Source: Gammaproteobacteria bacterium | Lineage (GTDB): Bacteria > Pseudomonadota > Gammaproteobacteria > Nitrococcales > Nitrococcaceae | Reading direction: 5' to 3' | DNA: 64,000 bases | Assembly (NCBI GenBank): GCA_030433275.1 | Contig: JAUILK010000009.1 | Location: 1-64,000 of the forward strand | Part shown: positions 1 through 64,000 of the stretch, in pieces | Numbering within the stretch: position 1 is the first letter of the stretch | How the letters are laid out: each line of letters opens with the position of its first letter | Program-made: the position numbers and the translations under genes | The notes under the pieces: generated by a model | Told to the model about the DNA's origin: nothing | What the model saw: the letters and a program-made list of their open reading frames with translations, nothing else | Databases searched by the model: none

Positions 1-55
1 TGATCTGTTCAAACTGCTCGCGCGTAATGTCGCTGGGATAGGCTTTCTTCCTCAT
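1..55 (-). CDS. IS5-family transposase, N-terminal fragment (partial at window edge)
   Basis: The minus strand from the ATG at 55 encodes MRKKAYPSDITREQFEQI and runs off the window. This start is typical of IS5/IS1031-type transposases, whose N-terminal domain begins with a short basic stretch and the YPSD-ITREQF pattern. Only 18 residues are visible, so the DDE catalytic residues cannot be checked. Its N-terminus differs from that of the second IS5-type transposase at 8600, so these are two different elements. The family call rests on a short match. Confidence 0.6.
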   Translation of the reverse strand, partial: MRKKAYPSDITREQFEQI

Positions 56-96
56 CCCCCCATTCTCGGGAATATCGAAGATCATGAACAGGCTCT
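1..96 (-). mobile_element. IS5-family insertion sequence, cut by the window edge
   Basis: The left edge holds the 5' end of a leftward transposase gene and, about 40 bp outside it, a terminus reading AGAGCCTGTTCATGATCTTC on the minus strand. That terminus resembles the outer end of the chimeric element at 8656 (AGAGCGTGTTATGAACTTCT), which supports an IS5-type end at about position 96. The rest of the element lies outside the window, so its integrity cannot be judged. Confidence 0.6.
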
Positions 97-319
97 AAGA
101 TTATTGAGCTAGGTATTATCCCGGATGTTCAGCTCGTCGCCCGGAACGCAAACTATCAACTGCCAAAAGAGGAGGGCACCGGCTTTATGACTTCGCGCGG
201 TTTTAATGGACGTTACAGTTCCACCAGCCGGGCGCCGCAATTCTTGCACTGCGTGCTTGTGATATCTCTGTGTCGTCGATCCAGCACAGTGCCTTTGTTC
301 GAAGGAGTAAAGAGCCATC

Positions 320-1279
320 ATGCACGATGCCGCAATCACCAAAACACCTCTGCTGGACCCGCGCAAGTTCCGTGATCCGGAAGTCATTGCCAACGGCGAG
401 CTCCGCGCACGGGTAAGACTCAAGCGGCTCGATACCCTATGGTTCAATACCGGCACACTGTGTAACCTCGCCTGCCGCAACTGCTACATCGAGTCCTCAC
501 CCCGCAACGACGCGCTCGTCTACTTAAGCCACGCGGAAGTGCGCCCTTACCTGGAGGAAATCGAGCGCGAGGGTTGCGGCACACAACTGATCGGCTTTAG
601 CGGCGGTGAGCCGTTCATGAATCCGGACCTGCCGGCGATGCTCGAAGAAGTACTCGCGCGCGGCCTCGAAGCACTGGTGCTGACCAATGCCATGAAGCCC
701 ATGATGAAAGTGGGCACGCGGCTTCTGGATATCCGTTCGCGTCACGGCGATCGCCTGACGATACGCGTGTCCATCGATCATTACACGCAAGGCCTGCACG
801 AACTGGAGCGGGGTCCCAAGTCCTGGGGGCCGACGCTGGCAGGTCTGCGCTGGCTCATCGACAACGGCTTTATCGTAAAACTCGCTGGACGGCTGTTCTG
901 CGGAGAGCCGGAAGCAGCCGTGCGAGAAGGATTCGCACGGTTATTCGAACGCGAGGAAATCCAGCTCGACGCTCACGATCCGACCGCACTGGTGTTGTTT
1001 CCGGAGATGGACGCACGGCTCGATGTTCCGGAGATAACCGAGGCATGCTGGGCGAAGCTCGGTACCTCGCCGGAGGCAATGATGTGCGCGAGCTCACGCA
1101 TGGTAGTCAAACGAAAAGGCGCGAAGCAGCCAGCCGTCGTCGCCTGTACGCTGCTGCCCTACGACCTGCGATTCCAGCTCGGCCATACCCTCATGGAATC
1201 CATTGTCGAAGTAAGGCTGAATCATCCGCACTGCGCCAAGTTCTGCGTGCTCGGCGGCGCGAGTTGCAGTACGCAGTAG
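320..1279 (+). CDS. Radical SAM protein with C-terminal cysteine cluster
   Basis: A 319-residue radical SAM enzyme of unknown reaction. The [4Fe-4S]-binding motif is C48-x3-C52-x2-C55, followed by the SAM-contacting GGEP motif at about residues 95-98. The C-terminus has several further cysteines, ending in a C-x3-C-x6-C arrangement, which suggests a SPASM- or Twitch-like domain holding an auxiliary cluster. Radical SAM enzymes cleave S-adenosylmethionine reductively to start radical chemistry on peptides, cofactors or small molecules; the substrate here cannot be named. The start is supported by AAGGAG about 12 nt upstream. It leads a tight operon: the DUF3047 gene starts 20 nt downstream and overlaps the VTT-reductase fusion gene. 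I infer a shared, perhaps redox or metalloid-related, pathway. Confidence 0.8.
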   Translation: MHDAAITKTPLLDPRKFRDPEVIANGELRARVRLKRLDTLWFNTGTLCNLACRNCYIESSPRNDALVYLSHAEVRPYLEEIEREGCGTQLIGFSGGEPFMNPDLPAMLEEVLARGLEALVLTNAMKPMMKVGTRLLDIRSRHGDRLTIRVSIDHYTQGLHELERGPKSWGPTLAGLRWLIDNGFIVKLAGRLFCGEPEAAVREGFARLFEREEIQLDAHDPTALVLFPEMDARLDVPEITEACWAKLGTSPEAMMCASSRMVVKRKGAKQPAVVACTLLPYDLRFQLGHTLMESIVEVRLNHPHCAKFCVLGGASCSTQ

Positions 1280-1299
1280 GCGCCAGGCTGGTGATCGCA

Positions 1300-2025
1300 A
1301 TGAAGGTGTTGAGACCCGTTCGGGCCACCCGATCCGGCCGTTACTATCGCACAGTCTTTCATAATGTGTGGCGATTGCTCGCTGCCGCTGCCTTCGTTAG
1401 CACGATCGTAGGCGCGCCGACCCACGCGGAGGTCTTGAGAGGTTTCTCCAACGGCGACCTGAACGGTTGGGAGGAGAAATCGTTTCAGGGTCACACAGAC
1501 TACACATTGGTCAACCTGGATGGTGAGACGGTACTGCACGCCCGCTGCGACGCCGCTGCCTCCGTGCTCTACCTCGAGCGCCATATCGACCTACGGCAGA
1601 CCCCCTGGTTGCATTGGCGCTGGCGGGTGAACCGCACCTTCACGAAGGTCGACGAGCGCAGCAAGCAGGGCGATGACTACCCGGCTCGAGTGTACGTGGT
1701 AGTGGACGGCGGGCTACTGCCCTGGCGCACCCTCGCTGTAAACTACGTATGGGCAAGCCGCGAGCCCAAAGGCTCCCACTGGCCCAACGCCTACACCGGT
1801 AACGCCCACATGGTCGCACTGCGATCCGGCAGCGCCGATACCAAACACTGGGAAGTGGAGACCCGTAACGTCCGGCAGGACTTCAAGCGCTTCTACGGCA
1901 AGGAGATGGAGCGCATCGACGGTGTCGCCGCCCTCATGACCGATTGCGACAACACCGGCGGACGCGCGGAAGCCTGGTACGGGGATATCGAGTTTCTCGG
2001 ACAATCCCCCGAGGGGAAGCGATGA
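1300..2025 (+). CDS. DUF3047 family exported protein
   Basis: A 241-residue protein from the ATG at 1300. The same frame is open further upstream, but that stretch lies inside the radical SAM gene and lacks conserved character. The N-terminus has a basic region, a hydrophobic stretch (LLAAAAFVSTIV) and a plausible cleavage after THA at about residue 43, so periplasmic export is likely. The mature part is rich in Trp and Tyr (LHWRWRV, VNYVWAS, EAWYGDIEF), as expected of DUF3047, a family thought to be beta-rich and lacking an assigned function. Its stop overlaps the start of the next gene (ATGA), indicating coupled translation. The family call is by recognition of the overall pattern; the role is unknown. 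Confidence 0.7.
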   Translation: MKVLRPVRATRSGRYYRTVFHNVWRLLAAAAFVSTIVGAPTHAEVLRGFSNGDLNGWEEKSFQGHTDYTLVNLDGETVLHARCDAAASVLYLERHIDLRQTPWLHWRWRVNRTFTKVDERSKQGDDYPARVYVVVDGGLLPWRTLAVNYVWASREPKGSHWPNAYTGNAHMVALRSGSADTKHWEVETRNVRQDFKRFYGKEMERIDGVAALMTDCDNTGGRAEAWYGDIEFLGQSPEGKR

Positions 2026-4208
2026 AATCGCGCAAGTGGCTACTGCTCGGACTGCTCGTCCTGATCATCGGTGCCTTCTTTGCATTCGATCTAGGCCGCT
2101 TCCTGAGCTTCTCCTACCTCAAGGAACAACACTCGGAGCTGCAGGCAATGGTCGCTGCGCACTGGCTAACGGCCGCCGGGGTTTATTTCCTGCTCTATGT
2201 TGCCGTGACCGCTTTTTCTTTGCCTGGTGCGGCCGTGATGACCTTGGCAGGCGGTGCGGTCTTCGGACTTCTGGGGGGCGCGTTGCTCGTCTCCTTCGCC
2301 TCCACCTTGGGCGCCACGCTGGCCTTTTTGATCTCCCGCTTCGTGCTGCGCGAGGCGATCAGCCGCCGCTTCGGCGCACGGCTGGAGGCCATCGATCGCG
2401 GCATAGCCAAGGATGGAGCGTTCTACCTCTTTACCCTACGCCTGGTCCCGGTGTTTCCGTTTTTCGTGATCAACCTATTGATGGGGCTGACGGCGCTTAA
2501 AACGGTCACCTTCTGGTGGGTGAGTCAACTGGGTATGCTGCCGGGCACGCTCGTTTACGTAAACGCCGGCACCCAGCTCGCTCATCTGGACTCCGCCGCC
2601 GGCATCCTCTCTCCCGGTCTCCTGTTCGCGTTCGCCCTGCTGGGAGTGTTTCCACTGTTTGCCCAAAAGGGAGTAACCCTCATGCAGTCACGCAAAGCCC
2701 TGCGCGCCTTTACCAAGCCGCGGCGCTTTGATCGCAACCTCATCGTGATCGGCGCCGGCTCCGCCGGCCTGGTCAGCGCTTACATCGCCGCCGCCGTGAA
2801 AGCCAAAGTGACATTGATCGAAAAGCACAAAATGGGCGGCGACTGCCTCAATACTGGCTGTGTGCCTTCCAAGGCGCTGCTGCGCTCAGCCAAGTTCGTC
2901 TCTCATGTGCGCCGGGCGCAAGAGTTCGGCATGCGTTCGGCGGATGTGGATTTCGACTTCGCCCAAGTCATGGAACGCGTGCGGCAGGTGGTGCAACGCA
3001 TCGAGCCGCACGACTCGGTGGCGCGTTATACGGAACTGGGCGTGGAAGTGCTCGAGGGCACGGCCAAGATCATCTCCCCCTATACCGTTGAGGTAAACGG
3101 TCGCACCCTCACCACTCGGTGCATCATCATCGCCGCCGGCGCCTCGCCTTTCGTGCCCCCTATTCCTGGTCTGCAGGAGACCGGCTATCTCACGTCGGAT
3201 ACGCTCTGGGATCTGCGCGCGCGCCCCAAACGTTTGGTGGTGCTCGGCGGCGGTCCCGTCGGTAGCGAGTTGGCCCAGGCCTTTGCCCGGCTGGGCTGTA
3301 CGGTGATTCAGGTGGAAATGGGAGATCGCCTGCTACCGCACGAGGACCCCGAAATCGCCGACCTCGTGCTGGAGCGCTTCCGGGCCGAGGGCATCGATGT
3401 GCGCCTCGCCCACAAGGCCAAGGCGGCCCGCCGGGAGACGGGCCACAAGGTGTTAACATGCGAGCACGCGGGCCAAGACGTTGAGTTTGCCTGTGACGAG
3501 ATCCTGGTGGCTGTGGGCCGAGCCGCCAACGTCCAAGGTTACGGCCTGGAGGAGTTGGGGGTGGAACTGAGCGAGCGGCGCACGGTGACCGTGAATCCCT
3601 TCCTGCAAACCAACTATCCCACCATCTACGCTTGCGGCGATGTGGCCGGCCCCTATCAATTCACTCACACGGCCGCCCATCAGGCATGGTATGCCGCAGT
3701 CAATGCTCTGTTCGGCAGTCCGCTCAAGCGCTTCAAGGTAGATTATTCCGTGATCCCCTGGGCGACCTTTACCGAGCCAGAAGTGGCTACCGTAGGGTTC
3801 AATGAGTCCATGGCCAAGCAACGAGGCGTCCCCTACCAGCTCACGACCTACGGCATCGCCGAACTGGACCGAGCCATTGCCGATTCCGAAGCCCATGGTT
3901 TGGTAAAAGTACTCACCGTGCCGGGCAAGGATAAAATCCTGGGAGCGACAATCGCCGGTGAACATGCCGGTGACCTGATCGCCGAGTTCGTACTGGCCAT
4001 GCGCTGGAAGCTGGGACTCAACAAAATCCTGAGCACCATCCACATCTACCCTACTCTCGCAGAAGCCAATAAATACGCCGCCGGCGCCTGGCGCCGAGCC
4101 AACACCTCCCCCCGAACGCTGGTCTGGTTGGAGCGCTTCCATACCTGGCGCCGGGGGAGTGTTCGGGCCGAATCACCTTCAACCCGCTCCCGGCGTAAAA
4201 CCGCCTGA
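2022..4208 (+). CDS. VTT/TVP38 membrane domain fused to a mercuric-reductase-like FAD disulfide reductase
   Basis: A 728-residue fusion. Residues 1 to about 225 form a polytopic membrane domain of the VTT (TVP38/TMEM64, SNARE-associated) type. From about residue 240 follows a complete class I pyridine nucleotide-disulfide oxidoreductase: FAD-binding GAGSAG, the redox-active disulfide in GGDCLNTGCVPSK, the NAD(P)H-binding GGGPVGSE, a second FAD contact (ACGDVAG) and a C-terminal dimerisation domain. The family is often annotated as mercuric reductase or dihydrolipoamide dehydrogenase. Neither fits well: there is no N-terminal heavy-metal domain and no C-terminal vicinal cysteine pair for Hg(II), and the lipoamide-type HxH is HIY here. 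The substrate is unknown. The ATG at 2022 overlaps the preceding stop. The soluble reductase is probably tethered to the cytoplasmic face of the inner membrane. Confidence 0.85.
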   Translation: MKSRKWLLLGLLVLIIGAFFAFDLGRFLSFSYLKEQHSELQAMVAAHWLTAAGVYFLLYVAVTAFSLPGAAVMTLAGGAVFGLLGGALLVSFASTLGATLAFLISRFVLREAISRRFGARLEAIDRGIAKDGAFYLFTLRLVPVFPFFVINLLMGLTALKTVTFWWVSQLGMLPGTLVYVNAGTQLAHLDSAAGILSPGLLFAFALLGVFPLFAQKGVTLMQSRKALRAFTKPRRFDRNLIVIGAGSAGLVSAYIAAAVKAKVTLIEKHKMGGDCLNTGCVPSKALLRSAKFVSHVRRAQEFGMRSADVDFDFAQVMERVRQVVQRIEPHDSVARYTELGVEVLEGTAKIISPYTVEVNGRTLTTRCIIIAAGASPFVPPIPGLQETGYLTSDTLWDLRARPKRLVVLGGGPVGSELAQAFARLGCTVIQVEMGDRLLPHEDPEIADLVLERFRAEGIDVRLAHKAKAARRETGHKVLTCEHAGQDVEFACDEILVAVGRAANVQGYGLEELGVELSERRTVTVNPFLQTNYPTIYACGDVAGPYQFTHTAAHQAWYAAVNALFGSPLKRFKVDYSVIPWATFTEPEVATVGFNESMAKQRGVPYQLTTYGIAELDRAIADSEAHGLVKVLTVPGKDKILGATIAGEHAGDLIAEFVLAMRWKLGLNKILSTIHIYPTLAEANKYAAGAWRRANTSPRTLVWLERFHTWRRGSVRAESPSTRSRRKTA

Positions 4209-4278
4209 TACGCTGTACCTGGCCAAACCAGGACTAAAACCGAGGCACGCAATTCGCCCCAACGGCGGCCTCTTGAGC

Positions 4279-5742
4279 TCAAAAGCGCCTCAGGAGCGAA
4301 CCCAACACACCACGGACGATCTGACGACCAAGCTGGGTGCCAATCGTTCGCGTAACGCTTTTAACGAAGGCTTCACCGACGCTCTGACGGCGGCCGCCGC
4401 GGGCCCGGCTCGAACGCCCTGCAGCCGACTCGACTGACACCGCTGCGGCCTGTTCTTCTGCAGCGGCGCGCTGGCTTAAGAGTTCGTAAGCCGATTCACG
4501 CTCAAGCGGATGATCATAATGCCCGAGGAACGGGCTCGCGCGCAGGATTGCCGCACGCTCAGCGGCATTCGCAGGCCCGATTCGGGAGGTGGGCGGGCGA
4601 ATCAAGGTGCGCTGCACGACACTGGGTATACCCTGCTCCTCGAGCACGGATACCAGCGCCTCGCCGACACCGAGTTCGGTAATCACATCCGCGGTCTCGA
4701 ACTCGGGGTTGGCGCGGAAGGTATCGGCCGCCGCCCGCACGGCCTTCTGGTCCTTCGGGGTAAAGGCGCGCAGCGCGTGTTGGACGCGATTGCCGAGCTG
4801 GCCTAACACGTCATCGGGAATATCGAGCGGGCTCTGGGTGATAAAATAAACGCCGACACCCTTGGAGCGGATGAGCCGCACGACCTGCTCGACCTTGTCG
4901 CGCACGATCTTGGGAGCGCCGTCGAAGAGCAAATGCGCCTCGTCGAAGAAAAACACGAGTCGCGGCTTATCCAGATCCCCCACCTCGGGCAAACGCTCGA
5001 ACAGCTCCGAGAGCAACCAGAGCAAAAAGGTGGCATAGAGGTTAGGGCTGCGCACGAGTCGGGCCGCCGCCAACACATGGACCCGACCACGGCCATCGGG
5101 CGCGACCTGCAGAAAATCGTCAATGTCGAGGGATGGCTCGCCGAAGAACCGCTCACCGTCTTCACGCTCGATGTTGAGCAATCTCCTGAGTATCGCACCG
5201 ACCGAGGCCCGGCTGACGTTACCGTAGCGCGCGCTGAACTCCTTGGCGTGCTCGGCGACATATTGCAGCGTCGCGCGCAAATCCTTCAAATCAAGCAGCA
5301 GCAGGCCTTCCTCGTCGGCAAGCTCAAAGGCGACGTTCAGCACCCCCTCCTGCGTATCATTGAGCTCCAACAGGCGCGCGATGAGCAATGGCCCAAGCTC
5401 CGAAATCGTCGTGCGCACCGGATGGCCCTGCTCACCGAACACATCCCAGAATACCGTTGGCGCGCCGCCGAACGCGAAATCATCAACACCGATGCGCTCG
5501 ATACGCTCAGCGAGCCTCGGGCTCGGCGTTCCGGGCTGTGAGATACCTGACAGATCGCCCTTCACATCGGCGAGGAACACCGGCACACCGAGGTTTGCAA
5601 ACCCTTCGGCAAGTACCTGCAAAGTCACGGTCTTACCCGTTCCGGTCGCCCCCGCAATCAATCCGTGACGATTGGCGTAACGTGGCTTCAGGCAAACCCG
5701 CGACTGCCCCAGACCAATGAAGAGGTCAGTATCGTCGGACAT
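4279..5742 (-). CDS. HerA/YjgR-like ATPase (DUF853)
   Basis: A 487-residue P-loop ATPase related to the HerA/FtsK clade, matching the bacterial DUF853 (E. coli YjgR) group. It has Walker A GATGTGKT at residues 31-38, a Walker B region (LVFFFDEAHLLF) near residue 260 and a sensor-like FITQSPLDIP. The biological role of YjgR proteins is not established; HerA relatives are hexameric DNA translocases. An upstream in-frame ATG at 5748 exists, but GGGAG directly abuts it, while the ATG at 5742 has proper spacing, so I chose 5742. The C-terminus is basic and low-complexity (AAAEEQAAA followed by RSSRARGGRR). It converges on the VTT-reductase gene with about 70 bp between the stops. Confidence 0.85.
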   Translation of the reverse strand: MSDDTDLFIGLGQSRVCLKPRYANRHGLIAGATGTGKTVTLQVLAEGFANLGVPVFLADVKGDLSGISQPGTPSPRLAERIERIGVDDFAFGGAPTVFWDVFGEQGHPVRTTISELGPLLIARLLELNDTQEGVLNVAFELADEEGLLLLDLKDLRATLQYVAEHAKEFSARYGNVSRASVGAILRRLLNIEREDGERFFGEPSLDIDDFLQVAPDGRGRVHVLAAARLVRSPNLYATFLLWLLSELFERLPEVGDLDKPRLVFFFDEAHLLFDGAPKIVRDKVEQVVRLIRSKGVGVYFITQSPLDIPDDVLGQLGNRVQHALRAFTPKDQKAVRAAADTFRANPEFETADVITELGVGEALVSVLEEQGIPSVVQRTLIRPPTSRIGPANAAERAAILRASPFLGHYDHPLERESAYELLSQRAAAEEQAAAVSVESAAGRSSRARGGRRQSVGEAFVKSVTRTIGTQLGRQIVRGVLGSLLRRF

Positions 5743-5996
5743 ATTCATCTCCCATGATTGCCTCTATTTGCCCGGCTAAGGAAATACACTCACTCCGATT
5801 CAACTCTTAACTTGCCATAGCCGGCTATGGTTGGTATCGATAAGAATGCGCGTCAGCAATCCGGCGCCAGCCGGCATCGGTAAACGCTGGACCACGGAGA
5901 AGCGCACCTTTCGCGCAGTCGCACTGACCGACGGCCAATAAAGATTTCAGGCCGCTCATAAACAATCTGACAACACCACCGCCGGCGGACCACCTC

Positions 5997-6587
5997 ATGA
6001 AACGCCTTTGGCTCATTGATGGAAGCTACATTCACGCCAATAATATTCAACGTTTCGGCGCCCATACCCGAGTTGACTACTTAAAACTGCGGCGTTTGAT
6101 CGAAGAACACCTCGGCATACTGTGGCGCGGCTATTACCTCAACAGCGTGCAAAGCGATGCGCACAGTGCCCGCGAGCGTTTTCATAGCTGGTTGCAAAGC
6201 GCGGCCCCCAATGGCCCGCATCTCATCGTGAAGCTCTACGGCCTCAAAAACGAGCGGGTCGAAAACGCCTTCTGCGTCGATTGTGGCACAAAAATCGAAG
6301 TCTGCTGCCCGCATGGCGGGCCGGACCACCATCTGGTCAACCAGCGCCAAATGGGGGTAGACGTCGGACTCGCCACTCTGGCACTCGCCCACAAGGAACG
6401 CTACGACTGCCTCGTACTCTCCTCGGGTGACGGGGACCTGTTGGACGCCGTGGAACATCTCTGCGAGAACGGCAAGCGTATCGAACTTGCCGTATTCTCA
6501 ACGGGCGTTTCAACGGATCTACAGGCCCGGGCCGATCGCGTACTTTGGATCGATGACCACATGGAAGAGCTGGCGACGCCGGGTTGA
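5997..6587 (+). CDS. NYN-domain (PIN-like) putative ribonuclease
   Basis: A 196-residue protein of the NYN/DUF88 (LabA-like) family, PIN-fold proteins predicted to bind one or more metal ions and cut RNA. Visible acidic residues in family positions are D8 in LIDGS, D122 in GVDVGL, and D145 and D147 in SSGDGDLLDAV. An unusual middle segment carries CVDC (93-96) and CC (103-104) followed by His residues (106 and 111-112), which might bind zinc. It stands alone about 250 bp downstream of the divergently transcribed HerA-like gene. Its 3' part overlaps, on the opposite strand, the open frame of the gene remnant next door. The family is clear; the target RNA is unknown. Confidence 0.8.
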   Translation: MKRLWLIDGSYIHANNIQRFGAHTRVDYLKLRRLIEEHLGILWRGYYLNSVQSDAHSARERFHSWLQSAAPNGPHLIVKLYGLKNERVENAFCVDCGTKIEVCCPHGGPDHHLVNQRQMGVDVGLATLALAHKERYDCLVLSSGDGDLLDAVEHLCENGKRIELAVFSTGVSTDLQARADRVLWIDDHMEELATPG

Positions 6588-7063
6588 ATCTGGCTGTCTT
6601 CCGCCTCTACCAAGTCGGGCCAGAATGTTCGGTTCGCCACATTACGCGCGGCTTCCATTATCGCCTCGCACGCTGCTTTGACCACACGGCTTTGTGCATC
6701 GTATTGCGCTCGAAGGTGTCTTTGGCCGCGCGTGAATGCGTCTTTCGCAAGCACGGAGAAGGCCACGGCAATACCCGGACAGGCGGCGCTGACATCGTGC
6801 AGCAACGAATCGACATCAGAACCGACAGGCCGGGATGTGCTCACGGCGATTTCGCCAATCAGGCGGCGGGTATCATCCCGCCCATCCCGCTTCAGGCGCT
6901 GCACCCAGCTCACAGCGGCTCGCCGTTCAGTGGGCGTTAGCAACTTATCCGATACCTTGACCTTATTCCCCCTACCCCGCTTGGTCGGTGTCACCAGGAC
7001 GCGGTGTTTGCTGCTGGGTGCGAACACCTTGCGACCTTGTTGCAGCCCACTTATCCAGAGCAA
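6588..7063 (-). pseudogene. Remnant of an unrecognised gene, interrupted at the IS481 end
   Basis: On the minus strand a frame stays open from the insertion-sequence boundary at about 7086 down to 6401, crossing the 3' end of the NYN gene. From 7063 to about 6588 it reads like true coding sequence, with balanced codons and a plausible helical protein (for example VSWVQRLKRDG and FSVLAKDAFTRGQ). No ATG start with a ribosome-binding site is visible: the first usable codons are TTG at 7063 and a GTG about 36 bases further in. The frame is open right up to the insertion-sequence end, so the 5' part was probably lost when the element arrived. Beyond 6588 the frame lies antisense to the NYN gene and is unlikely to be protein. 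I recognise no family. Confidence 0.35.
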
Positions 7064-7080
7064 TGAAAATAATATATAGC

Positions 7081-7908
7081 CTATTTGTCAGGTCCCGGAT
7101 GATTACGAACTTGACGTATAAACAGATCAGGGTGTTTGTGCTGCCAATCTTTGAGAGCCTGAATGGGCGTTCGGTGCTCAAGTGCCTTCTGCGGGATGTG
7201 TTGATTGTACAGGTAGCAGTAGCGCTTGAGGGTTGTCGCCAGATCCTGGCGCGAGTCAAAGCGATGCGTGGCCAAGACCTCGCTGATGCGCCCGTTGAAG
7301 CGCTCGACCATGCCGTTGGTCTGCGGATGGCGCACCGGGGCAAGGCGGTGCTCGATACCGAGCTCGTCGCAGAGCTGGTCAAAGCGATGGGCACCGCTGG
7401 CTTGGCGGTGTTTGCCCTGCAGTCGGTCGGTGAAGGCCTTGTCATTGTCGGTGAGCAGCCGATGGATGCGAAACGGTGCCTTCTCACGCACGGCCTTGAG
7501 AAAGGCGCTGGCCGAGCGGGTGGATTTGTCCGCCTTGAGCTCGAGGTAAACCCAGCGGCTCGCCCGATCGATGGCCACAAACAGATACTGGCGCGCCGTC
7601 TCATCGGGCATCTGCGGGAGGTATTTGTAGTCGATATGGACATAGCCTGGCGTATAGGCCTTAAAGGCCTTGCTCGGGCGCTTTGCCTGCTCAGCCGGGC
7701 GCAGATCCGCCAGACGGCTGATCCCATGGCGGCGCAGGCAGCGATCCAGTCCCGAGCGGGAGACGCCTGGATTGAGGAACTCGCGCACCACGACCAACAG
7801 ATCATCGAGTGGCAGCTGCAGTGTGCGGCGCAGTTCCACGGCGATGGCCTCCTGCGCCGGGCTCAGCGTAGTTAGCAAATTGTGCCGGGTGTGAGAGCGG
7901 TCGTAGTC
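7081..7908 (-). pseudogene. IS481-family transposase, 5' truncated
   Basis: This is the catalytic part of an IS481-type transposase, about 270 residues. The rve-type DDE core is present: D in [10 protein letters not shown] in LLTDNDKAF, and E in [10 protein letters not shown]. The N-terminal helix-turn-helix region (roughly 60-80 residues in relatives) is missing. At about 7905 the frame runs without a stop into the C-terminal part of the IS5-type transposase, with the seam near [11 protein letters not shown]. The stop codon at 7081-7083 lies just outside the TGT terminus at 7086, so the last codons use flanking DNA. The resulting single open frame (7081-8115) is a fusion artefact, not a natural gene. 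Confidence 0.7.
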
Positions 7909-8656
7909 TCTGGCGAGCCGGCGAAACCGCGCCAGCCATTCGAAGCTGCGTTCCACCACCCAGCGTCGGGGCAGCAGTACGAAACCTTTCTTGGCTTCGG
8001 GCAGTTTGACCACCTGCAGCTCTGCGCCGCCTCCTTGGCCTGCTCGCCCGTGTAGCCTTGATCCACCCAGGCCAGCTTGACCGTGCCGCCCGTGGCCTTT
8101 TGCACGGCCTCGCACAACAACCGCACCGGCGCGTGCTCCTGCTCGTTGGCCGGTGTGACATGCACGGCCAGCAAATGCCCCAGCGTGTCCACCGCCATAT
8201 GCACCTTGCTGCCGCGGCGACGCTTATAGCCATCGTAGTCCGCGCGCGGGCCGCTCTCGCAGCTGGATTGCAGCGTGCGACCCTCCATCACTACGGCGCT
8301 GGGCTGGCTCTGGCGTCCTTGTGCCACGCGGATGATCGAGCGCAGCTCCGAGACCATGGCCTCGAAGCAGCCCGAATCCACCCAACGCCGGCTTTGCTGG
8401 TAGACCGCCTCCCAGGGTGGAAAGTCGTTGGGCAGCAGTCGCCACGGTGCACCCGCCCGCACAAGCCAACGCAGGGCATTGAAGATCTCGCGCAGGTCGT
8501 GTCGGCGTTGCGGTGCGGACGCGTTCATGAGGCTCAGGTACGGCACCGCGAAGCTCCATTCTTCGTCGCTAACATCTGTGGGATAGGGCTTTCGAGTCAT
8601 GGCGCCAGTCTACAGGCCACGGTGCCTTCTCCACTCAGAAGTTCATAACACGCTCT
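7086..8656 (-). mobile_element. Chimeric, decayed insertion sequence: IS481-type element joined to IS5-type element
   Basis: Two transposase genes of different families are joined head to tail. The right part (about 7905-8656) is IS5-type with a terminus AGAGCGTGTTATGAACTTC ending at 8656. The left part (7086 to about 7905) is IS481-type with a terminus beginning TGTCAGGTCCCGG at 7086. The inner ends of both elements are missing, consistent with a deletion or recombination between two neighbouring insertion sequences. Both transposases are damaged, so autonomous movement is unlikely. Confidence 0.7.
7903..8600 (-). pseudogene. IS5-family transposase, frameshifted and 3' truncated
   Basis: The ATG at 8600 starts a typical IS5-type transposase (MTRKPYPTDVSDEEW). 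The sequence stays in frame through the first two catalytic regions ([13 protein letters not shown] and [12 protein letters not shown]). Near 8022-8034 the frame is lost; the continuation ([20 protein letters not shown], with the third catalytic region [11 protein letters not shown]) is in the next frame. Homologues have more residues between these parts, so a small deletion at the shift is likely. The gene then breaks off near RLARDYDR, where IS481 sequence begins, losing the last 20-30 residues. It cannot make an active enzyme without frameshifting. Confidence 0.75.
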
Positions 8657-9398
8657 AGTTTGCGAAATCCTGGATTTTTCGTCAGTTCATTTGAGTCGAC
8701 TCCAACAATTTGAACAGCATCACCAGGGTTGTCAGCGGCGATGACCGAGACCCAACGACTGGGCAAGGATCCAGGCCTGCTGCTAGTTTCTTTATTGAAA
8801 AAGCCTCATCCGGTAGTCATGGTGGCATGAGATGCAAGTGAGAAAGCGGTGGGCGGTGCCTCGATGATGTTGGCAAAGAGGCGATTCAGCTGTGGGTGGT
8901 GCGGACGGTGACCAAGAGTTTTTCGCCGCAGCAGATGGCGAAGACTTTGGATATCAATTGGTGGACGATCTCTACGGCTGGTTTGGTCGGATCAGTGTCA
9001 GCGTGCCATTTTATTTGCGCTGTGGCTGATCCGCGAGCTCATTTGCCGGAATCTGGGCAAGTCCCTGGTGCTGGCCTTGATGAGATGGCTCATGAAGCTA
9101 TTGGGGGGTGCCGCAGAAACCGTTTTTTATGAGGCCTGTTAGCAGGATGAGCATTTGGTGTGTGGCTGGCAGTGCGAGGTCTATCCGGAGATTTGCGCTG
9201 AGTGGTGGCAACGATCTATTTCGCTAGTGAATTCGGGTGTGCTCGGGCTACCACATCGGCACCACGTGGCTGCAGGTGGATGAGACGCTGGTGGGCGACA
9301 AAATAGGGCGGCGCTTCTCGGTGAACATGCTCTTGGGAGGAGTCCTGCGGCGCCTGAATCTCAACTCCAGAAGAATAGGAATAAACGTGTTGTTGATT
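8657..9398. other. Degenerate region without an intact gene
   Basis: About 740 bp between the insertion-sequence end and recN. Short open stretches occur on the plus strand (for example near 8896-9132 and 9237-9458), but none has a ribosome-binding site, and the readable pieces change frame repeatedly. Fragments such as LICRNLGKSLVLALMRWLMK and TTWLQVDETLVGDKIGRRF look like eroded coding sequence. I cannot assign a family. It is best described as pseudogenised mobile or accessory DNA beside the insertion sequence. Confidence 0.45.
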
Positions 9399-11063
9399 TT
9401 AATCCACTCGCTGCAGCATCTCGCGAGCGTGCTTGACGGTGTTTTCCGTGATTTCTAAACCGCCCAGCATGCGGGCGATTTCGTAGGTTCGGCCGTTTTC
9501 GTCAAGCGGCTCGACGCGGGTTCGCGTGCGATTGGAATGGGTTTGTTTGCAGACGCGCAGTTGATGATGAGCTTGAGCCGCGACCTGAGGTAAGTGTGTG
9601 ACGCAGAGCACCTGATGGTGGGAGCCGAGTTGGCGGAGGTTGCGTCCAACCACCTCGGCAATGGCTCCACCGATACCGCTGTCGGCCTCATCGAAAATAA
9701 GCGTGGGAAGGTGGGTCGTGCGTGCTGTAGCCACCTCAAGCGCGAGACCGATACGGGAGATTTCGCCACCGGAGGCGATCTTGTTGATTGGACCGAAGCG
9801 TTGATCGGGCGCGGTGCGGACCTCGAAGCACACATCATCCGTGCCATGTGGGCTGATGGTTTTTGCAGCCAGATTGATTTGTATCTTGAGCTCACCAGCG
9901 GGCATCCCGAGTTCGTGGATGAAGTTCGTAACGCGTTCTTGCAAGATGGCGGCTGCGCGCTGCCGCGCGTTGCTGAGCTCGGTGGCTGCAGTGTGGTATT
10001 CAGCCTCGACTTCGGCCATTCGCTTGATAAGCACTGTGAGCCGCGCGTCGGCCGATTCCTGTTCGTCGAGCTCGTTGCGCAAGATCTGCAAGTGCTCGGC
10101 CAGCTCTTCCGGGCGTACCCGGTGCTTTCGGGCTAGGTCAGCGATATGCCCCAGGCGTTCTTCCACCTGCTGGAGCCGATCGGAATCCACCTCGATACCA
10201 GTGACGAAATGTCGTAGCGTTTCACAGCCTTCGCCAATCTGCACCAGCGCCTCATTGAATAACCCATAGGCTGTAGCAATAGCCGGATCCAGGTCGGTCC
10301 GTCCGGCGAGCTGACGGACAGTTCCACCAAGCACGTTTTGGACCGCTTGCTCGTCCTCATAGAGTGCAGTAACAACCGACTGACAGAGGGTGATAAGCTC
10401 CTCCGCGGAGGCCAGCCAGCGCTGCTCGCGATTGAGTTCTTCGAGTTCGTTGGCATCCGGATCGAGCCCCATCAACTCGTTCACTTGGTAGCGTAAGAGT
10501 TCTGTGTATCCAACGCTGCGTTCCTGGCCATTTTGCAAGCGCTGAATAGCGGTGTGTAAGCGGCGATGCGCATGGTAGCGCTCGCCCACTCGCGCTAGTT
10601 CGGTGGTGTGACCGCCAAACGCATCCAGGATTTCACGCTGGATGTCGCGTCGACGCAGAGATTGGTGGGCGTGTTGGCTATGGATTCCAATGAGTTGACC
10701 ACCAAGCGCTGCAAGTTGTTGAAGCGGGACGGGCCGACCATTGATGTAACTCTGGGAGCGGCCGTTGCGTTGTAAGACGCGGCGCAAAATGCATTCATCG
10801 TCGGCGTCGAGGTCGTGCTCTCGGAGCCACTCGCGGGCTTGCCAAGCATCGTTCAGATCGAAGGTAACGTGGATTTCTGCACGTTCGGCGTGGTCGGGTA
10901 GGACGGAACTGTCGGCGCGGTCACCGAGGCACGTCCCGAGTGCATCGAGCAGAATGGATTTGCCGGCCCCTGTTTCTCCGGTCAGAGTCGTCATACCCGG
11001 CCCAAAGGCGATTTCGACGGTGTCGACAATCGCGAAATTCCGTATATGGATTCGCCGTAGCAT
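9399..11063 (-). CDS. recN: DNA repair protein RecN
   Basis: RecN is an SMC-like ATPase that acts in recombinational repair of double-strand breaks and is induced by DNA damage in many bacteria. The 554-residue length equals the usual size. Walker A is GETGAGKS (29-36). A long central coiled coil follows, then the conserved KIASGGEISRIGLALEV signature and Walker B in LIFDEADSGIGG. I chose the ATG at 11063, because the family begins with ML-x-x-I-x-I-x-N-F and AAGGAT lies about 8 nt upstream; the frame is open beyond it. It lies 34 bp downstream of nadK in the same orientation. No LexA box was convincingly seen. Confidence 0.95.
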   Translation of the reverse strand: MLRRIHIRNFAIVDTVEIAFGPGMTTLTGETGAGKSILLDALGTCLGDRADSSVLPDHAERAEIHVTFDLNDAWQAREWLREHDLDADDECILRRVLQRNGRSQSYINGRPVPLQQLAALGGQLIGIHSQHAHQSLRRRDIQREILDAFGGHTTELARVGERYHAHRRLHTAIQRLQNGQERSVGYTELLRYQVNELMGLDPDANELEELNREQRWLASAEELITLCQSVVTALYEDEQAVQNVLGGTVRQLAGRTDLDPAIATAYGLFNEALVQIGEGCETLRHFVTGIEVDSDRLQQVEERLGHIADLARKHRVRPEELAEHLQILRNELDEQESADARLTVLIKRMAEVEAEYHTAATELSNARQRAAAILQERVTNFIHELGMPAGELKIQINLAAKTISPHGTDDVCFEVRTAPDQRFGPINKIASGGEISRIGLALEVATARTTHLPTLIFDEADSGIGGAIAEVVGRNLRQLGSHHQVLCVTHLPQVAAQAHHQLRVCKQTHSNRTRTRVEPLDENGRTYEIARMLGGLEITENTVKHAREMLQRVD

Positions 11064-11097
11064 GGGCTGTATCCTTGAGAGAATGAGTGCTGTAACT

Positions 11098-11970
11098 TCA
11101 GCTGAAGTGGGTTCCTCCCCAGCGCAACTTGGCCCGCAGGATCCCAAAATAGCGGTAGTGAGGCGGATGGATCAGGTGCACTTTGCGGGTGCATTTGCGT
11201 ACCATAATGCGCCCTTCGTTAACCAAACCTAGGTCTTCCTGGCCGTCACAACTTACCCGGATTTGCTTTAGCGAGCCTGGGTGCACGGCGATCTCGATCG
11301 TGCTCTCGGCGCTGATAACCAATGGGCGATTGCTTAGGGTGTGTGGACAGATCGGCACTAGAGCGATGGCGTCCAGATTCGGGTGCATGATCGGTCCTCC
11401 GCCTGACATGGCATATGCGGTCGATCCTGTGGGCGTGGCTACGATCAACCCATCGGAGCGGTGCCGATTGGCGAGCTCACCATCGATATAGGTCTCGAAA
11501 TCGATCATCCGTGCCGTATTCCATTTATGCAATACGACATCGTTCAGAGCGATTCCGTGACTAAGGACCTTTTCGCCGCGGTGAATTTCCGCAGCGAGTA
11601 ACATCCGATCATCGGCGATGAACTCTCCACTCAGCACGGCGTCGATTTCGTCGAGATGATTAGGGGACACATCGACCAGAAAGCCCATGCGGCCGCGATT
11701 GACACCGAGGATTGGCACCTCATGATCGGCGAGTAGACGTGCTGCATGCAGCAGCGTGCCATCACCCCCGACGGCAATGAGCAGATCGGCATTTTGAATC
11801 AGAGCAGCCCGCTCGCAACGCTCGCCGTCCGATACCTGAGGGGCGCTCTCGGCGTCGAGCAAGACCGGGTGGCCGATCCTCTGGAGATGCCGGGCAATAC
11901 GCGTTATGGTATCCGCAGCATCGGGGTCGTTGGCTTTGCCCATGATTCCAATCGTGTGAAAAGACTGCAT
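11098..11970 (-). CDS. nadK: NAD kinase (ATP-dependent)
   Basis: It phosphorylates NAD to NADP in the cytoplasm. The GGDGT nucleotide-binding motif is at residues 68-72, and the second conserved block (NDVVLHKW, then DGLIVATPTGSTAY) is intact. From the ATG at 11970 the protein has 290 residues, close to the E. coli enzyme (292), and starts in the same place (short lead, then the beta strand TIGIMGK). An ATG seven codons earlier lacks a ribosome-binding site, while AAGGA lies about 11 nt before the chosen start. It is the first gene of the leftward nadK-recN pair, divergent from hrcA, an arrangement common in gammaproteobacteria. Confidence 0.93.
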   Translation of the reverse strand: MQSFHTIGIMGKANDPDAADTITRIARHLQRIGHPVLLDAESAPQVSDGERCERAALIQNADLLIAVGGDGTLLHAARLLADHEVPILGVNRGRMGFLVDVSPNHLDEIDAVLSGEFIADDRMLLAAEIHRGEKVLSHGIALNDVVLHKWNTARMIDFETYIDGELANRHRSDGLIVATPTGSTAYAMSGGGPIMHPNLDAIALVPICPHTLSNRPLVISAESTIEIAVHPGSLKQIRVSCDGQEDLGLVNEGRIMVRKCTRKVHLIHPPHYRYFGILRAKLRWGGTHFS

Positions 11971-12102
11971 TGTAGCGTCGTTCCTTGTCATCCGCCGTCA
12001 AGTTATCATGTTGATCCTGGCCGGCCAATTGCCTTCGCTATAGACGTTGTTCCTGCCGGGGCCGCTTAGCGTTTGCCGGTTGCCGTAGGGCGTGGGGCTT
12101 TA

Positions 12103-12131
12103 TTGACACTATGGAGGGTGGCTGTTAGCTT
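12103..12131 (+). promoter_or_regulatory. Sigma70-type promoter of the hrcA-grpE-dnaK-dnaJ cluster
   Basis: TTGACA at 12103-12108 is a perfect -35 element. Seventeen bases downstream, TAGCTT at 12126-12131 is a moderate -10 match. The predicted transcription start near 12138 falls inside the CIRCE operator, so repressor binding would block initiation. No sigma32-type promoter was evident. Confidence 0.6.
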
Positions 12132-12135
12132 GCGC

Positions 12136-12162
12136 TTAGCACTCTAGGCCATAGAGTGCCAA
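12136..12162. promoter_or_regulatory. CIRCE operator (HrcA binding site)
   Basis: TTAGCACTC (12136-12144), a 9-base spacer, and GAGTGCCAA (12154-12162). This matches the CIRCE consensus TTAGCACTC-N9-GAGTGCTAA with one mismatch. HrcA binds CIRCE and represses chaperone genes until heat shock inactivates it. The site lies 20 bp before hrcA, giving autoregulation. Confidence 0.95.
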
Positions 12163-12182
12163 TAGAGTGAGTCGGAAAACTC

Positions 12183-13295
12183 ATGGCACGTAGAACTGCT
12201 CCCGCGCGAAGCGGTAAGTCTTGGCCGTCGGCGGCTTTTCAGCAAAGCAAGCTTGCCGATCCGATTCTTGAGGAACGCGCCCAGCAATTGCTGAAGGCTT
12301 TAGTGCAGCGTTATATCCGTGAGGGGCAGCCGACGGGGTCGCGCACTCTCACGCGCGAATCGGGCTTGAATCTCAGCCCGGCCACGATTCGCAACATCAT
12401 GGCGGATTTAGAGGAAGCGGGCTATGTTCGGGCGCCGCATACATCGGCCGGCCGGGTCCCGACCGATCTTGGCTACCGTTTTTTCGTTGACAGCCTACTC
12501 ACCGTGAATCCGTTGCGGGAGTGGGAAATCGAACAATTGCGCATTCGTTTGGACCGTGCCAGCAATGCCGATATATTGATCGATTCGGCGTCCAACTTGC
12601 TCTCCGGGCTGACGCAGTTAGCCGGAGTCGTAACTATACCGCGCCGCCACTCAGACTCGGTGCGACAGCTGGGTTTCTTGCCGTTGTCCGAGCGGCGAGT
12701 TTTGGCGATTTTAGTGGTCAACGAGCATGAGGTGCAAAACCGGGTTTTGCAGACCGGGCGAGATTATAGCGGGGCTGAACTCGAGCATATCGCCAACTAC
12801 CTCAATGCCGAATTTGGTGGCAAGGACATCGAGCAAATTCGCGCGGCGCTACTCGATGCCATGCACCAGGACCGCAAAGAGATGACCGAACTGATGAGCT
12901 TGGCCATAGAGGTGGCGCAGCGGCTGTTCACTCGGCCTGAAGATGAGGATGACGACTATGTGATAGCCGGCGAGACCAATCTCATGACCTTCGCCGAGTT
13001 ATCCAATATCGAAAAGCTCAAGCAGTTATTCGAGGCGTTCAATCATAAGCGGGATATTATTCATCTGCTCGACCGCTGCTTGACAGCGGATGGGGTGCAG
13101 ATTTTTATTGGCCAGGAATCAGGCTATGAGGTCTTTGATGGCGTTAGCTTGGTAACCTCGCGCTATCAGAGCGACGATGGCGTATTGGGTGTGCTCGGCG
13201 TCATCGGCCCAACCCGGATGCCCTACGGTCGGATCATCCCAATCGTCGATGTGACGGCGAAGCTGCTTGGGCATGCCTTGAATCCACACCACTGA
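12183..13295 (+). CDS. hrcA: Heat-inducible transcription repressor HrcA
   Basis: A 370-residue repressor of class I heat-shock genes. Residues about 25-100 form the winged helix-turn-helix region, with the conserved stretches QRYIREGQPTGSRTL and LSPATIRNIMADLEEAGY. The following GAF-like and dimerisation regions end in the typical VIGPTRMPYGRIIPIVD. The N-terminus is about 25 residues longer than in most relatives and no strong Shine-Dalgarno precedes the ATG at 12183, so the true start could be slightly downstream. It is the first gene behind the CIRCE site and precedes grpE by 87 bp, which contain a large hairpin. Confidence 0.93.
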   Translation: MARRTAPARSGKSWPSAAFQQSKLADPILEERAQQLLKALVQRYIREGQPTGSRTLTRESGLNLSPATIRNIMADLEEAGYVRAPHTSAGRVPTDLGYRFFVDSLLTVNPLREWEIEQLRIRLDRASNADILIDSASNLLSGLTQLAGVVTIPRRHSDSVRQLGFLPLSERRVLAILVVNEHEVQNRVLQTGRDYSGAELEHIANYLNAEFGGKDIEQIRAALLDAMHQDRKEMTELMSLAIEVAQRLFTRPEDEDDDYVIAGETNLMTFAELSNIEKLKQLFEAFNHKRDIIHLLDRCLTADGVQIFIGQESGYEVFDGVSLVTSRYQSDDGVLGVLGVIGPTRMPYGRIIPIVDVTAKLLGHALNPHH

Positions 13296-13332
13296 GCCCC
13301 AAATAAGGCATAGCATTCGCCTTATCCGGGGC
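13296..13332 (+). promoter_or_regulatory. Large hairpin immediately after the hrcA stop
   Basis: GCCCC (13296-13300), AA, ATAAGGC (13303-13309), loop ATAGCATTC, GCCTTAT (13319-13325), CC, GGGGC (13328-13332). This gives 12 base pairs interrupted by a symmetric AA/CC internal loop. No U-tract follows, so it is not a classical intrinsic terminator. It may be an RNA-processing or stability element that lowers hrcA relative to grpE and dnaK. Confidence 0.7.
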
Positions 13333-13382
13333 GAACGTCAATTTATTGTGAGTGTTTTCGTACCGTCTGCTCGGAGAAAACG

Positions 13383-14003
13383 ATGGCGGAAGAGGAACGC
13401 AACGAAGCTCAGCGCAACGATGAGCCGTCTGCGCAGTCCCACGGTGAACTGGATGCACCAGGGGATGAGTCGCTCGATCGGCTGCAGCAAACCGTCGAAC
13501 GCTTGACTGTCGAATGCGAGTCGGCGCGTACACGGGCCGAGGAAAACTGGAATCAATTTTTGCGCGCCCGTGCCGAGTTGGAGAATCAGCATCGGCGCTC
13601 GCAGCGGGATGTGGAGCAGGCCCATCGATATGCGCTCGAGAAGTTCGCAAACGAACTTCTGGGCGTGCGGGACAGCTTGGAAATGGGGGTAAGCGTCGCG
13701 CAGGAAACCCACGTCGACGTGTCCAAATTGCGGGAAGGTGTGGAGCTCACGCTCAAGATGTTGAATCAGGCCATGGAGAAATTCGACATCCATGAAATCA
13801 ACCCACAGGGCGAGCGCTTTGACCCCGAGAAGCACGAGGCGATGGCGGCCCAGGAATCCGCCGAGCACGATCCGAATACGGTCATCCACGTAGTGCAAAA
13901 AGGCTATCTGCTGAGCGCCCGGCTGTTGCGCCCCGCGCTGGTGATCGTTTCCAAGCCCGACAACCATCGTCCCCCCGGCGGCGAGATTGATGAGCAGGCT
14001 TGA
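13383..14003 (+). CDS. grpE: Nucleotide exchange factor GrpE
   Basis: GrpE releases ADP from DnaK and works with DnaJ in protein folding. The 206-residue protein has an acidic, low-complexity N-terminus, a long coiled coil (about residues 35-95), and the C-terminal beta domain with the family pattern around residues 140-190 (NPQGERFDPEKHEAM, then VVQKGYLL and RLLRPALVIV). GGAGAAAA lies 5-9 nt before the start. It sits between hrcA and dnaK, in the order typical of CIRCE-controlled operons. Confidence 0.96.
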   Translation: MAEEERNEAQRNDEPSAQSHGELDAPGDESLDRLQQTVERLTVECESARTRAEENWNQFLRARAELENQHRRSQRDVEQAHRYALEKFANELLGVRDSLEMGVSVAQETHVDVSKLREGVELTLKMLNQAMEKFDIHEINPQGERFDPEKHEAMAAQESAEHDPNTVIHVVQKGYLLSARLLRPALVIVSKPDNHRPPGGEIDEQA

Positions 14004-14012
14004 AATACCTAC

Positions 14013-14034
14013 GCCTGGCCGCATTTAACCAGGC
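14013..14034 (+). promoter_or_regulatory. Small hairpin in the grpE-dnaK gap
   Basis: GCCTGG (14013-14018) and CCAGGC (14029-14034) pair perfectly around a 10-base loop. No U-tract follows. A single CIRCE-like half site, TTAGCACTT (14046-14054), lies just downstream but has no partner half at the right distance, so I do not call it an operator. Confidence 0.45.
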
Positions 14035-14094
14035 AGATCTTGAATTTAGCACTTGCACGCCGAAGTAAAGAGGTGAGAGAGGGAGCGCAGACTT

Positions 14095-16026
14095 ATGGGT
14101 AAGATCATCGGCATTGACCTGGGCACCACGAATTCTTGTGTGGCCGTAATGGAAGGGGGCAAACCTCGGGTAATCGAGAACGCCGAGGGCGATCGTACGA
14201 CGCCATCCGTGGTGGCGTTTACCGAGGACGGTGAGGTTTTGACAGGCGCACCAGCCAAGCGACAAGCGGTTACCAACCCGGAAAACACGGTTTATGCCGT
14301 CAAGCGTTTGATTGGGCGGCGCTACGAGGAAGAGGTCGTGCAGCGCGATGTACGGGAGATGCCGTACAAAATCGTTCGAGCCGACAATGGTGATGCTTGG
14401 GTCGAAGTGCACGGCAAAAAGATGGCTTCTCCGGAGATTTCGGCCCGGACATTGATGAAAATGAAGAAGACCGCTGAGGATTATCTCGGCGAAGAGATAA
14501 AGGAGGCGGTGATTACCGTGCCCGCCTACTTTAACGATTCCCAGCGCCAAGCCACCAAGGATGCCGGTCGCATTGCTGGTCTTGAAGTTAAGCGCATTAT
14601 AAATGAGCCTACCGCAGCCGCGCTGGCTTACGGCTTGGACAAGCGGAGTGGCGACCGTAAGGTGGCTGTCTTTGATCTAGGCGGTGGCACGTTCGATATC
14701 TCCATCATCGAGATCGCGGAAGTGGAAGGCGAGCATCAGTTCGAGGTGCTCTCCACACACGGCGATACTTTTCTCGGTGGCGAAGATTTTGACCGCGCGA
14801 TTATCAGTTATCTGATCGCCGAGTTTAAAAAGGATCAGGGCATCGATCTCGGCGGTGACCGCTTGGCGATGCAGCGGCTTAAGGAGGCTGCCGAGAAAGC
14901 CAAGATCGAACTGTCCTTTGCTCAGCAAACGGAAATCAATCTGCCCTACATTACGGCAGATCGTGCCGGACCGAAGCATTTGAACCTGAAACTGACCCGG
15001 GCCAAGCTCGAGTCGCTGCTCGAGGAAATCATTAAGCGAACCATCGAGCCGTGCAGGATTGCGCTAAAAGATGCCGATCTGTCCGCTTCTGACGTCGATG
15101 AGGTGATTCTCGTCGGTGGCCAGACCCGGATGCCGAAAGTGCAGGAATTGGTCGAGCAGATCTTCGGCAAGGAGCCGCGGAAGGATGTCAATCCCGATGA
15201 GGCTGTGGCGCTCGGTGCTGCAGTGCAAGCCGGTGTGCTCGGTGGCGACGTCAAAGATGTGTTGCTATTGGACGTAACACCGCTGTCTCTGGGTATCGAA
15301 ACCCTCGGTGGCGTGATGACCAAGCTGATCGAGAAGAATACCACCATTCCGACCAAAGCAAATCAGGTGTTCTCTACGGCTGAGGATAATCAGACCGCGG
15401 TAACTGTGCACGTGCTCCAGGGCGAGCGGGAGATGGCGAAATACAACAAATCGCTTGGCCGGTTCGACTTGCAGGATATTCCGCCGGCTCCGCGCGGGGT
15501 GCCACAGATTGAGGTTACCTTCGATATCGACGCCAATGGCATACTACATGTTTCGGCGCGCGATAAAGCCACTGGCAAGCAGCAGTCCATTCAAATCAAG
15601 GCATCGAGCGGTCTGAACGACGATGAGATCGAGCGTATGGTCAAGGACGCCGAGGCGCATCGCGACGAAGACCTCAAAGCCCGAGAGTTGGTGGACGCTC
15701 GCAACCAGGCGGATAACCTTGTCCATGCCACCCGTAAATCCATACGTGACCTCGGTGATAAAATCTCGGAGTCGGAAAAGAAGGATTTGGAAGGCGCGAT
15801 TACCGCATTGGAGGAGGCGATGAAGGGCAGTGACAAGGCCGCCATTGATAGCAAGATGGAGGTTTTGGCGGAGAAATCCGGTAAGCTCGCGGAGCGTGCC
15901 TACCAAAGCAGCGCTACCGGCGAAGCCGAAAGCGAAGGGCAGCAGAAAGGGAGCGGCGCGCGGGAAACCGCCCAGGAAGATGTGGTCGATGCTGAATTCG
16001 AAGAAGTCAAGGATGACAAGAAGTAA
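14095..16026 (+). CDS. dnaK: Molecular chaperone DnaK (Hsp70)
   Basis: ATP-dependent chaperone acting with DnaJ and GrpE. At 643 residues it has the normal length. The Hsp70 signatures are IDLGTTNS near residues 7-14, [13 protein letters not shown] near 190-205 and [11 protein letters not shown] near 335-345. The linker [13 protein letters not shown] leads into the substrate-binding domain, and the tail ends in the acidic [19 protein letters not shown] precedes the start by about 12 nt. A 220-bp gap separates it from dnaJ, longer than the other gaps in the cluster. Confidence 0.98.
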
Positions 16027-16246
16027 GCTGGGTTTGGTCACGGCAAAGGCCTACGTGCCTCCACGGCGGCGATTGGAGACACGGTTGCCCCGTCGTGCGG
16101 GGATGGACCGAGAGGGATATGGTTGGAAACGCGGTTATCCGTTTTGTGGGGGGCCGATTAACTGGGAAGATGCGGTCCAAACCGATTATAATTCCTCCGC
16201 TTTCGAGGTGGGGTGAGTCCAAGCGAAAGGGCCGAGTTTTCAGCTA

Positions 16247-17383
16247 ATGACGGAAAGAGATTATTACGAAATTCTAGGGGTGGCGCCCAACGCTTCGGAG
16301 GCCGATCTCAAGCAGGCCTATCGTCGCATGGCGATGAAGTATCATCCCGACCGCAATCCCGGCAACCAAGAGGCGGAGGTCCGCTTTAAGGAGGCCAAGG
16401 AAGCTTACGAAATACTAAGCGATCCCCAGAAGCGGGCGGCTTATGATCAGTTCGGCCATGCCGGCGTCAATGCAGGCGCCGGCCGGGGCGGTTTTGGTGC
16501 TGGACCGGGCAGCTTTGCCGATATTTTCTCCGATGTCTTTGGCGATATCTTTGGCGGTGCGGCTGGTCGGGGCGGTGGTCCGGGCATGTTTCGAGGGGCC
16601 GACCTACGCTACACTTTGGAGCTTTCGCTAGAGGAGGCGGTTTCGGGCACCGAAAAGGAATTCGAAATCCCGACGATGACCCCTTGCGCGAGCTGCGCCG
16701 GTAGCGGCGCCGCCCAGGGTAGCAAGCCGCAGACCTGCACGACTTGTCAGGGGCATGGTGAGGTGCGGGTTCAGCAGGGCTTCTTTGCTATCCGCCAGCC
16801 TTGTCCACGTTGCCGAGGTAGCGGTACCGTTATTTCCACGCCCTGCCGGCAATGTAATGGCAATGGTCGGGTTCCGGAGCAAAAACGCCTCTCGGTGAAG
16901 GTTCCGGCGGGCGTAGATACTGGTGATCGAATTCGCCTGGGTGGCGAAGGGGAACCGGGAGAGAATGGCGGTCCCCCGGGTGATCTCTATGTGCAGATTG
17001 CCGTTAGGGAACACCCAATTTTCAAACGCGATGACTCAGATCTTCGCTGCGATATACCAATCAGCGTGCCCGCAGCCGCCCTTGGGGGCGAGTTAGAGGT
17101 GCCGACTCTGGACGGTCGCCTTACCTTGCGAGTACCCGCAGGGACCCAATCCGGGCGGATTTTTCGCATCCGCGGCAAGGGGGTGCAGCCGGTGCGTGGT
17201 GGTTCGCCCGGCGACTTGCTTTGTCGGGTGAAGGTTGAGACCCCGGTCAACCTTACGACTAAGCAGAAGGAATTACTCGAAGAGCTGGCTGCGACGCTGG
17301 AGGTGGGCGGTGACCGGCACAACCCGCAGAGCAATAGCTGGTTGGATTCGGTCAAATCGTTCTTTGAAAGCATGAAGTTTTAG
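16247..17383 (+). CDS. dnaJ: Chaperone DnaJ (Hsp40)
   Basis: Co-chaperone that delivers substrates to DnaK and stimulates its ATPase. At 378 residues it is full length. The J domain carries HPD at 33-35, followed by a Gly/Phe-rich linker (about 75-115). The zinc domain has four repeats ([32 protein letters not shown]) and precedes the C-terminal peptide-binding domains. It is the last gene of the heat-shock cluster. About 290 bp follow before dapB, with no gene; a weak CAGC-GAAA-GCTG hairpin lies just after the stop. Confidence 0.98.
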
Positions 17384-17673
17384 CCCCAGCGAAAGCTGTT
17401 GCCAACAATAACCACAGGCTGAGAGCGGGGACGCGTGCTGAGAGACCACGTTTTTGGCTATTGCTGCCAACGGTATCGCTGGCTTACTGACGCGCTTGTC
17501 CGTATCCCGTCCAATCCGCGATGCGTAGTCCATTGCGCCGTTGCGCGGTAGTGCCGGCACTGCTTGATTGGGTTTACACCGCGTGTGCCTACCGTCGCGC
17601 GTAGTCGTGGTCAAGCCGTGTGAACGCGCGCTGCGTTTTGGTTCGGGAATCAGGCCGAGGGGAGAAATAGGCG

Positions 17674-18480
17674 ATGGTCAAAATCGGTATCAGCGGTGCG
17701 GCTGGTCGCATGGGACGCACGCTGGTGGCGGCGATTGCGCACAATCCGCATACGAGGCTGGCGGCGGCGACCGAGCACCAGGGCAGTCGGTGGGTCGGAG
17801 CCGATGCGGGCGATCTGGCCGGTATCGGTACTCTAGGGGTCAGCCTCGTGGACGAGCCCGAGACGGCGATCGCCAGCAGCGACGTCCTGGTGGATTTCAC
17901 TGTGCCAGAGGCCACGATGGTAAACCTTGCGCTGTGTCGTGCGGCGGGTAAGCCGACCGTCATCGGGACCACTGGCTTGGATCAAGCACAACGCCGCGAA
18001 CTCAGCCGCACGGCGGAAGTTCTCCCGATCGTGCTGGCACCTAATTTCAGTGTCGGCGTCAATTTGACGTTCAGGCTCATCGAGTTGGCCGCACGGGCGC
18101 TCGGTGAGGACTTTGATATCGAGGTGATCGAGGCCCACCATCGCCATAAAATCGATGCCCCATCGGGAACGGCGCTGCGTATGGGAGAGATACTGGCAGC
18201 GGCACTGGATCGGGACTTCGATACAGCCGCTGTCTATAGCCGGAAGGGGTGTATCGGTGAGCGCGACAAAAAAACCATCGGCTTTGCGACTGTTCGCGGT
18301 GGTGATATCGTCGGGGAGCACACGGCGCTGTATGCTGGTCTTGGTGAGCGCTTGGAAATTACCCACCGCGCATCCAGCCGGATGACCTTCGCTAATGGAG
18401 CCGTGCGTGCAGCTGTTTGGCTCGTGGGGCAAACAGCGGGTCTCTACGATATGCAGGATGTGCTCGGCTTGCGGAGCTGA
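17674..18480 (+). CDS. dapB: 4-hydroxy-tetrahydrodipicolinate reductase
   Basis: NAD(P)H-dependent step of lysine and meso-diaminopimelate synthesis. The 268-residue protein has the dinucleotide-binding GAAGRMG near residues 8-14 and the active-site block EAHHRHKIDAPSGTA, with its conserved His and Lys. GGGGAGAAATAGGCG precedes the ATG. It converges on dapE, with 20 bp between stops. In many gammaproteobacteria carAB follows dnaJ-dapB; here that link is absent and other dap genes lie next to it on the opposite strand. Confidence 0.96.
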   Translation: MVKIGISGAAGRMGRTLVAAIAHNPHTRLAAATEHQGSRWVGADAGDLAGIGTLGVSLVDEPETAIASSDVLVDFTVPEATMVNLALCRAAGKPTVIGTTGLDQAQRRELSRTAEVLPIVLAPNFSVGVNLTFRLIELAARALGEDFDIEVIEAHHRHKIDAPSGTALRMGEILAAALDRDFDTAAVYSRKGCIGERDKKTIGFATVRGGDIVGEHTALYAGLGERLEITHRASSRMTFANGAVRAAVWLVGQTAGLYDMQDVLGLRS

Positions 18481-18500
18481 TCCTCGTGTGGCGCGCGAAC

Positions 18501-19637
18501 TTAGCCAAGCAGGCGTTTCAGGATATGTTCGTATATCGCCGAAATCGTGTTGAGCTCCGCTATCCCGACGTGCTCGTCTACTTGATGGATGCTGTGGTTG
18601 ATCGGTCCGAGTTCGACGACCTGGGCACCGGTACGAGCGACAAAGCGGCCGTCAGAAGTGCCACCCGTGGTTGAGGTCCGTGCATGGCGGCCGGTCACCT
18701 CGTGCACCGCGGCTAAAGCTGCATCGAGCAGCGGGCCTTGTTCAGTGAGGAACGGTTGCGCCGATAGTCGCCAGTCGATCTGATATTCCAGGTCGTGGCG
18801 CTCGAAAGTATGTTCTACTTCAAAGCGAATTTCCTCTGCGGTCAGCTCCGTGCAATAACGGAAATTGACATCCGCCCTTAGGCTACCTGGTATCACATTA
18901 GTGGCGCCGGTACCGGCGTGAATGTTCGAGATTTGCATGGTGGTGGGTGGGAAACTAGCGTTACCGTTGTCCCAACGGCGGCTAGTAAGCTCCAGCAATG
19001 CCGGGGCAAACTGGTGGATCGGGTTGTTCGCGCGCTGCGGATAGGCGACGTGGCCCTGAATGCCGCGCACGGTCAGATGACCGTGCAGGGAGCCCCGTCG
19101 ACCGATCTTGATAGTATCGCCGATCACAACTTCGCTGCTCGGCTCGCCCACGAGACACATATCGATGCGCTCGCCACGCGCTTGCAAGGCCTTGACCACT
19201 CGGGCCGTGCCATCGATGGCATCCCCCTCCTCATCGCTGGTGATGAGCAGTGCCACAGAGCCGCGTAACGGCCTGTGGTTGTCTCCGATAAACCGCTCAC
19301 AAGCGGTAACGAAAGCGGCCAGGCTGCCTTTCATATCGGCCGCGCCGCGGCCATACAGCTGTCCCTGTCGCAGGCTCGGCTCGAAGGGCGGCGTGGTCCA
19401 TTGCGTCTCGGGGCCGCTCGGAACCACGTCAGTATGGCCGACGAAGGTGAGCAATGGGCCATTATCCCCGTAACGTGCCCAAAGATTTCGCACCTCGCCG
19501 AAAGCCAGCTGCTCGCAACGAAAACCCAATGCCTCTAACCGGGTGGCGAGCAAGGTCTGACAGCCCGCATCCTCGGGCGTCAACGATGGCCGGCAGATCA
19601 GTTCGCAAGCAAGCTCAAGGGTGGGGGTGCGGTCCAT
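18501..19637 (-). CDS. dapE: Succinyl-diaminopimelate desuccinylase
   Basis: Dizinc M20-family amidohydrolase that releases succinate from N-succinyl-LL-diaminopimelate. Metal-binding blocks are visible: FVGHTDVVPSG, GRGAADMKGS, and TSDEEGDA. The C-terminal TGGTSDGRF and LGPINHSIHQVDE are also present. From the ATG at 19637 it has 378 residues, matching the family (E. coli 375) and starting just before LELACELICRPS. A GTG at 19673 overlaps the dapD stop (GTGA) and is an alternative start that would add 12 residues. It lies downstream of dapD in the same operon. Confidence 0.95.
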   Translation of the reverse strand: MDRTPTLELACELICRPSLTPEDAGCQTLLATRLEALGFRCEQLAFGEVRNLWARYGDNGPLLTFVGHTDVVPSGPETQWTTPPFEPSLRQGQLYGRGAADMKGSLAAFVTACERFIGDNHRPLRGSVALLITSDEEGDAIDGTARVVKALQARGERIDMCLVGEPSSEVVIGDTIKIGRRGSLHGHLTVRGIQGHVAYPQRANNPIHQFAPALLELTSRRWDNGNASFPPTTMQISNIHAGTGATNVIPGSLRADVNFRYCTELTAEEIRFEVEHTFERHDLEYQIDWRLSAQPFLTEQGPLLDAALAAVHEVTGRHARTSTTGGTSDGRFVARTGAQVVELGPINHSIHQVDEHVGIAELNTISAIYEHILKRLLG

Positions 19638-19669
19638 GGAGTCGGAGTTCCGTAGCGAAGTGTGGCTCT

Positions 19670-20488
19670 TCACGGTCGCAACAGTTCGTTGATGCCAACC
19701 TTGGCGCGGGTCTTCTCATCCACCTGCTTGATGATTATCGCGCAATAGAGGCTGTGGCTGCCGTCCCGAGCGGGCAAGCTACCAGGGACTACCACGGCAC
19801 CGGGTGGAACTCGACCGTAACTCACCTCGCCGGTTTCACGGTTGTATATTTTGGTACTTTGGCCAATGTAGACGCCCATTGAAATGACTGCCCCGGCACC
19901 GACAATGACGCCCTCGACGATCTCCGAGCGCGCGCCGATAAAACAATTATCCTCGATGATGGTCGGATTGGCCTGCAGGGGTTCGAGCACGCCGCCAATA
20001 CCAACGCCGCCGGAGAGATGGACGTGCTTACCGATCTGGGCGCAGGAGCCAACCGTGGCCCAGGTATCCACCATGGTGCCTGCATCGACATAGGCACCGA
20101 TGTTGACGTAAGAGGGCATGAGCACCGCACCGGGAGCGATGTAGGCGCCGCGGCGTGCCATCGCGGGAGGGACGACCCGCACACCGTTTGCGACGAGTTC
20201 GCGCCTGTTGTAATCCGTGAACTTGAGCGGCACCTTGTCGAAATATTGTGTCAAGCCGTCACGCATAACCTCATTGTCGTGTAGACGGAAATACAGCAGC
20301 ACCGCTTTTTTCAGCCATTGATTGACCTGCCATTCGCCATCAATTTGCTGTGCCACACGGACCTTGCCGGTATCGAGCAAATCCAATACTTCAGCGACGG
20401 CATCCCGAAGCTCCGGCGTAGTCACGCGAGGCGAGAGCTCAGTACGTTTCTCGAACGCCGCCTCAATGACGTTTTTCAGTTGCTCCAT
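19670..20488 (-). CDS. dapD: Tetrahydrodipicolinate N-succinyltransferase
   Basis: Transfers succinyl from succinyl-CoA to tetrahydrodipicolinate, the step before DapC and DapE. The 272-residue length matches the family. An alpha-helical N-terminal domain precedes a left-handed beta-helix of hexapeptide repeats (for example [20 protein letters not shown]). The ATG at 20488 is preceded by CAGGAG at good spacing; the frame is open further upstream, but that part is not conserved. The following gene is dapE. A 160-bp gap separates it from glnD upstream, where a promoter could lie. Confidence 0.96.
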
Positions 20489-20648
20489 GGCATTCTCCTG
20501 TCTACCGGTGGTTTTTTGTCCACGGATGATGGCCTCCGGCGCGCCGCTTGACGGGCACAACTGACGGTGTGCTATAACCGCTGTGGCATTGCCTCGGCCA
20601 CCGAGCGCGCAGCAGTATAAGCCAGGCCGGTCGTATTTCGTAATGCTA

Positions 20649-23351
20649 TTAAACGCCATCGGCGCGTTTGCGCAACTCTTCCTCATCGGTCAGCATCCGC
20701 CGTAGCTGTTTCCGCAGATGCTTTTGGCTGGCTTGCCCCAGCGCGCAGTTTTCGCGATCGGTGAGGAAGAACACATCTTCGGCGCGCTCACCCATGGTGG
20801 TGATTTTGGCGTTTTGCAGGCGCACGCCGCAGTGAGTAAAAGCGTAGCCGACCTGAGCGAGCAAGCCAGGGCGGTCGCCGGTGATCAGTTCCATAGCAGT
20901 CCGGTTGTTATGTGGTTCGGCCGTAAATTCGATTTGGGTTTGGGTGCTGAAATGTCGCAACCGACGTGGCAGGCTTCGGCTCAAAGGCTGAGGTAATGGT
21001 TCGCCATGGTGCAGCATATCGCTCACATGCTCGATAATTTCCCGTTCACGGTAGCCGGCGGCAATGGGTTTGCCGGTATCTTCCAGGACCAGATAGCTGT
21101 CCAGGGTATAACCATCCTCGGTCGTAATAATGCGTGCGTCCTGAATATCGAGGCCGAGCTGGCTCAAGGCCTTAACGGTTAGAGCAAAGATGTGGTCCCG
21201 ATCGCGAGTATAGACGAACACCTCGGTGCCGCCCCGGCTACTGATTGGATCGATTAGAACCAGCGGCCGCTTCGCCGCCTCGCCGAATTCGTGAATGGCG
21301 GCCGTATGCCAGGCGATTTCCGCGGCGGAATAGCGCAGGAAATAGTCTGCCGTGAAGGTACGCCAAATCGCTCGTACGGTCATGTGGTGCAGTCCGTGCG
21401 CGCGTAGCGTTTTGCGTGCTTGTGTCTGCGTCTCTTCAATGAGCTCTTCCGCGTCGATGGGGTTACCCAGACCGCGGCGGATCGCCCGCTGGGTGAGTTG
21501 ATAGAGCTCCAGCAGCAACGCTTCACGCCAGGCATTCCAAAGCTTGGGATTGGTGCCTCGAATGTCACCGATCGTAAGCAGATAAAGGTAGTTGAGATGC
21601 TGTAGATCACTTACTTTGCAGGCGAATTCGTTGATGACTTGAGGATCGCTGATATCGCGGCGCTGGGCCGTTGTCGACAGAAGCAGGTGATGTCGAACCA
21701 GCCAGGCCACCAAGCGACTGTCGTAGCGGCTCAGGCCGTGATGGAGGCAGAATTGGTAGGCATCTTCGGCGCCGAGTTCAGAGTGATCTCCTCCCCGTCC
21801 TTTGGCAATGTCATGGAACAGGCCGGCTAGGTAGAGTAGCTCGGGCTTGGGTAGGCGATTGATCAAGGCGCTGCAGAATGGGAATTCATGAGCGAACTCC
21901 GGTGCGGCGAAACGACGCAGGTTGCGCACAACCATCAAGATATGGAAGTCCACCGTATAAGCGTGGAATAGGTCGTATTGCATGCGCCCGGTAATATGCC
22001 GGATGGCGGGCAGGTAGCACCCGAGGATACCGTAGATATGCATTCGTCGCAGTTCATGGGTGATACCACGCGGTTGGCGTAGGATTTCCATGAACAGACT
22101 GCGGCAGCGCAAATCGTTGCGGAACCGCTCGTCGATGAGGTGATGGTGTTGGCGGATCAGCCGGATGGTGGCGGCGCGCACGCCTTTGATTTCGGGACGC
22201 TCTTGAATCAACAGGAATACTTCCAGCAGCGCGAACGGATAGCGGTGGAACACATTGGGATGGGTGACTTCGATGAAGCCACGCTTGATTTGGAAGCGTT
22301 TGTTCAGTCGCTGGGGTGCCTCGTCCAGGTCGGCGTAGAGGATGACTTCCTGGTAGAGCTGGAGCAGCATTTCGTTCAGGCAGCTCAGTCGCATTACGGT
22401 ACGGTAGTAGCGCTGCATGAGCTGCTCGACTGCAAGCGTGTGCTCGGTGTCGCGATAGCCGAATTGTTTGGCGAGCGTGACCTGGTAGTCGAAGAGCAGA
22501 CGGTCTTCGCGCCGACCAGTGAGCACATGCAGGGCGAAGCGTAAATCCCAGAGAAAATATTGACTGCGCATGAGCGTGCGGTACTCGCTCTCGGTAAGAA
22601 ATGCATGATCCACCAGATCGTGTAGTGTGCTGGCCCCGAACTGGCGTTTTGCCACCCAGCCGATCATGTGAATGTCGCGCAGCCCGCCTGGACTTTCCTT
22701 GAGATTCGGCTCCAGGTTATGGGCGGTGTCGTGATGTTTTTCGTGTCGGGCGAGCTGCTCCCGCCATTTGGCCTCGAAAAACCGGCGGCTGGGCCAGATC
22801 CGATGCGGACCGGTGGCCTGTACCATCGAGTGATACAGGCTTGGGGAGCCTGCGAGCCGCCGGGATTCCATCAGATTGGTGGCGATAGTGATGTCTTGGG
22901 TCGCCTCTCGGACGCATTCAGTTAAGCTGCGCACGCTGTGTCCGACCTGTAGACCGATGTCCCAAAGCTGCGTAACAAAGCTTTTAAGATCGCTGTCCAA
23001 ACGGTCGCCGGTGGAGTCGGCGAGTACGACCAGGAGGTCGGTATCCGAGCCGGGGTGAAGTTCCCCTCGACCGTAACCACCTACAGCGACCAGTGCGGCC
23101 TGCTCTCCGGCTTCGCGTAGGTGAAGATCCCACACTCGGGTGACCAGCGCATCCACTAGTTCCGCGCGCAGCCTAACCAGCTCGGCCGCAGGTGTGCCTT
23201 CCAGAAAGCGGGCACGCAGAATCTGGTCGGCTTTGGTAAGGCCTTGCCGGAGCAAAGGTGTTGCCGCGTGGCACTCATTCAGAGCTCGGTCTATCGCATC
23301 GACATCGAGCAGATGGCGATCATTGCGAATGCGGGTGGAAGTGCAGCTCAT
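20649..23351 (-). CDS. glnD: Bifunctional PII uridylyltransferase/uridylyl-removing enzyme
   Basis: Senses glutamine and modifies PII proteins to set nitrogen regulation. The 900-residue protein has the full domain order. The nucleotidyltransferase domain has [15 protein letters not shown] near residues 91-105, giving the metal-binding Asp pair. A central helical region and the HD phosphohydrolase domain ([15 protein letters not shown]) follow, then two C-terminal ACT domains (about 710-780 and 820-890) that bind glutamine. It lies 17 bp downstream of map in the same orientation, as in E. coli. Confidence 0.97.
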
Positions 23352-23368
23352 CGGTGTGGGCTTTTACC

Positions 23369-24133
23369 TCATACGGTGTCTTCTAGCTGGGTAAGAATTT
23401 CGTAACCGTTTGCGGTTACCAGCAGCGTATGCTCCCATTGAGCTGAGAGGCTATGATCTTTGGTGACAACCGTCCAATTATCCTTGAGCAGGCGGGTCTC
23501 ACGACGCCCAGCGTTGATCATGGGTTCGATGGTGAAGGTCATCCCCTCCTGAAGTGCCAATCCCTGGCCGGGCTTGCCGTAATGAAGCACCTGCGGCTCC
23601 TCATGGAAGTTGCGTCCGATTCCGTGCCCGCAATACTCGCGCACCACGGAGTAGCCGTGGCTTTCGGTGAACCGTTGGATGGCGTGGCCGATATCGCCTA
23701 GCCGAACGCCTGGGCGTACGCGCTCGATTCCCACCATCATACACTCGTAGGCTACCTCACAGAGCCGGCGGGCCTGGATGGAGGGTTGAGCCACATAGAA
23801 CATGCGGCTGGTATCCCCGTGGTAGTCATCTTTGATGACGGTCACATCGATGTTGATAATGTCGCCGCGTTTGAGTTTTTTTGCACCTGGAATCCCATGG
23901 CAGACAACGTGGTTGACCGAAGTGCAAATCGATTTCGGAAATCCTCGGTAATTGAGGGGTGCGGGGATGGCTTGCAGATCGTTGACGATGTAGTCGTGAC
24001 AGATCCGATCGAGTTCTTCGGTGGTTATCCCGGGTTGTACATATGGCTCGATCATATTCAAAACGGTGGCCGCTAGATGGCCGGCCAGGCGCATCTTCTC
24101 GATTTCTTCCGGACTCTTTATGGTAACGGACAT
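23369..24133 (-). CDS. map: Methionine aminopeptidase, type I
   Basis: Removes the initiator methionine from nascent proteins. The 254-residue length is normal for type I. Metal ligands are in their usual contexts: D in INIDVTVIKD, D in YHGDTSRMF, H in GHGIGRNFHEEP, E in FTIEPMIN, and E in QWEHTLLV. The ATG at 24133 is preceded by AAGG at 8-9 nt, while the frame upstream is not conserved. It diverges from rpsB, with about 280 bp between the starts holding the rpsB promoter and leader. This map | rpsB-tsf order is standard in the class. Confidence 0.97.
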   Translation of the reverse strand: MSVTIKSPEEIEKMRLAGHLAATVLNMIEPYVQPGITTEELDRICHDYIVNDLQAIPAPLNYRGFPKSICTSVNHVVCHGIPGAKKLKRGDIINIDVTVIKDDYHGDTSRMFYVAQPSIQARRLCEVAYECMMVGIERVRPGVRLGDIGHAIQRFTESHGYSVVREYCGHGIGRNFHEEPQVLHYGKPGQGLALQEGMTFTIEPMINAGRRETRLLKDNWTVVTKDHSLSAQWEHTLLVTANGYEILTQLEDTV

Positions 24134-24212
24134 TGGGAAACCTTGTTCGAAAACGGGATTTCGCCGAGTCACCCATTCAATCTTGCCGCAGCGGAGTGAA
24201 TCGGTCACAAAA

Positions 24213-24241
24213 TTGTGGCTGGATCGGAAATATGGTATAAA
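24213..24241 (+). promoter_or_regulatory. Promoter of the rpsB operon
   Basis: TTGTGG (24213-24218), a 17-base spacer, and TATAAA (24236-24241). Transcription would start near 24248 and give a leader of about 165 nt before rpsB. GC-rich bases (GCGCGCGC) directly after the -10 resemble a stringent-response discriminator, as expected for a ribosomal-protein promoter. Confidence 0.65.
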
Positions 24242-24336
24242 GCGCGCGCTTTCCAGGCAAACGGCGGTTGCATGATCGTCGTATCGTAACCGTAATTACC
24301 GGGTTTGGTTCCGGACACACCACACATAAACCGTCA

Positions 24337-24395
24337 CACGCGACCGGGTGCCCAATTGCGGGTTGTCGCGTGCGGGTTTATGGAGGCTCAACCCG
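24337..24395 (+). promoter_or_regulatory. Two-hairpin leader RNA before rpsB (candidate S2 autoregulatory site)
   Basis: CACGCGAC (24337-24344) pairs with GTCGCGTG (24365-24372) in 8 perfect base pairs around a 20-nt loop. Directly abutting it, CGGGTT (24373-24378) pairs with AACCCG (24390-24395) around an 11-nt loop containing GGAGG. The Shine-Dalgarno GAGGAGA follows at about 24398-24404. In E. coli, S2 represses rpsB-tsf translation through its 5' untranslated region, so the same role is likely here, though I cannot compare the fold with known leaders. Confidence 0.6.
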
Positions 24396-24413
24396 AATGA
24401 GGAGATACCAGTC

Positions 24414-25184
24414 ATGGCGAGGGTAACCATGCGGCAAATGCTCGAAGCCGGCGTGCATTTCGGGCATCAGACGCGTTACTGGGACCCGAAGATGGCTCCA
24501 TACATCTTCGGCCAGCGTAACAAGATACATATCGTCAACCTTGAGAAGACTTTGCCTCTCTACGAGGAGGCCATGAACTACCTAGGCCGGCTTGCGGCCA
24601 ACGGCGGTCGGATTCTGTTTGTAGGGACTAAGCGCGCTGCCCGCGAAGCCCTCCGTGAAGAAGCCTTGCGCTGTGCAATGCCCTATGTCAACCACCGTTG
24701 GTTAGGCGGTATGTTGACCAATTTCCGCACGGTAAAGCGTTCCATCCGCCGCTACAAGGATCTCCAGCAGCAGGAGAAGGATGGTACATTCGACAAACTG
24801 AGCAAGCGCGAAGTGCTCTCGCTGCATCGAGAGATGGGTAAGCTTGAGCGTGCCTTCGGCGGCATCGTTGATATGGAGGCATTGCCGGATGCGCTGTTCG
24901 TCGTCGACACGGGTTTCGAGCGGATTGCTGTGCTTGAGGCACGGAAGCTCAATATTCCGGTAGTGGCGGTGGTCGATACTAACAACTCGCCGCGGGCGAT
25001 TGACTACGTTATACCCGGCAACGATGACGCATTTCGCGCCGTTCGCCTCTATTTGAAAGGGGCAGCCGATGCCATCATCGATGCTAGGATGGTGGGTATT
25101 CGGCCGAGTGGTGACGACGAGTTCGTTGAGGTTGGAGCGGCGGGTGCCCAAGCGGCCCCCGGGGCTGAGCAGCAGGCCGAATAG
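24414..25184 (+). CDS. rpsB: 30S ribosomal protein S2
   Basis: Essential small-subunit protein. The 256-residue product begins [20 protein letters not shown] and carries the family blocks [18 protein letters not shown] and PVVAVVDTN. The chosen ATG at 24414 has GAGGAGATACCAGTC just before it. The frame is open for 22 more codons upstream, but these run through the leader hairpins. It is the first gene of the operon that continues with tsf, pyrH and frr. Confidence 0.98.
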
Positions 25185-25241
25185 AATAGCTCCGGCTCCG
25201 GCAGGACATTCGATAATGCATCGGCAAGAGGTGAAATCCGC

Positions 25242-26129
25242 ATGGCGATTACCGCGCAAATGGTAAAGCAGCTCCGTGAGCGTACCGGCGCTGGGATGAT
25301 GGAGTGCAAAAAAGCGCTGCAAGAGGCGGACGGGAATACGAATACTGCGGTCGAGGTGCTGCGCAAGCGCGGGCTGGCACAAGCCGATCGCAAGGCTGGG
25401 CGCACTGCCGCTGAAGGCGCTGTCGTCATCATGCTGAGTGACGATCATACGCAGGGCGCGATGGTCGAAGTCAATTGCGAGACGGACTTTGTCGCCGCCG
25501 ACCCGCATTTCAAGGCCTTCGCGCAGCGCGTTGCATTGCAAATTCTCGAACAGGCTCCAGATGATCTCACCATGCTAATGGAGTCGGTGTTGAAGGGTGA
25601 GTCGGAAGATACGGTCGATGCGGCTCAAAAGTCGCTCATTGCCAAGCTCGGGGAGAAAATTCAGATCCGGCGCTTTGTTCGCTACCGGACCGAGACGGGG
25701 TTGATCGGCTCATATCTGCATGGCAGCCGGATCGGTGTCCTGCTTGAGATGGAAGGGGGTGATGCCGCGCTGGCGCGTGATCTTTGTATGCATATTGCAG
25801 CCAGTCGTCCGCTGTGTCTCGATCAAGACGATGTTTCTGCCGATATCTTGGAGAAAGAGCGGGAGATTCTGATTGCCCAGGCGCAGAGTAGCGGTAAGCC
25901 GGCGCAAATCGTGAATAAAATGGTTGCCGGCCGGCTCGACAAATGGCTGGGGGAAATCACTTTGCGAGGGCAGCCTTTCGTCAAGGATTCGGAACAGAGC
26001 GTCGGTGCGCTCCTTGACCGGGCTAATGCCCGGGTATTGCGCTTCTCCCGCTATGAGGTCGGCGAGGGCATTGAGAGGAAGCAGACCAACTTCGCCGAGG
26101 AGGTCGAGGCTCAGGTCAAGGGTTCCTAA
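25242..26129 (+). CDS. tsf: Translation elongation factor Ts
   Basis: Guanine nucleotide exchange factor for EF-Tu. It has 295 residues, slightly longer than the E. coli protein (283). The N-terminal UBA-like domain includes [16 protein letters not shown], and the core has [27 protein letters not shown] precedes the ATG. It lies 57 bp after rpsB and 46 bp before pyrH, the standard operon. Confidence 0.98.
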
Positions 26130-26175
26130 GCCCTGTGCGCGGGCTGGGCCCCTCCATGCTAGGAGACTCCCGCCG

Positions 26176-26895
26176 ATGACCGACCTCAAATATCGTCGGA
26201 TATTGCTGAAACTTAGTGGTGAGGCGCTGCTCGGAGAGGCCCCCTATGGGGTTGACCCTGTGGTTCTGAAACGGCTAGCTACGGAGCTGCGCGAGCTCGT
26301 CGAGCGGGGCGTGCAGGTTGCGTTGGTTATCGGTGGGGGCAACATTTTTCGTGGCGAGGGTTTGGCCGCCACGGGAATGGATCGAGTCACGGCCGATCAG
26401 ATGGGTATGCTTGCGACGCTGTTGAATGCGCTCGCGCTGCAGGACGCTCTGGAGCAAGCAGCGGTTTTTACCCGTGTGATGTCCGCTATTAAAGTCAATC
26501 AGGTATGTGAGGGTTACATCCGGCGGCGTGCCATCCGTCACTTGGAAAAGGGTCGAGTGGTGATATTCGCGGCCGGCATCGGCAATCCATTCTTTACCAC
26601 GGACTCTGCAGCTAGTTTGCGCGCCATCGAGATCAACGCTGATATTATGTTCAAGGCAACCAAGGTCGATGGCGTCTACAGCGCCGATCCGGTCAAGGAG
26701 CCTGGAGCACAGCGTTACCAACGGCTGACCTACGATGAGGTGCTCCAGCGCAAGTTGAACGTGATGGACGCGACCGCCATTGTCCTTTGCCGAGATCAGA
26801 ACATGCCCATCATGGTATTTGATATCACCCGGCCGGGCGGTCTGCGCGATGTGGTCGAGGGACGTGCTATTGGAACGTTTGTGGAGAGGGGATGA
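26176..26895 (+). CDS. pyrH: UMP kinase
   Basis: Phosphorylates UMP to UDP; a member of the amino-acid kinase family, unrelated to eukaryotic UMP kinases. The 239-residue protein has [13 protein letters not shown] at the N-terminus, the glycine-rich [10 protein letters not shown], and the [15 protein letters not shown] block. AGGAGACTCCCGCCG precedes the ATG at 26176. The frame is open upstream but overlaps tsf. Its stop overlaps a possible ATG of frr. Confidence 0.97.
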
Positions 26896-26900
26896 CGTTC

Positions 26901-27458
26901 ATGATCGAGGACATCAATAAGGATGCCGCTGCACGGATGGGGAAAAGCATTGAAGCCCTGAACCATGAGTTCCATAAGATACGTACTGGAAGAGCCCATA
27001 CGAGTTTGCTGGATCATATCACCGTGGCCTATTACGGCTCGAAAATGCCGCTCAATCAGGTGGCGTCGGTGACAGTCAATGATCCGCGGACATTGGGTGT
27101 AACCCCTTGGGAGAAGGGTATGATTCCAGTGGTGGAAAAAGCGATTCTCGAATCGGATCTCGGGTTGACCCCAAACACGGCGGGCGGTGTCATACGTATC
27201 CCTCTGCCACCGTTGACCGAAGAGCGGCGTCGTGACCTGATTCGCGTCGTTAAACATGAGGCCGAGCAGGCCCGTATCGCAATCCGAAACGTTCGTCGTG
27301 ATGCCAATAGTGCCCTCAAGGCTCGACTCAAGGAGAAGGAGATCACGGAAGACGATGAGAAACGCGCTGAGGATCATATTCAAAAGCTCACCGATAAGTA
27401 TATTAGCGAGGTGGATAACCTGCTCGTCGCCAAGGAAAAGGAGCTAATGGAGGTTTGA
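26901..27458 (+). CDS. frr: Ribosome recycling factor
   Basis: Splits post-termination ribosomes together with EF-G. The 185-residue protein equals the E. coli length and begins with the family pattern [13 protein letters not shown], then [15 protein letters not shown]. The three-helix bundle pattern is complete. An ATG at 26892 overlaps the pyrH stop and would add three residues; AGGGG at 26887-26891 spaces well to 26901, and conservation favours that start. About 150 bp follow before uppS. Confidence 0.96.
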
Positions 27459-27606
27459 TCCGTTATGCCGGAGGTCTGAGGCCCGATCTGGATGATGGAG
27501 GAGGCGGCCGTTATGCCTTCGAACGGCGCAACAACCTGGTTGCGGCCTTAGGATACTCGAACAAGCCCCGTCGGGTGGCCGATAGCGGTGGAGTTCGGGA
27601 GCTGTG

Positions 27607-28377
27607 ATGAGCGACGAACAGATTGATTTTCAAGTACTTAGTCTGGAGGGTGCCGTTCCCCGACATGTTGCCATCGTCATGGACGGTAATGGTCGCTGGG
27701 CGCAAGCCCGCAGCCAATCCCGTCACCTCGGCCATCGCGCCGGTGCGCGGGCGGTGCGCCAAGTCGTCGAGGCCTCGGCACGCGTCGGAATTAAGGCGCT
27801 GACGCTGTTTGTCTTCAGCAGCGAGAATTGGCGCCGGCCTGCTGGCGAGGTGGGGATGCTTATGGAGCTCCTGATCCGCACCTTGGAAAAGGAGACTCCG
27901 CAACTGCATAAAAACCGCGTACGGTTGCGTCTGATTGGCGAGCGCGGTCACTTCTCACCGCGGTTGCGGGCGAACATAATGGCCGCCGAGAATCTCACTG
28001 CCGCCAATACGGGGTTGCAGCTTAATTTGGCCGCTAGCTACGGTGGGCGTTGGGATATTGCCGGCGCGGCGCGGCGGCTCGCAGAAGAGGTTGCCCACGG
28101 CGAACGGGATCCGGCTTCGATCGATGAATGGGTTTTTGGCACCTACGTCTGTTTAGCAGGACTGCCGGCACCGGATCTGTTTATCCGCACCGGTGGTGAA
28201 CACCGGATAAGTAATTTCCTCCTCTGGCAGCTTGCCTATACCGAGCTCTATTTCACCGAAGTTTTGTGGCCCGATTTCGATGCCAATGAATTCGAGGCGG
28301 CGCTGCGTTGGTTTGCGCAACGGCAACGGCGTTTCGGTATGACGGCGGAACAAGTGGAGCGCCAAGGTCGTGCTTAG
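27607..28377 (+). CDS. uppS: Undecaprenyl diphosphate synthase
   Basis: Cis-prenyltransferase that extends farnesyl diphosphate to the C55 lipid carrier for peptidoglycan and O-antigen. The 256-residue protein has the catalytic Asp at residue 26 in VMDGNGRWA, SSENWRRP, and the substrate-binding FIRTGGEHRISNFLLWQ. The motif usually reads RTGGE-x-R-x-SNF, as here. GGGAG sits 5 nt before the ATG at 27607; a GTG three bases upstream is too close. Its stop overlaps the start of cdsA by 8 bases. Confidence 0.96.
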   Translation: MSDEQIDFQVLSLEGAVPRHVAIVMDGNGRWAQARSQSRHLGHRAGARAVRQVVEASARVGIKALTLFVFSSENWRRPAGEVGMLMELLIRTLEKETPQLHKNRVRLRLIGERGHFSPRLRANIMAAENLTAANTGLQLNLAASYGGRWDIAGAARRLAEEVAHGERDPASIDEWVFGTYVCLAGLPAPDLFIRTGGEHRISNFLLWQLAYTELYFTEVLWPDFDANEFEAALRWFAQRQRRFGMTAEQVERQGRA

Positions 28378-29200
28378 ATGGCGCGTGCTAACGGCTTTGG
28401 TCCTCATCCCCGGAGTGCTTTGGCTTGTATGGCTTGCTCCGCCTGAGCTTCTATCGGCCGCCTTCGCAGGTATTGTAGTGCTCGGGGCCTGGGAATGGAC
28501 ATTTTTGATGAATCTCACCAGCCACCGTGGCCGCCTGGTTTATACACTCACTATTCTCCTTGTCGTGCTCGGGGGCTGGCTATGGCTCCGCTCCGGTGGC
28601 AGCGCAATTCCGGTACTGGTCATGGGTGTCTTATGGTGGGTGGTTGCTATGGTCTGGCTCATCACCTTCGTGCGCAATCCCGGCAGGCGCCGGCCGCCGT
28701 TGCCTGTTTTTGCGCTGATCGGTGCCGTGATTCTGGTTGCATTCTGGTTCGCCATTGTTGCCACTCATGACAAAGGGGGATTCGGTCCTTACTGGGTTAC
28801 CATGTTGTTGTTCCTGGTGTGGGGCAGTGACACGGGCGGTTATTTCGCCGGTCGAGCGTGGGGTCGGCACAAACTGGCTCCCCGAGTCAGCCCGGGCAAA
28901 ACTTGGGAAGGTGTCATCGGTAGCATGGTTTTGGGAGTGCTGCTCGGTGGTGTGTATTATGCCTGTGGGTGGGCGCTTGGTTTTTCTGCGGGTATAAGGC
29001 CGATGGCGTTTCTCGGCCTTGCGTTGATTACCATCGGTATCGCGATAGTCGGTGATTTGTTCGAGAGCATGCTGAAGCGCCAGCGTGGCATCAAGGACAG
29101 TGGCGGTTTGTTGCCGGGACATGGGGGGGTGTTGGATCGCATCGATGGTCTGCTGGCGGCGGCACCTATCCTAGCATTGGGCGTACGGGGGATCAGCTGA
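28370..29200 (+). CDS. cdsA: Phosphatidate cytidylyltransferase
   Basis: Makes CDP-diacylglycerol from phosphatidic acid and CTP at the inner membrane, the branch point of phospholipid synthesis. The 276-residue protein has several transmembrane helices. The C-terminal signature spans about residues 225-252 ([13 protein letters not shown], then [11 protein letters not shown]). Translation starts at GTG 28370, inside the last codons of uppS. Order uppS-cdsA-dxr-rseP is standard. Confidence 0.96.
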
Positions 29201-29208
29201 GTGAGTGC

Positions 29209-30402
29209 ATGCAACGTATAACCATACTCGGGGCGACCGGGTCCATAGGCGTCAATACACTGGATGTCATTGCCCGTCATCCACAGCAGTTCGAGGTCTT
29301 TGCCCTGGCGGCGAATCGGGCGGTTGATCGTTTGTTCGAGCAGTGCCAGCGGTTCCAGCCGCAATACGCGGTGCTGGCCGACGAGCAGGCCGCGACTACA
29401 TTGCGCGCGCGATTGGCCGAACAGTCCGGTAACTCAACAGAAGTGTTGGGCGGGATCAAGGCATTGATCGAGGTTGCGGGTGCGAGCGAGGTAGACTGTG
29501 TCGTCGCGGGTATTGTCGGCAGCGCCGGATTGTTGCCGACCTTGGCCGCCGCTCGTGGCGGTAAGCGGATTTTACTGGCGAACAAGGAAGCGTTGGTCAT
29601 GGCGGGCGCACTATTTTTGGCGGAAGTCAAGCGCAATGGCGCGACATTGGTTCCCGTCGATAGTGAGCATAATGCTGTATACCAGTGTCTACCGTCAGAG
29701 TTTGGTCAGCGTCCCCTGCGGGAACTCGGCGTGCAGCGTATTCTGCTGACCGCTTCCGGCGGGCCTTTTCGGTGCCGGCCGCTAGCGGAGCTCCAGCGGG
29801 TGACTCCAGCTGAGGCTTGTGCCCATCCCAATTGGGTAATGGGTCGGAAAATTTCGGTAGATTCCGCCACTATGATGAACAAGGGTTTGGAGCTGATCGA
29901 AGCCTGTTTGCTGTTTGACGTGGAGCCAGATTGCTTAGAAGCGGTCATTCATCCGCAGAGCATTGTGCACTCGCTAGTGGAGTACGTGGACGGTTCGGTG
30001 TTGGCACAATTGGGCAACCCTGATATGCGTACGCCTCTGGCGCACGCGTTGGCGACTCCTGGGCGCTTTGTTTCCGGCACTCAGCGGTTGGATTTGTTGA
30101 ATGTGGGTCGGCTTGAATTCGAAGCCCCCGACCATCGACGCTTCCCTTGTCTAGGTTTGGCTTATCAGGCGATGCAAGCAGGTAATTCCACGCCTGCGAT
30201 TCTCAACGCCGCCAATGAAGTAGCCGTTGGGGCCTTTCTGCAGGAGCGCATCCGGTTCACCGATATTCCTACGGTGATCGAATCCACTCTCGAATCGGTT
30301 ACGGCCGAGATCATCGAAGATTTGGACCAACTGTTGGCTATGGACCGCAACACCCGACGCGCAGCGCAGCATGCCGTAGAGGCATGGGCCGGGAGGCGTT
30401 AA
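29209..30402 (+). CDS. dxr: 1-deoxy-D-xylulose 5-phosphate reductoisomerase
   Basis: Second step of the MEP isoprenoid pathway, NADPH dependent. The 397-residue protein has GATGSIG at residues 8-14, the metal-binding PVDSEHNA, and the conserved LTASGGPFR and [14 protein letters not shown]. It works upstream of ispD and ispF, found later in this window. The start is 8 bp after the cdsA stop with only a weak ribosome-binding site. The stop TAATG overlaps the rseP start by one base. Confidence 0.97.
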
Positions 30403-31769
30403 TGGGAATTCTCATCGACGTGCTGGCTTTTGTGGTGGCTATTGGTGTGTTGGTCATTGTCCACGAGTTCGGCCATTTTTGGGTCGCGCGTCGCGTGGGC
30501 ATCAAGGTATTGCGCTTTTCGGTTGGTTTCGGCAGGCCTATCTGGTCACGCAGAGGCCGTGATGGGACAGAATACGCAGTTGCCGGTATCCCGCTGGGCG
30601 GGTATGTGAAAATGCTCGACGAGCGCGAGGGAGAGGTTGCGGAAAAACAGCGGGCGCGTGCTTTCAATCGCAAGCCAATTTGGGCCCGCAACCTCGTGGT
30701 CGTGGCTGGACCTCTGTTTAATTTTCTGTTCGCTATCTTGGCTTATTGGGCAATCTTCGTGATCGGCACAACCGAGCTGCGGCCGGTCATCGGCAAGGTT
30801 ATTGAGGGTACGCCAGCGGCCGTGGCCGGTTTCCAGCGCGGCGATGAGGTGCAGTCGATCGCCGGCAAGCCCACGCCGAGTTGGACTGATGTGCTCATGG
30901 AATTCTTGGATAAGGGCGTCGGCTCCGGGCAATTGGCCGTACAAGTCAAGACCGAAAGTGGAGGCGATGCCACCCGTTATCTAGATCTGGGGAAGATGGA
31001 TTCAATTGGCCAGAATCCCGATGTGCTCGATGCGCTGGGTTTTCGCCCCTGGTTGCCCCGAATTGAGCCCAAAGTCAGCCAAGTTTTGCCGGATAGTGCC
31101 GCTGCTGCTGCGGGCATCGAATCGGGGATGGCGATTGTGCGCGCCGATGATCAGCCCATTGATACTTGGCAGGATCTCGTCCGCTATGTTCAGGCTCGGC
31201 CCGGTGAACAAATAGCTTTCACCATCGAGCGGCATAGCCGACAGCGCCAGATCGTTGTCACGCTCGGCAGCCGCGAGGCAGAAGACGGTGCGCGGGTGGG
31301 TGTCTTAGGTGTCACGCCGATTGTACCAAAGCAAGATATCGAGAGCTTGCGCCATACTGTTCAGTATGGACCGATCCAGGCGGTCGGCCGTGCCCTGGAT
31401 CAGACTTGGGCGGCCTCCGCGCTGACCGTGAAAATGCTCTGGCGCATGGTGCTGGGCGAGGCTTCTATGAAGAATCTGAGCGGACCGATTAACATTGCCC
31501 AATATGCGGGCGTGTCCGCGAGCCTTGGTGTGACTCCATTTCTGAAATTTCTCGCCATCGTCAGCATCAGCTTGGGCGTGCTCAATCTGTTACCGGTGCC
31601 GGTGCTTGATGGCGGGCACTTGCTCTACAACAGCATAGAGTGGCTGAAAGGGCGCCCACTATCCGATCGGGCACAAGGGATTGGTCAGCAGATCGGCATC
31701 GTTTTGCTGGTCTTTCTCATGGCGCTTGCCTTCTACAATGATTTGGCACGCCTTTTTGGACCCCGATAG
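30402..31769 (+). CDS. rseP: RIP metalloprotease RseP
   Basis: Site-2 intramembrane protease that cleaves RseA-type anti-sigma factors in the envelope stress response and clears remnant signal peptides. The 455-residue protein has HEFGH at 21-25 in the first transmembrane helix, two PDZ domains in the periplasm (about 115-290), and the third metal-ligand region NLLPVPVLDGGH near the C-terminus. GGGAGGCGTTA precedes the ATG. It precedes bamA by 21 bp. Confidence 0.97.
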   Translation: MGILIDVLAFVVAIGVLVIVHEFGHFWVARRVGIKVLRFSVGFGRPIWSRRGRDGTEYAVAGIPLGGYVKMLDEREGEVAEKQRARAFNRKPIWARNLVVVAGPLFNFLFAILAYWAIFVIGTTELRPVIGKVIEGTPAAVAGFQRGDEVQSIAGKPTPSWTDVLMEFLDKGVGSGQLAVQVKTESGGDATRYLDLGKMDSIGQNPDVLDALGFRPWLPRIEPKVSQVLPDSAAAAAGIESGMAIVRADDQPIDTWQDLVRYVQARPGEQIAFTIERHSRQRQIVVTLGSREAEDGARVGVLGVTPIVPKQDIESLRHTVQYGPIQAVGRALDQTWAASALTVKMLWRMVLGEASMKNLSGPINIAQYAGVSASLGVTPFLKFLAIVSISLGVLNLLPVPVLDGGHLLYNSIEWLKGRPLSDRAQGIGQQIGIVLLVFLMALAFYNDLARLFGPR

Positions 31770-31790
31770 CAACGAATAACGAGAGGGGTA

Positions 31791-34067
31791 ATGCGAAGAG
31801 CGCTACTGGTGGTGGCATTGCTCGTGCAACTCCACATCGCCGCCGCCGGAGAAGCATTCAGAGTTTCGGACATTCGCATTGAGGGGTTGCAGCGGATCTC
31901 CGCGGGTACCGTTTTTAACTATTTGCCAATCCAGGTTGGTGATCGCATCGATGCCAAAAAGGTAGCCGAGTCCATACGTGTCCTTTATCGCACGGGCTTT
32001 TTTCAGGACGTGACATTGGTGCGAGCTGGTAGGGCGCTGATCGTCAGTGTAGTGGAGCGCCCAGCAATTGCGCGGATCGAGCTGCACGGCAACGATGAAA
32101 TCGGTAGCGATAAACTGCTCGAGGCCCTAAAAGGAGTAGGACTTGCCGAGGGACGGGTGTTCAATCGCTCTCTGCTCGCCACCGTAGAGCGGGAGTTGCA
32201 GCGCCAATACTTCGCGCTCGGCTATTACGACGTGCAGATCGAAAGTACGGTATCGCCTGTGCCGCGCAACCGGGTCAGCATCCGGATCGATATTCGCGAG
32301 GGTGAGACGGCTTCGGTTCAGCGGATCCAATTCGTTGGCAACAAGCGCTTCAGCGACGGCGATCTGCGCGATCAGTTCGACTTGGGGCCGCGTGCATGGT
32401 GGGCATTTTTTTCCGATTCGGACAAGTATTCGCGGCAGAAGTTGGCCGGAGATTTGGAGCAGTTGCGTTCGTTCTATCAGAATCAGGGTTTCATTAACTT
32501 TTCAATTACCTCGACTCAAGTCTCTATTACCCCGGATCGGCGCCGCATTTATATTACGGTCAACCTTTCCGAGGGAAAACAGTATCATGTGCGCAGCATC
32601 AAGCTGGCGGGAAAACTTATCGTTCCGGAGCAGGAGTTGCGTGCGCTGCTCAAAGTGAAGGAGGACGAGCTCTATTCACAACTCGCGGTGACTGAGAGCA
32701 GTGATGCGATCCGCAAAAAGTACGGTGAACTCGGTTATGCGTTCGCCAATGTCAATGCGGTGCCGAATGTTTCAGAACAGGCGAAGATGGTGGATCTCAC
32801 TTTCTTTGTCGACCCAGCCGAGCGGGTCTATGTGCGGCACATCAACATTTCGGGCAACGCGCGTACCCGCGATGAGGTGATCCGCCAGGAAATGCAGCAA
32901 ATAGAAGGCGGGTGGCTGTCCACGGAGAAGGTTAAACAATCGCGTCAACGCCTCAACCGGTTGGGTTTCTTCAAAGAGGTGAACATCGAGACGCCGCGTG
33001 CACCCGGGGTGAACGATCAAGTGGATGTGAACGTCAATGTCGAAGAGCGTCAAACGGGCAGCCTAAGAGCCGGAATTGGTTTTGGTACTGGCAGCGGGTT
33101 GCTGCTGAATCTGGGGGTTCAGCAAGATAACTTCCTCGGTACGGGTGATCGAGTTGGTTTTACTATCAATAATAATCGGATCAATACGATCTACCAGCTT
33201 GATTACCTCGATCGCTTCTACACACTAAATGGAATTAATCGGCGCATTGGACTTGCCTATCGTGATACCGACGCTCGCCGAGCCAACTTGGCGAGGTACG
33301 GCATCAAATCAGCCACCGGCAGCTACGGTTACCAGATTCCCTTTAGCAATGAGGATTCCGTTGACGCGGGTCTCGAATACGAAGACCTGGCACTGAACCT
33401 CAGTGATGACCCAACGCAGATTCAGCAGGAGTTCATAGACAGTAACGGCAAGCGCAACCGGGCGCTCAACGTGGCGCTCGGCTGGCTGCACGATTCGCGC
33501 AATCGAGCGATCTTCCCAGATAGCGGTTGGCGGCACCATATCACCGGTCAGGTGGCGATCCCCGGCAGCGAGTTGGAGTACTACCGGCTCAACTCCGATC
33601 AGCAGTATTTTAAGGGTCTCACGAAGGCGCTCACACTGGTGCTGAGTAACACCGTGAGCTATGGGGACGGTTATGGCGATACTGACACGTTGCCGTTTTT
33701 TAAGAATTTTTTCGCCGGCGGTATTTCTACGGTTCGCGGCTTCAATATCAACGCGCTCGGCCCGCGCGATGAAAACGGCGACCCAACGGGTGGGAATTTC
33801 CGGCTGCTCGGTAGCGCAGGTCTGCGCTTTCCAACCCCTTTCGTCGATCCTAAGTCGGCTCAGCTCACCGCCTTCGTCGATTTCGGCCAAGTCTACGATA
33901 CCTTCCGGGGAAGTATCGATTTGGGCGAGCTGCGTTACTCGGCTGGTTTGGCGGCCACTTGGTTCTCGCCCTTGGGTCCGTTGACAATAAGTGTTGCGCG
34001 ACCGTTAAATGCGGATTCTGATGAAGATACCCAATTCTTTCAATTCTCGGTTGGCTCATTCTTTTGA
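31791..34067 (+). CDS. bamA: Outer membrane protein assembly factor BamA
   Basis: Core of the BAM complex that inserts beta-barrel proteins into the outer membrane. The 758-residue precursor has a short signal peptide (cleavage near residue 20, before EAFRVSDIRIEG). Five POTRA domains (about 22-420) and a 16-strand Omp85 barrel follow. The barrel holds the VRGF motif (STVRGFNIN) and ends in a terminal phenylalanine, the usual sorting signal. Its neighbour skp encodes a chaperone for the same route. Confidence 0.97.
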   Translation: MRRALLVVALLVQLHIAAAGEAFRVSDIRIEGLQRISAGTVFNYLPIQVGDRIDAKKVAESIRVLYRTGFFQDVTLVRAGRALIVSVVERPAIARIELHGNDEIGSDKLLEALKGVGLAEGRVFNRSLLATVERELQRQYFALGYYDVQIESTVSPVPRNRVSIRIDIREGETASVQRIQFVGNKRFSDGDLRDQFDLGPRAWWAFFSDSDKYSRQKLAGDLEQLRSFYQNQGFINFSITSTQVSITPDRRRIYITVNLSEGKQYHVRSIKLAGKLIVPEQELRALLKVKEDELYSQLAVTESSDAIRKKYGELGYAFANVNAVPNVSEQAKMVDLTFFVDPAERVYVRHINISGNARTRDEVIRQEMQQIEGGWLSTEKVKQSRQRLNRLGFFKEVNIETPRAPGVNDQVDVNVNVEERQTGSLRAGIGFGTGSGLLLNLGVQQDNFLGTGDRVGFTINNNRINTIYQLDYLDRFYTLNGINRRIGLAYRDTDARRANLARYGIKSATGSYGYQIPFSNEDSVDAGLEYEDLALNLSDDPTQIQQEFIDSNGKRNRALNVALGWLHDSRNRAIFPDSGWRHHITGQVAIPGSELEYYRLNSDQQYFKGLTKALTLVLSNTVSYGDGYGDTDTLPFFKNFFAGGISTVRGFNINALGPRDENGDPTGGNFRLLGSAGLRFPTPFVDPKSAQLTAFVDFGQVYDTFRGSIDLGELRYSAGLAATWFSPLGPLTISVARPLNADSDEDTQFFQFSVGSFF

Positions 34068-34096
34068 GTACAAACAGGATCGACGACTAAAGCTTT

Positions 34097-34627
34097 ATGA
34101 ATATTCGAAACTTGCCGATAACTCTCGGTATCATCGCCCTGCTGGTAGGGTTGGCGGGAGCCGTTGGGGCGGCCGAGCTCAAAATCGGTTTTGTTAACCC
34201 GGCGCGGGTATCCTCACAGGCACCGCAGGCGGAGGCAGCTCGGAAAAAGCTGGAGAAAGAGTTCGCCCCTAGGGATAAGGAAATCGTCGCTATGCAGAAG
34301 GATTTGAGCAGACTGGAGGGGAGGATGCAGCGCGACGGGGCCGTGATGAGCGATGAAAAAAAGCTGGACCTGCAGCGTGAGATTATTGCACGCCGACGGG
34401 ACGTTCAACGCACCCAAGAGGCGTTCCGTGAAGATTTCAACATGCGGCGCAATGAGGAACTCGCTAATCTTCAGCGACGGATTCTAAAGACCGTAGGCGA
34501 TTTTGCCAAAAAACAGGGCTTTGATCTGATAGTCACCGACGGCGTCATCTACGCTAGCCGCGAAGTCGACATTACGGATCGAATCATAGAACGCCTGCGC
34601 CAGGATTATCGCTTAGGTAGGAATTGA
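34097..34627 (+). CDS. skp: Periplasmic chaperone Skp/OmpH
   Basis: Trimeric periplasmic chaperone that carries unfolded outer-membrane proteins to BamA. The 176-residue precursor has a hydrophobic signal peptide (cleavage near GAVGA), the N-terminal strand LKIGFVNPARV, a long highly charged coiled coil (about 45-130) rich in Lys, Arg and Glu, and the C-terminal strand block GFDLIVTDGVIYAS. It sits between bamA and lpxD as in E. coli. Confidence 0.94.
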   Translation: MNIRNLPITLGIIALLVGLAGAVGAAELKIGFVNPARVSSQAPQAEAARKKLEKEFAPRDKEIVAMQKDLSRLEGRMQRDGAVMSDEKKLDLQREIIARRRDVQRTQEAFREDFNMRRNEELANLQRRILKTVGDFAKKQGFDLIVTDGVIYASREVDITDRIIERLRQDYRLGRN

Positions 34628-34677
34628 TGGCTCTGTCAGCCGTAGCTGTCAGATCCCACTAGAGTGACGTAGGCACC

Positions 34678-35742
34678 ATGGCAGATCCTAAAGGTGTGAG
34701 CCTCTCGGAATTGGCGCGCGTGATCGGGGCGCGGTTGGCCGGGGACGGCTCTAAACGGATCCTGCGGGTCGCCTCACTCCAGGACGCGTGCGCGGATGCA
34801 TTGAGTTTTCTCGCCACTGATCGTCAGCGGCGCCACTTGGCACATACCCACGCAGGAGCCGTGATTCTGCGCCCACAGGATCTGGTGGCGGCGCCGGTGG
34901 CGGCGTTGGTTTGTGACGATCCTCATGTGGCATTCGCCCGGGCCGCGCAGCACCTTACCGGTGCAAGCCGTTCCACGGTGGGGATTCATCCGACGGCTTG
35001 GGTGCACCCTGAAGCGTTGTTGGAAGGGCAGGTGAGTATCGGTCCGCATGCGAGCATTGCGGCCGGCGCCTATCTTGCGCGACGGGTCAGCGTGGCGGCT
35101 GGCTGCGTTATCGGTGAGGCGGTTGAAATCGGGGAAGATAGCCGTTTGATGGCCAATGCGACGATTTACCCCAATACGATTATCGGTCGGCGTGTTATCG
35201 TCCATTCGGGTGCGGTACTGGGTTCCGATGGCTTTGGCTATGCCAACGACGCTGGGCGCTGGATCAAGGTGCCCCAATTAGGTCGAGTGATCATCGGCGA
35301 CGATGTGGAGATCGGCGCCAACACGGCAGTGGACCGAGGGGCGCTCGGGGATACCGTTATCGAGGAAGGCGTCAAGCTCGATAATTTGGTTCAGATCGCT
35401 CATAACGCGCGCGTCGGGGCCCATACGGCTATGGCGGGTTGCTCTGCTATATCCGGCAGCACTCGAGTCGGGAAAAACTGAAGCATTGCGGGCGGTGCCG
35501 GGCTGGCCGGGCATTTACACGTCTGTGATCGAGCCCAGGTGACTGGCATGACGATGGTTACCCATGACATACGGGAGCCCGGTTCTTACTCGTCCGGAAC
35601 TCAAATGGCACCGACACGGCGATGGCGTCGCAACGCCGTGCGCTTCAATCGGCTCGACGAGATGGCTCAGCAGCTGCGTCACTTGGAGCAGCAGCTCGCG
35701 AAACTGCAGGCGAGGGGTAAAATTCTCCCTGGATCAAAATAG
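34678..35742 (+). CDS. lpxD: UDP-3-O-acylglucosamine N-acyltransferase, interrupted by an in-frame TGA
   Basis: Third step of lipid A synthesis. The frame runs from 34678 to 35742 (354 codons, the normal length) but contains TGA at 35479-35481, codon 268. No base is gained or lost: directly after it the same frame continues [25 protein letters not shown] and EPGSYSSG, then ends in the usual helical tail. Homologues, including E. coli, carry cysteine where the TGA stands, so one base change (TGC or TGT to TGA) explains it. The upstream product (267 residues) keeps the catalytic His242 in QIAHN but loses the end of the beta-helix and the C-terminal helices. A sequencing error, a nonsense mutation with readthrough, or recoding are all possible. 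Because lpxD is normally essential, real inactivation would be surprising unless another acyltransferase exists. Confidence 0.85.
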
Positions 35743-35762
35743 CAACAGAGCGCAACAAACCT

Positions 35763-36212
35763 ATGGACATTCACGGCATTCTCAATTATTTGCCGCACCG
35801 TTTCCCGTTTCTGATGATTGACCGGGTATTGGAGTGCGTTCCCGGAGAGATGCTCGTGGGCGTCAAAAACGTATCGATCAATGAGCCTTATTTCAATGGC
35901 CATTTCCCGCAGCGGCCGGTAATGCCGGGTGTGCTCATTCTGGAGGCCATGGCGCAGGCATGCGGCTTGCTTGCCTTCAAGACGCGGGAGCAACAACCGG
36001 ATGAGCAGCAGCCGGATGCTACGAAAATCTTTTACTTGGTTGGGATCGAAAAAGCGAAGTTCAAACGGCCGGTAGAGCCTGGTGATCAGCTCTGGCTATC
36101 GGTGCGTTTTAGTCGCAGCATGCGCGGTATTTGGATGTTCGAGGCTGAATCGTATGTACAGCAGGTTCTTGTTGCGCAGGCACAGATCCGCTGCACAATG
36201 CGGGAAATCTGA
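35763..36212 (+). CDS. fabZ: 3-hydroxyacyl-ACP dehydratase FabZ
   Basis: Hot-dog-fold dehydratase of fatty acid elongation. The 149-residue protein has the catalytic histidine in FNGHFPQRPVMPG and the glutamate in LILEAMAQA. Residues about 75-88 hold a hydrophilic insertion (EQQPDEQQPD) encoded by a tandem 15-bp duplication, absent from most relatives. It lies between lpxD and lpxA, where both pathways draw on 3-hydroxyacyl-ACP. Confidence 0.97.
   Translation: MDIHGILNYLPHRFPFLMIDRVLECVPGEMLVGVKNVSINEPYFNGHFPQRPVMPGVLILEAMAQACGLLAFKTREQQPDEQQPDATKIFYLVGIEKAKFKRPVEPGDQLWLSVRFSRSMRGIWMFEAESYVQQVLVAQAQIRCTMREI
35988..36017 (+). repeat. 15-bp tandem duplication inside fabZ
   Basis: GAGCAACAACCGGAT (35988-36002) is followed directly by GAGCAGCAGCCGGAT (36003-36017). 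The copies differ at two third-codon positions, so both encode EQQPD and the duplication is not brand new. It lengthens a surface loop without breaking the frame. Confidence 0.85.
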
Positions 36213-36214
36213 GC

Positions 36215-36985
36215 GTGATCCATCCCCGCGCCGTTATTGCCCCTGCGGCGGAGCTTGCCAATGATGTCACGGTTGGCCCATATGCGGTGATCGGTCCTGA
36301 TGTGCAGATTAAAGCTGGGACCTGGATTGGGCCGCACGTCGTCATTCAGGGGCCGACACGTATCGGCGCTAACAACCGGATTTTTCAGTTCGCCTCAATT
36401 GGCGAAATACCCCAGGACAAAAAATTCCAGGATGAGCGCACTTGGCTTGAAATCGGTGCAGGCAATACCATCCGCGAATACGTCACTATCAACCGCGGCA
36501 CCGCTACTGGGGGGGGGGTCACTCGCGTGGGCGATGATAATTGGATTATGGCATATTGCCACATCGCCCACGATTGTCAGGTGGGCAATGCGACGGTTTT
36601 CGCCAACAATGCTTCGCTCGCCGGCCATGTGGAGGTGCATGACAATTCGATCCTGAGCGGTTTCTCATTGGTGCATCAGTTCAGTCGACTGGGGAGGCAC
36701 TGTTTTTTGGCATTTGGAGCGCACGTGGACCGGGATGTGCCACCATATGTTATGGCGGCTGGACAGCGTGCTACCCCTCGCGGAATCAACAGCAAAGGAT
36801 TGCAGCGTCATGGTTTCACCAAAGAGACAGTGCAGACACTGAAGCGGGCGTATAAGACCCTATATGGTTCCGGGCTGCGGCTGGATGAAGCCTTGACAGT
36901 GCTGGATGAGATCGGGCGCGAAGTTCCCGATGTGGCAATTTTCAGTCATTTCATCCGGGGCAGTCGGCGGGGGATCATTCGTTGA
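36215..36985 (+). CDS. lpxA: UDP-N-acetylglucosamine acyltransferase
   Basis: First step of lipid A synthesis; transfers 3-hydroxyacyl from ACP to UDP-GlcNAc. The 256-residue protein is a left-handed beta-helix with hexapeptide repeats and the catalytic His119 in CHIAHDCQVGN. The C-terminal helical domain starts after RGINSKGLQRHGF. Translation begins at GTG 36215, three bases after the fabZ stop. Residues 99-101 (GGG) are encoded within a run of ten G (36509-36518); the frame is intact with ten, so slippage there would truncate the protein. Confidence 0.96.
   Translation: MIHPRAVIAPAAELANDVTVGPYAVIGPDVQIKAGTWIGPHVVIQGPTRIGANNRIFQFASIGEIPQDKKFQDERTWLEIGAGNTIREYVTINRGTATGGGVTRVGDDNWIMAYCHIAHDCQVGNATVFANNASLAGHVEVHDNSILSGFSLVHQFSRLGRHCFLAFGAHVDRDVPPYVMAAGQRATPRGINSKGLQRHGFTKETVQTLKRAYKTLYGSGLRLDEALTVLDEIGREVPDVAIFSHFIRGSRRGIIR
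36509..36518 (+). repeat. G10 homopolymer inside lpxA
   Basis: Ten consecutive G within the lpxA reading frame. Such tracts are prone to slippage in vivo and to length errors in sequencing. As written, lpxA reads through in frame. Confidence 0.95.
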
Positions 36986-37133
36986 ATCGGTGCGATCACA
37001 TACGAGTGCGGAAATTCGCCTATAAGCATTGATGGCATTGGTTGTGTGAATAAACTGGCGATTCCGGTGCAGTGCGGTCACCGGGGCTTTTGCGAAATTC
37101 GCCCGCGGCGCTGAACGCGCGACTGGAGTCGAT

Positions 37134-38273
37134 ATGGAACGCATCGCTATGGTCGCGGGTGAGCTTTCAGGCGATGTGCTCGGTGCCGGACTGATCCAGG
37201 CGCTGAAGCGGCGTCACGCGGGGTTACGCGTCGAGGGGATTGGCGGCCCGGCTATGCGCGCGGCCGGGTTGCGCAGCCTATACCCGTTGGAAGCGCTCTC
37301 GATTATGGGGCTGGTGGAGGTGTTGCGCCACTTACCTCGGTTGATTGTGCTGCGCCAGCGTCTCGTTCGGCATTTCCGTGATCATCCACCCGATGTGTTC
37401 ATCGGCATTGATTCGCCCGATTTCAACTTGGGGCTTGAACGGCGTTTGCGCACGCATGGTGTGCCTACGGTTCACTATGTGAGTCCGTCCGTATGGGCCT
37501 GGCGGCGGGGCCGTATCAAACGGATCGCCCAATCGGTGGATCTGATGCTTACCTTGTTGCCATTTGAGCCGGCCTACTATCGGGCGCAGGGCGTACCGGT
37601 AGTGTTTGTCGGTCATCCTACGGCTGATTGCTACGGGCTTGATCCCGATGCCGCGCGATTTCGAGCTTGTTTGGGGCTTTCCGCCGAACGGCCGGTACTT
37701 GCGTTGCTGCCCGGGAGCCGCCAAGGCGAAGTGGCGCACATCGGCCCGATATTTGCCAAGACGATGGTTCGACTCGTGCGCCAGCGGCCCGACCTGCAGT
37801 TGGTTGCAGCCATGGCTGCGTCGGAGCTGCGTCGATTGTTTCAGCGTCAGCTCAAGGCCGTCGGGTTGACTTACTGCCGGCTGATCGAAGGCAACGCAAA
37901 AGCGGTCATGGGGGCGGCCGATGTCGTGCTCACCGCCTCGGGTACCGCTACACTGGAGGCCATGTTCCTTCAACGCCCCATGGTCGTCGCCTATCGCCTG
38001 AGCCCCGTTACCGCTGGCGTGGTAGCCGCGCTGAGACTGATTAAGACGCGCTATTTCGCGCTACCGAATCTGCTTGCTGACGAGGCGTTGGTGCCTGAAT
38101 ACATTCAAGGTGAGGCGACGCCGCAGAATTTGGCACAGGCGGTCGACAATCTCCTAGCGGATCCGCAGCGAGTGAGCTATCTGCAGCAGCGCTTCCGGCA
38201 GCTGCACGGTACTTTGCGATGCAATGCGAATGAGCGGGCGGCGGATGCGTTAGAGCAGCTGGTGAATCCATGA
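37134..38273 (+). CDS. lpxB: Lipid-A-disaccharide synthase
   Basis: Family GT19 glycosyltransferase that joins UDP-2,3-diacylglucosamine and lipid X at the inner membrane. The 379-residue protein has the N-terminal MVAGELSGD, the [14 protein letters not shown] block, FVGHP, the LLPGSRQGE motif and SGTATLE near the C-terminal nucleotide site. The gap of about 150 bp from lpxA holds no gene. The stop overlaps the rnhB start (ATGA). Confidence 0.97.
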
Positions 38274-38929
38274 TGCGATCGACGCTCGGTTTTCCCGCTC
38301 CAGCGGCTTGGGTGGCAGGAATCGATGAGGCGGGCCGAGGGCCGCTCGCCGGGCCCGTATTGGCCGCGGCCGTGATATTGGCACCGTCGCCTATTGCTGG
38401 AATCACCGACTCGAAGCGATTATCTGCCGCGCGGCGCAGCGAATTGGCGCTGATTATTCGGGATTGCGCCGTGGGCTGGGCAATCGGCCGAGCCGAGGTC
38501 GATGAGATCGATCGTCTCAACATACTTCAGGCGAGCTTGTTGGCGATGCAGCGCGCTGTGGCCGCGCTTACGCCCAGGCCGAGCCTTGCTTTGGTGGACG
38601 GTCGTGATAAACCGCGGCTGTCCTGTCGAGTGGAGGCCATCGTGCGAGGGGATGTTTCCGTGCGGGCGATCGGCGCTGCTTCCATATTGGCAAAAGTGGC
38701 GCGCGATGCCGAAATGACCGTGTTGGAAGAGTACTATCCCGGGTACGGCCTGGCCCGGCACAAAGGCTATGGCACGCGGGAACACTTGGCTGCATTGCAG
38801 CGGCTCGGGCCGGCACCCATACATCGGCGTTCCTTCAAACCGGTACGTGCTCTATTGGGTTCGGAGTATGTAGCCAATGGATCGGCTCGCTCGGTGAGCC
38901 GCATGGCCGTGAAGGCCGAACGGCAGTGA
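38270..38929 (+). CDS. rnhB: Ribonuclease HII
   Basis: Cuts RNA in RNA-DNA hybrids and single ribonucleotides in DNA. The 219-residue protein has the metal site D19-E20 in [12 protein letters not shown], a third acidic residue in [10 protein letters not shown] and a fourth in KVARDAEM. The C-terminal helix pattern [16 protein letters not shown] is typical. ATG 38270 overlaps the lpxB stop; an ATG at 38273 is equally possible. About 145 bp follow before dnaE. Confidence 0.96.
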
Positions 38930-39075
38930 ACTGTATAGCGTCGGTGCCAGTGTATGGAACGGGTCTGGCCTAGAGTTGGCAATGCCATAGGTTGCCTAGG
39001 GTTGTCTACGAGTCTACCGGGAGGTAAGCACGGCTTGGCCATACTTTCGATTGCTTTAACAACCCGCTTGAGGCT

Positions 39076-42000
39076 ATGTCAGCTTTTTTTGCACACCTAC
39101 ATTTACACAGCGAGTTTTCCCTCCAAGACGGCCTGATTCGTATCAAGCCTCTCATGCAGGCGGTTGCGCAGGCCGGTATGCCGGCCGTGGCGCTTACCGA
39201 TCGAGGTAATTTGTTCGGCGCGGTGAAGTTTTACCGAGCGGCCGTGAACGCCGGCGTCAAACCCATTATCGGTGCCGAGCTCCGTGTTGCGGATGCCGGC
39301 GTTCCCGAGGGGCCTGCGCGTCTCGTCCTGCTCTGCGCGGATAGTCAGGGTTATCGCACGTTGACCCGCCTGCTCACGCGCGGCTACCTCGAAGGCCAGC
39401 AGCAGGGTGTGCCGGTTGTTGATCGCGAGTGGCTACGTGGGTGCTGCGCCGGGCTCATCGGTTTATCGGGTGGTCGCGAGGGAGATGTTGGCCGCGCGTT
39501 GTTGGCTGGTGAGCCTGCGCTCGCCGCGCGCAAGCTGGATTTCTGGCATGAGCAGCTCGGTGACCGGTATTACTTGGAGCTCCAACGTACCGGGCGTCCG
39601 GGGGATGAAGAGCATGTGCAGGCCGCAGTCGAGCTGGCTACGACGCGCGGTGTGGCAGTCGTGGCAACTAACGACGTGTGCTTCCTGCGCATGGAAGATT
39701 ACGCCGCCCACGAGGTTCGGGTATGCATCCAAGACGGCCGTACGCTGGCTGATAAGCATCGGCCGAGACACTATAGCGAGCAGCAATACCTGCGCACGCC
39801 GGAGGAAATGACCGAGCTGTTCGCCGATGTACCCGAGGCGTTGGAGAACACGATGGAGATTGCTCGCCGCTGCAATCTCCACCTGACGCTGAGCCGTAGC
39901 GCCTTACCCGTATTTCCTATTCCTGAGGGGGCGAGCATCGACACCGTGCTGCGTCAAGAGGCCGAGCGGGGGTTGCAAGAACGGCTGCAGCGCTCCTTGG
40001 TTGCGGAGCCTTCGGATGTCGCTGAGGTCGGGAGGGCCTACTCCGAGCGCCTTGAGCGCGAGCTGGAAGTGATTAACCAAATGGGGTTTCCCGGCTATTT
40101 CCTGATCGTGGCGGATTTCATCCGTTGGGCCAAACGTCAGGGGATTCCGGTGGGGCCGGGCCGCGGCTCGGGGGCTGGTTCGTTGGTGGCCTATGCTTTG
40201 CAGATTACGGATATAGACCCCTTGAGCTACGACTTGCTTTTCGAACGCTTCCTCAATCCGGAGCGGGTTTCTATGCCCGATTTCGATGTCGACTTCTGCA
40301 TGGAGAATCGCGATCGGGTCATCGATTATGTCGGCGGGCGTTACGGGCGGGACAAGGTTTCGCAGATCGTTACGCACGGCACCATGGCCGCACGTGCCGT
40401 GGTGCGTGATGTCGGCCGCGTCCTAGGCCATCCCTATGGCTATGTGGATCGCATCGCCAAGATGATTCCGTTCGAAATCGGGATCACCTTGGAGAAAGCG
40501 CTAGCGCAGGAGGAGGATCTGCACCGGCTTTACCTTGATGACGAGGAGGTGCGGACGCTGTTGGATATGGCACGCAAGTTGGAGGGGCTGGCGCGCAACG
40601 TGGGGCGACATGCCGGCGGTGTCGTGATTGCCCCTTCCGATCTCACCGATTTCGCTCCGTTGTACTGCGAGCCGGGTGGACAGGGGCTGGCGACGCAGTA
40701 CGACAAGGATGACATCGAAGCGGTGGGCTTGGTGAAGTTCGATTTCCTCGGCCTGCGCACGCTGACGATCATCGATTGGACCGTTAAGGCGGTGAATATG
40801 CAACGCAGCGCCTGCGGCGAGCCGGAACTTGATATCGCCACTATTACGCTGAATGATTCCAAAACCTTCGAACTGCTCAAGCGATGCGCGACCACAGCCG
40901 TGTTTCAGCTCGAATCGCGGGGCATGAAAGACCTGATGCGGCGTCTGCAGCCGGATACCTTCGAAGATATTATCGCATTGGTGGCTTTGTTTCGCCCTGG
41001 ACCACTGCAGTCGGGCATGGTGGATGATTTTATTGCACGCAAACACCGTCGCGCCGCGGTGGCCTATCCTAACCGCGCGCTCCACCACGAGGCTTTGGAG
41101 CCGATTTTAAAGTCGACCTACGGCATTATTCTTTACCAAGAGCAGGTAATGCAGATTGCTCAGACCCTGGCCGGATACAGCCTCGGGGGTGCCGATTTGC
41201 TGCGCCGCGCCATGGGTAAGAAAAAACCCCAGGAGATGGCGCAACAACGCCATATTTTCCTCGAGGGCGCCGCCGAGCACGGTTTGTCTAGGCACCAAGC
41301 CGAGGGGCTTTTCGATCTGATGGAGAAGTTCGCTGGTTATGGTTTTAACAAATCGCATTCCGCAGCCTACGCGCTACTCGCCTATCAAACCGCTTGGCTC
41401 AAGGCCCACTATCCGGCGCCGTTTATGGCGGCAGTGCTTTCCTCCGATATGGACAACACCGATAAGGTGGTTGCTTTGATCGATGAGTGCCGTCTCATGC
41501 AGATCATCCTCGATCCACCGGACGTCAATCGCTCGGGCTATAAATTCCAAGCTCGTGAAGCTACCCACATCGTCTATGGTCTGGGGGCGGTAAAAGGTCT
41601 TGGGCTGTCTGCCATCGAGGCGCTGATCGAGGCGCGCGCGGCGGATGGGCCGTATACTGATTTATTCGATCTTTGCCGCCGAGTCGACCTGCGTCGTGTC
41701 AACAAACGCGTCATAGAGACCCTTATTCGCTCGGGTAGTCTGGATGCTTTGGCTGTTAACCGGGCGACCGCTTGGCAGGTTTTTCCGGAAGCGTTGCGCT
41801 CGGCTGAGCAGCAGTGCCGTAATCGGGATACTGGACAGGTTGATCTGTTTGGTCTGGGCGCAATACCGCCAGAGCAAGGCCCGTCGGCGATGCGCTGCCC
41901 GAGCGTGCCGGAATGGGACGATCAGGAGCGTTTGGCTGCCGAGAAAGCAACGCTTGGGCTTTATCTGACGGGGCATCCGATCGAGCGTTACGAGGCGGAG

Positions 42001-42600
42001 CTGGATGGTATTGTCAGTGCGCGGCTCAATCAAGTGAGGGCTGGTGCTTGCGGCGAGCCGGTACAGAGCGTAGGGCGCGCGCGTGAGGGAGAGCGCAAGG
42101 TGGTCGTCGCCGGCCTTGTAGTGGCGCTGCGTGCGCGCCCCACCCAAAACGGCGGGCGGATGGGGTTCATCACTCTGGATGACCGTACTGGGCGTATGGA
42201 TGTGATTGTTTTTCCAGAGGCTTACAAGCGTTTTCAGCATCGGCTGGTCAAGGAGCAGCTGCTGGTTGTCGAAGGCGTACTCGGCTATGACGAGTTCACC
42301 GACGGTTTTCGAGTCGCCGCCGAGCGCGTGCTCGATATCGGTGAGGCACGCGAGATTTATGCCCGCCGTCTCGTTCTCGGCGTCACTGCGGCGCAGGCCG
42401 GAGGTGGTTTTATTCCGGCATTGCGCAAGGTGTTAGAGCCGTTTCGGCAAGGTCGTTGTCCGGTCTGGCTCGAATACCAAGGGGCCGGGGTCTGGGTGAC
42501 GCTGCGCTTGGGTTCGGCCTGGAGTGTTCGGCCGACCGATGAGCTGCTTGAGGGCCTCGGCCAGGTGGCCGATCCGGCTACGATCCGGGTCATCTATTGA
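39076..42600 (+). CDS. dnaE: DNA polymerase III subunit alpha
   Basis: Replicative polymerase. The 1174-residue protein is close to the E. coli length (1160). Domain order is as follows: N-terminal PHP domain (HLHLHSEFSLQDG); the palm with catalytic D402 and D404 in PDFDVDF; the third catalytic region in VKFDFLGLRTL; the tandem helix-hairpin-helix near residues 820-920; an OB fold near 1000-1080. YGFNKSHSAAYALLAYQTAWL is conserved. It lies in the rnhB-dnaE-accA order common in gammaproteobacteria. Confidence 0.98.
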   Translation: MSAFFAHLHLHSEFSLQDGLIRIKPLMQAVAQAGMPAVALTDRGNLFGAVKFYRAAVNAGVKPIIGAELRVADAGVPEGPARLVLLCADSQGYRTLTRLLTRGYLEGQQQGVPVVDREWLRGCCAGLIGLSGGREGDVGRALLAGEPALAARKLDFWHEQLGDRYYLELQRTGRPGDEEHVQAAVELATTRGVAVVATNDVCFLRMEDYAAHEVRVCIQDGRTLADKHRPRHYSEQQYLRTPEEMTELFADVPEALENTMEIARRCNLHLTLSRSALPVFPIPEGASIDTVLRQEAERGLQERLQRSLVAEPSDVAEVGRAYSERLERELEVINQMGFPGYFLIVADFIRWAKRQGIPVGPGRGSGAGSLVAYALQITDIDPLSYDLLFERFLNPERVSMPDFDVDFCMENRDRVIDYVGGRYGRDKVSQIVTHGTMAARAVVRDVGRVLGHPYGYVDRIAKMIPFEIGITLEKALAQEEDLHRLYLDDEEVRTLLDMARKLEGLARNVGRHAGGVVIAPSDLTDFAPLYCEPGGQGLATQYDKDDIEAVGLVKFDFLGLRTLTIIDWTVKAVNMQRSACGEPELDIATITLNDSKTFELLKRCATTAVFQLESRGMKDLMRRLQPDTFEDIIALVALFRPGPLQSGMVDDFIARKHRRAAVAYPNRALHHEALEPILKSTYGIILYQEQVMQIAQTLAGYSLGGADLLRRAMGKKKPQEMAQQRHIFLEGAAEHGLSRHQAEGLFDLMEKFAGYGFNKSHSAAYALLAYQTAWLKAHYPAPFMAAVLSSDMDNTDKVVALIDECRLMQIILDPPDVNRSGYKFQAREATHIVYGLGAVKGLGLSAIEALIEARAADGPYTDLFDLCRRVDLRRVNKRVIETLIRSGSLDALAVNRATAWQVFPEALRSAEQQCRNRDTGQVDLFGLGAIPPEQGPSAMRCPSVPEWDDQERLAAEKATLGLYLTGHPIERYEAELDGIVSARLNQVRAGACGEPVQSVGRAREGERKVVVAGLVVALRARPTQNGGRMGFITLDDRTGRMDVIVFPEAYKRFQHRLVKEQLLVVEGVLGYDEFTDGFRVAAERVLDIGEAREIYARRLVLGVTAAQAGGGFIPALRKVLEPFRQGRCPVWLEYQGAGVWVTLRLGSAWSVRPTDELLEGLGQVADPATIRVIY

Positions 42601-42607
42601 GACGCAT

Positions 42608-42625
42608 CCGTACCTGAGGGTACGG
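42608..42625 (+). other. Perfect hairpin after dnaE
   Basis: CCGTACC (42608-42614), loop TGAG, GGTACGG (42619-42625), starting 8 bp after the dnaE stop. The following bases are GC-rich without a U-tract, so it is not a standard intrinsic terminator. It may protect the 3' end of the transcript or act with a termination factor. Confidence 0.5.
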
Positions 42626-42769
42626 GCCGTGCGCCGCGCCGTCGCGACAGATGAATAGGTCGGCGCCGATTCCAGAACGCGGCGAGATGGTCCGGGCAGG
42701 GTGCCGAGCATGCTATTATCATGAGTTTTACGTATCACGATAGTGATCGCGCTGACGCGGGTAGGCATG

Positions 42770-43726
42770 ATGAATTTGAATTGCCTCGACTTCGAACGCC
42801 CCATCGCCGAACTGGAAGTGAAGATCGAGGAGCTGCGTTATGTCGGCAATGATGCCGAAGTCAATATCAACGACGAGATCAGCCGCTTACAGCAGAAGAG
42901 CCGCCAGCTGACCGAGCAGATCTTTGCCTCGCTCTCTCCTTGGCAAATTGCCCAGCTCGCCCGGCATCCCCAACGGCCCTATACCCTGGATTATTTGCAG
43001 CGGATATTCACGGAGTTCCAGGAATTGCATGGTGATCGGCGCTTTGGTGACGACCCGGCGATCGTCGGTGGTGTGGCGCGCCTTGAGGGACAACCGGTGA
43101 TGGTGATCGGCCACCAAAAGGGGCGCGACACTAAGGAGAAGCTCCTGCGCAACTTCGGTATGCCCCGCCCGGAGGGTTACCGCAAGGCCTTGCGGTTGAT
43201 GCAGTTGGCTGAGCGCCTGCGCATGCCGATTTTGACCTTCATCGATACTCCTGGTGCCTATCCGGGAGTCGGTGCCGAGGAGCGCGGCCAAAGCGAGGCG
43301 ATTGCCTATAATCTAAAAACCATGGCGGAGCTGCGCACGCCGATCATCAGTACTGTGATTGGCGAAGGTGGCTCGGGCGGCGCGCTGGCGATCGGGGTCG
43401 GTGATCGTCTGTTGATGTTGAGCTACAGCACCTATGCCGTTATCTCTCCCGAGGGTTGCGCCGCCATCCTTTGGAAGAGCCCGGAGAAGGCGGCCGAGGC
43501 GGCCGAGGCCATGGGGATCACGGCCGAGCAGTTGCATAAGCTGGGATTGGTCGACGAACTGCTGATCGAGCCGCTTGGTGGCGCCCACCGCGATTACGCG
43601 GCCATGAGCGATATCCTGCGGACCGCGCTGTTGGATGCCCTCGGCAAGCTAGCTGATATCGATACCAATCAGTTAGTGCAACAGCGCTATGAGCGGCTTA
43701 TGCGGTTTGGTAGCTACCGCGAGTAG
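42770..43726 (+). CDS. accA: Acetyl-CoA carboxylase carboxyltransferase subunit alpha
   Basis: With AccD it transfers carboxyl from biotin to acetyl-CoA, the first committed step of fatty acid synthesis. The 318-residue protein begins in the family manner ([16 protein letters not shown]). It carries [18 protein letters not shown] and the oxyanion-hole glycines of [13 protein letters not shown]. Adjacent ATG codons at 42767 and 42770 are both possible; the second matches relatives. The 5' gap of about 140 bp holds the hairpin after dnaE and could hold a promoter. Confidence 0.97.
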
Positions 43727-43738
43727 CGGTTGCCAGGT

Positions 43739-46832
<3,094 letters not shown>

Positions 46833-46835
46833 GTC

Positions 46836-47681
46836 ATGGCTGCGTTCGAGCTTTGCGGATTTCCGGTGGGGCTCGATCAGCCCCTGTTCTTGATTGCCGG
46901 ACCCTGTGTAGTGGAGTCGGAGCAGCTCGCGCTGGACAGCGCCGGCGAACTCAAGGAAATCTGCCGCACGCTCGCGATTCCATTCGTTTATAAGAGCTCG
47001 TTCGATAAAGCCAACCGTTCTTCACACCGCAGTTTCCGCGGGCCGGGCCTAGAGGCGGGATTGCGCATCCTTGAAAAGGTGCGTCGAGAAATCGAGGTGC
47101 CTGTGCTGACCGATGTCCATGAAGACACGCCCCTTAGCGAGGTGGCGGCAGTTGTCGATTTTCTGCAGACCCCGGCCTTTCTCTGCCGCCAGACCAACTT
47201 CATTCAAAACGTTGCCCGACAGGGATTGCCGGTAAACATTAAAAAAGGCCAGTTTCTGGCGCCCTGGGATATGGTCCATGTGGTGGAGAAAGCCCGCGCG
47301 GTGGGCAATCAGCGCATTCTCGTCTGCGAGCGAGGGGTGTCCTTCGGCTACAACAACCTAGTCTGCGATATGCGCTCACTGGCGGCTTTGCGCCAGAGCG
47401 GGAGCCCGGTTGTATTCGATGCCACACATTCGGTCCAATTGCCCGGTGGGCAAGGGACGGTTTCGGGGGGGCAACGCGAGTTCATCCCAGTGCTTGCTCG
47501 CGCGGCGGTGGCGGTCGGGGTCTGTGGGCTGTTTATGGAGACCCATCCCAGGCCCGATGAGGCATTGAGCGATGGTCCCAATTCTTGGCCGTTGGCACGG
47601 ATGCACCGCCTGCTCGAGATGCTCAAGGAAATCGACAGCGGAGTTAAACGCTATGGCCTCATTGAATTGGAGCCGGCATAA
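46836..47681 (+). CDS. kdsA: 3-deoxy-8-phosphooctulonate synthase (KDO-8-P synthase)
   Basis: Condenses phosphoenolpyruvate with arabinose 5-phosphate to give KDO 8-phosphate for the lipopolysaccharide core. The 281-residue TIM-barrel protein has [10 protein letters not shown], the [13 protein letters not shown] substrate loop, CRQTNFIQ, and [12 protein letters not shown]. The segment FDATHSVQ with upstream NIKKGQF is typical. It starts 3 bp after the pyrG stop with AGAGGAGCTAAGTC upstream. Its substrate phosphoenolpyruvate is the product of the next gene, eno. Confidence 0.97.
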
Positions 47682-47736
47682 CGCGGGCGTCGACCGACTT
47701 GCCCATAGACATAACTAAAGTACTAAAGCGGCCTAG

Positions 47737-49059
<1,323 letters not shown>

Positions 49060-49072
49060 GGAGGAGTGGCAC

Positions 49073-49354
49073 TTGCGCTGGGTCATCGGTCTTTTGGTGC
49101 TGCTGCTGCTGGCGTTGCAGTTGCGTCTTTGGCGTGGTGACGGCAATATCGCAGAGGTGTTGCAGTTGCGTCAGGCAGTGTCCGAGCAGCGCCAAAAAAA
49201 TATTGAGCTGCGGCGTCGCAATCAGGCGCTGGCAGCCGATGTGCGGGATCTAAAGCAAGGGCTGCAGGGGCTGGAAGAGCGAGCCCGACGAGAACTCGGC
49301 ATGATCGGTCGCAATGAAACCTTTTATCAGGTTGTTTTACACGATGGCGATTGA
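49073..49354 (+). CDS. ftsB: Cell division protein FtsB
   Basis: Small bitopic divisome protein that links FtsQ and FtsL. The 93-residue protein starts at TTG 49073, placed just after AAGGAGGAG. The codon order Met-Arg-Trp then matches relatives, whereas the frame upstream runs through eno. One transmembrane helix (about 3-19, VIGLLVLLLLALQLRLW) precedes a periplasmic coiled coil (27-70) and the conserved ERARRELGMI near 65-75. The eno-ftsB-ispD order is standard. Confidence 0.92.
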   Translation: MRWVIGLLVLLLLALQLRLWRGDGNIAEVLQLRQAVSEQRQKNIELRRRNQALAADVRDLKQGLQGLEERARRELGMIGRNETFYQVVLHDGD

Positions 49355-50069
49355 CCGCAGCGGCGGGTGCTGGGCCGTCGTTCCGGCCGCGGGTGCCGGT
49401 CGGCGCTTTGGGGGCGCGTTGGCCAAGCAGTACCTGCAGGTGAACGGACGTTGTGTGCTTGCTTGGACGCTCGAGGCGTTGCTGGCAGTGACTAGTATTC
49501 AGCGTATCGTCGTCGCTCTGGCAAACGGCGATGATCTATGGCCCAAGCTTGGTTTTACTGGTCATCCGCGTATTAGTACTTGTACTGGCGGTGCAAGCCG
49601 AGCCGAATCGGTTTTGAACGGCCTGTTGCGACTCGTCGAGTGGGGCGTACATCCACAGCAGTTGGTGTTGGTGCACGATGCCGCTCGGCCTTGTGTGACC
49701 CCTTCCGAGATCGAGCGATTGATTGCCGAAGTGGGCAACCACCCCGATGGCGGTCTATTGGCGATGCCGGTACGCGACACATTGAAGCGTGCGGATAGCG
49801 AAGGCCGGGTGGCGGTAACTGTGAATCGGGGCGACTTGTGGCAAGCATTGACACCACAGCTTTTTCCGTTGGGCCGACTGCGTGCTGCGCTTGAACGCGC
49901 GGCGGCGGAAGGGGTCGAGATCACGGATGAGGCACAGGCACTAGAGCGTATCGGTGCGTGCCCGCGGCTGGTTGAAGGCGCGTTGCATAACATCAAGCTC
50001 ACCCATCCTTCCGATCAGGGCTTGATCGAACGCATCTTGGCGGGCGTACCCGCCGCGAAATCGATATGA
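49344..50069 (+). CDS. ispD: 2-C-methyl-D-erythritol 4-phosphate cytidylyltransferase
   Basis: Third step of the MEP pathway. The 241-residue protein has the nucleotide-binding VVPAAGAGRRFGGALAKQY, GGASRAESVLNGL, LVHDAARPCV, and the C-terminal ITDEAQALE. The ATG at 49344 overlaps the end of ftsB by 11 bases; an ATG ten codons upstream lies deeper inside ftsB. It is coupled to ispF by an ATGA overlap. Confidence 0.96.
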   Translation: MAIDRSGGCWAVVPAAGAGRRFGGALAKQYLQVNGRCVLAWTLEALLAVTSIQRIVVALANGDDLWPKLGFTGHPRISTCTGGASRAESVLNGLLRLVEWGVHPQQLVLVHDAARPCVTPSEIERLIAEVGNHPDGGLLAMPVRDTLKRADSEGRVAVTVNRGDLWQALTPQLFPLGRLRAALERAAAEGVEITDEAQALERIGACPRLVEGALHNIKLTHPSDQGLIERILAGVPAAKSI

Positions 50070-50569
50070 TGCTGCGCATCGGACAAGGCTTCGATGCACA
50101 TCGCTTCTGTGACGGGGGGCTCCTGGTGTTGGGTGGAGTGGCTATTCCCTTTCACCGCAGTCTGCAGGCGCACTCTGATGGCGATTGTTTGCTGCACGCG
50201 ATCACCGACGCCTTACTCGGTGCCATTGGGGCTGGTGATCTCGGGCGTCACTTCCCGGATACCGACGAGCGGTATTCTGGTATTGATAGCCGAAGGCTGC
50301 TGCGTCAGGCTGGGGCGCTGTTGCAAAAACGAGGCTGGGAAGCGCTTAATATCGATGCTACGGTCATTGCCCAGCGTCCTCGGCTCGCGGCTTATCTACC
50401 GCAGATGGTGGCAAATGTGGCCGAGGATTTGGATATCGAAGCCGACCGAGTGAACATCAAAGCAACGACGACCGAGACCATGGGTTTTACCGGGCGAGAG
50501 GAGGGGCTCGCGGCGCTCGCGGTCGCCCTGGTGACTCGCCGATGTGAGCCATCGCTCCAAGCACAGTAG
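50066..50569 (+). CDS. ispF: 2-C-methyl-D-erythritol 2,4-cyclodiphosphate synthase
   Basis: Fifth step of the MEP pathway, forming the cyclic diphosphate. The 167-residue homotrimeric enzyme has zinc ligands D10 and H12 in GFDAHRF, the AHSDGDCLLHAITDALLGA block, and the C-terminal IKATTTETMGFTGREEGLAA. The start overlaps the ispD stop. In many relatives truD follows; here an oppositely oriented smrA lies next. Confidence 0.97.
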   Translation: MMLRIGQGFDAHRFCDGGLLVLGGVAIPFHRSLQAHSDGDCLLHAITDALLGAIGAGDLGRHFPDTDERYSGIDSRRLLRQAGALLQKRGWEALNIDATVIAQRPRLAAYLPQMVANVAEDLDIEADRVNIKATTTETMGFTGREEGLAALAVALVTRRCEPSLQAQ

Positions 50570-50617
50570 TGAGATTGTCCCATGATACTTTGCGGCCTTA
50601 CGCGGGTTGGAGGGTTC

Positions 50618-51178
50618 TCAGGTAATTGACGCGCGGTGATGCTGTAATAGCACGTAGACGGCGCCGGTGCCGCCATCCACAGGCCGGGCGGAGCAGAAGG
50701 CCAGGACTTCTGCTCGTTGCCGCAGCCAGCGATCGACTTTACCTTTGAGAATTGGCCCGCGATTGCTGGAGCGCCGGCCTTTGCCGTGGATAATTCGCAC
50801 GCAACGATAATCACGCTGACGGCAGCGGTTGAGAAAGCGCGTTAGAGTGTGGCGGGCAGTGGCAGCAGTCATCCCATGCAAGTCCAACTCGGCAGCGACA
50901 CGGTAATAACCACGTTTGAGTCGGCGCAGTACCCGGTGCTGCAGACCGGGGCGCAGATAGGCGAGTTCCTCGCCGGTTTCATTGTACGGGATTGATGTCC
51001 CGTCAGGCGGTACCAGCAGCGTTTGTAGGACGGCGCGATCATCGGCCAGCCGTTGCAAAGGAACAGGAGCCGGGCGTGGAGTGTCCATATCAGGGGGTTC
51101 ATCGACATCAAGGGGTTGCACGCGCTGCATAGCTGCCCGGAAGAACTCTAAATCGGTCTCATGCTCTCGGTCGGCCAT
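50618..51178 (-). CDS. smrA: Smr-domain protein SmrA (YdaL-like)
   Basis: A 186-residue Smr protein resembling E. coli SmrA rather than SmrB. The N-terminus has FFRAAMQRVQPLD, followed by LRPGLQHRVLRRLKRG. The Smr domain (about 97-180) has DLHG at 99-102 and HGKG at 131-134, both conserved in the family, and ends GGTGAVYVLL. Smr domains are associated with nucleic-acid cleavage; the role of SmrA is not settled. It faces ispF, with 48 bp between stops, and occupies the place where truD usually sits. Confidence 0.88.
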   Translation of the reverse strand: MADREHETDLEFFRAAMQRVQPLDVDEPPDMDTPRPAPVPLQRLADDRAVLQTLLVPPDGTSIPYNETGEELAYLRPGLQHRVLRRLKRGYYRVAAELDLHGMTAATARHTLTRFLNRCRQRDYRCVRIIHGKGRRSSNRGPILKGKVDRWLRQRAEVLAFCSARPVDGGTGAVYVLLQHHRASIT

Positions 51179-51494
51179 GATGCTGACGCCCCCTGAAGGT
51201 CCGCCCCTTAGTTACTGTTATCCTAACAGCTGGAATACTTGGACAGGCAAGCGTGCGGCAGAGCCTGAGCAGAAAAAGGGCACATTCATGCTGAGAGTGC
51301 ACTGAGAATCGATAGGGGAGCATCGAAGCGGGACCAAAGCGTCACTCGGATCGATCTCGTTATCAAGACGGCTTTGCAGGCAGGCGTTGCCGCAACCGAC
51401 CTGATTTTGCCACCGGCACGGTAGCGGAGGATGGATCGGTGCGGTGGCGTCGATATGCTACGGCACGTCATAAATAGGAAATTAACGCAAGATC
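51179..51494. other. Intergenic region between smrA and surE
   Basis: About 316 bp between divergent genes, expected to hold promoters for both. A small perfect hairpin sequence, CTGTTA-TCC-TAACAG (51215-51229), could be an operator or structured RNA. No open frame has a ribosome-binding site and no tRNA is recognisable. Confidence 0.5.
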
Positions 51495-52244
51495 ATGCGG
51501 TTACTGGTCAGTAATGACGATGGTTATCAGGCATGTGGAATCACCGAACTTGCGCAGGCGCTGCGGGAAGTCGCAGACGTTACAGTTGTGGCCCCGGAAC
51601 GGGATCGCAGCGGTGCGAGCAACTCACTGACACTGGATTATCCCATTCGAGTCGCACGCCTCGCGCCGGATGTATACCGTGTCGACGGCACGCCGACCGA
51701 TTGTGTCCATCTAGCGGTCACCGGATTGCTCGACCACCAACCGGATATGGTGATCTCTGGCATCAACGCCGGCGCGAATCTAGGTGATGACGTGCTTTAC
51801 AGCGGGACCGTTGCGGCCGCAATGGAAGGCCGTTTCCTTGGTTTGCCGGCTATTGCGATCTCCTTGGCTGCGGCATCACCTACCCGCTACGATACTGCTA
51901 CACAGGTGGCCTGCCTGCTCTTCGAGCGCTTGAAAATGGACCCACTGCCGGCTGATACCATACTCAATGTCAACGTTCCCGATCGCCCGTGGCAAGATCT
52001 CAACGGTTTCGAGGCGACCCGGTTGGGGCAGCGTCATCAAGCCGAAGCGGTTGTGCGCTGCGAGGATCCCCGTGGTCGCCCGATCTATTGGATCGGTCCC
52101 CCAGGTCTGGAACAGGACGCGGGACCTGGAACTGATTTTCACGCGGTGAACCGCGGTTTTGTCTCGATCACCCCTATTCAGGTCGATTTGACCCGGTATC
52201 AGGCGTTGAATCAGATCGCAGGATGGATCGAAGGGTTGCGTTGA
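51495..52244 (+). CDS. surE: 5'/3'-nucleotidase SurE
   Basis: Metal-dependent nucleoside monophosphatase linked to stationary-phase survival. The 249-residue protein has the metal site NDDG at 7-10, [28 protein letters not shown], and the [25 protein letters not shown] block. It heads the surE-pcm-yqaA-nlpD-rpoS group, and its last base is shared with the pcm start. Confidence 0.97.
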
Positions 52245-52906
52245 TGGATGGGCGTCGCGTAACGGGAATCGGTATGACCTCGCAGCGTACCCGTGAGCGT
52301 CTAGTGGCGCGTCTCAGCAAAGTCGGTATAACCGACCTGCGAGTGCTCAACGCGATCCGCCATGTGCCGCGCCACCTGTTCGTTGAGGAGGCGTTAGCAA
52401 GCCGCGCTTATGACGATACCGCTCTGCCGATCGGTTATGGTCAGACCATTTCGCAACCATTCATCGTCGCCCAGATGACCCAGTTGCTGCTGGAAGGCGA
52501 AGGGTTGCACAAGGTATTGGAGGTGGGTACAGGTTCGGCTTATCAGGCCGCGGTGCTCGCGAATTTGATTCCGTATGTTTTCAGTATAGAGCGATTACGC
52601 GTGCTGCATAATCGCGCTCATCGTCTGATACGCGAGCTGCGGCTGAGCAATGTCCGTCTTCGGTTGGGGGATGGTCATGAAGGTTGGCCCGGTGAGGCCC
52701 CTTTCGATGGTATCATTCTTACGGCGGCGCCGCTGACGATTCCTCAGAGCCTAGCCGAGCAGCTGATCTTGGGTGGTCGGCTGGTAGCACCTATCGGTAC
52801 GGACGGGAATCAGTGTATGCGCGTTTGCGAGCGCACTGAGCAAGGGCTGATTTGTCGTGATGTCAGCCGTGTGAGTTTCGTGCCGATGAAGCACGGTCTT
52901 GGATGA
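52244..52906 (+). CDS. pcm: Protein-L-isoaspartate O-methyltransferase
   Basis: Repairs isoaspartyl residues in aged proteins with S-adenosylmethionine. The 220-residue protein has the substrate loop ALPIGYGQTISQPFIVAQM, the SAM-binding VLEVGTGSAYQAAVLA, and the PFDGIILTAAP block. ATG 52244 overlaps the surE stop; an internal ATG near 52274 is an alternative. Its stop overlaps the yqaA start. Confidence 0.96.
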   Translation: MDGRRVTGIGMTSQRTRERLVARLSKVGITDLRVLNAIRHVPRHLFVEEALASRAYDDTALPIGYGQTISQPFIVAQMTQLLLEGEGLHKVLEVGTGSAYQAAVLANLIPYVFSIERLRVLHNRAHRLIRELRLSNVRLRLGDGHEGWPGEAPFDGIILTAAPLTIPQSLAEQLILGGRLVAPIGTDGNQCMRVCERTEQGLICRDVSRVSFVPMKHGLG

Positions 52907-53486
52907 GGCGCTTTTTCAGCCGGCTCTATGGCATTGTGCGGTGCGGTGCCAGCCAGCCGCACGCTCCCTGGTTCTTGGCCGCGTTAAGCTTCGCGGAATC
53001 TTCCTTTTTCCCAGTGCCGCCGGATGTCATGTTGGCGCCGATGGTGTTGGTGCGGCCCTGCCGAGCATTGCATTTCGCCTTGCTGACGACACTGGCATCG
53101 GTGCTCGGTGGCTTGCTCGGTTATGTGATCGGCTACTATGCTTTTGAGCTTGTTCGCCCTTTATTGTATTCATGGGGGCAATGGCAGAGCTATCTCGCGG
53201 TGCGCGATTGGTTTGATCGTTGGGGATTTTGGGCGGTTTTGATAGCTGGTTTCTCGCCGATACCCTACAAAGTGTTCACGATTGCCGCCGGTGCTATGCA
53301 AATTGCCATAATTCCATTCATGTTGGCTTCTCTGCTTGGGCGAGGGGGGCGGTTTTTTCTGGTGGCCATTCTCATCGCGTGGGGGGGGGGAAACTGGAGC
53401 CTTGGCTGCGCACCTACATTGACTGGGTTGGGTGGGTAACCGTTGCTGTCCTCGTGCTGGTTGTGGCGTGCCTGCGGTTGTTGTGA
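52903..53486 (+). pseudogene. yqaA: DedA-like membrane protein YqaA, frame broken at a G10 tract
   Basis: YqaA-type inner-membrane protein of the VTT/DedA superfamily, with its usual place between pcm and nlpD. The N-terminal 160 residues are normal (for example FAESSFFPVPPDVMLAPM and GFSPIPYKVFTIAAGA). At 53381-53390 a run of ten G throws the frame: as written the protein ends at 53439 with an unrelated tail. The expected ending (KLEPWLRTYIDWVGWVTVAVL, stop 53484-53486) continues in the next frame and would be restored by 8 or 11 G. Either the tract is phase-variable, or the gene has mutated, or the base count is wrong. The restored stop overlaps the nlpD start, which favours a recently functional gene. 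Confidence 0.8.
53381..53390 (+). repeat. G10 homopolymer breaking yqaA
   Basis: Ten consecutive G between GCGT and AAACTGG. Eight or eleven would give an uninterrupted YqaA protein. It matches in length the G10 tract inside lpxA. Confidence 0.95.
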
Positions 53487-54250
53487 TGGCATGGCGTGTT
53501 TTGCTTGGCCTTGGAGTACTCGCCTTTGTTGCCATAGGCTGTAGCGAGTTTGATTACGGCCGCCGTGATCTTCGCCCGCGTACCACCGGGCCGCCACCAC
53601 CGGTATACACCGTACGCCAAGGCGATACGCTGTTTTCGGTGGCTTGGCGCTACGGTTTGGATTATCGGAGCATCGCCCGCTGGAATGGCATAGACTCGCC
53701 CTATACGATCTATCCCAAGCAGCGCTTGCGGTTGCGCCCCTCTACCGTGCCCAAGCACCAGGTGACGGAGCGCCCGGCCCGAGTGAAATCGGCGGCAAAG
53801 TCAAAGCCTCTTGCCAAGCCCAAATCCGTTCCGAAGCCTCAGCCTACTGAGTCGGTGCTCGTTGCCGAATCGGATTCCGGGATCGTTTGGCGCTGGCCTG
53901 CCGAGGGTACTGTTCTGCGGCACTTTCAGGCCGATGGGGCAGGCATGCAGGGGATTACGCTGCAAGGTCGTCTGGGTGAGCCGATCCGGGCCGCTGCGGC
54001 GGGTCGCGTAGTCTATAGCGGCAATGGGTTGCGAGGCTACGGTAACTTGATCATTGTTAAGCATAATGGCACTTATATCACCGCTTACGGCTACAATCGC
54101 GACTTGCTCGTCCACGAAGGCGATCAGGTTCGGGCCGGGCAAGTCATCGCGCGCATGGGGCTGGGTCCCGCGCATCAGCCGACCGCTCACTTTGAAATTC
54201 GGCGCAACGGTAAGCCGGTGGACCCATTGCGGTATTTGCCGCCGCCTTGA
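53486..54250 (+). CDS. nlpD: NlpD-like lipoprotein (LysM and M23 domains)
   Basis: Envelope lipoprotein that in E. coli activates the amidase AmiC during cell separation. From ATG 53486 it has 254 residues, with a lipoprotein-type signal ending VAIGC (Cys at about 18), a LysM domain (about 38-82, [17 protein letters not shown]) and a Pro/Lys-rich linker. The C-terminal LytM/M23 domain follows (about 130-252). Metal-binding residues of active M23 peptidases are partly replaced (QGITLQG and TAYGYN where His-containing motifs are expected), as in other NlpD/EnvC activators. Its coding region usually contains the main rpoS promoter. Confidence 0.92.
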
Positions 54251-54408
54251 CGGGGGAGGGATGCCGAGGCATTGCATGGGATATTCTACGAGCATATATT
54301 GAACTGAGCAGAAGAAGAACGCTGGTTTTTCCGGCGGTGCCTATGGATGCAGGCGACGCTGAATACCCGCGCTCCGCAGCATTGGGCGGGCCCGACGGAG
54401 GAGAAGCC

Positions 54409-55413
54409 ATGGCGAAGAAGCAGGTGGTGGAGATCGACACGGAAGTAGTGGCAGAGAATCTCGACCTCGCGGAGGATGAATTTTTTCTGGATGAGCAGGA
54501 TACGAGCTCGACTCCGGCTGAAAACCAAGACGCGAAGGACGTAAGTGAGCGTTGCGCACAGCGCAAGACGGAGCGCCAGGACACGCTTGATCCCACTCAA
54601 ATCTATCTCAACGAAATCGGCTATTCGCCACTATTGACCGCCAAGGAGGAAGTGTATTACGCGCGCCGTGCCCAAGGGGGCGACGAATCGGCGCGCAAGC
54701 GAATGATTGAAAGCAATTTACGATTGGTGGTCAAGATTGCGCGGCGTTACATGAATCGTGGGCTCGCTTTCCTCGACCTGATCGAAGAAGGCAATCTGGG
54801 CCTCATCCGGGCGGTAGAGAAATTTGATCCTGAGCGTGGGTTTCGCTTTTCCACTTATGCGACGTGGTGGATTCGGCAAACCATCGAACGCGCGATTATG
54901 AATCAAACCCGTACGATTCGACTACCAATACACGTTATCAAGGAAATAAATCAGTATCTACGCATTGCACGGCAATTGGTGCAGCGGCTGGACCACGAGC
55001 CGACACTCGAGGAAATCGCAGCAGCGATGGATCGCTCCGTCGAGGACGTTCGTCATATGATGGGGCTCAACGAGGGGGTTACTTCCGTGGATATCCCGAT
55101 CGGTCGAGACGCTGATCGAGTTCTGTTGGATGCTATTCCCGACGAGGTGAATCCGGACCCTTTTGCTGCATTGCAAGACGAAGATATCGTCTCTCATTTG
55201 GATATCTGGCTCAATGAGCTCACCGATAAGCAGCGAGCGGTGGTGGAACGTCGCTTTGGCCTGCATGGTTATGAGAAGGCGACTTTGGAGGAGGTGGGTG
55301 ACGAGATTGGGGTGACGCGTGAGCGGGTTCGCCAAATCCAGATCGATGCGCTAAAAAAACTGCGTGAAGTAATGGAACGCTCGGGTTTCTCGCAGGACAA
55401 CGTCTTCGGTTGA
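54409..55413 (+). CDS. rpoS: RNA polymerase sigma factor RpoS
   Basis: Stationary-phase and general stress sigma factor. From ATG 54409 it has 334 residues (E. coli 330), and GGAGGAG lies about 6 nt upstream; earlier in-frame starts (54247, 54343) lack this. Region 1.2 ([21 protein letters not shown]), region 2 ([38 protein letters not shown]), region 3 and region 4 ([21 protein letters not shown]) are complete. The acidic N-terminus is typical. The 160-bp leader downstream of nlpD could fold and be a target of small RNAs, but I see no specific site. Confidence 0.95.
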
Positions 55414-55456
55414 CGTTCCGATACTTGCTTGAGGACGATTGACGAGGTTGATATCG

Positions 55457-55483
55457 CGCACTGCGATGAGTGCGGTTTGTTGT
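55457..55483 (+). terminator. Candidate intrinsic terminator after rpoS
   Basis: CGCACT (55457-55462), loop GCGATG, AGTGCG (55469-55474), then GTTTGTTGT. The stem has six perfect pairs and the tail is U-rich but interrupted by G. It lies 44 bp after the rpoS stop, between convergent genes. Confidence 0.5.
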
Positions 55484-55497
55484 ACGTTAGTGCTATT

Positions 55498-55872
55498 TCA
55501 GCGAATGATAAGAGCTGCGGCAACCCGGCGTCCTTCGGACATCAATATATTATAGGTTCGGCAGGCGGAAGGTGTGTCCATGATTTCAAGGCCAATACCC
55601 CGCTCTAATAGGCTGAGCATGATGTTCCGGGAAGGAAAATGTTGCTGCGGGCCGGTACCGAGTAGCACGATCTCCGGTGCCAGAGTAATGATTGCCTCCA
55701 TGTGCGCGCGTTCCAGATCCTCGAAATAGCGGGGTGGCCAACCTTGAAGTAGCCTGTCGGGGGTTACGATAGCACTGGTTTTGATCGCCCATTCGTTGAT
55801 AATGATGCGCCCGGACTCATAGCTCTTTATCCGATAGGCCGTAACATCGCCGGTTTCAAGTATCATCTTCAT
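55498..55872 (-). CDS. Mth938-like domain protein
   Basis: A 124-residue protein of the Mth938/DUF498 family, a small alpha/beta fold of unknown function also found as a human mitochondrial assembly factor relative (NDUFAF3). Family features visible are the start of the fold (AYRIKSYESGRIIINEWAIKTSAIV), EIVLLGTGPQQHFPS and GIGLEIMDTPSACRTYNIL. It converges on rpoS and diverges from the aminotransferase gene. Both ATG codons at 55872 and 55866 are possible starts. Homologues sit beside diverse genes, so the neighbourhood gives little guidance. Confidence 0.85.
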   Translation of the reverse strand: MKMILETGDVTAYRIKSYESGRIIINEWAIKTSAIVTPDRLLQGWPPRYFEDLERAHMEAIITLAPEIVLLGTGPQQHFPSRNIMLSLLERGIGLEIMDTPSACRTYNILMSEGRRVAAALIIR

Positions 55873-55950
55873 CTTTAGTCACAGTAACCGTTGTGGCCAG
55901 GGAGTGTCGCGTTGACAGCGTTTCCACCACTCGGTAGCTTGCCATAGTGG

Positions 55951-55966
55951 CGCGCTTTTTAGCGCG
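55951..55966 (+). promoter_or_regulatory. Hairpin abutting the first ATG of the aminotransferase gene
   Basis: CGCGCT (55951-55956), TTTT, AGCGCG (55961-55966) directly precedes the ATG at 55967. It occupies the position where a Shine-Dalgarno would lie. Either it limits initiation there, or the real start is downstream. Confidence 0.45.
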
Positions 55967-57235
55967 ATGCGTCCGGATCCGGCTCTGAGAAGGTCGGTAA
56001 GTAATTGGACATTCAGAGCGGCGACGATCGTGGAACGACAATCCGAGTTGAACGCAGAATTCCCGCGGATTAAACGCCTTCCCCCTTATGTCTTCAATAT
56101 AGTCAATGAACTCAAGGCGAGCGCTCGTGCCCGCGGTGAAGACATCATCGATTTTGGAATGGGTAATCCGGACCGTCCTACCCCAGCTCATATTGTAGAG
56201 AAGCTGGCCGAGGTGGTGCAGCGTCCCGACACCCACCGTTATTCCGTGTCACGGGGCATTCCCCGGCTGCGTAAGGCCATTACCGATTGGTATGCACGGC
56301 GCTTTGACGTCGAACTCGACCCGCAAAGCGAGGCCATTGTGACCATCGGCTCGAAGGAGGGGCTAGCGCATTTGGCACTTGCCACCCTGGGGCCAGGAGA
56401 CAATGTTTTAGTACCCAATCCCTCCTATCCCATCCACCCCTATGGAGTGGTGATTGCGGGCGCCGATATACGGCATCTACCGTTGGTGCCAGGAATTGAT
56501 TTTTTCGCCGAATTGGAAAAGGCGGTCAAGGATACCTGGCCCAAGCCGAAGATGTTGATCCTCAACTTCCCGGCGAACCCCAGCACACAGTGCGTCGATC
56601 TTGATTTTTTTGAGCAACTGGTCGCCGTATGTCGTGAGCATGGTATTTGGGTTGTCCATGATCTGGCTTATGCGGATATTGTTTTCGACAATTATGTTGC
56701 ACCCTCTGTTTTGCAGGTGCCGGGTGCCAAAGCAATTGCTGTCGAGTGCTTTTCATTATCGAAAAGTTATAACATGCCCGGCTGGCGGGTTGGGTTTTTC
56801 TGCGGCAATCCTCAGCTGATCGCTGCACTGGCGCGTATGAAGTCGTATCTCGACTACGGTATGTTTACACCGATTCAGGTCGCTGCCATTACGGCGCTGG
56901 AAGGACCGCAAGATTGTGTCGTCGAGATTCGGGAAACTTATCGTCGACGCCGGGATGTGTTGTGCGATGGTCTGGTCGCCGCCGGCTGGGAAGTGATCAA
57001 ACCCAAAGCGACGATGTTTGTGTGGGCGCCCATACCATCAGAGTATCGAGCCATGGGCTCACTGGAGTTCACCAAGAAGCTGCTGAGGGAGGCTAAGGTG
57101 GCTGTTTCCCCTGGCATTGGTTTCGGTGAATACGGTGACGATCATGTCCGCTTCGGTCTGATTGAGAACGAACACCGAACTCGGCAGGCTATTCGGGGGA
57201 TAAAACAGATGTTGCGCAAAAATGGCCGTTTCTGA
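55967..57235 (+). CDS. alaC: PLP-dependent aminotransferase, AlaC family
   Basis: Class I/II aminotransferase of the group that in E. coli (AlaC) makes alanine from pyruvate and glutamate. Up to 422 residues. Conserved sequence begins [16 protein letters not shown] at about codon 28. The PLP lysine is in [24 protein letters not shown] and NFPANPSTQ are also present. The start is uncertain: ATG 55967 has a hairpin instead of a ribosome-binding site, while GTG 56030 and TTG 56048 lie nearer the conserved N-terminus. It is 12 bp upstream of hom, an arrangement frequent in proteobacteria, which suggests a role near aspartate-family amino acids. Confidence 0.88.
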
Positions 57236-57247
57236 GGAGGAGCAGCA

Positions 57248-58558
57248 GTGAAGGCGGTGAAAGTCGGTCTGCTGGGGCTTGGCACGGTCGGTGGGGGAAC
57301 GGTCAACCTATTGGCGCGCAATCGCGACGAGATCACTCGCCGCGCGGGTCGGGCCATCGATGTCGTGCATGCCGCCACGCGTCACCTGGATCGACCGCGC
57401 ACCTGTAGTACGGCCGGAATTCGTCTGACTACCGACTTGTTCGAAGTGGTCGACGATCCTGAGATCGAGATCATCGTCGAGCTCATTGGCGGTGAATCCT
57501 TGGCCAAGGAGGTGACGCTACGCGCCATAGACAATGGGAAGCACGTTGTAACGGCTAATAAGGCGTTGATTGCTTTGCATGGCAATGAGATTTTCCGGCG
57601 CGCGCGAGAGAAAGGTGCGACCATCGGCTTTGAAGCGGCCGTGGCGGGCGGTATACCAATCATCAAGGCGGTGCGCGAGGCATTGGTGGGCAATCGGATC
57701 GAATGGCTCGCCGGTATCATCAACGGGACTGCCAATTTTATTCTCAGTGAGATGTTTTACGAGAGCCGAGAATTCGGCGAGGTGCTGGCCGAGGCGCAGC
57801 GCCTGGGTTATGCCGAAGCCGATCCCACCTTTGATGTAGAGGGGATCGATGCTGCCCATAAGCTTACCATTCTGGCATCAATCGCGTTCGGTATCCCGTT
57901 GCAGTTTGACAAAGTTCATATCGAGGGGATTACCCATTTTAATCGCGAAGATGTGGCTTATGCCGAAGAGTTTGGATTTAGAATCAAGCACTTGGGTATT
58001 TGCCGACGCGACGAGTGGGGCATTAGCTTACGCGTGCACCCGACCCTGCTGCCGGCCAGACAACTGCTCTCCAGCGTCGATGGAGTAATGAACGCGGTTA
58101 TGGTCAAGAGCGATGCGCTTGGTCCCACGCTCTATTATGGGGCCGGAGCCGGAGCCGAGCCCACTGCTTCGGCGGTAGTCGCCGACTTGGTGGACGTGGT
58201 CCGAGAATTCACGTTGGAGCCCGAAAACCGTGTGCCCTTTTTGGCCTTTCAATCCCACGCCTTGTCACACGAGCCATTGTTACCGCTTCCGGAAATCGAG
58301 GCGGCGTACTATCTGCGTATGCAAGCCGTCGACCAGCCCGGTGTTTTGGCCGAGGTTACTCGTATACTTGGCGAAGCTGCGATCAGCATCGAAGCGATCA
58401 TACAGAAACAGCCTGCCCCAGGCGCCGAAAATGTGCCCGTAATCATACTCACTCACCGTGTACGGGAGTGGCGGATCCAGCAGGCCTGCTCGCGCATCGA
58501 ACAGCTCAGCTCCATCCAAGGTTATATTACGCGGATCCGCGTGGAAACGCTTGACTAG
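57248..58558 (+). CDS. hom: Homoserine dehydrogenase
   Basis: NAD(P)H-dependent reduction of aspartate semialdehyde to homoserine. The 436-residue monofunctional enzyme has the Rossmann motif [12 protein letters not shown] (7-18), VTANKALI, the catalytic region [17 protein letters not shown], the [11 protein letters not shown] signature, [18 protein letters not shown], and a C-terminal ACT domain (about 350-430) for threonine feedback. GTG 57248 is preceded by GAGGAGGAGCAGCA. It forms an operon with the aminotransferase gene and thrC. Confidence 0.97.
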
Positions 58559-58598
58559 TAGCCGCGTCTGCACAAAAGAACTTAAGGGAACTTGCTTC

Positions 58599-59738
58599 AT
58601 GCCGTTTAGGTCTCGATACACTGGCCTTATCGCTAAATACCACGACCGGTTGCCGCTCGCCGACGATGTCCGAATAATTAGTCTGGGGGAGGGGAATACG
58701 CCGCTGATTCGGCTCTGCAATCTGCCTCGTCGGTTGGGCCGGGAAGTTGATATTTATGTTAAGTACGAAGGCCTTAATCCAACGGGCTCTTTCAAGGACC
58801 GAGGCATGACGGTGGCGGTGACCCAAGCCGTTGCGGAGGGTTGCCGCGCGATCGTCTGTGCCTCTACGGGCAACACTTCCGCCTCGGCGGCGGCCTATGC
58901 AGCTCGCAGCGGAATGCGCGCTTTCGTGCTGATCCCCGAGGGCAAGATCGCCATGGGCAAGCTGGCGCAAGCTATCATCCATGGCGCTGAAGTCCTACAG
59001 ATCCGAGGTAATTTCGATGTCGGTATGCGTATCGTCCGCGAATTGGCGGAGGAGGGGCCGATTACCTTGGTCAACTCTGTTAACCCATATCGGCTGCAGG
59101 GCCAGAAGACTGCCGCGTTCGAGATCATAGAAGAGTTGGAGCGCGTACCCGAGTTTCACTGTTTGCCAGTCGGTAACGCGGGTAACATCACAGCCCATTG
59201 GATCGGCTACAGCGAACTCGCCCTCGGTCACAATGACCAGGGGACCCAAGCGTGCTCTTTTTGTGCCGGGCGCTGCCGGTTTACTTGCGCTATGGTTCGG
59301 GAGCGACCGCGGATGATCGGATATCAGGCCGCGGGCGCCGCTCCATTCCTGCGCACTCAGATGATAGATAATCCGGAGACCGTGGCGACCGCGATCCGCA
59401 TTGGTCATCCGCAGTCCTGGGAACAGGCTTGGGCGGCGAGCCGCGAGTCCGGCGGTTGGTTTGCCGAGCTCACCGATCAGGAGATACTCTCTGCGCAGCG
59501 ACTGCTTGCCGAACAGGAAGGGGTGTTCTGCGAGCCGGCTTCGGCCGCCTCCGTGGCGGGTTGCCTTCGGGACGTCCAGACCGGGAAAATTCCCGAGGGT
59601 AGCACCATCGTGTGCACTTTGACTGGTCACGGCCTTAAAGATCCAGATATTGCCAGCCGTGATGCGTCAGCTGCCGTGTGTACGCTCGATGCGGATGTCG
59701 ATCTGATTAAACGGGCGATTTTGGATAAGCTGGGCTGA
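58599..59738 (+). CDS. thrC: Threonine synthase with a four-cysteine insertion
   Basis: PLP enzyme that converts O-phosphohomoserine to threonine. The 379-residue protein is of the short type: [11 protein letters not shown] Lys66 in [21 protein letters not shown], the phosphate-binding [14 protein letters not shown], and the C-terminal [12 protein letters not shown]. Between WIGYSE and [11 protein letters not shown] it holds an insertion of roughly 18 residues with C219-x2-C222-x3-C226-x3-C230, where short-type relatives such as E. coli-unlike type II enzymes usually have a plain linker. The frame is continuous, so this is not obviously a frameshift artefact. It might bind zinc or an Fe-S cluster, but that is inference. 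It lies 40 bp after hom. Confidence 0.94.
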
Positions 59739-59749
59739 TTTTTTTGCCC

Positions 59750-60787
59750 ATGGTCGCGGCGGCTCCAGAGCTCCACATCATCGCTCCCACCCTATTGGGT
59801 CCTCTCCCAAAGGGTGCTATTCAGGCCCACACCGAGGTTTTTCACCCCTCGGCTCTGGAGACACTGCTCACGCGGGGTCGTCGGAGTCGCTGCAGGCACT
59901 CCGGAGAGCTGAGTGCCGTGCTGACCGGGGTGCTCGGTCTCGAACCATTGCCGGTTGGTCCGATTGCTCTGTTGGGCATGGGCGGAGAGCCTGCCGAGAG
60001 CTACTGGTTTCGCGCCGCTCCCATTCACTTGCACCCGGATCGTGACCGTCTGCTGCTGATTGCTGGTGATCAGCTGCAGCCGCGCGAGGATGAGGCCCGA
60101 GCACTAATTGATGAGTTCAATGCATTATTCCAGGAAGACGGCCTGGAGTTGATAGCGCAAGGCGGCACATGGTTTCTGCGTACACCCAACGAGCCTGCGA
60201 TCCAAACCCAGCCTTTGGAACGTGTTTCCGGTCGCTATATGGACGAGCATCTACCGGTTGGCCCTCAGGCCCGAGCATGGATCGCCTTTCTCAACGAGGC
60301 CCAGATGCTGTTCCACAGCAGCGAGGTCAACCACCGGCGCGAAGCGCGCGGCGAATTGTCAATCAATGGTTTATGGATTTGGGGTGGTGGCCACCTGCCC
60401 TACTGTGAGCCTCGATCCCTTATTGAGGCAGTCTATACCGATGCCGCCGATGCTCGTGGTGTTGCCAGATTGCTCGGCATCAAACCGCAGTCGGCGGCCA
60501 AACGCCTGGCACAAATCAAGACGACCGAAGGGCCGTCATTGGCCGTGTGGCCACGGGCAGAGGCCGCACTGGTGCAGGGCAATATCGAGCAGTGGTGGCT
60601 GGCGTTGGCGGATTTTGAGGAGAGTTGGGCTGCGGACGCCATAGTGGCACTGCGCACAGGGGCTTGGCGGGCCGTGCACTTGCACCCTGGCTCCGGGCAG
60701 TCCTGGCGCATTACGGCGGCTGATCTGCGCCGTTTTTGGCGGCGGCGACGCGCGTTTGCCCACTGGGTCATGGAAGAGGGGGTATAA
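59750..60787 (+). CDS. Phosphoglycerate-mutase-like protein (RpfE-like)
   Basis: A 345-residue protein resembling the proteins annotated as cofactor-independent phosphoglycerate mutase-like or RpfE in xanthomonads, where the gene also neighbours recJ. Recognisable parts are LHIIAPTLLGPLP at the start, APIHLHPDRDRLLLI, FLNEAQMLFHSSEVN, GLWIWGGGHLP, and the C-terminal LRRFWRRRR. The alkaline-phosphatase-type metal ligands of true phosphoglycerate mutases are not evident, so catalytic activity is doubtful. ATG 59750 has no clear ribosome-binding site; a TTG six bases upstream is possible. It lies 11 bp after thrC and 10 bp before recJ. Confidence 0.6.
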   Translation: MVAAAPELHIIAPTLLGPLPKGAIQAHTEVFHPSALETLLTRGRRSRCRHSGELSAVLTGVLGLEPLPVGPIALLGMGGEPAESYWFRAAPIHLHPDRDRLLLIAGDQLQPREDEARALIDEFNALFQEDGLELIAQGGTWFLRTPNEPAIQTQPLERVSGRYMDEHLPVGPQARAWIAFLNEAQMLFHSSEVNHRREARGELSINGLWIWGGGHLPYCEPRSLIEAVYTDAADARGVARLLGIKPQSAAKRLAQIKTTEGPSLAVWPRAEAALVQGNIEQWWLALADFEESWAADAIVALRTGAWRAVHLHPGSGQSWRITAADLRRFWRRRRAFAHWVMEEGV

Positions 60788-60797
60788 GGCATAGCGC

Positions 60798-62537
60798 ATG
60801 TTTACTTGGACTATTCGCCGTCGGCCCATTTCTGCAACGATCGAGCAGTTGCCGCAGAATCTCCATCCGGTATTGCGTCGAGTCTATGCGGCGCGCAGTG
60901 TGTGCGGTTCGGCCGATCTCGAGCACGGATTGAGCGAGCTGCATCCACCCCACTTGCTGTTGAATGTCGATGCTGCGGCGGAACTATTAGCCAGAATTCT
61001 CATGGCGCAGGGGCGGATCTTAATCGTTGGTGATTTCGATGCCGACGGGGCTACAAGTACGGCTTTGGCAATCCGAGCATTACGAGCAATGGGGGCGGAG
61101 GCGGTCGACTATCTGGTGCCAAATCGATTTGACTTCGGTTATGGATTGAGCCCGGAGATCGTCCGGGTGGCGCAAGCATGTCGTCCGGATGTCATTGTTA
61201 CGGTCGATAATGGCATATCGAGTCTGGCGGGCGTTGCTGCGGCCAACGCGGCCGGCATTCAGGTCATAATTACCGACCACCACTTGCCGGGCCCTCGGCT
61301 GCCGGATGCGGCGGTTATCGTCAATCCCAACCTGCCGGGCGATTCGTTTCCAAGCAAATCGCTGGCTGGAGTGGGGGTGATTTTCTATGTCATGTTAGCG
61401 CTGCGCACGTATCTGCGTGCAGCCGATTGGTTCACGACTCGCGGAATTGCGGAGCCTAACCTGGCGCAGTTGCTGGATCTCGTCGCCCTGGGCACGGTGG
61501 CGGATATGGCCGTTCTAGACCGCAATAATCGGATTTTGTTGGAGCAGGGGTTAAGGCGTATGCGCGCCGGTCAGGCATGCCCTGGGATCCTCGCTTTGCT
61601 TGCAGTGGCGGGTCGAGCGCACCATCGTCTGGTGGCTGCCGATCTCGGGTTTGCGGTTGGTCCTCGGCTGAATGCCGCCGGTCGCCTTAAGGACATGTCG
61701 AGGGGAATCGAGTGCCTGCTCACCGATTGCCCGCAGAGTGCTTTAGTGATCGCTCGGGAGTTGGATTCCTTTAACCGGCAGCGCCGAGAGATCGAGCAGG
61801 AAATGCAGCAGCAGGCGTTGGCGAGTTTGGAGGCTTTGCAGAACGAGTTTGCGGCGGCGAGTTTGCCGCGGGGTTTGTGCTTGCTCAATACGGGTTGGCA
61901 TCAGGGTGTGATCGGCATTCTGGCTTCCCGGATCAAGCAACGCTGGCACCGCCCGGTAGTCGCTTTCGCGCCGGCGGCCGATGGAACACTGCGGGGTTCA
62001 GCGCGTTCTGTTCCGGGGTTGCATATTCGTGATCTATTGGAGCGCGTCAGCAGTCGGAATCCGGGGTTGATCGTCAAATTCGGCGGGCATGCCATGGCTG
62101 CTGGTTTGACATTGCAGCAGGGAGATTACGATCGGTTCCGTTTAGCCTTCGAGGCGAGCGTGTCGGAAATGGCTTCGGATGAAGTATTCGAACGTATTGT
62201 TCTCACCGATGGTGAACTTGAGCCGGACGAGTTGGATCTGTCGCTGGCGCGGACGCTGCGCATGGCCGGTCCTTGGGGGCATGGCTTTCCAGAGCCGGTG
62301 TTCGACGGGATGTTCACAGTCGTCGATCGGCGGGTCGTGGGCGAAGAGCATGTTCGTTTTCGCGTGCAAGCGTCTCAAAACGAAGCGATCCTGGATGCTA
62401 TTGCATTCGGCGCCACCCGCTATGGTTGGGATAAAGTGCGGGGTACCGTACGGCTCGTTTTTCGACTCGATGTCAACGAGTTTCGGGGTCGGCAATCACT
62501 TCAGTTGGTGATCGAGTACTTGGAGCCAGCGTCCTGA
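60798..62537 (+). CDS. recJ: Single-stranded-DNA-specific exonuclease RecJ
   Basis: 5'-3' exonuclease of mismatch, base-excision and RecF-pathway repair. The 579-residue protein is normal length. DHH-family motifs are visible: I-V-G-D-F-D-A-D-G at 76-84, TVDNGIS, TDHH followed by NPN, and GTVADM. The DHHA1 part has the KFGGHAMAAGLTL motif. An OB fold closes the protein. Its 3' end overlaps the oppositely oriented gene at 62496 by 42 bp. Confidence 0.96.
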   Translation: MFTWTIRRRPISATIEQLPQNLHPVLRRVYAARSVCGSADLEHGLSELHPPHLLLNVDAAAELLARILMAQGRILIVGDFDADGATSTALAIRALRAMGAEAVDYLVPNRFDFGYGLSPEIVRVAQACRPDVIVTVDNGISSLAGVAAANAAGIQVIITDHHLPGPRLPDAAVIVNPNLPGDSFPSKSLAGVGVIFYVMLALRTYLRAADWFTTRGIAEPNLAQLLDLVALGTVADMAVLDRNNRILLEQGLRRMRAGQACPGILALLAVAGRAHHRLVAADLGFAVGPRLNAAGRLKDMSRGIECLLTDCPQSALVIARELDSFNRQRREIEQEMQQQALASLEALQNEFAAASLPRGLCLLNTGWHQGVIGILASRIKQRWHRPVVAFAPAADGTLRGSARSVPGLHIRDLLERVSSRNPGLIVKFGGHAMAAGLTLQQGDYDRFRLAFEASVSEMASDEVFERIVLTDGELEPDELDLSLARTLRMAGPWGHGFPEPVFDGMFTVVDRRVVGEEHVRFRVQASQNEAILDAIAFGATRYGWDKVRGTVRLVFRLDVNEFRGRQSLQLVIEYLEPAS

Positions 62538-63158
62538 GCAATCGATTGTTTGAGCCTTATTCGAAGTGGGTAAGTGCAGGAACTCCAACTGTGCCATTCC
62601 CGCTTTGGCGAAAAAACGCTGCCAGGTCTTAAGCCGGACGTTGTTCTGTCCGTCGGTGTCGGGAGGAGCGAGCGTCACGATCGTGACGCGGCGAGCATTA
62701 AGCAAGCGTTGCAGATCGAGGTTAAGGGTGGGTGGATCGACGCCAGTCAGTGTGCCGACTAAGATGTATTGCTCTGCTCGGCGTTGGTTCGGAGCGGGCG
62801 CTGCGGCGAGTTGGGCAAGGATTCGAGCTAGGCTGGGCCAACCCGTGGGATCTGCACTCGCCAAGATCTGATTGAGCAGCCGCCGAGTAGCAGTTAATAG
62901 TGCGGCGCGGACGCTTGGCCGGCGGGGTGCGGTGAACGCGGCTAGTCGGCGTACGGTGGCGTCTCCTTCGAGCGCAGGCATGATGATCTCGAATGTGTCA
63001 CCAGGTCTGAGATCGAGCAAAATCTTATCGAGGCAACGGTCGCCTGCTGAGGCAAAGCCGGCGCGTAGCCAAGCTGCATCGACTAGCACGGTGACCGCGT
63101 GCGCATTCTGGAACGAGCCTATGGCGAGGGCGGCCATTAGTATGGGGGCTGTGCGCAT
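62496..63158 (-). CDS. Unrecognised exported protein
   Basis: A 220-residue protein of unknown function. The ATG at 63158 has CTAGGAGGTCAGCTC before it, a strong ribosome-binding site, although the frame stays open further upstream. A clear signal peptide (MRTAPILMAALAIGSFQNAHA, cleavage near residue 20-21, before VTVLVDAAW) predicts a periplasmic protein. The mature part alternates short strands and helices (VTVLVDA, LDLRPGDTFEIIMP, AEQYILVGTL, VTIVTLAPP), loosely like a von Willebrand A-type or Rossmann-like fold, but no MIDAS motif is obvious. It probably forms a unit with the membrane gene upstream, 114 bp away. Its end overlaps recJ. Confidence 0.7.
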   Translation of the reverse strand: MRTAPILMAALAIGSFQNAHAVTVLVDAAWLRAGFASAGDRCLDKILLDLRPGDTFEIIMPALEGDATVRRLAAFTAPRRPSVRAALLTATRRLLNQILASADPTGWPSLARILAQLAAAPAPNQRRAEQYILVGTLTGVDPPTLNLDLQRLLNARRVTIVTLAPPDTDGQNNVRLKTWQRFFAKAGMAQLEFLHLPTSNKAQTIDCSGRWLQVLDHQLK

Positions 63159-63272
63159 GAGCTGACCTCCTAGCATGAAACGCAAGGTTTCAGGCAGTTT
63201 GTGAACTTCCGGCATGCGCTGCTTGTTCACGCGCCGCGAGCGCAAACTTGTGTTTGCATTTCCAGTAAGGCC

Positions 63273-64000
63273 TCATTGTTGCGCTGGCTGCTTTGGGAGC
63301 GTCCTCCGGGCTTTTCCCGTCGTGATCTTATCGAAGTGGCTCGCATCGTCTGTCATACGGTTGTGCCGCATATGCAGCCACAATGATTCGAGCTGCAATG
63401 GTATGAAGATGAGCAGATCATAGGCACGGTTCAGAACGCGCCCCATCCCAAAGCAGAGAACGGCAGCCCAATGGCAGAGTCCTCCCGCGGCGTTGAGGCA
63501 CAGTGCCAAGGCACCGCCCAGAACAAGTCGTCCTGATTGCAAGGCGCTTTCCAGGGGTATCGCAATGGCACCCAGGAGGAAGCCTAGGCCAAGTGCTAGA
63601 GCCGAGTGTGTCAGCGCCGGAATCCAATGGAATTCAGGTCCCGGGAAGCTGGCCTGGCCCGCTTGCAGGAGTTCAACGAGCACAATGTCTTGATGGATGA
63701 GGTAATCGCGTGTCCAGGCCAATGCCACCGCTCCTGAGACTGTGAGCAGGAAAGCAGCTGAGGCAGCTATGCGCAGGCGGTTTCGCAGGTGTGGTTCCAA
63801 GGCCGCAACCGCAGGCAATAAATGTGTTATCCCTATACTCTCCAGTATCAGCGCGCCGGCTGTTATTTCGGTTAGCAGCATGGCTGTGGCGGTGACATGG
63901 TAGAAGGGAATTCCAACCACTGCGTCGGTACCGGCGGTGATTTCGGCGAGTGGTCGGGCGATCAGCTGAAATGCGACTACTGCGAGGGGGGCCATCACAG
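63273..64000 (-). CDS. Multi-pass membrane protein, cut by the window edge
   Basis: About 241 residues are visible and the frame reaches the edge, so the true start may lie outside. Several hydrophobic helices are evident (for example AASAAFLLTVSGAVALAW, LALGLGFLLGAIAIPL, LVLGGALALCLNAAGGL), followed by a cytoplasmic, basic C-terminal tail (KITTGKARRTLPKQ). I recognise no family. The position upstream of the exported protein in the same orientation suggests a membrane-periplasm pair. Confidence 0.65.
   Translation of the reverse strand, partial: VMAPLAVVAFQLIARPLAEITAGTDAVVGIPFYHVTATAMLLTEITAGALILESIGITHLLPAVAALEPHLRNRLRIAASAAFLLTVSGAVALAWTRDYLIHQDIVLVELLQAGQASFPGPEFHWIPALTHSALALGLGFLLGAIAIPLESALQSGRLVLGGALALCLNAAGGLCHWAAVLCFGMGRVLNRAYDLLIFIPLQLESLWLHMRHNRMTDDASHFDKITTGKARRTLPKQPAQQ

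Follow-up and report, generated by a model that had tools for sequence, protein, structure and literature searches.

An in-frame TGA in the lpxD gene of a Nitrococcus relative is most probably a consensus error, with a recent nonsense allele as the alternative

The lpxD locus and its interruption

The window analysed here, a stretch of 64,000 nucleotides, is part of contig 31; the assembled genome has 3,414,347 bases (104 contigs, completeness score 100%). The genome falls in the same genus as Nitrococcus mobilis, a nitrite-oxidising bacterium, and its nearest named relative at LpxD is N. mobilis Nb-231 (90% identical). Within the window, lpxD (Table 1) lies between an OmpH-matching gene (ompH/skp) and a gene for a FabA/FabZ-type dehydratase (fabZ). 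The genes lpxA, lpxB and rnhB come after fabZ, and bamA lies upstream. All six neighbours match Pfam families of their own, in agreement with the initial annotation, which had described them as intact; their names were assigned from the Pfam match together with gene order. The lpxC gene also scored over its cut-off and is free of stops. A ten-G run in lpxA (36509-36518) has nine G at the matching place in N. mobilis and looks natural. Among the matches listed in literature searches on lpxD nonsense mutations, TGA readthrough, LpxD structure and Nitrococcus, no title was apparently on this genome; a search on pseudogenes in assembled genomes gave no papers.

Table 1. Features of the interrupted lpxD frame (positions in the window)
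Feature	Coordinates	Strand	Basis
lpxD frame (UDP-3-O-acyl-glucosamine N-acyltransferase), broken at codon 268	34678..35742	+	TIGR01853 and NF002060 matches across the stop; identity to congeners
TGA in frame, at the position of Cys in homologues (E. coli Cys265)	35479..35481	+	Sequence and homologue alignment
Codon 267, window-only change: Asn here, Tyr in N. mobilis and G004	35476..35478	+	Comparison with both congeners
267-residue product if the TGA terminates	34678..35481	+	Residue mapping to E. coli LpxD

Codon 268 of lpxD is TGA, and the rest of the frame is open from the ATG to the terminal stop at 35740-35742, so the TGA is the sole interruption, as had been claimed. When the TGA is taken as Cys, the 354-residue product scores 426.3 bits against NF002060 (cut-off 207) and 368.9 bits against the TIGR01853 LpxD profile (cut-off 242.5). 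The earlier observation that the flanking codons match LpxD with no indel also held: the alignment with E. coli LpxD (3EH0) is gapless across residues 7-340, placing codon 268 at E. coli Cys265 and the catalytic His239 at His242. Both the left-handed helix and the C-terminal helices of LpxD are encoded, partly only 3' of the TGA.

We surveyed codon 268 in 109 loci, which gave 104 distinct homologue rows. The residue is Cys in 99 of these and Val in the other five, with a stop in none, which bears out the proposal that homologues have Cys here. Asn-Cys occupies codons 267-268 in 23/104 rows; Asn at 267 is common elsewhere, and the change to it need not be harmful. Of four congeners, three gave an lpxD match (G004, N. 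mobilis and a third, at 93%, 90% and 83% LpxD identity), and all three have Cys at codon 268 and no stop; the fourth, G002, an assembly of 660 contigs, gave no lpxD match, perhaps because of an assembly gap. Among the strong matches listed, LpxD genes of seven other genomes had one stop each, and all seven have Cys at the position of codon 268. Their stops lie at an end of the match (in L228, at codon 2 of the fetched stretch), and we rejected the idea that the TGA is shared with other LpxD genes; weak stop-bearing matches in G079 and G081 were left out of this check. No match to the lpxD DNA was found in phage records, nor to a window motif in viral contigs.

If the TGA terminates translation, the 267-residue product keeps His242 and Gly260 (E. 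coli His239 and Gly257) and loses His279, Met293 and Arg317 (E. coli His276, Met290 and Arg314) along with the C-terminal helices. In E. coli LpxD, kcat falls 32-fold in the His276Ala variant, Met290 forms the end of the acyl pocket, ACP binds chiefly the C-terminal domain, and Asn310 contacts a phosphate of the bound acyl donor (PMC6286764). The window LpxD has Thr at the place of Asn310, so not every contact of the E. coli enzyme is conserved. From this residue mapping, a working truncated LpxD is unlikely. One could also imagine LpxD in two pieces, the 267-residue part assembling with a restarted C-terminal part, and in-frame start codons do occur downstream (GTG at 35539, ATG at 35548 and 35554). 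However, the nearest of them is codon 288, 20 codons past the stop, leaving codons 269-287 and with them the equivalent of E. coli His276 missing, and none of the seven stop-bearing LpxD genes is split near codon 268; we regard such an arrangement as extremely unlikely.

Decoding of TGA in the genome

Of the four explanations put forward in the initial annotation, readthrough and a redundant acyltransferase gained no support, as neither decoding machinery nor a second LpxD was found; the other two, a base-call error or a fresh nonsense mutation, stay as the best explanations. A profile search of the assembly with TIGR01853 returned four matches, and the only one above cut-off is the window lpxD; of the other three, two lie inside lpxA and the third, on contig 24, is weak. 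A redundant lpxD was rejected, as only one copy was found in the assembly.

The TGA stands at a near-invariant Cys position, and this alignment makes selenocysteine worth weighing. In searches for its machinery across the assembly, which has gaps, SelA gave no match, and the best SelB match (187.7 bits, cut-off 242.25) fell in a 411-codon frame among tRNA genes, a setting that would be expected of EF-Tu. The best tRNA-Sec score was 42.9 (cut-off 47), and each of the 14 matches fell on a tRNA gene of another type; scoring covered 150 of the 378 first-look candidates. Nor did structure 3' of the TGA support recoding: an 82-nucleotide fold was no stronger than shuffled sequences (z = -0.97; 33 of 200 shuffles as good), and no Rfam match to E 1 was found in 34500-36300, in line with the earlier remark that no SECIS element is evident downstream. 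Bacterial SECIS elements vary and may be absent from Rfam. Together with the ordinary Cys in three congeners and the absence of any stop at this position from the 104 distinct rows, these results led us to reject selenocysteine, whose probability we place close to nil.

A suppressor tRNA or a reassignment of TGA could likewise let codon 268 be read as an amino acid. Release factor RF2 is present (498.8 bits, over cut-off, profile positions 13-353, no internal stop), and in 464 kb TGA closes more of the stop-to-stop frames of at least 250 codons than either other stop codon does (173 of 342, counting shadow frames). None of the 42 tRNAs found in the genome has a TCA anticodon. The tRNA-Trp is ordinary, with a 5-bp anticodon stem, G24 and A9 (by our numbering of the sequence), and is without the changes of the readthrough variants described in PMC13092985. 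The tRNA set itself is incomplete: tRNA-Ile GAT, tRNA-Ala TGC and tRNA-Arg ACG were not found, and some loci, perhaps rRNA operons, seem to be missing despite the 100% completeness score. An unseen tRNA is thus possible, but with RF2 in place, TGA ending so many long frames and no second truly interrupted gene in the comparison below, suppression or reassignment was rejected and appears very improbable.

The initial annotation had proposed looking for other in-frame TGA codons at Cys positions. Two scans for interrupted genes by codon usage missed lpxD: one returned no candidates at all, and the other returned 127 but scored the lpxD end below its own threshold. Both were therefore replaced by comparison with relatives. 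We compared 283 N. mobilis frames of at least 150 residues with 324 kb of the genome (contigs 6, 19 and 31); 138 frames matched at 60% identity or more (52,679 residues, about 5% of the genome's bases). Stops were flagged in 12 of the 138, lpxD included, and only lpxD looks truly interrupted. Of the other 11, all but one look like over-long starts or shadow frames: they carry more than one stop, have only a very short segment ahead of the stop, or lack third-position bias in that segment. The exception, an N. mobilis frame matching the window from 53351 onwards, shows some third-position bias before its stop, 6/4/10 over 23 codons, as against 3/0/1 over 13 codons in the comparison with G004; since its stop at 53420 precedes the start of a LysM/M23 gene (53432 at the earliest) and the bias is lacking against G004, we took this frame to be an over-long start. 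Five of 49 G004 frames compared were flagged, and lpxD alone had third-position bias on both sides of the stop and looked truly interrupted. In the reverse direction (139 genome frames against N. mobilis), 11 frames were flagged for stops, which look like over-long starts or shadow frames, and one as split (contig 19, 13516-14118).

The comparison with relatives is weak for frameshifts near gene ends and missed one at 52903-53439, where a gene for a VTT-domain (DedA-like) membrane protein is frameshifted near its end relative to N. mobilis and G004. The change lies near 53381-53390 at a ten-G run, giving a product of 178 residues with a different tail. This break fits a local error or ordinary decay alike. 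N. mobilis itself has runs of up to nine G, so the break is not decisive for the lpxD TGA, and such runs were discarded as evidence of error.

Consensus error or recent nonsense mutation

The interruption had been attributed to one substitution. This proved incorrect: codons 267 and 268 each carry a T-to-A change, five bases apart (35476 and 35481), at sites that are identical in N. mobilis and G004. Among the 2812 window-only substitutions in 45,433 gap-free columns, T-to-A is the least frequent class, with 25 cases, and no other two of these lie within 5 bases of each other. Random placement of 25 changes over the T sites produced so close a pair in 6% of 20,000 trials; the closeness of the pair is thus mildly unusual and suggestive only. 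Adjacent amino-acid changes were dropped as a sign of error, as all three lineages show more of them than a uniform distribution predicts (window, 52 versus 23.6; N. mobilis, 39 versus 22.9; G004, 10 versus 5.6). A search of 34401-36600 for a nearby template for the two changes gave no second copy of the short site motifs in either orientation. Window-only substitutions elsewhere are mostly transitions and look natural, and no ambiguous bases occur in 484 kb of the genome; nothing marks the assembly as noisy overall.

Substitutions in lpxD are concentrated at third codon positions on both sides of the TGA. Counts by codon position are 19/12/56 before the stop and 5/2/18 after it in comparison with N. 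mobilis, and 9/9/61 and 5/2/17 in comparison with G004. We infer that coding constraint acted on both parts of lpxD during most of the period after the lineages split. On the window lineage, 6 of 35 changed codons before the stop and 5 of 16 beyond it are non-synonymous, a difference that is not significant (Fisher p = 0.29).

Taken together, these results point to a lesion found only in this assembly rather than to a recoding signal, with a consensus error as the likeliest cause and a recent nonsense allele as the next. We put the probability of a local consensus-sequence error at codons 267-268 at about 0.6, in which case the living cells would carry an lpxD gene with no stop. LpxD has an essential role in most Gram-negative bacteria, the pathway genes examined (lpxA, lpxB, fabZ and lpxC) are intact, and the two changes lie close together; because of these three points we favour an error over a mutation. 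The single lpxD, the stop-free gene in 3/3 matching congeners and the coding constraint on both sides of the TGA also support an error. Against it, the clustering of the pair is only mildly unusual, the Asn 267 change may be real and unconnected, and the surrounding sequence is clean.

The alternative, which we hold tentatively as possible and clearly second to an error, is that the nonsense mutation is real and arose recently in the strain or population that was sequenced; its cells would lack complete lipid A, like some lpxD mutants of Acinetobacter, or would use basal misreading of TGA. The clean sequence around the TGA fits such a mutation, and the non-synonymous share is nominally higher after the stop, although, as noted, not significantly so. 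Few species are known to survive without lipid A, and the intact state of the pathway genes examined speaks against a mutation. Acinetobacter baumannii ATCC 19606 can grow after disruption of lpxA, lpxC or lpxD (PMC5837183), so death from a broken lpxD is not certain; on the other side, truncation would remove residues important for catalysis and for acyl-chain and ACP binding (PMC6286764). That the TGA is real and the strain lives either by misreading TGA often enough for LpxD or with little or no lipid A is, in our estimate, improbable. The base-call error and the fresh nonsense mutation are the two best explanations, and these sequence data do not separate them.

If the TGA were real and tolerated, the organism would be a Nitrococcus relative in which the lipid A pathway is conditional or absent, and survival with a broken single lpxD would, if the TGA were confirmed, be worth study. 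The case also calls for caution: an in-frame TGA at a Cys position mimics recoding, and here copy number, relatives, tRNAs and selenium genes speak against it.

Comparison with known systems

The window gene resembles known LpxD (UDP-3-O-(3-hydroxymyristoyl)glucosamine N-acyltransferase; TIGR01853; structures 3EH0, 4IHF and 3PMO) in its full-length alignment through the stop, its conserved catalytic His and its gene order (bamA, ompH, lpxD, fabZ, lpxA, lpxB), and differs from it in the stop in place of E. coli Cys265 and the Thr in place of Asn310. It shares with the lipooligosaccharide-deficient lpxD loss-of-function mutants of A. baumannii a disrupted lpxD in a Gram-negative bacterium; unlike them, the organism is a Nitrococcus relative and its lesion is known from an assembly alone. 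As in bacterial selenoproteins, a TGA stands where homologues have Cys, whereas the genome has no selA match and no selB or selC match above cut-off, the TGA is not conserved, and no structure beyond chance follows it. The lesion is like the stop-codon errors of draft assemblies and like recent pseudogenes: it is single, it is found in one genome, and three congeners have the gene intact.
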